A DNA stretch of 34,130 bases from Actinomycetales bacterium (GTDB lineage: Bacteria; Actinomycetota; Actinomycetes; S36-B12), in assembly GCA_016125355.1 (NCBI GenBank), contig WGLX01000041.1, positions 1 to 34,130 on the forward strand, read 5' to 3'. A program made the translations under genes and the position numbers. Position 1 is the first letter of the stretch. The number at the start of each line of letters is the position of its first letter. This document shows, one piece after another, positions 1 to 34,130 of the stretch. The notes beneath the pieces are model-generated. The model was not told the DNA's origin and made no database searches. It was given only the letters and a program-made list of their open reading frames with translations.

Positions 1-65
1 CGGGCGACTTCACGCTGGGACTTCCCGGACAGAACCGCTTCGACGATGACGCGCTGCTTCGACAT
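1..65 (-). CDS. IS481-type transposase, N-terminal fragment (cut by window edge)
   Basis: Reading leftward from an ATG at 65-63, the frame is open to the window edge and gives 21 codons beginning MSKQRVIVEAVL, followed by GKSQREVA. This is the usual start of IS481-family DDE transposases, whose first segment is a helix-turn-helix that binds the element ends. The catalytic domain would lie outside the window, so whether the gene is intact is unknown. It reads away from the diguanylate cyclase gene. The call rests on about 20 residues, but these are characteristic. Confidence 0.65.
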   Translation of the reverse strand, partial: MSKQRVIVEAVLSGKSQREVA

Positions 66-137
66 GCAGCGAACCGTCCCCGCTCAGGCGATAAGCATGT
101 CGCGGGACACCCGATAAATATGTCGTGGAACAGCACA
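1..137 (-). mobile_element. End of an IS481-like insertion sequence (runs off the left edge)
   Basis: The first 65 bases encode the N-terminus of an IS481-type transposase on the minus strand. Upstream of it lie two imperfect direct repeats, at 90-113 and 114-141, sharing the words GATAA, ATGTCG and ACACCCG. Read on the minus strand from about position 137, the sequence begins TGTGCTGTTCCACGACAT, and a TGT terminus with such repeats fits ends of this family. The outer boundary at 137 is inferred. No target duplication can be checked because the other end is outside the window. Confidence 0.6.
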
Positions 138-206
138 CCCGGCGACCCACATCTTGCGTGTTCTGTTCCGTGCCCCTCACGGGCCGAATCCGAATGGGCC
201 AGCGGG

Positions 207-220
207 TACATTGCTGTGTC
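207..220 (+). promoter_or_regulatory. Possible -10 box of the PAS-GGDEF gene
   Basis: TACATT at 207-212 fits TAnnnT and ends 8 nt before the ATG at 221. This would give a leaderless or nearly leaderless transcript, and there is no Shine-Dalgarno sequence before that ATG. The spacing is 2 nt longer than in the other examples in this window, so support is weaker. The box lies outside the inferred IS481 end. Confidence 0.4.
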
Positions 221-2965
221 ATGGATGGCGCCGCCGGCTTCGTGGGCGCCCCCCAGGTGGTCTTGGAGTCCGTGGGCGACGTGGTCATCGACTACGGGCC
301 GGACCGGGTGATCCGGTGGGCCTCACCGTCGCTGCGGACCGTCCTCGGCTACGACCCCGATGTGGTGATCGGGACCCGCCTTCGGCTTGCCGTCGAGGAG
401 GACCTCGCGCAGGCGGAGGAGGTGTTCGCCGAGGCCTTGGCGTCAGGGTCGCCCATCGTGCGATTGCGCCCCCGTCTCATCTGTGCGGACGGCTCCCTGA
501 AGTGGACCGACTGCGCCGTGCACTTCATGCGCGATGCGCAGGGCGAACTCGATCACGTGGTCCTGACGATCCGTGATGCGACGACCGAGGTGGAGTCGAC
601 GCAGCGGTTCCAGCTGGCGATGGAGCACTCGGCGATCGGGATCGCCCTTGTCACCCCCAGCGGTGCGTTCATGGATGTCAACCCCGCCCTGTGCCGCATG
701 CTGGATCGGGACGCCGTCTCGTTGATGGGCATGACCTGGCAGGACCTGACGCACCCGGACGACGTGGGCGCGGACCAGGGACTGGCCGACCAGTTGCTCG
801 CGGGGGACAGGGAGTGGTACCGGCTCCGCAAGCGGTATCTGAAGCCGGACGGCTCCCAGGTGTGGGGCGACCTGTCGGTGTCGGCCGCGCGGGACGCCAG
901 CGGGCGGCTGAGCCATTTCGTCGCGCAGGTGCTGGACGTCACGGAGCACGTTCGCGCGGCAGCGCGCTATCGCTTGGTTGCCGAGCACATCGGTGACGTC
1001 GTGGTAGTCGTGACGACCGCAGGAATGCTCGAATGGGTGTCCTCCTCAGCTGAAGCAGCCCTCGGCTGGGATCCGGAAGAGGCCGAGGGAACCTCGTTCC
1101 TCGACTACGTCCACCCTGATGACGTACCCGAGGCGAGGGCGCAGCACCAGACGCTGCTCTCCGGGGAGTCAGCGCGGCTGGAAGTCCGTCTGCGCGCGCG
1201 TGATGGCAGCTTCCGTTGGATGGATGTACGCATCACGCCGACGGTCGACGAGGACGGAGCGGTAGCGGGCTGGGTGGCGGGGGCTCGTGACGTCGATACC
1301 GACCGCGCGACGAGGGACGCGCTCGAACTCGAGCGGGCGCAGTTCCGGCTCCTGGCCGAGAACAGCTCCGACATCGTGACCCTCGTGCGCGCTGATGGGA
1401 CGCTCGAGTGGCTGTCACCGTCCGTTCAAGCCGTCCTGGGTTGGGAGCCCGCTGACCTGATCGGCACGCAGCCCTGGGATCTGATCCACCCCGATGACCG
1501 GGAGTCGTCCATCGTCGCCTTGGCGGAGGGGGTAGCCACCCCGGGCGACAGTCCTGCGGTCGACGTGCGCGTCAAGCGAGCCTCGGCTGACTACGTATGG
1601 ATGGAGGCACTGGGGCGTCATGCGCACGACACGAGCATGGTCGTGAGCTTCCGCCTGATCCAGGATCGGGTCAACGCCCAAGTGGAGCTGGCTGCGGCGG
1701 AAGAGCACTACCGCCTCCTCGCGGATCACGCCACCGATGTCATCGTCCGCAGCGGGCGCGACGCGACCATCGAGTGGGTCTCTCCCTCCGTCCGCGAGGT
1801 CCTTGGGTACCAGGTCGAAGACATGGTCGGCAGCAGGCTCTCGGAGTTCATGCACCCCGACGACCTCATCGAGGTCGCGAAGGCGCAGCAGGCCATCATC
1901 GGCTCCGGGCGGACCGAAGGCCGATCAACCGCCCGGTTCAGGACAGCCGATGGACGCTGGCTGTGGATGAGCATCCGTGGCCGGGCGATCGTGGCGGAGG
2001 ACGGTCGGATCCTGGGCGGCATCGACTCGCTGCGCGATGTGGAGGCGGAGCACGATGCGGTCACGGCTCTGGAGGAGCGTGAGCGGGAGCTCATCGGGAT
2101 CGTGCACACCCTCAGTGACCCGTGGGCGCTGCTGGCCGCGGTCCGTGACGAGGGTGGCAGCATCGTCGACTTCACGTTCCGCGACTTGAACGACTTGGCC
2201 TGCGCGTACTACGGGATGCCGCGCGAGGATCTCGTCGGAGTGGCGTTCCTGGACCGGCTCGCGGAACCGTCGTCCGTGTTGAGCCTCTCCCGATTGGCGG
2301 ATGTCGTCGAGAGTGGCCGGCTCCTCTCGGAGGATGACCAGGAACTCCGGTCGCCAGTGGATGGCTCGGTCCGTCGGTTCGACATTCGCGCCGTCAGGTC
2401 CGGCGACGGCGTCAGCCTCGCCTGGCGGGACGTCACGGATGACTTCGAAGCCGGCCAGCGTCTTCGTCACCAGGCGGAGCACGACATCCTCACCGGGGTG
2501 CCCAACCGGCGACTGTTCGAGGAGCGGATGGCCGGTGCCCTCGCGCAGACGCCCCGCACCGGAACCCGGGTGGCTGTCCTCTACTGCGACGTCGACAACT
2601 TCAAGCGCGTCAATGACACCCTCGGCCACGATGCCGGTGACCACGTCCTGAGGGCGGTGGCGGCAGCGATCCGCGGCTGCCTCCGTGAGGGCGACTTCGT
2701 GGGCCGGCTCGGAGGCGACGAGTTCGTCATCGTCCTGAACGGGGTCCAGGATCGCGAGAGTGCCGCCGACGTCGCGCGCAAGGTGGGCGCCGCGGTCGGT
2801 CAGGAGGTCACTACACCAGCCGGTCGCGTGACCGCCACCGTGAGCATCGGCGTCGCTCTTGCTGAACGCACCGAGACTGCGGCGCAGGTGCTCGCCCGCG
2901 CCGATGACGCTCTCTACGCGGCCAAGCGCGGCGGTCGTGACCGCGTCGTGCTCGACGAGTCCTAG
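221..2965 (+). CDS. Multi-PAS diguanylate cyclase (GGDEF)
   Basis: A 914-residue sensor predicted to make cyclic di-GMP from two GTP. About six PAS-type segments begin near residues 12, 128, 248, 375, 496 and 626. The first five carry the usual PAS features, such as the WVSPS and HPDD words; the sixth is more divergent. The GGDEF domain starts near 754 (HDILTGVPNR) and has an intact GGDEF signature at 831-835. An RxxD inhibitory site (REGD, 822-825) lies exactly five residues upstream, so product feedback is expected. There are no transmembrane segments and no EAL domain, so it is likely a cytoplasmic sensor. The frame is open from 125, but ATG 221 is preferred because the upstream part runs into the IS end and TACATT precedes this ATG. 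The ligands of the PAS domains cannot be told. Confidence 0.9.
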   Translation: MDGAAGFVGAPQVVLESVGDVVIDYGPDRVIRWASPSLRTVLGYDPDVVIGTRLRLAVEEDLAQAEEVFAEALASGSPIVRLRPRLICADGSLKWTDCAVHFMRDAQGELDHVVLTIRDATTEVESTQRFQLAMEHSAIGIALVTPSGAFMDVNPALCRMLDRDAVSLMGMTWQDLTHPDDVGADQGLADQLLAGDREWYRLRKRYLKPDGSQVWGDLSVSAARDASGRLSHFVAQVLDVTEHVRAAARYRLVAEHIGDVVVVVTTAGMLEWVSSSAEAALGWDPEEAEGTSFLDYVHPDDVPEARAQHQTLLSGESARLEVRLRARDGSFRWMDVRITPTVDEDGAVAGWVAGARDVDTDRATRDALELERAQFRLLAENSSDIVTLVRADGTLEWLSPSVQAVLGWEPADLIGTQPWDLIHPDDRESSIVALAEGVATPGDSPAVDVRVKRASADYVWMEALGRHAHDTSMVVSFRLIQDRVNAQVELAAAEEHYRLLADHATDVIVRSGRDATIEWVSPSVREVLGYQVEDMVGSRLSEFMHPDDLIEVAKAQQAIIGSGRTEGRSTARFRTADGRWLWMSIRGRAIVAEDGRILGGIDSLRDVEAEHDAVTALEERERELIGIVHTLSDPWALLAAVRDEGGSIVDFTFRDLNDLACAYYGMPREDLVGVAFLDRLAEPSSVLSLSRLADVVESGRLLSEDDQELRSPVDGSVRRFDIRAVRSGDGVSLAWRDVTDDFEAGQRLRHQAEHDILTGVPNRRLFEERMAGALAQTPRTGTRVAVLYCDVDNFKRVNDTLGHDAGDHVLRAVAAAIRGCLREGDFVGRLGGDEFVIVLNGVQDRESAADVARKVGAAVGQEVTTPAGRVTATVSIGVALAERTETAAQVLARADDALYAAKRGGRDRVVLDES

Positions 2966-3438
2966 GACTGCGGGCCGCTGATGCCCGTCTGCACCGGCAT
3001 CGGGTCCAGTGACAGCGCCCTGATGTCCGGTTCCACCCAACCCCGTCGCGCGGCGACCGAGAACAGGATGTCGCGGCTCCAGTACCGCAGGAGCACGTCG
3101 CGATCCGCGGCTGGCGAGGCGAGGACGGCTGCGACGGCCACCTCCGGGTCATCGTGTCGGATGGCGTCGAGGACCTGCTCGATGAGATTCAGGTACGCCA
3201 TCGTGATGGTGTGGTGGTAGCCGTGCTCGTCATCGTTCACCCCGCCGCAGGCCACGTTGTAGTGGCGGATCAGGTCGGGGAGGTCGCGGCGCACCTGATC
3301 ACCGTGGTTGCCGAGGCGCAGGAAGGTCGTGACGATCAGGTGTTCCCGGTGATGGAAGCGCTCCGCGGGCAACGTGCGCGTGACGAAGCCGTCGCACAGC
3401 TCCGTGATCTCGGCCATGGTGGGGCGGGTATCCGTCAT
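2962..3438 (-). CDS. Conserved hypothetical protein with His-rich motifs
   Basis: A 158-residue soluble protein of unknown function. It has the words FHHREHL near residue 28 and HGYHHTIT near residue 73, separated by a helix-rich stretch. This pattern recurs in a widespread uncharacterised bacterial family, and the histidines could bind a metal, which is inference only. The start is well supported: AGGAG lies just upstream of the ATG at 3438. The gene converges on the diguanylate cyclase gene and overlaps its last 4 bases. It diverges from the small gene at 3489, with a 16-bp palindrome (3453-3468) between them. No signal peptide or membrane segment is visible. Confidence 0.75.
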   Translation of the reverse strand: MTDTRPTMAEITELCDGFVTRTLPAERFHHREHLIVTTFLRLGNHGDQVRRDLPDLIRHYNVACGGVNDDEHGYHHTITMAYLNLIEQVLDAIRHDDPEVAVAAVLASPAADRDVLLRYWSRDILFSVAARRGWVEPDIRALSLDPMPVQTGISGPQS

Positions 3439-3452
3439 CGTGACTCCTCGAA

Positions 3453-3468
3453 TGGTACCGTGGTACCA
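3453..3468. promoter_or_regulatory. Palindromic operator candidate between divergent genes
   Basis: TGGTACC and GGTACCA form perfect 7-bp arms around a 2-bp centre (GT). The site lies 14 bp before the start at 3438 and 20 bp before the start at 3489, so a bound protein could control both genes. A symmetric short site suits a dimeric regulator, possibly the ribbon-helix-helix-like product of the gene at 3489. Confidence 0.55.
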
Positions 3469-3488
3469 AGATAGCAGGAGGAGGTCTC

Positions 3489-3764
3489 ATGGAAGGCGAC
3501 GTGCGTCCGGTCGTCGTGACCCGCGTGCAGACGGGCGTGCGCGTCGAGAAGCGGATCCTGAAGGTGGCGAAGGGCCTTGCGGAGTACCTCGACATGAGCT
3601 TGGGTGATCTCCTCGAGGGTGTGCTGCTGCATGCCTTCGAGGGCAAGCAACCCTTCAACGACGAGACGATCGCCCGCATCGACATGCTGAAGGAGCTCTA
3701 CGGTCTGGACCTGACGGCCGAAGACGCGCACACCTTCGCTGAGGGTGACGAGCGCCCCGAGTAG
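3489..3764 (+). CDS. Small ribbon-helix-helix-like protein
   Basis: A 91-residue protein with strong ribosome-binding sequence (AGGAGGAGG) before its ATG. An N-terminal strand-like stretch (RPVVVTRVQTGVRVEK) is followed by helices (LKVAKGLAEYLDMSLGDLLEGVLLHAF). This resembles the ribbon-helix-helix fold of CopG/Arc-type repressors, where the strand contacts DNA as a dimer. The C-terminal third is acidic. No toxin gene follows, so a toxin-antitoxin reading is not supported. The palindrome at 3453-3468 just upstream makes autoregulation plausible. The fold assignment is inferred from residue pattern only, and a non-DNA-binding role remains possible. Confidence 0.6.
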   Translation: MEGDVRPVVVTRVQTGVRVEKRILKVAKGLAEYLDMSLGDLLEGVLLHAFEGKQPFNDETIARIDMLKELYGLDLTAEDAHTFAEGDERPE

Positions 3765-3816
3765 GCCGCCCCTATGCTGACGGGCGTCCTTTGACCGCCC
3801 CCTTGGGAGAAGAACC

Positions 3817-4326
3817 GTGAACAAGACGCTCCTCGCAGCGCTCAACTCGACTGAGCGCCTGCTCATCGACGAGACGGAGCCGGCCAGCCTGGCCCTGTTG
3901 GACGAGGACGAGACCGCCGCGCTGCACGCTCGTGTCCTGCGCGCCCGCAACAAGGCGCAAGGTGTGTACCGACGCGGCGCGAGCGGCAAGGTCTCCGCGA
4001 AGGGTGGCCGCGGCAAGGCGTTCGGCGAGAACTCGCACGCGCGCCTCAAGGTCGAGGCCTTCGAGGAGGCGCTCGGTCGGGTCAGCGCCCGGCTGGCCAC
4101 GCTCGCCCGGCAGTCGGCCCGTGAGCTCAAGGAGGCGCGCCTCGCGGCCGCTGCGGAGGCCAAGGCGGGCGGTGGTGCGCAGACCCGTGCCGGTCGGTCA
4201 CGCTCCGCTGCACCCGCCGCGAAAGGCACGGCGAAGCGGCCGCTTCGCACGCCCGCCAGCCAGAAGAAGCGGGCCGGCAACCAGAGCGCGAACGCGCGGT
4301 GGCAGGGCAAGAGGGACGCACGCTGA
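3817..4326 (+). CDS. Conserved actinobacterial hypothetical with basic C-terminal tail
   Basis: A 169-residue protein of unknown function, starting at GTG after GGGAGAAG. The first 110 residues are helical and mixed-charge (TERLLIDETEPASLALLDED near residue 12; a YRRGASGKVSAKGGRGKA stretch near 51). The rest is a low-complexity tail rich in Ala, Arg, Lys and Gly (about residues 115-169). Such tails often bind nucleic acid, which is inference here. Similar proteins occur across actinobacteria but I know of no assigned role. A TATGCT box at 3774-3779 could serve as a -10. No membrane segment is seen. Confidence 0.7.
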   Translation: MNKTLLAALNSTERLLIDETEPASLALLDEDETAALHARVLRARNKAQGVYRRGASGKVSAKGGRGKAFGENSHARLKVEAFEEALGRVSARLATLARQSARELKEARLAAAAEAKAGGGAQTRAGRSRSAAPAAKGTAKRPLRTPASQKKRAGNQSANARWQGKRDAR

Positions 4327-4448
4327 TCGTTGTCTCCGAACCAGCCGATGCCATGGCGCGCATGTGACGGCCACCGCGTGAGCGGTCCGGTCGCCTCGAC
4401 GGGAGCCCGCGCGGGCTACGACCCGCAGTGGCTCCGGAGGTAGGAGCT

Positions 4449-5246
4449 GTGGATACCTGCCTCCTGAACGACGCCGCCTTCGACGTCGCCTCATCCGCGG
4501 GGTGGTACTCCGCGGTCGCCGGTCTGCTGGCCGGCTTCGCCTTCGTGGCCGTGCTGCTGCCGTTGGATCACGACAGCGACCAGCAGGACGAGCGCCAGAC
4601 GGCGCACGCCGTGGTGGTGTTCGTCTGCGCGTTCTTCTCCCTGCTGATCCTGTCGCTCACGTACGCGATCCTCGCGGGACGGACGGCCGGCGGATCCGTC
4701 GACGGCGTCGCCGCGCACGAGCAGATGATCAACGGTGCTGCCTTCGGACTGTCCGTTCTGCTGCTCATGTTCGGGCTGCGAGCAGTGCTTGGGGCCTATG
4801 GCAGGAACCGCCACGTCTTCGATGCTGCCCGTGGGCTGGTCCTGGTCGTCACGTCGGTCATCGGACCGGCCGTCGTCCTGGCCCTGCAGTTCAGCAATGC
4901 GCTCGACGTCGAGCGATATCGGACGGAGGCCGGCGGTGGTGAGGCCTGCAACGTCAACGGCATGCCCACAGGCGTCTGGCTCAACCTGTCCATCACGGTG
5001 GGGGCCTTCGTCGTCATCGTGGCCCTCGCGCTCTTCCGCGAGCGCCTCCCGAGGTACGAGATGGCACCCGAGTGGATTGCCAAGATCGTCCTGGGCTTCA
5101 CGGTCCTCTTCGTGGCGTGGAGTTCCATCGTCGTCCCCCTCCTGCCGCCGGCTGTCGTGACCAGCGCACTCTTCGAGCACCTTGCCGTTGCCCTCACAGC
5201 GGCGCTCACCGTGGCCTTCTCGCTCGCCTCCTGGCTGGGTCGCTGA
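4449..5246 (+). CDS. Seven-helix membrane protein, function unknown
   Basis: A 265-residue integral membrane protein with about seven hydrophobic segments spread along its length, the first near residues 18-36 and the last at the C-terminus. A soluble loop around residues 150-175 contains a single Cys. The start at GTG 4449 is preferred over an earlier in-frame GTG at 4428 because GGAGGTAGGAG lies directly before it. No family motif was recognised. A 120-base gap to the upstream gene holds only a 14-bp GC palindrome (4404-4417). The downstream gene is convergent. Confidence 0.75.
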   Translation: MDTCLLNDAAFDVASSAGWYSAVAGLLAGFAFVAVLLPLDHDSDQQDERQTAHAVVVFVCAFFSLLILSLTYAILAGRTAGGSVDGVAAHEQMINGAAFGLSVLLLMFGLRAVLGAYGRNRHVFDAARGLVLVVTSVIGPAVVLALQFSNALDVERYRTEAGGGEACNVNGMPTGVWLNLSITVGAFVVIVALALFRERLPRYEMAPEWIAKIVLGFTVLFVAWSSIVVPLLPPAVVTSALFEHLAVALTAALTVAFSLASWLGR

Positions 5247-5282
5247 GACGGAAGGCCCACCGATGGAGGGTCGCCGCGATGA

Positions 5283-5759
5283 TCACCGGGCTGGCTCGGA
5301 CGCTGCCGCCACGTATTCCAGATCGAGCACGTCGGTCTGGTCGGCCCAGTGCAGGGTGAGCTCCCAACAGCCTGGGGCGGGCAGGTCCAGCGTCCCGGGG
5401 CCCGGGCCATCGGGCCGCTCGCGAAGCACCACCTCGTCGGTGCCCGCAAGGCGTGCCTCGATGCTGACCGGCTCGGGGCCGTTCACCGGTTCACGTGCGA
5501 CCAGGAGCACCTTGTTCTGAGGCTCTGACTCGGTGGTGGCGACCAAAGGCTGGCTGAAGGCGACGGCGACTATCCGTCCGGCATGACCGATGGCCCGCGG
5601 CACCTCGGCTCCCTCGCTGAAGCCGGTGGTGGCCCACGAGGGCATGGTCCCGATCTCGACGTCGCTGTGGCAGGCAGCCGTCGCAGACTGCTCCGAGCAC
5701 CCGTACAGGGCGACGGCCGAGCAGGCCATCGCGATCGAGAGTGCGGCGATGCTGCGCAC
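5283..5759 (-). CDS. Predicted lipoprotein, unknown function
   Basis: A 158-residue protein starting at GTG. It has a short signal peptide ending in a lipobox-like LYGC, with the acylated Cys at about residue 21, so it should be anchored on the outer face of the membrane. The mature part is a likely beta-sandwich. Its C-terminal segment (PAPGCWELTLHWADQTDVLDL) resembles small extracellular domains found in Gram-positive lipoproteins. The ribosome-binding site is weak. It is convergent with the membrane protein gene and lies 51 bases upstream of the oxidoreductase gene's stop on the opposite reading order. No substrate can be proposed. Confidence 0.7.
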   Translation of the reverse strand: MRSIAALSIAMACSAVALYGCSEQSATAACHSDVEIGTMPSWATTGFSEGAEVPRAIGHAGRIVAVAFSQPLVATTESEPQNKVLLVAREPVNGPEPVSIEARLAGTDEVVLRERPDGPGPGTLDLPAPGCWELTLHWADQTDVLDLEYVAAASEPAR

Positions 5760-5810
5760 GACAGCAGGGTAACCCCGTGCCGCGGGGCCCTCGGCCTCGT
5801 GAGGAGCGGC

Positions 5811-6818
5811 TCAGAGCCGGACGACCGCCTTGCCGATGTTCTCGCCGTTGAGGAGCCCGATCATTGCCGCAGGCATCGACGCGAGACCCTCGTACACCGT
5901 CTCCCGGTAGACGAGGTCACCTTGCGTGAGCCAGGTGCCCACCTGGCTCACGAAGGCCGGATACCGGTCGTTGTGGTCCGAGACGATGAACCCCTGCAAG
6001 CGAAGGCGCTTCTTCGTGGCCTCGAAGAGGTTCCTGATTCCGACGTCGGGCCGTCCCTCTGCCTGGTACCCGGAGATGGATCCGCACAGGATCACCCGGC
6101 CGTAGTCGTTCATCGAGTCGAGGGCCGCCTCGAGGGTCTCGCCCCCAACGTTGTCGAAGTACACATCGATGCCGTCGGGCATGAGCCCGCGCAGCTGGCG
6201 GAAGAGGTGGCCCTCGCGGTAGTCGATGGCCGCATCGAAGCCGAGGTCCTCGACCACGTGGGCGACCTTCTCGGCCGTGCCCGCACTCCCCGTGACGCGA
6301 CTCGCGCCGAGCAGCCTCGCGAACTGGCCGGCAAGGCTGCCGACGGCACCCGCAGCCGCGGACACGAACACCGAGTCACCCTCCTTGAGGGAGCCGATGT
6401 CCGTGAGGCCGACGTAGGCGGTCAGACCGGCCACACCGAGAATTCCGAGGTAGTAGGAGAGAGGGACGCCCTCCTCCTGGAGAGGGCGACAGTGCCGCGC
6501 GGGCAGGACGGCGGCGTCGCGCCAGCCGGCCATGTGGAGGACCGGCGCTCCCACGGGCAGGGATTCGGACGTGCTCTCGATCACCCGGCCGACCGCCCCG
6601 CCCTCCATGGGGGCGTTCAGGGCGAAGGGGGCCACGTAGGAGGGCACGTCGTTCATCCGCGGCCTCATGTAGGGATCGACGGAGAGGAACTCGTTCCTCA
6701 CGAGGACCGCATCCTCACCGAGGCCCGGCAATTCCGCCTCGACCAGCTGCAGGTCGTCGGGCATCAGCTCGCCCTGGGGGCGGCGGACGAGGTGGAACTG
6801 TCGGCTGGTGAGGCTCAT
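5811..6818 (-). CDS. NADP-dependent MDR-family oxidoreductase (CurA/prostaglandin reductase type)
   Basis: A 335-residue, zinc-independent medium-chain reductase, predicted to reduce the C=C bond of alpha,beta-unsaturated ketones or aldehydes with NADPH. Family marks include DPYMRPRM near residue 46, the Rossmann motif AAAGAVGSLAGQFARL near 155, DVYFDNVGGETLEAAL near 220 and the C-terminal ENIGKAVVRL. The frame is open to 6953, but ATG 6818 matches the family start. CAGCAT lies 6 nt upstream and could be a leaderless -10. It is divergent from the ole operon across 188 bases. Whether it works with olefin synthesis is unknown. Confidence 0.88.
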   Translation of the reverse strand: MSLTSRQFHLVRRPQGELMPDDLQLVEAELPGLGEDAVLVRNEFLSVDPYMRPRMNDVPSYVAPFALNAPMEGGAVGRVIESTSESLPVGAPVLHMAGWRDAAVLPARHCRPLQEEGVPLSYYLGILGVAGLTAYVGLTDIGSLKEGDSVFVSAAAGAVGSLAGQFARLLGASRVTGSAGTAEKVAHVVEDLGFDAAIDYREGHLFRQLRGLMPDGIDVYFDNVGGETLEAALDSMNDYGRVILCGSISGYQAEGRPDVGIRNLFEATKKRLRLQGFIVSDHNDRYPAFVSQVGTWLTQGDLVYRETVYEGLASMPAAMIGLLNGENIGKAVVRL

Positions 6819-6839
6819 GGCCCGATGCTGCCATGCGCG

Positions 6840-6894
6840 AATCCCACCGTCCGCGTCACATCCGGCGGTCGGACGTGACGCGAGGCGTGGGATT
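6840..6894. promoter_or_regulatory. Nested 55-bp inverted repeat upstream of oleA
   Basis: Three pairs of arms share one centre at 6867: AATCCCAC/GTGGGATT (6840-6847, 6887-6894), GCGTCAC/GTGACGC (6853-6859, 6875-6881) and TCCG/CGGA (6861-6864, 6870-6873). Spacings are symmetric on both sides. It sits between the divergent oxidoreductase and oleA genes. It could be an operator, a cruciform or RNA hairpin, or a degraded repeat element. Confidence 0.5.
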
Positions 6895-7006
6895 GCGTCG
6901 ACAGGGGCTTGGGGAGCCCCGCGGATCGCGCGGGCAGGGGCCTCATGGAACACTCATTGGGCGACGCGAGATGCGTGGCAGATGTTCAGTGATAGGGCGT
7001 GCAGCG

Positions 7007-8029
7007 TTGACGGCAAACACCGAATTCCACTTCACCGATACGGCGATCCTCTCGGTCGTCGGCATCGAGGCCCCCATCACCGTGACCTCGCCGGAGATCG
7101 ACGCCCAGCTCGCCGACACGTACGCCCGTCTGGGCCTGCGGCCGGGGATGCTCGAGTCGCTGGCCGGCATCGAGGAGCGGCGCTGGTGGCCGGAGGGGGT
7201 CAGCTTCGCCGACGCCGCGGCGCTCGCCGGGGCCAAGGCGCTCGCCGAGTCCGGCGTGGCGCCGCACCAGGTCGGGCTCGTCATCGACACCTCGGTATGC
7301 CGTGACCACCTGGAACCCTCGGCGGCCGTGGACGTGCACGAGCAGCTCGCCCTGCCGTCGTCATGCCTCAACTTCGACCTGGCGAACGCCTGCCTCGGCT
7401 TCATGAACGGCATGCAGCTCGCCGCCCTGATGATCGACTCGGGCCAGATCGACTACGCGCTCATCGTGGACGGGGAGGGCAGCCGCCGCACCCAGAAGTC
7501 GACGATCGCCAGGCTGAACGGCCCCGACACGACGCGGGACGACGTGCTGGCCAACTTCGCCACCCTGACTCTCGGTTCGGCGAGTGCCGCCATGGTCCTG
7601 GGGCGGGCGAGCACCCACCCCGAGGGGCATCGCTTCGTCGGAGGTGTCGGCCGCGCCGCTACCGCCCACAAGGGCCTGTGCGTCGGCGACCTCGACAGCA
7701 TGACGACGGACTCCCGACTGCTCCTGGAGGCGGCAGTGGTCCTGGCGCGTGACACGTGGATGGACGCCAGGGACCGCTTCGACTGGAGCGACATGGACTC
7801 CTACGTCATCCATCAGGTCTCCAAGATCCACACGGCGGCCATGGCCGACGCCATCGGCATCGACCCCGCGAGGATCCCGACCATCTTCGAGAAGTTCGGG
7901 AACATCGGCCCGGCCTCGATCCCGTTCACGCTCGCACGGCAGGCGCAGTCGCTCAACCGAGGGGACCGGGTGGCCTGCATGGGGATCGGCTCCGGCCTCA
8001 ACGCCGCCGTCATCGAGATCGATTGGTGA
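7007..8029 (+). CDS. oleA: OleA, thiolase-like acyl-CoA head-to-head condensing enzyme
   Basis: A 340-residue thiolase-superfamily enzyme predicted to join two fatty acyl-CoAs by non-decarboxylative Claisen condensation to a beta-keto acid, the first step of long-chain olefin biosynthesis. The catalytic set is visible: Cys129 in NACLGF, His269 in HQVSKIH and Asn299 in FGNIGP, with spacing like characterised OleA proteins. GIEERRWWPEG and CLNFDLANA are typical of actinobacterial OleA. The frame is open far upstream. TTG 7007 (giving MTANTEF) fits the family N-terminus, and GTG 6989 is the main alternative; neither has a clear Shine-Dalgarno sequence. It overlaps oleBC by 4 bases (GTGA). Confidence 0.93.
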   Translation: MTANTEFHFTDTAILSVVGIEAPITVTSPEIDAQLADTYARLGLRPGMLESLAGIEERRWWPEGVSFADAAALAGAKALAESGVAPHQVGLVIDTSVCRDHLEPSAAVDVHEQLALPSSCLNFDLANACLGFMNGMQLAALMIDSGQIDYALIVDGEGSRRTQKSTIARLNGPDTTRDDVLANFATLTLGSASAAMVLGRASTHPEGHRFVGGVGRAATAHKGLCVGDLDSMTTDSRLLLEAAVVLARDTWMDARDRFDWSDMDSYVIHQVSKIHTAAMADAIGIDPARIPTIFEKFGNIGPASIPFTLARQAQSLNRGDRVACMGIGSGLNAAVIEIDW

Positions 8030-10560
8030 CCGCCTACGACCCTGCCTGCCTGCCCCCAGACGACCTGCCGGGGCTCGACCGCGCGTGGTCACGGCTGGTC
8101 ACGGGGACGTCCGGCGACGGCGAGAAGCGCACCTGGCACGTGCTCGACACCCATGCGGACGGCGATGAGCCGGCGGCGTTGACCCTGCTGTGCGTGCACG
8201 GCAACCCGACGTGGTCCTACACCTGGCGGTCGCTGCTCGCGGCGGCCCCCGACGATGTTCGAGTGGTCGCTGCCGACCAGCTCGACATGGGGTTTTCCGA
8301 GCGCACCGGCGTCGATCGCACCTTGGCGATGCGCATCGACGACCTCGACGGCGTCGTCGACGCGCTCGACCTGCGCGGCCCGATCGTCGCGGTCGCCCAC
8401 GACTGGGGCGGCCCCATCGCGCTCGGCTGGTCCCTGCGGCATCGGGACGTGCTCGCGGGCGTCGTGCTGCTCAACACGGCCGTGCACCAGCCGCGTGAGG
8501 CCCTGCCGCCGGCCGTCATCCGCGGGGTGCGCAGTCGCCCGCTGCTTTGGACGTCCACGGTCGGCACCAAGGGCTTCATCACCGGCACCACCCTCCTCAG
8601 CAGGCCGACGATGTCCCGTGCGGTGGCACGGGCGTACGCCGCGCCCTACGCCACCGCGGAGCGGCGCCTCGCCATCGGGCAGTTCGTGGCGGACATCCCC
8701 CTCGAGGACGACCACCCGAGCCGGGCGACGCTCGACGGCATCGCCGATCAGGTCGGCGAGCTCGACGTGCCCGCGCTCTTCCTCTGGGGCCCGGGCGACC
8801 CCGTGTTCTCCGACCGCTACCTGCGAGACCTCGCGGCCCGCATGCCGCAGGCGGACATCCACCGGTACGAGGGAGCCCGCCACCTCGTCATCGAGGACGC
8901 CCCGACGATCGCCGACGACCTGCTCAGCTGGGTCGACGACCTGCGCGATGGCCCGGGCAACGGCGCCGCTGCCGAAGCCCTGGCCGGAGCGGGCGAGCCG
9001 CTCTGGCAGCGGCTGTCCGAACGCGCCCGCACGGCTCCGGACGGACCCGCACTCGTGGAGCCGGCCGCGGACGGCTGGCGCACCATCCGCTGGGGGCGCC
9101 TCTCAGCGAACGTCGAGCGCATCGCCCGGGGCTTGCACGCGCGTGGCGTGCGACCGGGGGACCGCGTGGCCGTGCTCATCACTCCGGGCGCCGACCTGCT
9201 GGCGGTCGTGTATGCGTGCTGGCGGCTCGGTGCGGTCGTCGTCGTGACGGACGCGGGCCTGGGCGCGCGCGGCATCGTGCGCGCCCTGCGGGGTAGCGGC
9301 CCGCGATTCGCGGTCGCCATCCCGAGGGCCGAACGGCTGCTGCGCTTCGGCCGCGTGGGCGGCACCGTGATCCCGAGCCGCGACCTCGTGGCCATCGCCG
9401 ACGAAGGTGACATCGCCCCACCGCTGCCGTCGGCGCCCGGTGCCGATGACGACGCCGTGATCGCGTTCACCTCGGGCTCGACGGGCCCGGCGAAGGGCGT
9501 GGCCTACACGCACGCGCAGGTGCAGCGCACGCGGGACCTGCTCGCGCGCCACTACGGCCTGGGCGAGGAGGACGGGCTCGTCGCGGCGTTCGCGCCCTGG
9601 GCGCTGCTGGGCCCGGCGCTCGGCATCCCCTCGGTCCTGCCGCGGATGGACCTCTCGGTCCCGGATTCCCTCACGGCCTCGGCCCTCGCCGACGCGGTCA
9701 CCGCCGGCCATGGCACCGTCCTGTGGGCATCGCCGGCCGCCCTCGCCAACGTGCTCCGGACGCAGGACTCGCTGGATGCGTCGGGGAGGCGCTCGCTCGA
9801 GCAGCTCCGCCTCGTCCTCGGTGCCGGGGCGCCGGTGTCGTCCGCCACCCTGCACGGCATCCGGCGCCTGTGTCCGAAGGCCTCGATCAGGACGCCCTAT
9901 GGCATGACGGAGGTCCTGCCCGTGGCCGAGGCCACGATCGATGACATCGACGCGGCAGGACCGGGGGAGGGAGTCCTCGTCGGCCGGCCCCTGCCGGGCG
10001 TGTCCGTCATGATCAGCGCGGTCGACCGTGAGGGGCGGGCGGTCGGCGTGCCCGCCACCGATGCAGACGTGCTCGGCGAGGTGCTCGTCGCCGCGCCGCA
10101 CGGCAAGTCCCGGTACGACCGGCTGTGGGCCACCGAGCGGGCGTCGAGTCGGGACGCCGGCTGGCACCGCACCGGCGACCTCGGCCATCTGGATACGCAG
10201 GGGTGGCTGTGGATCGAGGGTCGGCTCGCGCACGTCATCACGACACCGGAGGGCCCCGTGGGGCCAGTCGGCATCGAGCAGAGCGCGCAACGGGTGCCGG
10301 GTGTCGAGCAGGCCGCGGCCGTCGGCGTCGGACCGGTCGGCACCCAGCAGGTCGTGGTCGTCGTGGTCAGCCCCGGCAGCCGTCGAGGCGTGGCCGATCC
10401 TGCGTTGTCCGAGCAGGTCCGGGAGGCCGTCGGCGTGCCCGTGGCCGCCGTGCTCGTGCGCGACGATCTGCCGGTCGACATCCGGCACCGGGCCAAGATC
10501 GACCGAACCGCGGTCGGCCGATGGGCCGCGGGCATTCTGGAGGGGCGTCGACGGCCATGA
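8026..10560 (+). CDS. oleBC: OleBC fusion: beta-lactone decarboxylase plus beta-lactone synthetase
   Basis: An 844-residue fusion. Residues 1-310 are an OleB alpha/beta hydrolase of haloalkane-dehalogenase type, with HGNPTW near 58, nucleophile Asp126 in HDWGG and His286 in ARHLVIED. OleB removes CO2 from the beta-lactone to give the cis-olefin. After a short Gly/Ala-rich linker, residues 325-844 form an OleC adenylate-forming enzyme, with FTSGSTGPAKG from 481, YGMTE near 626, a TGDLG motif and a C-terminal HRAKIDR lysine. OleC activates the beta-hydroxy acid and closes the beta-lactone. Separate genes are usual in proteobacteria, whereas the fusion is typical of actinobacteria. It overlaps oleA (GTGA) and oleD (ATGA), implying coupled translation. 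Confidence 0.93.
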   Translation: MTAYDPACLPPDDLPGLDRAWSRLVTGTSGDGEKRTWHVLDTHADGDEPAALTLLCVHGNPTWSYTWRSLLAAAPDDVRVVAADQLDMGFSERTGVDRTLAMRIDDLDGVVDALDLRGPIVAVAHDWGGPIALGWSLRHRDVLAGVVLLNTAVHQPREALPPAVIRGVRSRPLLWTSTVGTKGFITGTTLLSRPTMSRAVARAYAAPYATAERRLAIGQFVADIPLEDDHPSRATLDGIADQVGELDVPALFLWGPGDPVFSDRYLRDLAARMPQADIHRYEGARHLVIEDAPTIADDLLSWVDDLRDGPGNGAAAEALAGAGEPLWQRLSERARTAPDGPALVEPAADGWRTIRWGRLSANVERIARGLHARGVRPGDRVAVLITPGADLLAVVYACWRLGAVVVVTDAGLGARGIVRALRGSGPRFAVAIPRAERLLRFGRVGGTVIPSRDLVAIADEGDIAPPLPSAPGADDDAVIAFTSGSTGPAKGVAYTHAQVQRTRDLLARHYGLGEEDGLVAAFAPWALLGPALGIPSVLPRMDLSVPDSLTASALADAVTAGHGTVLWASPAALANVLRTQDSLDASGRRSLEQLRLVLGAGAPVSSATLHGIRRLCPKASIRTPYGMTEVLPVAEATIDDIDAAGPGEGVLVGRPLPGVSVMISAVDREGRAVGVPATDADVLGEVLVAAPHGKSRYDRLWATERASSRDAGWHRTGDLGHLDTQGWLWIEGRLAHVITTPEGPVGPVGIEQSAQRVPGVEQAAAVGVGPVGTQQVVVVVVSPGSRRGVADPALSEQVREAVGVPVAAVLVRDDLPVDIRHRAKIDRTAVGRWAAGILEGRRRP

Positions 10561-11573
10561 GGGTCCTGGTCACCGGGGGCCGGGGGCTGCTGGGCGAGGC
10601 GGTGGTGGCCGAGCTGATCCGCCGCGGGCATCGCGTCACGTCCTTCCAGCGCACCACGGCCGGGCACCGTCCGGGCGTGGTGGAGCGGCTGGGCGATGTC
10701 ACGGATGCTGATGCGGTCCATGCCGCCGTCGCCGGTCACGACGCCGTCGTCCACCTCGCGGCGAAGGTGTCCATCGTCGGTCGGTGGGCGGAGTTCGAAC
10801 GCGTCAACGTGGGTGGCACCCGCAATGTGCTGGACGCGGTCGCGGCTCACGGGATCACGCGTCTCGTCCATGTCTCGTCGCCATCGGTGGCGCACGCCGG
10901 GCGTCCTCTCGTCGGGGTCCCGGCCGCACCGGCGGATCCTGCCGCCGCCCGTGGCCACTACGCGCGGAGCAAGGCCCAGGCCGAAGGACTCGTCCTGGCG
11001 GACGTGCCCGCTGGCGTCCACCTGGCCGTGCTGAGGCCGCACCTGGTCTGGGGACCGGGGGACGAGCAGCTCGTCGGACCGATCGTGGATCGTGCTCGGC
11101 GTCACCGGCTGTTCCTCATCGATCGCGGCGTTGCTCTTGTCGACACGCTCTATGTCGACAATGCAGGGTCCGCGGTCGCGCAGGCTCTCGAGCGCTGCCA
11201 CCTGCCTGAGGTGGCCCGTCGGCCGCTTGTCGTCACGAACGGCGAGCCGCGGACCCTGGCCGAGATGATCGATCGGATCGCGGCAGCGGCGGGCGCGCCG
11301 GGCCCGCGCGGATCGCTTCCGTACCCCGTGGCCAAGGTGGCCGCGGTGGGCGTCGAGCGCGTGTGGTCGGCGCTGGGACGAACCGACGATCCGCCGCTGA
11401 CGGCATTCCTCGCCGAGCAGCTGGCCACGGCGCACTGGTTCGACCAGCGCGCGACGCGGGAGGCCCTTGCGTGGGCTCCCGAGATCAGCGTGGATGAGGG
11501 CTTTCGTCGACTGGCGGCGTGGTTCGGCTCGCCGGTACCTCGTCCGGCTGCGACGTCGGCTCCTCGTCCCTGA
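10557..11573 (+). CDS. oleD: OleD, NADPH-dependent 2-alkyl-3-ketoalkanoic acid reductase
   Basis: A 338-residue extended short-chain dehydrogenase (NAD-epimerase fold). It is predicted to reduce the beta-keto acid made by OleA to the beta-hydroxy acid used by the OleC half of OleBC. The nucleotide-binding TGGRGLLG is at residues 6-13. The catalytic YxxxK is Tyr135/Lys139 (YARSK), with a preceding VSSPSV. Its ATG overlaps the oleBC stop (ATGA), completing oleA-oleBC-oleD, a full olefin pathway. The last 15 residues are Pro/Ala/Arg-rich and look disordered. The gene converges on the broken glycosyltransferase. Confidence 0.92.
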   Translation: MRVLVTGGRGLLGEAVVAELIRRGHRVTSFQRTTAGHRPGVVERLGDVTDADAVHAAVAGHDAVVHLAAKVSIVGRWAEFERVNVGGTRNVLDAVAAHGITRLVHVSSPSVAHAGRPLVGVPAAPADPAAARGHYARSKAQAEGLVLADVPAGVHLAVLRPHLVWGPGDEQLVGPIVDRARRHRLFLIDRGVALVDTLYVDNAGSAVAQALERCHLPEVARRPLVVTNGEPRTLAEMIDRIAAAAGAPGPRGSLPYPVAKVAAVGVERVWSALGRTDDPPLTAFLAEQLATAHWFDQRATREALAWAPEISVDEGFRRLAAWFGSPVPRPAATSAPRP

Positions 11574-11622
11574 TCCCCCGACCCAGCATCAGGGCGATCC
11601 CCGAGAACACGACGAAGACCAG

Positions 11623-12701
11623 CTAGTTGAGCGAATAGGCGGTCGTCGTGGCTGCTGTGGCTCCCCCGATGAGGATGACCACACCCTGGCTGAGCCGCCC
11701 CGTCCGCCACAGTGCGACGAGCAGGGGGATGCCGGCGATGGGACTGTGGAACCACGCGATCGGCGCGATGGCGAGGGAGGCCCAGGCCAGGATCCAGAAC
11801 GAATGCTGGCCTCGACGCCATGCGATGGCCGAGGCGACAAGGACGGTGATCCACCAGAGCACCGGCGGGATCGGCCCGCGACGGAGAAGGGCCTCGGGCG
11901 TCCACTGGTTGTCGAGGGACAGCGATGTCTCGACGCTCGCCCGGCCGCCGTCGAGGAAGCCGGCCACGATGCCCGGCTCCACCGCGACAGCCACGACCGT
12001 GAGGACGACGAGCAGACCGACGGCCCAGAGCAGGACGCGCCACCGGCGCCGCATCAGGGGATACGCGAGCATGATCAGGCCCGTGCCTCGCATGGCCGCG
12101 AGCACGCCGAGGGTGATGCCGCCCAGGACCGGTCGGCGGCGGAAGTTCCACGCGAGGGCCAGGAGGAGGGGGCGAGCGGGTAGCTGCTCTCGAGGGCCCA
12201 CCGGCCGGGCATGGTCGCCGCGATCGCGAGGGCGATGGGGTAGGCCAGGTGGGGAGGAACCCGCATGAAGCGCATGCTCAGGGCCAGGGCGCAGATCATG
12301 GCGGCCATCCACCACGGCAGCCACACCTGGTAGTCCCACGGTGCCAGGGGGGCGTAGAGGGGGATGCCGAAGGGCGGATGGCTGTGGGCCTGGTCCTGCG
12401 CCCAGTTCAGCCCGATCAGCGGCCCCAGGGTCGTCAATGGGTCGTAGGCCGAGTGCGCGCCGTCGAGCCAGCCGCGTGTTGCGGCGACCTCCCACGCGAT
12501 GTCGGCGGCACCCCCCTGACCGGAGAACGCGGTCATGAACCAGTCGAGGCCGAGCTTGGCGAAGGCGCCCGAGAAGTAGTGCTGCGCGACGGAGGCGAGT
12601 CCCACGAGGGCCGCGATGGCGGGGATGTTGAGGCCGAGTTCGAGAAGGCTGACCGAGGCCTCATCCGAGCGCGGGCCGGTCCCCTCCTCGGTCGTCGCCA
12701 C
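11623..12701 (-). pseudogene. GT87-like polyprenyl-sugar glycosyltransferase, frameshifted
   Basis: Two overlapping minus-strand frames read as one membrane protein if one base is added. The N-terminal part (GTG at 12701, about 175 residues) has helices and an HPPFGIPLY word typical of GT-C, DUF2029/GT87 transferases. It reads through WALESSYPLA, after which the sensible sequence continues in the next frame as LLLALAWNFRRRPVLGG and runs to the stop at 11623. The switch falls on a run of five G (12168-12172); six would restore 359 codons plus stop. Such enzymes move mannose or arabinose from polyprenyl-phosphate to cell-envelope glycans. It may be a real recent mutation or a sequencing error in a homopolymer. 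The start codon is uncertain. Confidence 0.75.
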
Positions 12702-12774
12702 CTGCCTGAGGGTAGCCGCGGATGCGCCGCCGTCGCGTGCATCCTGCCCGCCACGTGTCGGGCCTTGGCCCGCC

Positions 12775-13503
12775 CTACCGGGGGTCGCCGGGTGGCGCGG
12801 GCGCGGGGTCGTCGGCCAGGGGATGAGCGAGCAGGAGGGCCACGACGATCGGGATCGCGCCGAGCAGGACGGCCTGGGTGTGCATGACCGAGGCCGCGAG
12901 CGCACCGCAGGCTCCGCCGGTCGCGTAGGCGAGCACGGTGATCAGGCCCATGAGCGCCAGGGTCCGGGCGGTGCGGCGTCCGGGCCCCTTCCCGGCCGCC
13001 CAGTCCATGAGCCCCTCGGCGCTGCGCAGGACGGTGCCCGACTGGAAGGAGGTCTGCGCCTGCACGCCGGCCACCCGCGTGAGCGCTGTGGCTGTCACAC
13101 CCATGGCCGTCGCGCCCAGCAGGGCCGACATCATGCCCAACAGCTCGCCCGATCCGATGATGGTGACGGTCGCCCACCACACCAGCACCAGCAGGCCGCC
13201 CGCCACCAGGCGCAGCCGGACTGTGGACCAGTCGTGCATGTCTGACACCCGAGCCACGAGCCAGGCCAGGCAGCCACCCAGGGCGAAGCCCAGGATCGAG
13301 AGCAGCGAGAGCCTCCAGATCGGATCCTGTCCGACCAGCCCCATGCCGACGTGGACGATGTTGCCTGACTGGTTGGCTACGAACACGCCGTACCTGCTGA
13401 GCGCATAGCCGTCGGCGAAGCCAGCGGTGAGGGTGAGCAGGGCCAGGACCATGAGCGGGGCCCGGAACGTGGTCCCGGCGCCTGCTGGGTCGTTCGGGGT
13501 CAT
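12775..13503 (-). CDS. DUF1275/YoaK family membrane protein
   Basis: A 242-residue protein with about six transmembrane helices. The family signature DGYALSRYGVFVANQSGN lies near residues 31-48, where an Asp/Tyr followed by a conserved FVANxxGN is characteristic. Family members are widespread but have no agreed substrate; a transport role is often suggested. The C-terminus is Pro-rich (PAPAPPGDPR). The broken glycosyltransferase lies 73 bases downstream on the same strand, so co-transcription is possible. It diverges from the VOC gene. Confidence 0.85.
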   Translation of the reverse strand: MTPNDPAGAGTTFRAPLMVLALLTLTAGFADGYALSRYGVFVANQSGNIVHVGMGLVGQDPIWRLSLLSILGFALGGCLAWLVARVSDMHDWSTVRLRLVAGGLLVLVWWATVTIIGSGELLGMMSALLGATAMGVTATALTRVAGVQAQTSFQSGTVLRSAEGLMDWAAGKGPGRRTARTLALMGLITVLAYATGGACGALAASVMHTQAVLLGAIPIVVALLLAHPLADDPAPAPPGDPR

Positions 13504-13585
13504 GGTGCCTGCACGCTACCGTCAGGACGGCGGGCGCATGCTGGTGTGCGGCACGCGAAATGGCCGTTGAGGAAGGGAGCGCTCG

Positions 13586-13948
13586 ATGATCGTCGCCCTG
13601 GCGCACGTGCAGGTGGCCATGCCACGGGGAGCCGAGGAGCAGGCTCGTGCTTACTACGGGGGCCTCCTGGGGATGGCGGAGCTACCGAAGCCCGACGCGC
13701 TCGCCGGTCGAGGCGGGTGCTGGTTCGTCGGCGGCAGCGCCCTTCTCCACCTCGGGGTGGAGGAGGGGTTCTCGCCCGCGCGCAAGGCGCATCCGTGCTT
13801 CCTCGTCGACGATCTCGAGGGGACGGAGGCCGCGCTGGTGGCCGCGGGCCATGCGTGCACGCGGGCCGATGGGGAGGTGCCGGGCGTGCGGCGCTTCCAC
13901 ACCCACGACGTGTTCGGCAACCGCCTGGAGTTCGAGCAGGCCCGCTGA
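13586..13948 (+). CDS. VOC superfamily (glyoxalase/dioxygenase-like) protein
   Basis: A 120-residue single-domain vicinal oxygen chelate protein: HVQVAMPRGAEEQARAYY at the start, FLVDDLEGTEAALVAAG in the middle and a terminal HDVFGNRLEFEQ. These strand-helix repeats and the final Gly-Asn-x-x-Glu element are typical. The metal site may use His7 and the last Glu, but this small type has varied or unknown activity (lyase, dioxygenase or antibiotic binding). GGAAGGGAG precedes the ATG. A 37-base gap follows before the next gene, which has its own TAnnnT promoter. Confidence 0.8.
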   Translation: MIVALAHVQVAMPRGAEEQARAYYGGLLGMAELPKPDALAGRGGCWFVGGSALLHLGVEEGFSPARKAHPCFLVDDLEGTEAALVAAGHACTRADGEVPGVRRFHTHDVFGNRLEFEQAR

Positions 13949-13975
13949 CCCCTTCCCTGCCGGGCCGAAGGTCTC

Positions 13976-13987
13976 TAGCCTTCGGTG
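13976..13987 (+). promoter_or_regulatory. Leaderless-type promoter (-10) of the beta-propeller gene
   Basis: TAGCCT at 13976-13981 is followed by 6 nt and then ATG 13988, with no Shine-Dalgarno sequence. Transcription is expected to begin at or next to the start codon. Confidence 0.6.
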
Positions 13988-15052
13988 ATGCGCATCGCTA
14001 TCGGAACACGCAAGGGTCTCTGGACGGCGATGGGGGACGCCGACGGCTGGACGGTGAGCCAGCCGCTGAAGCAGATGGCGGAGTTCGCCTCCGTCGCCTG
14101 GGTGCCGATGGGGGAGGGTCGTCCGCCCCGACTCGTCACCGGGGCCCGCAGCTGGTTCTGGGGACCGTCGGTCGTCACCAGCGACGACGACGGCGCCACG
14201 TGGTCCGAGCCCGAGTCCGGGGCGGTCACGTTCCCGGAGGAGACCGGGGCCGCAGTGGAGCGCATCTGGAACCTGACCCCTGACCCCCGGGAGCCGGGTC
14301 GAGTGTGGGCGGGCATCGAGCCGCACTCGTTGTGGAGGTCCGACGACGGCGGCGCCACCTTCGAGCTCAACCAGGCCCTGTGGGACCACCCGCATCGCAA
14401 GGACTGGACGCCCGGTGCCGGCGGTCCGGCCGTGCACACGATCGTGCCGCGTCCCGATGCGGGCATGGTCATCGCGATGAGCACCGGGGGCGTGTACCGC
14501 TCCGCCGACAGCGATGGCGGGTGGGAGCCGGCGAACAAGGGGATCCGGGTCATCTTCGCGCCCGATCCCTACCCGGACTACGGCCAGTGCGTGCACCGCA
14601 TCGCGATGGACGCCGTCAACCCGGACCGCCTCTACGCGCAGAACCATGGCGGCGTGTACCGCTCCGACGACGGCGGGACCTCGTGGCAGCCGATCATGGA
14701 GGGGTTGCCGGCGGACTTCGGCTTCGTCGTCCTCGCGCATCCCACGAAGGCCGACGCCGCCTGGGTCCTGCCCATCGACGGCGAGACGATGTTCCCGCCG
14801 AACGGCCGGCTCCGCCTGTGGCGCACGGACGATGCGGGCGGCTCCTGGCGCGAGGTCGGGGAGGGCCTGCCGGACGACTTCTACGCCTCGGTGCTGCGCG
14901 ACGCGGCCCACGTCACCGACATCGACGGCACGGCGGCGATCGCGTTCGGCACCCGCAACGGCGAGGTGTTCGCGAGCCTCGACGAGGGCGAGACGTTCAC
15001 CATGGTCGCGACGCAACTGCCGGACGTGCTCTCCGTGCGGGCCAGCGCCTGA
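13988..15052 (+). CDS. BNR/sortilin-type beta-propeller protein
   Basis: A 354-residue protein made of repeated blade motifs: TSDDDGATWSEP, WRSDDGGATFEL, YRSADSDGGWEP, YRSDDGGTSWQP, WRTDDAGGSWREV and ASLDEGETFTMV. These Asp-box (BNR) repeats form a beta-propeller as in sialidases and sortilins. A sialidase Arg triad was not evident, and no signal peptide is present, so a cytoplasmic binding or scaffold role is as likely as an enzyme. The start ATG 13988 is 6 nt after TAGCCT; a GTG immediately before it (13985) is the alternative. A MoaD-like gene begins 3 bases after its stop, a tight pair that suggests joint function. Confidence 0.8.
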   Translation: MRIAIGTRKGLWTAMGDADGWTVSQPLKQMAEFASVAWVPMGEGRPPRLVTGARSWFWGPSVVTSDDDGATWSEPESGAVTFPEETGAAVERIWNLTPDPREPGRVWAGIEPHSLWRSDDGGATFELNQALWDHPHRKDWTPGAGGPAVHTIVPRPDAGMVIAMSTGGVYRSADSDGGWEPANKGIRVIFAPDPYPDYGQCVHRIAMDAVNPDRLYAQNHGGVYRSDDGGTSWQPIMEGLPADFGFVVLAHPTKADAAWVLPIDGETMFPPNGRLRLWRTDDAGGSWREVGEGLPDDFYASVLRDAAHVTDIDGTAAIAFGTRNGEVFASLDEGETFTMVATQLPDVLSVRASA

Positions 15053-15055
15053 CCG

Positions 15056-15340
15056 ATGGCTGTCGTCGTGCGCCTGCCCCAGGCGCTTGCCGTCGATGCC
15101 GGCGGGCACCGGACGCTGGAGTTCGATCTGCCTGCCGGCTCCGTCCTCGCCGACCTGCTCACTCAGGTGCGCTCGCAGTACCCCGCACTCGGCCGTCGGA
15201 TCTGCGATGAGACGGGGGCCATCCGGAGGTTCGTCAACGTCTATGTCGGGGACGACGAGTCGCGTGCACTCCAAGGACTGGGCACTCCGGTTGCCCAGGA
15301 CGCCGATGTGTTCGTCGTGGGATCCGTCGCGGGCGGCTGA
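15056..15340 (+). CDS. MoaD/ThiS-like ubiquitin-fold protein
   Basis: A 94-residue beta-grasp protein ending in Gly-Gly (SVAGG), the C-terminus that ThiS and MoaD proteins use as an activated sulfur carrier. RFVNVYVGDDESRALQGL and the DADVFVVGSVAGG end match the archaeal/actinobacterial MoaD-like type. No MoaE, MoeB or thiazole gene is nearby, so molybdopterin or thiamine synthesis is not shown by context. It starts 3 bases after the beta-propeller stop and is probably translated from the same mRNA. It may deliver sulfur to an unknown acceptor or act as a protein modifier (inference). Confidence 0.83.
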   Translation: MAVVVRLPQALAVDAGGHRTLEFDLPAGSVLADLLTQVRSQYPALGRRICDETGAIRRFVNVYVGDDESRALQGLGTPVAQDADVFVVGSVAGG

Positions 15341-15363
15341 GGATCAATGGGCCCTCACGCGCC

Positions 15364-15375
15364 TAGCATGTGCGC
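15364..15375 (+). promoter_or_regulatory. Leaderless-type promoter (-10) of the ion channel gene
   Basis: TAGCAT at 15364-15369 is followed by 6 nt (GTGCGC) and GTG 15376. This favours 15376 over the in-frame GTG at 15370, which sits directly against the box. Confidence 0.6.
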
Positions 15376-16149
15376 GTGACGAGGCAGACGCGATCGGAGC
15401 GCGACGCGAGGTTCGTCGATCGATTCGGTGTGCTCACCACGGTCACGATCATCACGATCGTGCTCCTCATGCTCTTCAACATCGATCCCGTCGTGGACAA
15501 CACCCTTCGTCAGTGGGAGTCGGTGGTCACGTCGGTGCTGGTGGGCCTCACGCTCGTACTCGCACTGCGGGCCTCGGGCATCCGGTACCGATGGCAGCGG
15601 ATCGGCGATCTCATGGTGATCGTCGCGCTGGTCACGATCACGGCCACGGCGCTGATCGAGACCATCAAGGGGGCACCCATTCTGGGCGACAACGCGACGC
15701 CCGCCCCGCTGTTCGTCGTCATCCTGACGCTGTTCGCACCCGCGGCCGTGATGTTCCGGCTGATGCAGCACCGGAAGGTCACCCGGGGCACCGTTCTCGG
15801 GGCGATCTCGGGCTACCTGCTCATTGCGCTGATGTTCTTCTACCTGTTCCTTGCGGTCAGCCACTTCGAGTCCGGCTTGTTCTTCGGCCAGCCAGAGCCC
15901 ACGCAGTCGTACATGTACTTCAGCCTCGTCACGATCACCACGACCGGCTACGGCGACCTGACCGCGAGCACTGACGTCGGGAGGCTGCTGGCCACCAGTG
16001 AGGCCGTCATCGGGCAGATCTACATGGTGATCTTTGTGGCGATGATCGTCGGCCTGTTCGTCTCGACGCGGCAGAGCATCCGGATGAGCGGCAACCCCGA
16101 CGCGTCCGGTTCGGGAAGCGCTGAGTCGGGGTCATCGGTCGAGCCCTGA
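15376..16149 (+). CDS. Ion channel with potassium selectivity filter
   Basis: A 257-residue membrane protein. Four hydrophobic segments (near residues 18-36, 48-64, 76-94 and 110-128) precede a pore module: a helix near 140-160, a re-entrant loop with the filter TTTGYGDL and a last helix (IYMVIFVAMIVGLFVST). The TTxGYGD filter is the potassium channel signature, so K+ conduction is expected. No voltage-sensor Arg ladder or RCK domain is visible. The short Ser/Gly-rich tail is probably disordered. The start was chosen from the TAGCAT box 6 nt upstream. Confidence 0.87.
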   Translation: MTRQTRSERDARFVDRFGVLTTVTIITIVLLMLFNIDPVVDNTLRQWESVVTSVLVGLTLVLALRASGIRYRWQRIGDLMVIVALVTITATALIETIKGAPILGDNATPAPLFVVILTLFAPAAVMFRLMQHRKVTRGTVLGAISGYLLIALMFFYLFLAVSHFESGLFFGQPEPTQSYMYFSLVTITTTGYGDLTASTDVGRLLATSEAVIGQIYMVIFVAMIVGLFVSTRQSIRMSGNPDASGSGSAESGSSVEP

Positions 16150-16229
16150 GGATCCCGGGCTCGGGCGACAACGGCGTGATCGCATCCCTAGAGTGGGCGC
16201 GAGCATCCATTGCGAGGGAAGGAACGGCC

Positions 16230-16508
16230 ATGGCTGACGACGACATCGAGGTCGGCGAGGAAGTCGACGTGACCGTCGTCCTCGACGACGCGGGCGAGAC
16301 GGTGGGCACGGTGGTGGACGACATCGTCGTCGCGTCGGCACCGGAGGGGTCCATCGTGGACGAGACGATCGACGTCCTCGATTCCGAGGGGCATCTGCTG
16401 CTCGAGGACGAGAAGGTGAGCATCTACGACGAGGATGCGCAGTTGGTGTCCCAGGAGGAGACGATTGCGATCGCGCTCGAGTCCGCGGACGAGGCCGAGG
16501 GCGAGTAG
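16230..16508 (+). CDS. Small, highly acidic protein, unknown function
   Basis: A 92-residue protein with a good ribosome-binding site (GGGAAGGAA) before ATG 16230. It is dominated by Asp, Glu and Val, with almost no Lys or Arg. Alternating short strands such as VDVTVVLDDAGETVGTVV and SIVDETIDVLDSEGHLLL suggest a repeated beta-hairpin unit. No family was recognised. It ends 3 bases before the FucU-like gene, so the two should be co-translated. Cation binding or a charged partner is possible but unsupported. Confidence 0.65.
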   Translation: MADDDIEVGEEVDVTVVLDDAGETVGTVVDDIVVASAPEGSIVDETIDVLDSEGHLLLEDEKVSIYDEDAQLVSQEETIAIALESADEAEGE

Positions 16509-16511
16509 CGC

Positions 16512-16937
16512 GTGCTGAAGGGCATCGACCCGCTGCTCAGCGGCGAGCTGCTGAGGATCCTTGACGACATGGGGCACGGCGACGAGCTCCTGCTCGTGGA
16601 CCGCAACTACCCGGCCGCGTCGTCGGGTCGGCCGGTCGTGCGTCTTGGTGAGGTGTCGGTGGTGCGGGCGGCGACCGCGATCCTCAGCGTGTTCCCGCTC
16701 GACTCGTTCATCGACACCCCGTTGGAGCGGATGGAGGTCGACGAGGACCCGGGCGTCACGACCGCTGCGCAGGACGAGCTCCTCGCCACGGCGCAGGCCG
16801 CCGAGGGCCGGCCGCTGGCATACGGGGTGGTGCCGCGGCTGGACTTCTACCAGCGGGCGCGGGGCGTGTACGCCGTCGTGCATACCCTCGACACCACGCC
16901 CTACAGCTGCTACATCCTCCACAAGGGCGTCATCTGA
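16512..16937 (+). CDS. RbsD/FucU family sugar mutarotase
   Basis: A 141-residue FucU-type enzyme predicted to interconvert anomers of fucose or a similar free sugar before phosphorylation or isomerisation. The N-terminal LKGIDPLLSGELLRILDDMG, His22 of MGHGDEL, the VDRNYP Asp and the C-terminal YAVVHTLDTTPYS...ILHKGVI follow the family, whose active site uses this His, Asp and Tyr. It starts at GTG 3 bases after the acidic-protein gene. Its stop codon lies at the edge of palindromic repeat copy 1, beyond which is a PfkB kinase. The sugar actually used cannot be deduced. Confidence 0.88.
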   Translation: MLKGIDPLLSGELLRILDDMGHGDELLLVDRNYPAASSGRPVVRLGEVSVVRAATAILSVFPLDSFIDTPLERMEVDEDPGVTTAAQDELLATAQAAEGRPLAYGVVPRLDFYQRARGVYAVVHTLDTTPYSCYILHKGVI

Positions 16938-17010
16938 CGAGTTGAACCGCTTCCCGGCTCAAATCTGCAGATTTGAGCCGGTTTCGCGGTCAGACTGCCG
17001 AATTGAACCG
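16936..17010 (+). repeat. 75-bp palindromic repeat, copy 1
   Basis: The core at 16954-16981 is a perfect 28-bp palindrome centred on CTGCAG, with CCGGCTCAAAT as its left arm. Outer words TTGAACCG (16942-16949 and 17003-17010) bound it. It matches the reverse complement of copy 2 in 71 of 75 positions, and copy 3 in 45 of 46 over its left part. It begins in the fucU stop codon and ends just before the kinase ribosome-binding site. Confidence 0.9.
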
Positions 17011-17020
17011 GGTGGAGTCC

Positions 17021-17857
17021 ATGGGATCCGTCGTCGTCATCGCCGGGAAGCTCGTCGTCGACGAGGTGCTGTGGTGTGCGCACGCCGTGACACCGGGCAG
17101 CAACCAGCGGGCGGTGGACGTGCGGCTCACGGGTGGGGGCCAGGTGTGGCATACCGCGCGGGCCATCGCCCGACTGGGAGCACCCGTCCGGGTCACCGGC
17201 TGGGCGGGGGCGGACGCGGACTCGGCACGGCTCCGGGAGGAGCTTCAGGCCGCGGGCGTCGAGGATCGGCTGGTCGCGGCGGGTCGGGCGGTGCGATCCA
17301 CGGTGCTCATCGGTCCTGACGGCGACCGGGCCATCGTGTCGCGCCCCGGCAGCGGGCGCCTCACGGTCGACGCGCTCGACGACGATGTCCTGTCTGAAGC
17401 GTCCGTACTGCACATCGATGCGTACGCGCTCGACGACATCGCGGGCGATGCCTTGATCTCGCTCGCAGAGGATGCGCATCACGCAGGCATCCCGATCAGT
17501 CTCGAGCCACCCGCCGTGCGACGGCTCGACCGCGCCGCCCCCTGGCTGGGTCAGCTGCCGCCGTTGGAGGCGCTCATCGGTCGACCCGACGAAGCGGACG
17601 CCGCGGCGCGACTCCTGGGCGCGGCACCTCGGCTACGCGTGACGCACGACGGTCCGCACGATGTGACCGTCACGGGCGTCGACGCCAGGGTCTCGCTGCC
17701 CGTGCCACCCACGACAGTGGCCACGACGGGCGCGGGTGACCGCTTCGCGGCGGGGTGGCTGGTGGCGTGCGCTCGGGGCGAGGCGATGGAAGAAGCGCTC
17801 GTCCGGGGAGTCGAGGCAGCGCAGGCCCATGCCGAGCCGACGTGGACGAGCGGTTGA
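17021..17857 (+). CDS. PfkB family carbohydrate kinase
   Basis: A 278-residue ribokinase-like kinase. It has VVVIAGKLVVDEV at the N-terminus, LTGGGQVWHTARAIARLG (the usual Gly-Gly sugar-binding signature) near residue 36, and TTGAGDRFAAGW near 236 holding the catalytic Asp. It should transfer phosphate from ATP to a sugar or similar alcohol; the substrate is unknown, and the neighbouring FucU-like gene hints at a monosaccharide. ATG 17021 follows GGTGGAG. The gene is enclosed by two inverted 75-bp repeats, and its own stop codon lies inside copy 2. It looks like a cassette separate from the genes on either side. Confidence 0.87.
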   Translation: MGSVVVIAGKLVVDEVLWCAHAVTPGSNQRAVDVRLTGGGQVWHTARAIARLGAPVRVTGWAGADADSARLREELQAAGVEDRLVAAGRAVRSTVLIGPDGDRAIVSRPGSGRLTVDALDDDVLSEASVLHIDAYALDDIAGDALISLAEDAHHAGIPISLEPPAVRRLDRAAPWLGQLPPLEALIGRPDEADAAARLLGAAPRLRVTHDGPHDVTVTGVDARVSLPVPPTTVATTGAGDRFAAGWLVACARGEAMEEALVRGVEAAQAHAEPTWTSG

Positions 17858-17925
17858 AATCCGCGGTCTGACCGCGAAACCGGCTCAAATCTGCAGATTT
17901 GAGCCGGGAAGCGGTTCAACTCGTC
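17851..17925 (-). repeat. 75-bp palindromic repeat, copy 2 (inverted relative to copy 1)
   Basis: The same element in the opposite orientation, with the perfect 28-bp palindrome at 17880-17907. It lies between the convergent kinase and ferredoxin genes and contains the kinase stop codon (17855-17857). As a strong hairpin it could stop transcription from both sides, though no T run follows. Confidence 0.9.
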
Positions 17926-17943
17926 GGAAGGGGGGGCACCTCG

Positions 17944-18192
17944 CTAGCGCGGAGGTGGGGGCTTCTCGAGGTGGAGGGCCAGCACCGGGCAGGCGTGGGT
18001 CGCGTCGCGGGCGGCGGCCAGGTCCGACTTGGCGATGTTCGCCCGCACCGTGCCGCCGGGCAGCACGGGGTAGCCCCACTCGTCCAGCTCGATGAGGTGC
18101 GGTGCGGCGTCGTGGCACAGCCCCCGTCCATCGCACCGGATCGGGTCCAGCGCGAGAACGGCCGCGGCCTGCTGCGTGGTGGTGCTCGTCAT
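17944..18192 (-). CDS. Small ferredoxin, probably 3Fe-4S
   Basis: An 82-residue electron-transfer protein with RCDGRGLCHDAAPHLIELD near residues 19-37 and a C-terminal ACPVLAL. Three cysteines (CxxxxxC and CP) fit the single-cluster ferredoxins common in actinobacteria, usually with a [3Fe-4S] cluster. Its ATG overlaps the stop of the NuoF-like gene by 4 bases (ATGA), so both are made from one mRNA and the flavoprotein is the likely redox partner. The Pro-rich end (EKPPPPR) may be flexible. Confidence 0.85.
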   Translation of the reverse strand: MTSTTTQQAAAVLALDPIRCDGRGLCHDAAPHLIELDEWGYPVLPGGTVRANIAKSDLAAARDATHACPVLALHLEKPPPPR

Positions 18193-19508
18193 TCGAAGTC
18201 CCTCCCATCGGGATCCATGGCGGTCAGCCGCACGGGGGGCACCGGCAGCGCATGCGCATCGGTCACCGGCCGCCGGCCCACGACGGAGCAGCGGCCGTCG
18301 AGGTGCAGCGCCACCTCGTCGTCGAAGGCAGCGAGCCCGGTGGACACGAAGCGCGCCGTGCCGTCAGGGTGCTTGCAGCCGCCCCGCCCGGTGATCAGGC
18401 CGAGACGCGTGCGCAGCTGCTTCATGCCTGGCTCGTCGAACTGCCGCAGTGCGAGGGCGCGGACGTCATCGGCGACGGTCGGCAGGCCGAACATGCACGG
18501 TCCGCACTGACCGGCACTCTCGCCGGCCATCCACGCGGCCACGCGGGCCATCTCCTCTAGTGGGCAGGTGGTCTCGTCGACGGCCCACAGGATGGACGCG
18601 CCGATCACTCCGCCGGCGTTGCGCACCGAATCGGGATCCCACGCCACGGCGTCGAAGCCGGAGCCCGCGACCCATCCGCCGCCGTAGCCGCCGGTGAGGT
18701 AGCCGCGGATGGGACCGGTCGGTCCGCCGCACAGCGCCAGGATGTCCGCGACGGACGTGCCCGTCGGCACCTCGACGATGCCCGGACGGGCCACGCCGCC
18801 GCCGACGGTCACGAGGGTCGTGCCGGGGGCCGACGCCGCACCCACCGTGGAGTACCAGCTCCCGCCATGACGGGCGATGAGGGCCATGTGCGCGAGAGTC
18901 TCGGCGTTCTGCACGAGCGTTGGCCGCCCGGCTGCGCCGCGCTGGAAGGGCCGGTCGGGGTAGACCGGGGTCCCGATGCCATCGCCCACCCAGTGCGACA
19001 AGGCCGACTCCTCGCTGGAGACGTACCGCGCGGGCGGGGTGACCAGGGTGATCGGCACATCGTCGACGCGGGCCGCGGCCCGCTCATACAGGGCCCGCTC
19101 GAGGACTCCGATGGACGGGGAGCCGCGGTGCACGGCGAGGAAGGCATCGGTGGCCCCGACGGTCTGGGCTGCCGCCTGGATGCCGTCCAGCACGAGGTGC
19201 GGTGACGCAGCGAGCAGGACCTCGTCCTTGCTGCTCGCGGGCTCGCCCTCCATGGCGTTGCCGATGACGACCGGCTGGCGGGTGCGGCTGAGCCGGCCCC
19301 GCTCATGTGAGCTCTTCACCACGGCGCGCAGCTTCAGGTGCGTCGGGAACCAGCCGCCGCCACGTCCACGAAGGCCTGCCCTCTCGACCTCGTCGACGAG
19401 CCCGCCGGGGCTGCCGCCGTGCCGCTTCGGAAGGGTCGGCAGCGGCCCGTGCTGATCGCGGTGCGCCGCCAGGGAGGAGGGGGTGTCGAGTCCCAGTCGT
19501 CCGGCCAT
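18189..19508 (-). CDS. NuoF-like NADH-binding flavoprotein
   Basis: A 439-residue relative of the 51-kDa NADH dehydrogenase subunit (NuoF). It has the FMN-site motif LRGRGGGWFPTHLKL, an NAMEGEPASSKDEVLL segment, YVSSEESALSHWVGDG, QNAETLAH and a C-terminal iron-sulfur region ESAGQCGPCMFG with a later GRGGCKHPDG. In true NuoF the cluster motif starts with Cys, where this protein has Ala, leaving three likely ligands. No other complex I genes are near. It probably passes electrons between NAD(P)H and the overlapping ferredoxin. The start is uncertain: ATG 19508 is conservative, while TTG 19556 or GTG 19595 would add an N-terminal LLLTPF-like stretch seen in relatives. Confidence 0.85.
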   Translation of the reverse strand: MAGRLGLDTPSSLAAHRDQHGPLPTLPKRHGGSPGGLVDEVERAGLRGRGGGWFPTHLKLRAVVKSSHERGRLSRTRQPVVIGNAMEGEPASSKDEVLLAASPHLVLDGIQAAAQTVGATDAFLAVHRGSPSIGVLERALYERAAARVDDVPITLVTPPARYVSSEESALSHWVGDGIGTPVYPDRPFQRGAAGRPTLVQNAETLAHMALIARHGGSWYSTVGAASAPGTTLVTVGGGVARPGIVEVPTGTSVADILALCGGPTGPIRGYLTGGYGGGWVAGSGFDAVAWDPDSVRNAGGVIGASILWAVDETTCPLEEMARVAAWMAGESAGQCGPCMFGLPTVADDVRALALRQFDEPGMKQLRTRLGLITGRGGCKHPDGTARFVSTGLAAFDDEVALHLDGRCSVVGRRPVTDAHALPVPPVRLTAMDPDGRDFE

Positions 19509-19576
19509 GGCGGCATGCTGCCGGAAGGGCGTGAGGAGGAGGCCTTGTCTGGGCAAGGGGAAGGTAAAGGGCGGAG

Positions 19577-19588
19577 TAGGTTCGGCGC
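19577..19588 (+). promoter_or_regulatory. Leaderless-type promoter (-10) of xylB
   Basis: TAGGTT at 19577-19582 is followed by 6 nt and ATG 19589, with no Shine-Dalgarno sequence. Upstream, CCTTG and CAAGG (19543-19547, 19554-19558) form a weak inverted repeat that could be a regulator site. Confidence 0.58.
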
Positions 19589-20977
19589 ATGGCACTCGTC
19601 GCGGGAGTGGACTCGTCCACGCAGTCGGTGAAGATCGTCGTCAGGGACTCGGAGACCGGGGCCCTGGTCCGGGAGGCGAAGGCTTCGCACCCGGACGGCA
19701 CCGAGGTGCATCCGTCCGCCTGGCTCGATGCCCTCGACACGGCGATGGGGGGCATTCTCGAGGGTGTTGAGGCGCTGGCGGTGGCGGGCCAGCAGCACGG
19801 CATGGTGGCCCTCGATGAGGAGGACGCCGTCGTCCGGCCCGCCCTGCTGTGGAACGACACCCGCTCCGCCCCGGACGCCGACGATCTCGTCGAGGAGCTC
19901 GGTGGGCCGCAGGCGTGGGCGGATGCGGTGGGCAGTGTGCCGCTGGCCGCGTTCACCGTCACGAAGGCACGCTGGATGGCGCGCGTCGAGCCGGAGAATG
20001 CCGCGCGCACGACCCGCATGATGCTGCCGCACGACTACCTCACCTGGGTGCTCGCCGGTCGGCCCGACACCGCGGTGACCGATCGCGGGGAGGCCTCCGG
20101 AACCGGGTACTGGTCGCCGATCACGGGCCAGTACCGGAAGGACCTGCTCGAGCTCGCGCTCGGTCACGTGCCGCTCGTGCCGCGGGTCGCCGCCCCGCAC
20201 GAGGAGATCGGACGCACGTCGACGGGGATCGCCCTCGGTCCGGGCACGGGCGACAACATGGGCGCCGCCCTCGGCCTGGAGCTGCAGCCGGGCGATGTCG
20301 TCGTGTCGTTGGGCACCTCGGGCACGGCGTTCGCGGTGTCGACGGTGCCGGCACGCGATGCGAGCGGGCTCGTCGCCGGCTTCGCCGACGCCACCGGACG
20401 CTTCCTGCCGCTCGTGTGCACGCTCAACGCGGCCCGCGTCCTCACGTCCACCGCGGAGATGCTCGGGGTCGACATGGACGAGTTCGCCCGCCTCGCCCTC
20501 TCCGCACCCGCGGGCGCGGAGGGCTTGGCGCTGCTCCCGTACCTCGACGGCGAGCGCACGCCCAACCTGCCGGACGCACGTGGCTCCCTGCACGGCATCA
20601 GCCGCGCGAACATGACGCCAGCGACGATCGCGCGCGCCGCGGTCGAGGGGATGCTGGGCGGCCTGGCCGATGCCGTCGATGCGCTCATCGACGTGGGCGT
20701 GCAGCCGCGGCGCATCCTGCTCGTGGGTGGCGCCGCGGCCAACCCGGCGGTGGGTGCCGTGGCCGCGACGATGTTCCCCGCGCAGGTCGTCATCCCGCCG
20801 CCGGGGGAGTACGTCGCCGATGGCGCGGCGCGGCAGGCGGCTTGGGTGCTGGCCGGCGGCGACGCCGCGCCCACGTGGGACAGCATGCGGCAAGGCGAGA
20901 CCCTCACCTACGACGCCGAGCCCGTGGCAGCGGTGCGCGAGCAGTACCGCGCGGCGCGCACCTCCCTGTACGGCTGA
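19589..20977 (+). CDS. xylB: Xylulokinase
   Basis: A 462-residue FGGY-family kinase that phosphorylates D-xylulose to xylulose 5-phosphate with ATP. Motifs in order: [11 protein letters not shown] near residue 5, [30 protein letters not shown] with the likely catalytic Asp, [20 protein letters not shown] and [15 protein letters not shown]. Length and motifs are normal for XylB. The next gene on the same strand is xylose isomerase, supporting xylulose as substrate. It is divergent from the NuoF-like gene with an 80-base gap. Confidence 0.93.
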
Positions 20978-20982
20978 CCCGT

Positions 20983-21040
20983 CGACTGCTCCGTCTTTCG
21001 TCACAAGGGCCACCCGTTGCGACGAAAGACGTAGCAGTCG
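20983..21040. other. Long stem-loop between xylB and xylA
   Basis: Two 20-nt arms (20983-21002 and 21021-21040; left arm starts CGACTGCTCCGTC) pair at 19 of 20 positions around an 18-nt loop. It begins 6 bases after the xylB stop. It could end or attenuate xylB transcription, protect the mRNA, or be a copy of a palindromic repeat. No T run follows, so a classic terminator is not shown. Confidence 0.65.
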
Positions 21041-21104
21041 CCGAGCGTGCACCCGGCGTGACCAAATCGTTATCGGTCCGTGGCTGTTCCTTGTCGCAAA
21101 ACCG

Positions 21105-21148
21105 TTGCATCAGCAAAGCCCTGATGCATATGTTGGCGCTGACAACAT
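21105..21148 (+). promoter_or_regulatory. Candidate xylA promoter with overlapping operator-like repeats
   Basis: TTGCAT (21105-21110) and TATGTT (21129-21134) are spaced by 18 bp and could be -35 and -10. Two inverted repeats overlap them: TGCATCAG/CTGATGCA (21106-21113, 21121-21128) and ATGTTG/CAACAT (21130-21135, 21143-21148), each with a 7-bp spacer. The ROK repressor encoded downstream is the natural candidate to bind here (inference). Confidence 0.55.
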
Positions 21149-21176
21149 TTAGACGCCACGACGACAACGAGGTTCC

Positions 21177-22343
21177 GTGTCCAAGGATCTGCACGTGCGG
21201 TCGACCGACAAGTTCTCCTTCGGGCTGTGGACCGTGGGCAACCGGGGACGGGATCCCTTCGGTGAGGCGGTCCGCCCGAAGATCGAGGTCTCGGACATGC
21301 TGCGGGGCCTTGCGGACATCGGCGTCTACGGCGTCAGCTTCCACGACGACGACCTGATGACCTTCGGTGCCAGCGAGCCCCAGCGGCGCGCGGAGCTCGA
21401 CGCCTTCAAGAAGGACCTGGAGGCCACCGGGCTGAAGTGCACCATGGCCACGACCAACCTCTTCTACCACCCGGTCTTCAAGGACGGCGCCTTCACCTCG
21501 AACGATCCGCAGGTGCGCAAGTACGCGATCCAGAAGGTGATGCGCAACCTCGACGTCGCGGCCGAGCTCGGCGCTCCGGTCTACGTGTTCTGGGGTGGTC
21601 GCGAGGGCGTGGAGTCGCCGACCGCCAAGGACACTCGCGATGCGCTCTCCCGCTACGCGGAGGCGCTCGACTTCCTCGCCGGCTACGTCAAGGACAAGGG
21701 CTACGACATCAAGTTCGCCCTCGAGCCGAAGCCGAACGAGCCTCGCGGCGACATCTACCTGCCCACGGTGGGCCACGCGCTGGCGTTCATCGAGACCCTC
21801 CAGCACAGCGAGATGGTCGGCGTGAACCCCGAGGTCGCCCACGAGACGATGTCGGGCCTGTCCTTCTACCAGGGCGTCGCGCAGGCGATCTGGCAGGGCA
21901 AGCTGTTCCACATCGACCTCAACGATCAGCGGATCGGCCGGTTCGACCAGGACTTCCGCTTCGGCTCCGAGGGCATCAAGGACCACTTCTTCCTCGTCCG
22001 CCTGCTGGAGAACAGCGGCTACGAGGGCGTCAAGCACTTCGACGCGCACGCGTACCGCACGGAGGATGTCGAGGGCGTGTGGGACTTCGCCCGCGGCTGC
22101 ATCCGCAACTACCTCGCATTCGCGGAGAAGGCCCGCGAATTCGACGCAGACCCCCGCGTTGCAGAAGCGATGGCCTATACGGGCGTCGCGGAACTCGCGG
22201 TTCCGACTGTCGGCCCGTACACACCTGAGGCCGCAGCCGGGCTCATGGCCGAGACGTTCGACGTCGACACTCTCGCGAAGCGCGGGTTCGGCATCGAGAA
22301 GCTCGACCAGCTCGCCGTCGATCACATCCTGGGCATCGCCTAG
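21177..22343 (+). CDS. xylA: Xylose isomerase
   Basis: A 388-residue TIM-barrel enzyme of the actinobacterial (class I) size that converts D-xylose to D-xylulose using two divalent metal ions. Typical segments: KFSFGLWTVGNRGRDPFG at the start, YGVSFHDDD with the catalytic His, VFWGGREG, FALEPKPNEPRGD with a metal-binding Glu, NPEVAHE and HIDLNDQRIGRFDQDFRFG with metal-binding Asp residues. It starts at GTG after ACGAGG. It follows xylB on the same strand but has its own candidate promoter and operator. Confidence 0.96.
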   Translation: MSKDLHVRSTDKFSFGLWTVGNRGRDPFGEAVRPKIEVSDMLRGLADIGVYGVSFHDDDLMTFGASEPQRRAELDAFKKDLEATGLKCTMATTNLFYHPVFKDGAFTSNDPQVRKYAIQKVMRNLDVAAELGAPVYVFWGGREGVESPTAKDTRDALSRYAEALDFLAGYVKDKGYDIKFALEPKPNEPRGDIYLPTVGHALAFIETLQHSEMVGVNPEVAHETMSGLSFYQGVAQAIWQGKLFHIDLNDQRIGRFDQDFRFGSEGIKDHFFLVRLLENSGYEGVKHFDAHAYRTEDVEGVWDFARGCIRNYLAFAEKAREFDADPRVAEAMAYTGVAELAVPTVGPYTPEAAAGLMAETFDVDTLAKRGFGIEKLDQLAVDHILGIA

Positions 22344-22406
22344 GTGACGGCGTCCATCACCCAACAGAGAATCGCAGGTTCGCCTGCGGGGAAAGGACAG
22401 CAACGC

Positions 22407-23567
22407 ATGTCCAAGAAGTACATCGGAGCAGTAGCCGGCCTCGCGGCCGCGTCGCTGCTGGTTGCTGCCTGTAGCAGCAGCTCTTCCTCGTCCTCAGAGT
22501 CCGCGGCTCCCGCGGCCTCGACCCCTGCGTCGGCGGCTGCGTCGGCTGCCCCGGCCGACTCCGCCATGGCGGCCAGTGGCAAGGCGTGCGTGATCCTGCC
22601 CGACGCGGCGTCCTCCGCTCGCTGGGAGACGGCAGACCGTCCGTTCCTCGAGCAGGCCTTCCAGGCTGCAGGTGTCGAGTACGACATCCAGAACGCGAAC
22701 GGTGACAAGGCCAAGTTCCAGACCATCGCCGACGGCATGCTTGCCGGTGGCTGTGGCGTCCTGGCCATCGTCAACCTCGACAGCGACACCGGTGCCGCCG
22801 TCATCCAGAAGGCGACCGCCGCTGGCGTTCCCGTCATCGACTACGACCGCCTGACCCTCGGTGGTGGTGCGCAGTACTACGTCTCCTTCGACAACGTGGC
22901 CGTCGGCACCGCGATCGGCGAGGGCCTGCTCAAGTGCCTCAGCGACCAGGGTGTGACCTCCGGCCCGGTGGCGCTGCTCAACGGCTCCCCGACCGACAAC
23001 AACGCCACGCTGTTCAAGCAGGGCTACGAGAAGGCGCTGACCGACGCGGGCTTCACCGTCCAGGCCGATCAGTCCGTGCCCGACTGGGACAACACCAAGG
23101 CCGGCACGATTTTCGAGCAGATGTACACCGAGAACAAGGGTGACTTCGTCGCAGTCGCGGCCGCCAACGACGGTCTCGGTGGCGCTGTCATCGCCGTGCT
23201 CGACCGCAACGGCCAGGCCGGCAAGATCCCGGTCTCGGGCCAGGATGCCACGGACGAGGGCCTGCAGCGCGTGCTGCTCGGCACCCAGTGCGTGACCGTG
23301 TACAAGGCCGTGAAGAAGGAAGCCGACGCAGCCTCGCAGCTGATGATCGACCTCCTCAATGGTGACCAGGCCGCTGCCGACGCTCTCGCGACCGGCTCGG
23401 TGACGGACACCCAGACCAACGCCGAGGTCCCGAGCGTCCTGCTCGAGCCGCAGCCGATCTACGCGGATTCCGTGAAGGACGTCATTGCTGACGGCTTCAC
23501 CACCGCCGACAAGATCTGCACGACGGACGAGCTCAAGGCCGCCTGCGCGAAGTACGGCGTCCAGTAG
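22407..23567 (+). CDS. xylF: Xylose-binding lipoprotein of an ABC importer
   Basis: A 386-residue solute-binding protein. The signal peptide ends in the lipobox LVAAC, followed by a Ser/Ala-rich linker of about 50 residues and a two-lobed sugar-binding fold (CVILPDAASSARWETADRPF; NLDSDTGAAVIQKATAAGVP; VSGQDATDEGLQRVLLGTQ). It resembles XylF/RbsB-type proteins. It should be tethered outside the membrane and deliver xylose to the permease. ATG 22407 follows GGGGAAAGGAC. It sits between xylA and the ATPase gene, with a strong hairpin downstream that could favour its higher expression. Confidence 0.92.
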   Translation: MSKKYIGAVAGLAAASLLVAACSSSSSSSSESAAPAASTPASAAASAAPADSAMAASGKACVILPDAASSARWETADRPFLEQAFQAAGVEYDIQNANGDKAKFQTIADGMLAGGCGVLAIVNLDSDTGAAVIQKATAAGVPVIDYDRLTLGGGAQYYVSFDNVAVGTAIGEGLLKCLSDQGVTSGPVALLNGSPTDNNATLFKQGYEKALTDAGFTVQADQSVPDWDNTKAGTIFEQMYTENKGDFVAVAAANDGLGGAVIAVLDRNGQAGKIPVSGQDATDEGLQRVLLGTQCVTVYKAVKKEADAASQLMIDLLNGDQAAADALATGSVTDTQTNAEVPSVLLEPQPIYADSVKDVIADGFTTADKICTTDELKAACAKYGVQ

Positions 23568-23606
23568 GAAGGTCCCTGCCGGCCTGAGGGCCGGTCCCCG
23601 AGGACA

Positions 23607-23643
23607 CCGGTGGGGGCGGGTGCGATCCACCCGCCCCCACCGG
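23607..23643 (+). other. Strong hairpin between binding-protein and ATPase genes
   Basis: Perfect 15-bp arms (CCGGTGGGGGCGGGT at 23607-23621 and its complement at 23629-23643) surround a 7-nt loop. A smaller hairpin (CCGGCC/GGCCGG, 23579-23584 and 23589-23594) lies just before. There is no T run. In binding-protein operons such structures often stabilise the upstream mRNA or reduce read-through, giving excess binding protein. Confidence 0.7.
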
Positions 23644-23705
23644 CACGCCGGGGCTCATTTCTCGATGTGCCTGCACTCCCGCAACGGTTACGACAAGGTG
23701 AGGAC

Positions 23706-24494
23706 ATGACGTCAGATACCCCCCTCCTCGAGTTGAGAGGCATCAACAAGAGCTTCGGGCCGGTCCACGTTCTCCAGAACGTCGACCTGAAGGTCTGGCC
23801 CGGCCAGGTCACCGCCCTCGTGGGCGACAACGGCGCAGGCAAGAGCACGCTCATCAAGGGCGTCGCCGGCATCTACCCCTTCGACTCGGGTGACTACCTG
23901 TTCGAGGGTAAGAACGCCCAGGTTCACGATCCCAAGCAGGCCAACGCCCTCGGGATCGAGGTCGTCTACCAGGACCTCGCCCTGTGCGACAACCTCGACG
24001 TCGTGCACAACATGTTCCTCGGCCGCGAGGAGGCCAAGGCCAGCATCCTCGACGAGATCACCATGGAGAAGCGGGCGACCGAGACCCTCGCGGGCCTGTC
24101 CGTCCGCACGCTGAAGTCCGTGCGCCAGCAGGTGTCCAGCCTTTCCGGCGGCCAGCGGCAGACGGTGGCCATCGCGCGCGCGGTCCTGTGGAACTCCAAG
24201 CTGGTCATCCTCGACGAGCCCACCGCCGCCCTCGGCGTCGCGCAGACCGAACAGGTCCTCAACCTCGTACGCCGCCTGGCCGATGCCGGCCTCGGCGTCA
24301 TCCTCATCTCGCACAACATGAACGACGTCATGCGGGTCGCCGACAACGTGGCCTGCCTCTACCTCGGCCAGATGGCGGCACAGGTGCCGGCCACCGCGGT
24401 CGACCACACCACGATCGTCGAGCTCATCACCGCCGGTCGTTCCGGGGACATCGGCATCCAGTCCGATGACCTCGTCTCGGGAGGTGCGGCATGA
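23706..24494 (+). CDS. xylG: Sugar ABC importer ATP-binding protein, single domain
   Basis: A 262-residue ATPase that powers xylose import. Walker A GDNGAGKST is near residue 41, the Q-loop YQDLALCDNLDVVHN near 88, the signature LSGGQRQ near 144, Walker B LVILDEPTAAL and the switch His in ISHNMND. Classical XylG, RbsA and AraG have two fused ATPase domains of about 500 residues; this one has only one and should work as a homodimer, as in FrcA-type systems. ATG 23706 follows AGGTGAGG. It overlaps the permease gene by 4 bases (ATGA). Confidence 0.92.
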   Translation: MTSDTPLLELRGINKSFGPVHVLQNVDLKVWPGQVTALVGDNGAGKSTLIKGVAGIYPFDSGDYLFEGKNAQVHDPKQANALGIEVVYQDLALCDNLDVVHNMFLGREEAKASILDEITMEKRATETLAGLSVRTLKSVRQQVSSLSGGQRQTVAIARAVLWNSKLVILDEPTAALGVAQTEQVLNLVRRLADAGLGVILISHNMNDVMRVADNVACLYLGQMAAQVPATAVDHTTIVELITAGRSGDIGIQSDDLVSGGAA

Positions 24495-25792
24495 GCACGA
24501 CCCAGCAGCCGACCGACGTCGATCTGTCAGCAGCCGGCGACACCGGCGGCATCTCGCAGGCGATCCGCGACTACTTCACCCGGGTCCGCGGCGGCGAGGT
24601 GGGCTCGCTGCCCGCCGTCCTCGGCCTCATCGTCCTGTTCCTGCTGTTCAGCGTGCTCAAGCCGGACACCTTCTTCAGCACCTTCAACTTCGCCAACCTG
24701 CTCAACCAGGGCACGGCCATCATCGTGCTCGCGATGGGGCTCGTCTTCGTCCTCCTGCTCGGCGAGATCGACCTGTCGGCGGGCTTCACCGCGGGCACGG
24801 CCGCTGCCGTCCTTGCGGTGGCCCTCTCCTCGTGGGGATGGGCGTGGCCGCTGGCACTCCTCGCCGGCCTGCTCACCGGAACGGCCATCGGCTTCTTCAT
24901 CGGCATCCTGGTGGCTCGGCTCGGTATCCCCTCGTTCGTCGTGACCCTCGCCATGTTCCTCGCCCTGCAGGGCGTCATGCTCCTGATCATCAGCGAGGGC
25001 GGCACGATCCGCCTGCGCAGCGACTTCCTGCTCGCGATCATGAACCAGAACATGCCGGTGTGGGCCGGCTGGCTCCTCTGGGCGCTCGTGGTCGGCGGGT
25101 ACGCCCTCGTGGCGTGGCGGGGCATCTCGGGCCGCCGCAAGGCCGGCCTGCGCGCCACCGCGACCTCGGTGTGGGCGGCCAAGACCATCGCGCTGGCGGT
25201 GCTCCTCGGTGTCATGGTCTTTCTCCTGAACCAGGAGCGGCAGATCCTCCGGCCCGGCAAGGAGTCCTGCCCGACCAGCGGCGACGCGCCGCTCGGCTGC
25301 ATCCCCGTGATCCAGGGCGTGCCGTGGGCTGTGCTCGTCGTCCTCGTGCTCGTGGTCGGCCTGACCTTCGTGCTGTCGCGCACGCCGTTCGGTCGCCACA
25401 TCTACGCGGTCGGCGGCAACGCCGAGGCCGCGCGCCGCGCCGGCATCAACGTCAAGTGGATCAAGACCTACTGCTTCATGATCGGCTCTACCCTCGCGGC
25501 CGTTGCCGGCGTGCTGATCGCCTCCCGTGACAACTCCGTCTCGCCCACCACCGGTGGCGCCCAGACGCTGCTGTTCGCCGTGGGCGCGGCCGTCATCGGC
25601 GGCACGAGCCTGTTCGGCGGCAAGGGCAAGGTCATGGACGCCGTCATCGGCGGCCTGGTCATCGCCGTCATCGCCAACGGGCTTCCGCTGATCACGCAGC
25701 AGTCGGGTATCCAGTTCGTCGTCACCGGGCTCGTGCTGCTCGTGGCCGCCAGCGTGGACGCGATCTCGCGGAAGCGCGCCACCGCGGGCTGA
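24491..25792 (+). CDS. xylH: Xylose ABC importer permease
   Basis: A 433-residue inner-membrane permease of the XylH/RbsC family with about ten or more helices. NLLNQGTAIIVLAMGLVFVL and GEIDLSAGFTAG near residues 75-105 are typical of this family, as is GRHIYAVGGNAEAARRAGIN near 300 and GGTSLFGGKGKVMDAVIGG near 375. A loop of about 60 residues in the middle holds two Cys (ESCPTSGDAPLGC) that could form an extracellular disulfide. It is translationally coupled to the ATPase gene. It should form the xylose channel with two ATPase subunits. Confidence 0.93.
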   Translation: MSTTQQPTDVDLSAAGDTGGISQAIRDYFTRVRGGEVGSLPAVLGLIVLFLLFSVLKPDTFFSTFNFANLLNQGTAIIVLAMGLVFVLLLGEIDLSAGFTAGTAAAVLAVALSSWGWAWPLALLAGLLTGTAIGFFIGILVARLGIPSFVVTLAMFLALQGVMLLIISEGGTIRLRSDFLLAIMNQNMPVWAGWLLWALVVGGYALVAWRGISGRRKAGLRATATSVWAAKTIALAVLLGVMVFLLNQERQILRPGKESCPTSGDAPLGCIPVIQGVPWAVLVVLVLVVGLTFVLSRTPFGRHIYAVGGNAEAARRAGINVKWIKTYCFMIGSTLAAVAGVLIASRDNSVSPTTGGAQTLLFAVGAAVIGGTSLFGGKGKVMDAVIGGLVIAVIANGLPLITQQSGIQFVVTGLVLLVAASVDAISRKRATAG

Positions 25793-25811
25793 CAGGATCG
25801 GTCGGCGGGAG

Positions 25812-27029
25812 ATGGCCTCACGTACGGCGGCGACGCAGGACGACCTGCGGCGCCACAATCGAGCCCGGCTGCTGCGGAGGCTCCACGAGAGCGGCGCGGC
25901 AACGCGGTCCGAGTTGGTCGCGTTCTCGGGGCTGAACCGCAGCACCGTCGGGGTGCTGGTCTCGGAGCTGGCCGAGGCCGGCCTCGTCCGGGAGGTGCCC
26001 GGCAGTGCGGGGCAGGTGGGTCGGCCCTCGCTCGTGGTCCAGCCCACGCCGGATTCCGCCGTCGTCACGGCCGTGGACCTGCGCGTCGATCGGACGGTGG
26101 TCGCGCTGGTCGGGCTCGGGGGCGAGGAGCTGTGGCGCCGCGAACAGGTGCACGAACGAGCCGGATTCACGCCGAAGGCCGCGGTGCGGAGCCTGCTGAA
26201 CCTGCTGAAGCAGGCCCTGCGGCAAGCGCCCGATGACTCGGTGTGGGTCGGGATCGGTATCGCCGTGCCCGGCGTCGTGAAGCACCCTGACGGCCTGGTC
26301 CGACTGGCCCCCAACCTCGGATGGTCCGACGTCCCCCTGGTGGAGCTCGTGCGGGCCGCCGTCGCCAAGCACTTCGGCGCCTCCCCACCCGTCCACGTGG
26401 GGAACGACGCCGACCTGGGAGCGGTCTCTGAGCACGTGCGTGGCGTGGGGGCGCACGATCAGAACCTCATCTATCTCTCGGGTGAGGTGGGCATCGGCGG
26501 CGGCATCATCATCGACGGCCGGGCGCTGGTGGGCGCGGGCGGTTTCGGCGGCGAGGTCGGACACATGGTGATCAACCCGAACGGAGTGACCTGCCGCTGT
26601 GGGGCGCGCGGCTGCTGGGAGACGGTCATCGGCCGCGATGCGATCGTCACCGCGGCCGGACTCAGCGCTGCCGACCACGATGTCTCCGATGTCGTGGCGG
26701 CGGCCAGCCACGGGAACGCCGAGGCTGCGGAAGCGATCCACCAGGCGGGTGAATGGCTGGGGGTCGGCATCGCCAACCTCGTCAATCTCTTCAACCCCGA
26801 GGTCATCGTGCTCGGCGGACACCTGCGCCTGCTGCTGCCGCTGGTGGGCGGCACGGTCGATCGCCGGATCGAGCGGGCGCTGCCCGCGGCCCGCGAGCAG
26901 GTGCGGGTGGCGGTTCCCGCGCTGGGGGGCGACAGCAGCCTCCTCGGTGCCGCGGAGGTCGCCTTCGAGGACCTCCTCAACGACCCCATCACCGTCCTCG
27001 GCAGGTCGGCGCATGCCCGAGGTGCCTGA
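25812..27029 (+). CDS. xylR: ROK family transcriptional regulator, likely xylose repressor
   Basis: A 405-residue protein. An N-terminal winged helix-turn-helix (RHNRARLLRRLHESGAATRS, then LSELAEAG-like helices to residue 65) is fused to a ROK sugar-binding domain. It has VGIGIAVPGVV near 150, the EVGHMVINPNG segment and the zinc motif CRCGARGCWE near 258. By analogy with XylR it should repress the xyl genes and release DNA when xylose binds. The inverted repeats near xylA are its likely site. GGCGGGAG precedes the ATG. The epimerase gene overlaps its 3' end by 17 bases. Confidence 0.88.
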   Translation: MASRTAATQDDLRRHNRARLLRRLHESGAATRSELVAFSGLNRSTVGVLVSELAEAGLVREVPGSAGQVGRPSLVVQPTPDSAVVTAVDLRVDRTVVALVGLGGEELWRREQVHERAGFTPKAAVRSLLNLLKQALRQAPDDSVWVGIGIAVPGVVKHPDGLVRLAPNLGWSDVPLVELVRAAVAKHFGASPPVHVGNDADLGAVSEHVRGVGAHDQNLIYLSGEVGIGGGIIIDGRALVGAGGFGGEVGHMVINPNGVTCRCGARGCWETVIGRDAIVTAAGLSAADHDVSDVVAAASHGNAEAAEAIHQAGEWLGVGIANLVNLFNPEVIVLGGHLRLLLPLVGGTVDRRIERALPAAREQVRVAVPALGGDSSLLGAAEVAFEDLLNDPITVLGRSAHARGA

Positions 27030-27870
27030 CCTCGTCACCCTGGCGGGCGACGACGTGACGGTCACGATCGACGCTCGGCTCGGGGCCCGAGCGGTGTCGT
27101 GGCGCGTCGATGGCCACGAGCTCCTGGGCGGCCGCTCGAGCCACCCTGTCGAGCACGGGATGTACCCCATGGCCCCCTGGGCGGGTCGGGTCCGCGACAA
27201 CGCGGTGGGCGAGGGGGCGGGGCGGCACTCCCTTCCCGTGACCTACGACCCGTGGGCCCTGCACGGGACGGTTCTGGCCCGGCCGGCGACGGCCGTCGAC
27301 GTGAGACTGGAGGAGGCGTCGAGCGTCCTGGTCGCGCGATTCGACGATCACCCGGAATGGCCCTGGCCGATGTCCGTGCGCGTGGAGTGGCGGGTCATCG
27401 GACGGGTCCTCGAGGCCGACATCGTCGTGTCCGCCCCGGCGGAGGGGTTCCCCGCGGTGGTCGGATGGCATCCGTGGTTCCGGCGCCGTCTGGACGGCAG
27501 CGCGTCGGCCGTGTGGTCCTGCGACGGTGCCGGGCAGCTGCGTCGGGGGAGCGATCACCTTCCGACGGGTGACCTCGACCCCTACGATCCATCGTCCGGG
27601 CCCTTCGACGACGCCTTCGCGGTGCCGGACGGGCATGCCCGCGTGACCTGGCCCGGGGTGCTCGACCTGAGCGTCCAGTCGGACGGTGACTGGTACGTCG
27701 TGTTCGATGAGCTCCCCGACACGCTCTGCATCGAGCCGCAGAGCGGTCCCCCCGACGGCCTGCGGGAGGCGGGCCGACCCTCGGCGTTCGGCCCCGTCCG
27801 ACGAGCGGAACCCGAGAGGCCAGTGTCGCTGCGCACGAGGTGGACCCCGCATCGCCTCAGCGACTGCTGA
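27013..27870 (+). CDS. Aldose 1-epimerase family protein
   Basis: A 285-residue galactose mutarotase-like protein predicted to interconvert alpha and beta anomers of xylose or another aldose. It shows the MAPWAGRVRDN motif near residue 56, GWHPWF with the catalytic His near 155 and LCIEPQSGPPDGL with the catalytic Glu near 245. It starts at ATG 27013 inside the regulator gene (17-base overlap); GTG 27022 is an alternative start. As the last gene of the xyl operon it would speed supply of the anomer used by the isomerase. Its stop directly abuts the convergent dehydrogenase stop with no gap. Confidence 0.88.
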   Translation: MPEVPDLVTLAGDDVTVTIDARLGARAVSWRVDGHELLGGRSSHPVEHGMYPMAPWAGRVRDNAVGEGAGRHSLPVTYDPWALHGTVLARPATAVDVRLEEASSVLVARFDDHPEWPWPMSVRVEWRVIGRVLEADIVVSAPAEGFPAVVGWHPWFRRRLDGSASAVWSCDGAGQLRRGSDHLPTGDLDPYDPSSGPFDDAFAVPDGHARVTWPGVLDLSVQSDGDWYVVFDELPDTLCIEPQSGPPDGLREAGRPSAFGPVRRAEPERPVSLRTRWTPHRLSDC

Positions 27871-28959
27871 TTACTCCTCGTGCCCCGCGGGCGGATCGAG
27901 GGTCACGACGGTGCCCGTGGCCGCGGACGTGCGCGCGGCATCGAGGACACGGAGGTTCTGGATCACGTCGGAGACGAGCACCGGCGGGACCGCTCCCTCC
28001 GTGAGCGTCTCGGCGACTGCCCGGTAGAAGCGCGGCCACTGCCCCGCCACCAGGGGGAGGAGCTCCTCATGGGCGACGTTGTCCTCGCCCATCGTGCGGA
28101 GGTAGGCGTCCGTGCCTGCGGGCTCGCGCCCCCACTCCGCGCTTCGCGGGTCGCGGCCCGCGACCAGCGCGGGCTCCTGCGAGTCGGTCGCATCGACCCG
28201 CAGTCCGCCGTGGGTCCCGAACAGGGTGATGCGGGGCTCCGGGAACGCGGCGATCTGGCTGACCGTGAGCACGCTGACGCCGCCGGCGAGGTGCGTGAGC
28301 AGGAGCACCACGTCGTCATCAGCGGCGAAGTCGGGCCGCACCGAGCGGACGGCCGCCGACACCGAGGTCACGGGCCCCATGAGGAGGATGGCCTGGTCGA
28401 TCACGTGGGCGCCGAGGTCGTAGAGCATGCCACCCATGTCGGCGGGATCGGCCGAGCCGCGCCAACCCGGTTTCGGCGTCACGCGCATGCGCTCGATGCG
28501 TGACTCGTACCGGTGCACCGTGCCGATGCGTCCGTCGCGCGCAACCTGCAGTGCGGTCAGGAAGTCGCTGTCCCACCGGCGGTTCTGGAACGGGATCAGC
28601 AGACGTCCCCGGTCGGTGGCGAGGAGGGCCAGCTCGGTGGCGGCCGCGGCCGTGGGGGCGATCGGCTTGTCGAGCACGACGTGCATGCCAGCGCCGAGGG
28701 CCGCCGTCGCATAGGGCACATGGGTGGCATTCGCCGTGCTGATCACGGCGAGGTCGTAGGGGTGGGCCAGCGCCTCCTCGACCGTCGGATGGATGGTGGC
28801 CTCGGGGTGGGCCGTCCGAGCCTGTTCTGCGCGCTCCGGGTTGCCCGTCACGATGCCGTCGAGGCGGAGTGACGGGACCGCCTCGATGAGGGGCGCATGG
28901 AACACCCGACCCCCCAGACCGAAGCCGATCAGCAGGACGGAGACCTCGGTTGCGGACAT
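27871..28959 (-). CDS. Gfo/Idh/MocA family oxidoreductase
   Basis: A 362-residue NAD(P)-dependent dehydrogenase for a sugar, inositol or related polyol. The Rossmann motif GFGLGGRVFHAPLI is near residue 12, followed by ISTANATHVPYA and the conserved VVLDKPIAPT near 95 holding the family Lys. DMGGMLYDLGAHVIDQA near 175 is typical, with the His likely catalytic. ATG 28959 is preferred; an in-frame TTG at 28971 is the alternative. It ends flush with the epimerase gene on the other strand. The substrate is unknown; a link to pentose use is suggested only by position. Confidence 0.9.
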   Translation of the reverse strand: MSATEVSVLLIGFGLGGRVFHAPLIEAVPSLRLDGIVTGNPERAEQARTAHPEATIHPTVEEALAHPYDLAVISTANATHVPYATAALGAGMHVVLDKPIAPTAAAATELALLATDRGRLLIPFQNRRWDSDFLTALQVARDGRIGTVHRYESRIERMRVTPKPGWRGSADPADMGGMLYDLGAHVIDQAILLMGPVTSVSAAVRSVRPDFAADDDVVLLLTHLAGGVSVLTVSQIAAFPEPRITLFGTHGGLRVDATDSQEPALVAGRDPRSAEWGREPAGTDAYLRTMGEDNVAHEELLPLVAGQWPRFYRAVAETLTEGAVPPVLVSDVIQNLRVLDAARTSAATGTVVTLDPPAGHEE

Positions 28960-28986
28960 GTGGCTAGTCAACCACCGGTCACTGGG

Positions 28987-29015
28987 ATGACAACCGGGCC
29001 CCGGTGCTGCACAAT
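28987..29015 (+). promoter_or_regulatory. Promoter of the candidate 6C RNA
   Basis: ATGACA (28987-28992) and CACAAT (29010-29015) are separated by exactly 17 bp, close to the -35 TTGACA and -10 TATAAT consensus. Transcription would start near 29022 on the plus strand, where no protein gene lies. Confidence 0.65.
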
Positions 29016-29021
29016 GGGCTT

Positions 29022-29098
29022 GTCGCTCACCCCCCGAGCGATTCGAGGCCCTCGGGCCTCGGGAACCCGCGCGACAGCCCCCCAGCCGCGCGGGTTTT
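29022..29098 (+). ncRNA. Candidate 6C small RNA
   Basis: A compact RNA of about 77 nt between two minus-strand genes. The first hairpin pairs TCGCTC with GAGCGA (29023-29028, 29036-29041) around a loop with six C. A middle hairpin pairs GAGGCC with GGCCTC (29045-29050, 29055-29060). The last pairs AACCCGCGCG with CGCGCGGGTT (29064-29073, 29087-29096) around a loop that again has six C (29078-29083), and ends in TTTT as an intrinsic terminator. Two C6-loop hairpins are the definition of the actinobacterial 6C family, whose members act as trans-acting regulators of mRNAs with G-rich sites. The ends are inferred. Confidence 0.85.
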
Positions 29099-29104
29099 CC
29101 CGTG

Positions 29105-29923
29105 TCAGGACCGGTACACGTGGACGCGCGTGCCCAGCGGCACCTGATCGAACAGCCACCGCGCGCCCTTGTAGTCCCTCAGGTTCACGCACCCGTGCGA
29201 GGCCCCGTAGTACCCGTCGCGGGCGAAGTAGGGCGAGTAGTGCACGGCCTGACCACCGCTGAAGAAGAGTGCGAAGGGCATCCAGGTGCGGTACAGGCTC
29301 GAGGTGTGGTCGCGGCTCTTCAGGTGCACCCGGAAGGTGCCTTCATGGGTCTCCGCGCCCGGGAAGCCGAAGCGTGCGTCCAGCGTGATCAGCACCTTGC
29401 CCTTCCTCACCAGGCGCACGAGGCGTTGCGTCTTGTCGATGCAGATCGTGAGCTCGCCGAGGCAGGAGGCGGGCAGCTTGCCGACCCTCCCGGCCATCTC
29501 GGCCAAGCGGTCCCAGGCGGTCTGCCCGACGACGCCGTTGGGTCGCAGCCCGAACTTGACCTGGAACGCGCGGACCGCGCTCACCGTGGACGGGCCGACG
29601 CGCTCGTTGTCGACGTCGCGGGCACCGATGTCGTAGCCCAGCCAGGCCAGCCGCTCCTGGACCTTGGCGACCCGCCAGCCGACCTCCCCCTGGCGCAGCG
29701 GGATCCGGGCCGTCGTGACCGCGGGTGGCGTGGGGGCGGTCGGCTGCGTCGGGACGCTGGGCTCCGTCGGGACGCTGGGCTCCGTCGGGGCAGCCGGGTC
29801 GGCGGGCGTCGAGGGGGTCGATGCGCTCGGACTCGGCGCGGGCGGCGCGTCCTCGGCGTGGGCCGGGACCGCCGCGCCCAGGAGGGCCGCGACGACGGCA
29901 GCGGTCACGAGGAGGCGGCGCAC
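29105..29923 (-). CDS. Secreted L,D-transpeptidase (YkuD) with peptidoglycan-binding domain
   Basis: A 272-residue exported enzyme that forms 3-3 cross-links in peptidoglycan or attaches proteins to it. A signal peptide (LLVTAAVVAALLGAAVPAHA) is followed by a Pro/Thr/Ser linker with repeated PTEPSV units, a PG_binding_1 domain (about 90-150, AFQVKFGLRPNGVVG) and the YkuD domain with SHGCVNL, Cys245 being the nucleophile. The frame is open upstream, but GTG 29923 gives the signal peptide and lies 6 nt after a TATGGT box. It sits 31 bases after the histidine kinase gene on the same strand. Confidence 0.92.
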   Translation of the reverse strand: MRRLLVTAAVVAALLGAAVPAHAEDAPPAPSPSASTPSTPADPAAPTEPSVPTEPSVPTQPTAPTPPAVTTARIPLRQGEVGWRVAKVQERLAWLGYDIGARDVDNERVGPSTVSAVRAFQVKFGLRPNGVVGQTAWDRLAEMAGRVGKLPASCLGELTICIDKTQRLVRLVRKGKVLITLDARFGFPGAETHEGTFRVHLKSRDHTSSLYRTWMPFALFFSGGQAVHYSPYFARDGYYGASHGCVNLRDYKGARWLFDQVPLGTRVHVYRS

Positions 29924-29935
29924 CCGTCCACCATA
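29924..29935 (-). promoter_or_regulatory. Leaderless-type promoter (-10) of the L,D-transpeptidase gene
   Basis: On the minus strand TATGGT (29935-29930) is followed by 6 nt and GTG 29923. It lies in the gap after the histidine kinase stop, so the transpeptidase can be made independently of the two-component genes. Confidence 0.58.
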
Positions 29936-29954
29936 GATCGCCTCAGGTCGGACG

Positions 29955-30956
29955 TCATGCCCGAGGCAGCCGGATGGCGAAGGCACAGCCGCGATCGGTG
30001 TTACGGACGGTGACCTCGCCATCATGCGCACTGACGACCTCCTGCACCACGGCCAGGCCGAGGCCCGAGCCCTCCCCGGGCGTCCGGGCGGCCGAGCCAC
30101 GCCAGCCCGGCTCGAAGACACGTGCGAAGTCCGCCTCGTCGATGCCCCCGCACTCATCCTCGACCCTGATGGTCACGGCATCCCCGGTCGCCTCGGCGGT
30201 TGCGGAGACCTGCCCGTTGGTCGGGGTGTGGCGGACTGCGTTGGTGAGCAGGTTCGTGAGGGCGCGACCCAGCTCACGGCCGTCGGCGCGGACTCGTAGT
30301 CCTGCCGGCGCGTCGCCGACCAGCTCGACCTGCTCGGCCCGGGCGAGCGGCTCCGCGGACGCGAGCGTGTCGGAGAGCACGTCGCGGACGTCGATCTCCT
30401 CGAGTCGGAGCTCGAGGGCTCCGGATTGCAGGCGAGACAGGGCGAGCAGGTCGTCGACCATGCGCGAGAGCCGGTCCACCTCGCTGTGCAGCTGGCGCAG
30501 GTACCGCTGGGGGTCCGGCGCCACCCCGTCCTCGAGCGCCTCGGTCATGGCCCGCATCCCGGCAAGTGGGGTGCGCAGGTCGTGGCTCACCCAGGTGACC
30601 ATCTCGCGCCTACGCCGCTCGACCTCCTGACTGGCCTGCAGCTCGGCGGCCGCCGCCGCGGCGACGCGCGTCTGCTCGTCCATGCGGCGGGCCGCGACGA
30701 CGCCGAACAGCACGGCGAAGGGCAGTGCCGAGACGACAATCCAGGCGAGCAGGGTGAGGTCCTGCTCGGCGAGGAACATCGACCGGCCGGACACGATGAG
30801 GGCTGCGCCGACGGCCAGCACGGGGACCAGCGGTGCGATGAGGGCAGCGACGCGGGGTGAGCGGCGGCCGATGGCCACGACGCCGGCGAGCCCGACCAGC
30901 CCGGTCGCGGCGGCCGTCCCTGCCGCGATCAGGACCGCCTCGGCCTCCGGCCTCAC
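29955..30956 (-). CDS. Sensor histidine kinase
   Basis: A 333-residue membrane kinase. Hydrophobic segments occupy about residues 8-100, with only short loops outside, then a dimerisation domain with VSHDLRTPLAGM holding the phosphorylated His, the N box LLTNAVRHTP and ATP-lid motifs DECGGID and GEGSGLGLAVV. The lack of a large extracellular domain suggests it senses within the membrane or through a partner. It begins at GTG 30956 overlapping the response regulator stop (GTGA), so the pair is stoichiometrically coupled. Upstream in-frame starts (30968, 30986) are less likely. Confidence 0.9.
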   Translation of the reverse strand: MRPEAEAVLIAAGTAAATGLVGLAGVVAIGRRSPRVAALIAPLVPVLAVGAALIVSGRSMFLAEQDLTLLAWIVVSALPFAVLFGVVAARRMDEQTRVAAAAAAELQASQEVERRRREMVTWVSHDLRTPLAGMRAMTEALEDGVAPDPQRYLRQLHSEVDRLSRMVDDLLALSRLQSGALELRLEEIDVRDVLSDTLASAEPLARAEQVELVGDAPAGLRVRADGRELGRALTNLLTNAVRHTPTNGQVSATAEATGDAVTIRVEDECGGIDEADFARVFEPGWRGSAARTPGEGSGLGLAVVQEVVSAHDGEVTVRNTDRGCAFAIRLPRA

Positions 30957-31633
30957 GAGGGGTCCCACCGGTAGCCGACGCCCCACACCGTGACGATCCG
31001 GGTGGGGTTGCTGGCATCCGCCTCCACCTTCTCGCGCAGGCGCCGCACGTGGACGGTCACCGTCGTGAGATCCCCGTACTCCCAGTTCCAGACGGAGGAA
31101 AGCAGCTCCTCACGGGAGAACGCCGTACCGGGATTGGCGAGGAAGTGCGCCAGCAGGTCGAACTCCCGCGCGGTCAGCGACAGGGGCTCGCCGTCGAGGG
31201 ACGCTGTCCGCGCGACCGGGTCGAGGTGCAGGTTGCCGTCCACGCGCGGCTGCTGGTGCGCCGGGGTAGGCGGGTTCGTTCGTCGCAGGACGGAGGCGAC
31301 GCGCAGGACGAGCTCGCGCGGCGAGAACGGCTTGGCGAGGTAGTCGTCGGCGCCCGAGTCCAGTCCGGCGATCCGGTCCTCCTCCTCACCGAGGGCCGTG
31401 AGCATGATGATCGGCACATCGGGACGATCGACGCGAAGACGCCGGCACACCTCGAAACCGTCGAAGCCCGGCAGCATCACGTCGAGGACCACGAGGTCGG
31501 GTGCCTCCCGAGCGGCCACGATGGCGTTGGGCCCGTCGGGCGCCTCGAGGGTCGCGTACCCCGCCTGCTGCAGGTAGGCCACGACGACCTCGCGCACAGT
31601 GGGGTCGTCGTCGACGACCAGGACGGTGGCCAT
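30953..31633 (-). CDS. OmpR/PhoB family response regulator
   Basis: A 226-residue regulator. The receiver domain (1-120) has the acidic pocket VVDDDPT, the phosphoacceptor Asp in VVLDVMLPG near residue 52, a Thr in MLTA and the Lys in YLAKPF. The C-terminal winged helix (about 130-226) includes LTAREFDLLAHF and TVTVHVRRLREKVE, the DNA-recognition helix. It is the partner of the overlapping kinase. Targets are unknown; the L,D-transpeptidase downstream and the thioredoxin-like lipoprotein gene upstream (divergent) are reasonable candidates from position only. Confidence 0.93.
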   Translation of the reverse strand: MATVLVVDDDPTVREVVVAYLQQAGYATLEAPDGPNAIVAAREAPDLVVLDVMLPGFDGFEVCRRLRVDRPDVPIIMLTALGEEEDRIAGLDSGADDYLAKPFSPRELVLRVASVLRRTNPPTPAHQQPRVDGNLHLDPVARTASLDGEPLSLTAREFDLLAHFLANPGTAFSREELLSSVWNWEYGDLTTVTVHVRRLREKVEADASNPTRIVTVWGVGYRWDPS

Positions 31634-31645
31634 GCAGCAAGAGTA
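31634..31645 (-). promoter_or_regulatory. Leaderless-type promoter (-10) of the response regulator gene
   Basis: On the minus strand TACTCT (31645-31640) is followed by 6 nt and ATG 31633, with no Shine-Dalgarno sequence. Confidence 0.6.
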
Positions 31646-31745
31646 GGTGCCGCGCAGCGCCGCACCCGCGAGAAGGACGCTGCGGTAATCAGTACGTAAG
31701 GGTTATCCGGTGCCCGCGACGCTCGAGGCACGGTGTCATGGACCC

Positions 31746-32375
31746 ATGACGACTTCACGAGCACGACTCATCCGCTTGACCGTTCCCGTGGCCGCCGCGC
31801 TCCTCGCCCTTGCCGCCTGCAGTTCCACCTCGTCGGAGCCGGCGTCAGGGACGTCGGACGCGATGATGAGCAGCGCCCCCTCGGACGCGATGATGTCGGA
31901 CGGCGCGATGTCGGATGAGGCGATGTCGGATGAGGCGATGTCGGATGAGGCGATGTCCTCCGACGCCATGTCCTCCGACGCCATGTCCTCCGACGCCATG
32001 TCCTCCGACGGGGCGATGGCGTCCGATGGCGCCATGTCCGAGGACGCCATGATGTCCGACGCCGGAGCGTTCATCGACCTCGCCGCCTACGAGGCCGACA
32101 AGGGCGCGTACGACGCGGGCACCGTCGTGCTCTTCTTCAACGCGTCCTGGTGCCCGACCTGCCAGGAGGCCAACAGGAACCTCAAGGACGACCCCACGGC
32201 GATCCCGGCCGGGCTCACCGTGGTGTCCGTCGACTACGACAACTCCGACGAGCTCAAGCAGAAGTACGGCATCACGACGCAGCACACGTTCGTGCAGGTG
32301 GACGCCAATGGCAATGAGCTCGCCAAGTGGACCGGAAGCGTGACCGCTGACCAGATTGCGAAGCAGACGGTCTGA
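31746..32375 (+). CDS. Thioredoxin-like lipoprotein with Met/Ser/Asp repeat linker
   Basis: A 209-residue exported redox protein. A signal peptide ends in LALAAC (lipidated Cys). A low-complexity linker of about 75 residues follows, containing three MSDEA and four MSSDA-type repeats. The thioredoxin fold starts near residue 108, with FFNASWCPTCQEAN carrying the CxxC active site and TTQHTFVQVDANG containing a strand before the second half. It should catalyse disulfide exchange outside the membrane, recharged by the CcdA-like protein whose gene overlaps its stop codon by one base. ATG 31746 is chosen because it opens the signal peptide. The linker is encoded by 15-bp tandem repeats. Confidence 0.9.
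   Translation: MTTSRARLIRLTVPVAAALLALAACSSTSSEPASGTSDAMMSSAPSDAMMSDGAMSDEAMSDEAMSDEAMSSDAMSSDAMSSDAMSSDGAMASDGAMSEDAMMSDAGAFIDLAAYEADKGAYDAGTVVLFFNASWCPTCQEANRNLKDDPTAIPAGLTVVSVDYDNSDELKQKYGITTQHTFVQVDANGNELAKWTGSVTADQIAKQTV
31906..32010 (+). repeat. 15-bp tandem repeats inside the lipoprotein gene
   Basis: Seven contiguous 15-bp units: three copies of CGATGTCGGATGAGG (31906-31950), then four of CSATGTCCTCCGACG (31951-32010, S being G in the first and C in the rest). Each unit is five codons, so gain or loss of units keeps the reading frame and would lengthen or shorten the linker. Confidence 0.92.
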
Positions 32376-33106
32376 TGCTTCTCCTCCTCGGCGCGATCGT
32401 CGCCGGGGTCCTGACGACGCTCGCTCCGTGCGTGCTGCCGATGCTGCCCGTCATCGTGGGCGGATCGCTGGGACCCTCGACGGCGCAGGCCCGGCGACGC
32501 GCTTACGTCATCACGGTCTCGCTTGGCCTGTCGATCATCGTCTTCACGCTGATCCTCAAGGCGAGCACGGCCCTCATTGGGATCCCGAGCTCGGTGTGGC
32601 AGTGGATCAGCGGTGGCATCCTGATCCTGCTCGGGCTGGTCTCCTTGTTCCCCGCGCTCTGGGACCGAATCTCCGCTGCCCTCCGCCTGCAGGAGCGGTC
32701 GACCTCCCGGCTCGCGTCGGCGCGGCAGCAGCAGGGGACGACCGGCGCCGTCCTGACGGGCGCCGCGCTGGGGCCGGTGTTCTCGTCGTGCTCCCCGATG
32801 TACGGCTACGTGATCGTCACGGTGCTGCCGGCGTCCTTCGCGCAGGGGATGGTGCTGCTGCTGGGGTACGTCGTCGGGCTGTGCGTCACGCTGCTGGCCA
32901 TCGCCCTCCTCGGGCAGCGGTTCATCGGCAACGCCCGGTGGGCGGCCGACCCGCACTCGTGGTTCCGCCGGGGACTCGGCCTGGTGTTCATCCTCGTCGG
33001 TGTGGCGATCGCGTTCGGATTCGACAAGGACATCCAGACCTGGGTGATCGAGAACTCGCCGATCGCCCCGTGGCAGCTGGACTCGGGGTTCATTCCCGGA
33101 CAGTAG
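32375..33106 (+). CDS. CcdA/DsbD-like transmembrane thiol-redox protein
   Basis: A 243-residue protein with six predicted helices that passes reducing power from cytoplasmic thioredoxin across the membrane. It has the paired cysteines of the family: LAPCVLPMLP at the end of helix 1 and SSCSPMYGY near residue 138. LGPVFSSC and Pro-rich turns are typical. Its start (TGATG) overlaps the lipoprotein stop by one base, so the two form a redox relay. No cytochrome c biogenesis genes are nearby, so general extracytoplasmic thiol reduction is as likely as cytochrome maturation. Confidence 0.88.
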   Translation: MLLLLGAIVAGVLTTLAPCVLPMLPVIVGGSLGPSTAQARRRAYVITVSLGLSIIVFTLILKASTALIGIPSSVWQWISGGILILLGLVSLFPALWDRISAALRLQERSTSRLASARQQQGTTGAVLTGAALGPVFSSCSPMYGYVIVTVLPASFAQGMVLLLGYVVGLCVTLLAIALLGQRFIGNARWAADPHSWFRRGLGLVFILVGVAIAFGFDKDIQTWVIENSPIAPWQLDSGFIPGQ

Positions 33107-33152
33107 GGGCGGTGGGCGGCAAGGGCCGGGCCGCACGGGCGCCGATGTGGCG

Positions 33153-33164
33153 CACAATGGCGAC
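33153..33164 (+). promoter_or_regulatory. Possible leaderless promoter (-10) of the hydrolase gene
   Basis: CACAAT at 33153-33158 is followed by 6 nt and ATG 33165. It matches the -10 box proposed for the 6C RNA but lacks the first T of TAnnnT. Confidence 0.42.
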
Positions 33165-33962
33165 ATGAGCCTGCGTCGCCCGCTGCGGACCGTCCTCGCG
33201 CCGCTCCTCGCGCTGGTCGTCGGGCTGCTGCTTCTCGGCGTGCGTCCCGCTGCGGCGGATGCGCTCATCGTCTCGGCTGACGGCCAGCGCCAGTGGATCT
33301 CCTGCGCAGGGGAGGGCGGGCCGACGGCTGTCCTCATCAACGGTCTCGGCAGCTCGCACACCATCTGGTCGCCAGTCCTCAAGCGGCTGGAGTCCCGAAC
33401 GCGGGTATGCGTGACGGACCGGCCGGGGCTGGGGAGCAGCCCGCCGCGGGTCGGCTCGCGCCGGACGGACGCGGGGGAGCATGCCCGGGAGCTGTCCGCC
33501 GCGCTCGTGGCGGCGGGCGAGAAGGGACCGTACCTGCTGATCGCGCATTCGTACGGCGGCCTCATCGGTCGGGCCTTCGCGGCGCAGCGGCCGGGGGAGG
33601 TCGCCGGTCTGATGCTCGTCGATGCGGTGTACCCGGGGATCCAGCGGACCTTCCTGCCGAGCTACCGGGGTGACTGGCACGAGGGCGGCACCGTCATCGA
33701 CATGGATGCCAGCGAGCGGGCGACGCGGGGCGGACCGGACCTGGGGTCGACCCCGCTCGTGGTGCTGACAGCCGGCAAGCCCGGCAACGGCTCCTCGTGG
33801 GCGGACCGGAAGTGGAACCGCGAGCAGCGGAAGGCGGCGTCGCTGTCCGACGTCAGCGTGCACTGGTTCGCCCGCAAGTCCGGGCACGTGATCCAGCACG
33901 ACCAGCCCGGCCGCGTGGTGGCCGCCTTGGACTGGCTTCTCGCCCACCAGCCGACGAGTTGA
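33165..33962 (+). CDS. Exported alpha/beta hydrolase
   Basis: A 265-residue hydrolase with an N-terminal signal peptide (APLLALVVGLLLLGVRPAAA). The fold has an oxyanion-loop motif LINGLGSSHTIW near residue 57, nucleophile Ser129 in AHSYGG, a likely acid Asp and His241 in SGHVIQHDQP. It is probably secreted or released from the membrane and cleaves an ester or amide; the substrate is unknown. The last three codons (Thr, Ser, stop) lie inside palindromic repeat copy 3, so the repeat has set the C-terminus. ATG 33165 is preferred over an in-frame start at 33147. Confidence 0.85.
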   Translation: MSLRRPLRTVLAPLLALVVGLLLLGVRPAAADALIVSADGQRQWISCAGEGGPTAVLINGLGSSHTIWSPVLKRLESRTRVCVTDRPGLGSSPPRVGSRRTDAGEHARELSAALVAAGEKGPYLLIAHSYGGLIGRAFAAQRPGEVAGLMLVDAVYPGIQRTFLPSYRGDWHEGGTVIDMDASERATRGGPDLGSTPLVVLTAGKPGNGSSWADRKWNREQRKAASLSDVSVHWFARKSGHVIQHDQPGRVVAALDWLLAHQPTS

Positions 33963-33998
33963 ACCGCTTCCCGGCTCAAATCTGCAGAGTTGAGCCGG
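33953..33998 (+). repeat. Palindromic repeat, copy 3 (truncated)
   Basis: It matches copy 1 in 45 of 46 positions and then stops abruptly at the right end of the palindrome (33971-33998), where copies 1 and 2 carry on for 29 more bases. One change (G at 33989) breaks the symmetry. The IS110-type stop codon lies 16 bases further on. It contains the hydrolase stop codon. Confidence 0.85.
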
Positions 33999-34130
33999 GA
34001 TTCTTCTATTTCCGTCAAGTGGCCAGGGCTGGCTCGCGCATGAGGGTTCGGTGAAGCTTCTTGGTGAGGTGTCGCTTGGCGCAGCGCATGGCCTCGCGCT
34101 TGGTCTTGCCCTCGGCGATGCGGCGGGCGA
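33999..34130 (-). mobile_element. End of an IS110-type element (runs off the right edge)
   Basis: The minus strand encodes the C-terminus of an IS110-family recombinase, and the palindromic repeat is interrupted just outside it. The boundary at about 33999 is inferred from where copy 3 stops matching its relatives. The rest of the element lies beyond the window. Confidence 0.5.
34015..34130 (-). CDS. IS110-type recombinase, C-terminal fragment (cut by window edge)
   Basis: The minus strand is open from the window edge to a TGA at 34017-34015. The 37 visible residues include ARRIAEGKTKREAMRCAKRH, a Lys/Arg-rich end that closely follows the C-termini of IS110-family transposases (Transposase_20 domain). 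The DEDD catalytic part is outside the window, so intactness is unknown. Some IS110 elements use a bridge RNA made from the element's own non-coding end to choose a target. The call rests on a short but characteristic segment. Confidence 0.65.
   Translation of the reverse strand, partial: ARRIAEGKTKREAMRCAKRHLTKKLHRTLMREPALAT

Follow-up and report, generated by a model that had tools for sequence, protein, structure and literature searches.

A PfkB-family kinase gene between inverted palindromic arms as a probable passenger of a mobile element associated with AbiEi-DUF559 nucleases

Why should a single sugar kinase gene lie tightly between two long inverted repeats? The question is raised by a stretch of DNA of 34,130 nucleotides from an Actinomycetales bacterium, the whole of which is called the window here. 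An inverted-repeat search of positions 16000-19000 returns one dominant pair, at 16933-17010 and 17851-17928 (78 nt, 94% complementary, spacing 840 nt), and its runner-up is a repeat of 26 nt at 77%. The first-pass annotation had described near-identical 75-bp inverted repeats enclosing a pfkB gene, a description that is borne out with arms of 78 bp. The relevant features are as follows.

6838-6893, unstranded: stretch like an arm of nuclease element C5:18057-18983 (79% over 57 nt, E = 2e-6; the weaker match of its kind)
16512-16937, + strand: left neighbour, fucU/rbsD (PF05025), whose TGA touches the left arm
16933-17010, + strand: left arm, with outer core GAGTTGAACCGCTTCCCGG at 16939-16957 and hairpin at 16954-16981, aligned with 35 other arms of the genome
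17011-17850, unstranded: putative cargo, the 840 nt that separate the arms, GC 0.73
17021-17857, + strand: probable passenger gene, a PfkB-family sugar kinase of 278 aa (PF00294, E = 2.4e-21)
17851-17928, - strand: right arm, an inverted copy, with core at 17904-17922 and hairpin at 17880-17907
17944-18192, - strand: right neighbour, ferredoxin-like ORF (name by resemblance only), convergent with fucU
18189-19508, - strand: NuoF-like ORF after the ferredoxin-like ORF (name by resemblance only)
20983-21040, unstranded: solo hairpin between xylB and xylA, resembling the arms of nuclease element C19:102336-103244 (82% over 56 nt, E = 5.6e-11)
33953-34000, + strand: third arm copy, ending abruptly after its hairpin

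The pfkB ATG at 17021 stands 10 nt inward of the left arm and is preceded, just inside that arm, by GGTGGAG; the TGA ends at 17857, already within the right arm at its inner edge. The translation contains the TGAGD (GAGD) motif, and all 13 of its NCBIfam matches lie far under their cut-offs. Inside each arm is a 24-nt palindrome (at most three mismatches) that is found three times in the window, compared with 0.00 expected from window shuffles, and its third copy lies at 33973-33996. Each arm of the kinase cassette is predicted to form a hairpin, with single-strand DNA fold z-scores of -4.0 and -6.0. The window has no match in Rfam at the gathering score.

Related genomes have a different arrangement at this site. 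Among 13 congeners, some of whose genomes are only 73-85% complete, the best match to pfkB has 34% identity and two have no match at all. The fucU gene is present in eight of the 13 (70-82% identity). In six of these eight, fucU meets the convergent ferredoxin-like and NuoF-like genes with pfkB absent; three have at most 34 nt in between, and three have a single intervening ORF of 76-81 aa. In the remaining two of the eight, xylB follows fucU. Because the best congener kinase is so distant and the flanking operons abut in six of the eight genomes with fucU, the comparison shows the pfkB unit to be an insertion between two operons that adjoin in congeners. The annotation had proposed a mobilisable cassette or a MITE-captured gene, and this proposal is supported by the multicopy arm family, the lack of a close kinase homolog in congeners and the uninserted site there. 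A kinase fixed here in relatives that lack the repeats, which the annotation had named as evidence to the contrary, was not found: the kinase is missing from this site in all eight congeners with fucU. Beyond the genus, 394 genomes of the class contain one pfkB homolog at E <= 1e-25 (50% identity) besides the gene itself; it adjoins a bioY-like gene and has no flanking repeats.

The arms belong to a family that is dispersed through the genome of the window (G000; 3.34 Mb, 45 contigs, 96% complete). One arm used as a query against this genome gives 82 matching pieces, counting the reverse self-matches of the palindrome. The 19-bp core occurs in 62 copies (59 exact and three with one change), with 35 on the forward and 27 on the reverse strand, and a reversed control gives none. 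All 23 neighbouring core pairs less than 2.5 kb apart are ordered + then - (convergent), and no other order is found. Their spans range from 88 to 1193 bp. Ten pairs measure 88 bp exactly, eight fall in the range 178-248 bp, and the other five measure 474, 564, 984, 998 and 1193 bp. A further long pair, on contig C15, has a right arm broken by an IS30-like insertion. As judged by reading, the arms are built of dyads of about 30 nt around the motif TTGAACCGC; the 88-bp copies have three dyads and the longer copies five, with the middle dyad split by the interior. The outer 19 columns are almost invariant across 36 aligned arms. In the inner hairpin the variation is compensatory (21 double-changed cells against a shuffle mean of 8.2, with none of 500 shuffles reaching 21); the number of pairs with a double change is four, which 40 of 500 shuffles reach, and two of the five measures are unexceptional. 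Several full arms have no partner. An exact-pattern scan of wider genome contigs for the arm core plus five positions gave no match, in a set from which records near the window's genome may be absent.

Other long pairs enclose an AbiEi/DUF559 protein (called the nuclease below), a HEAT-repeat protein, a DUF4440 protein and an MpaB/DUF2236-like protein. Gene orientation differs between pairs: pfkB and the nuclease gene are on the + strand, and the HEAT and DUF4440 genes on the - strand, which does not by itself show switching. At the nuclease-gene site the gene is absent in all seven congeners compared, of which G003 has an 88-bp gene-free copy, G013 has another ORF, and five have neither and a short gap. 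At the HEAT site the gene and the arms are absent in all 12 congeners compared. The DUF4440 gene is missing from its site in all six, one of which (G005) has two arms there, separated by a short spacer and no gene. When these 25 stretches, taken only from congeners in which both flanking genes were found close together, were searched with a profile, arms were located in G003 and G005 only, and tblastn of the nuclease, HEAT and DUF4440 proteins against the same stretches found none of them. This comparison shows an insertion at each of the three sites. The DUF2236 gene between the C15 arms is native, since it adjoins the same protease-like gene in congeners; the idea that every arm pair carries foreign cargo is rejected for this reason, and the simple model in which every interior is cargo is disfavoured.

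Could the arms instead be REP/BIME-like regulatory hairpins at gene ends, serving as terminators or in mRNA 3' protection, with pfkB brought in by ordinary horizontal transfer and located between two of them by chance? For 41 of 52 arms, a stop codon facing the arm is found at -20 to 60 nt, as would be expected of terminator-like hairpins, but some arms are on the 5' side of genes. Good folding, single arms and a native gene between arms would also fit such hairpins; the common +/- order of all 23 close pairs would not, nor would an outer core conserved more than a stem requires. Four unrelated arm-enclosed genes, moreover, are absent from their sites in the congeners compared. We consider this explanation fairly unlikely.

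Only one gene recurs between arms across species, the nuclease gene; no other recurring gene is present in the pairs seen. It also occurs in G003, G004 and G005 (56-61% identical), in each case between arms of the same family, and among the core pairs listed for these three genomes the only pair longer than 250 bp holds it. The four species with such a nuclease have an era-like neighbour in three cases and a prenyl-synthase-like neighbour in the window's genome (names by resemblance). More distant nuclease paralogs of the genus also lie between palindromes, which differ in sequence but are alike in architecture.

Enclosure was scored by comparing the left flank with the reverse-complemented right flank in blastn and taking the best match, with a threshold of at least 30 bits. 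The genus and other genera of the order provided 61 nuclease loci, of which three with less than 120 bases of flank were left unscored; 48 of the other 58 reach the threshold, with sequence shared within two locus pairs (L112/L117 and L124/L125). The corresponding value for control genes is 0 of 185, after removal of five of 190 that score at least 30 bits and are all known positives (pfkB in two overlapping loci, the nuclease gene, HEAT and a nuclease paralog). At 25 bits the counts are 50 of 58 and 18 of 190. In a second set from named genomes, consisting of 50 loci chosen by hand from 80 (genes already seen or incomplete were left out, and L185 repeats a locus of the first set), 33 of 50 nuclease loci score at least 30 bits, against 0 of 103 controls. 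Positives in the second set include Leifsonia, Williamsia, Rhodococcoides, Haloechinothrix, Propionicicella and Planctomonas, while Gordonia asplenii, Kitasatospora and three of five Leifsonia loci are among the negatives. Nuclease genes without a flanking repeat at 30 bits number 10 of 58 and 17 of 50 in the two sets. The associated p-values (p = 3e-41 and p = 3e-21) overstate independence because the genes are related by descent. Both sets show that most genes of the nuclease family, in this order as in other Actinomycetota, have long inverted palindromes on either side. At least 533 relatives of these AbiEi_4-DUF559 genes are listed from actinobacterial genomes, and within this order 48 genomes out of 119 have one at E <= 1e-15.

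Dispersed arms and nuclease subfamilies have the same distribution within the genus. Among 14 genomes, the family-1 core has 62 copies in G000, 13 in G003, 10 in G004 and 8 in G005, and none in the other ten; the same four genomes are the only ones whose nuclease reaches 56% identity or more with that of G000, the next best being 44%. Family-1 cores are thus found in 4/4 genomes with this nuclease versus 0/10 without it. The core variant also matches the nuclease's own arms in three genomes: G004 has -ATCC/-GTCC in 10 of 10 copies, G005 has -GCACC in 7 of 8, and G000 has GAGTTGAACC in 59 of 62, while the G003 core is mixed, with no single variant. A second palindrome pattern, CGTTTSTCCC...CGGGANAA, has 51, 36, 34, 33, 31, 22 and 7 matches in G008, G006, G011, G007, G013, G004 and G000, numbers that exceed the count of sites because both palindrome strands are read and the nuclease's own arms are included. 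Those seven genomes hold a nuclease with such arms (L121, L112, L117, L118, L119, L120 and L161), and the other seven have 0-2 matches. For this family 2, taken as at least seven pattern matches, the split is 7/7 genomes with its nuclease versus 0/7 without. Fisher tests give p = 0.001 (family 1) and p = 0.0006 (family 2), uncorrected for phylogeny and at limits chosen once the data had been seen. The comparison shows that each nuclease subfamily and its matching dispersed arms coincide among congeners.

The nuclease protein matches AbiEi_4 in Pfam (E = 6e-11), and DUF559 falls just under the cut-off (E = 6e-4). PADLOC AbiEi models match all four nuclease proteins tried, and NCBIfam and PHROGs assign no family to four nuclease proteins at E <= 0.01. 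An alignment of 48 sequences of the C-terminal domain has invariant E269, D271 and K275, and D258 is present in 90% or more. An AF2 model of the G004 homolog (pLDDT 92.9) places residues 7-218 close to the AbiEi antitoxin 6y8q (Z = 12.0, rmsd 5.2 over 183 residues). Residues 221-327 of the model resemble the catalytic domain of the I-Bth0305I homing endonuclease (Z = 11.3, rmsd 2.6 over 95), the DUF559-like protein 3hrl (Z = 11.4) and Vsr (Z = 10.0); among these structural matches, sequence search recovers only 3hrl. The predicted fold is an AbiEi-type winged helix joined to a DUF559/Vsr-like nuclease domain.

The region upstream of the gene often contains TGTGGA[TC], frequently as CTGTGGATAAC, which resembles the DnaA-box consensus. 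Of 106 nuclease loci (L109-L260; four loci of undefined strand were dropped, and some genes are entered twice), 59 have this motif in the 260 nt that precede the gene, whereas it is present in 13 of 382 upstream regions of controls and in 0 of 106 regions downstream.

An N-terminal AbiEi antitoxin fold and the PADLOC matches might also indicate that AbiEi-DUF559 is a regulator or a defence gene of toxin-antitoxin type, with the palindromes as its operators and the dispersed copies spread by a separate agent, a transposase. Passages of a published report (PMC3985639) describe AbiEi binding inverted repeats at its promoter, and binding of palindromes for regulation only is conceivable. The palindromes lie at both ends of the gene, however, and this, the coincidence of nuclease subfamily with matching dispersed arms among congeners, and the lack of any other gene recurring between arms in the pairs seen make this interpretation quite unlikely. 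That the segment is an invertible switch turning the kinase on and off, as inverted 78-bp arms of 94% identity might suggest and as the annotation had offered among its options, is very improbable, since the arm family is found across the genome in one arrangement around many different interiors and so is not specific to the kinase.

The unit that holds pfkB is probably a non-autonomous copy of a mobile element with palindromic ends, and the gene its passenger. Such a system would resemble REP/RAYT but employ an unrelated enzyme; all comparisons are between assemblies, many of them incomplete, and movement is inferred from these. In such an element the winged helix would bind the palindromic dyads of the arms, and the Vsr-like nuclease domain would cut at element ends or targets. 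Repair or strand transfer could then spread the element, as in homing. In an autonomous copy the arms would enclose the nuclease; in non-autonomous copies they would stand alone or enclose a short spacer or a foreign gene such as pfkB. A foreign gene might enter by insertion into an existing pair or by interior exchange through recombination between arms.

REPINs are inverted pairs of repeats, and in REPtrons the enzyme gene is flanked by its own repeats. In REP/REPIN systems with TnpA-REP (RAYT), dispersed palindromic repeats have co-evolved with a dedicated enzyme (PMC8266576). The palindromes here are likewise dispersed and partly arranged as inverted pairs, so the combination of dispersed palindromes with a dedicated enzyme follows a known logic. 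The enzyme type differs, being an AbiEi winged helix with a Vsr-like nuclease instead of the HUH/Y1 transposase of RAYT, and the arms are about 78 bp of tandem dyads whose pairs carry foreign genes. The Y1/HUH transposase PF01797 has no match in the window's genome (96% complete), although the control is positive in five of 14 genomes. The RAYT hypothesis is rejected on this basis, and because the defining transposase is absent the system is not a REPtron.

Homing endonucleases of the Vsr-like I-Bth0305I type share with the nuclease the modelled catalytic fold, conserved acidic residues, and a gene that is present at a given site in some species and missing in others. They differ in that the nuclease here lies within palindromic arms, has many gene-free copies and carries an N-terminal AbiEi fold. 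The AbiE type IV toxin-antitoxin systems have in common with it the modelled AbiEi fold and inverted repeats beside the gene, but the joined nuclease domain sets it apart, as do palindromes that are both at the two ends and dispersed, and neighbours of the nuclease gene in fetched loci that look unrelated (gene calls, by eye).

MITEs and mobile insertion cassettes have long inverted ends around one unrelated passenger gene and no transposase of their own. The kinase cassette is similar in having terminal inverted repeats that are multicopy and shared with a candidate autonomous copy. It is dissimilar in that no parent transposon of known type is identified and its ends are hairpins of tandem dyads. 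No clear direct target duplication is seen by eye at the outer edges of the arms, where a C-run stands on the left and a G-run on the right, and congeners are too diverged to fix the exact junction. As for integron gene cassettes, which have attC sites and an integron integrase, the arms here stand in inverted pairs.

A broader proposal, which we hold to be about as likely as not, is that a large class of palindrome-ended elements in Actinomycetota owes its mobility to AbiEi_4-DUF559 proteins. Each protein would recognise a 60-80-bp palindromic arm of its own, spread gene-free copies within the genome and occasionally carry a single foreign gene (kinase, HEAT-repeat, DUF4440) between arms. It would thus act as a gene-cassette system driven by a homing-endonuclease-type engine, possibly timed to replication through the DnaA-box-like promoter motif. 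These genes are common in actinobacterial genomes, and Pfam offers just antitoxin-like and DUF names for them. If the proposal is true, then a large set of AbiEi_4-DUF559 genes would be explained and a second, unrelated enzyme would join RAYT as a mover of REP-like repeats. A route of single-gene transfer between freshwater actinobacteria would also become testable, freshwater being what we take to be the habitat of the group to which the source organism belongs. Among open papers, as represented by titles and the starts of abstracts (subscription papers and preprints being outside this scope), none was found that links DUF559 or AbiEi-DUF559 proteins to mobile palindromic repeats. In the passages of PMC12915292 where "AbiEi" and "inverted repeats" appear, the terms are used for unrelated things.

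Several smaller observations concern the interiors, sites and arms. The short interiors resemble neither the nuclease gene nor one another, except for one pair, and their origin as deletion derivatives of the nuclease gene is rejected since no similarity was found. The exceptional pair is formed by short elements L041 and L053, whose interiors are 84% alike over 25 nt, a hint that units may take their spacer along when they move. The G013 ORF at the nuclease-element site is 829 aa long (L263 808-3297, G013:C369), and this site, as compared between the window's genome, G003 and G013, is a possible insertion hot spot. An IS30-like element (HTH_38 match) lies in arms at the CTGCAG centre or the inner dyad and breaks the assembly at the ends of C9, C34, C20 and C15. 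A second IS lies in arms after the hairpin and breaks the assembly at the ends of C4, C5, C8 (33998 onward) and C41; it has no Pfam match, and its end is presumably IS110-like. The sequence from the third arm copy of the window to the contig end is also found at three of these other contig ends (C4, C5 and C41) and is presumably IS110-like.

Nuclease elements close to those of this order were also found in public metagenome-assembled genome records titled Bifidobacterium breve (L184-L186, L188, L191 and L192; CAMCSO01, CAMDKQ01, CAMAWO01 and CALPZT02), and these titles look wrong. Within the window's own genome, L039 2090-2145 resembles the arms of other nuclease elements (the C19 and C5 copies), as do the solo hairpin between xylB and xylA and the weaker match at 6838-6893.
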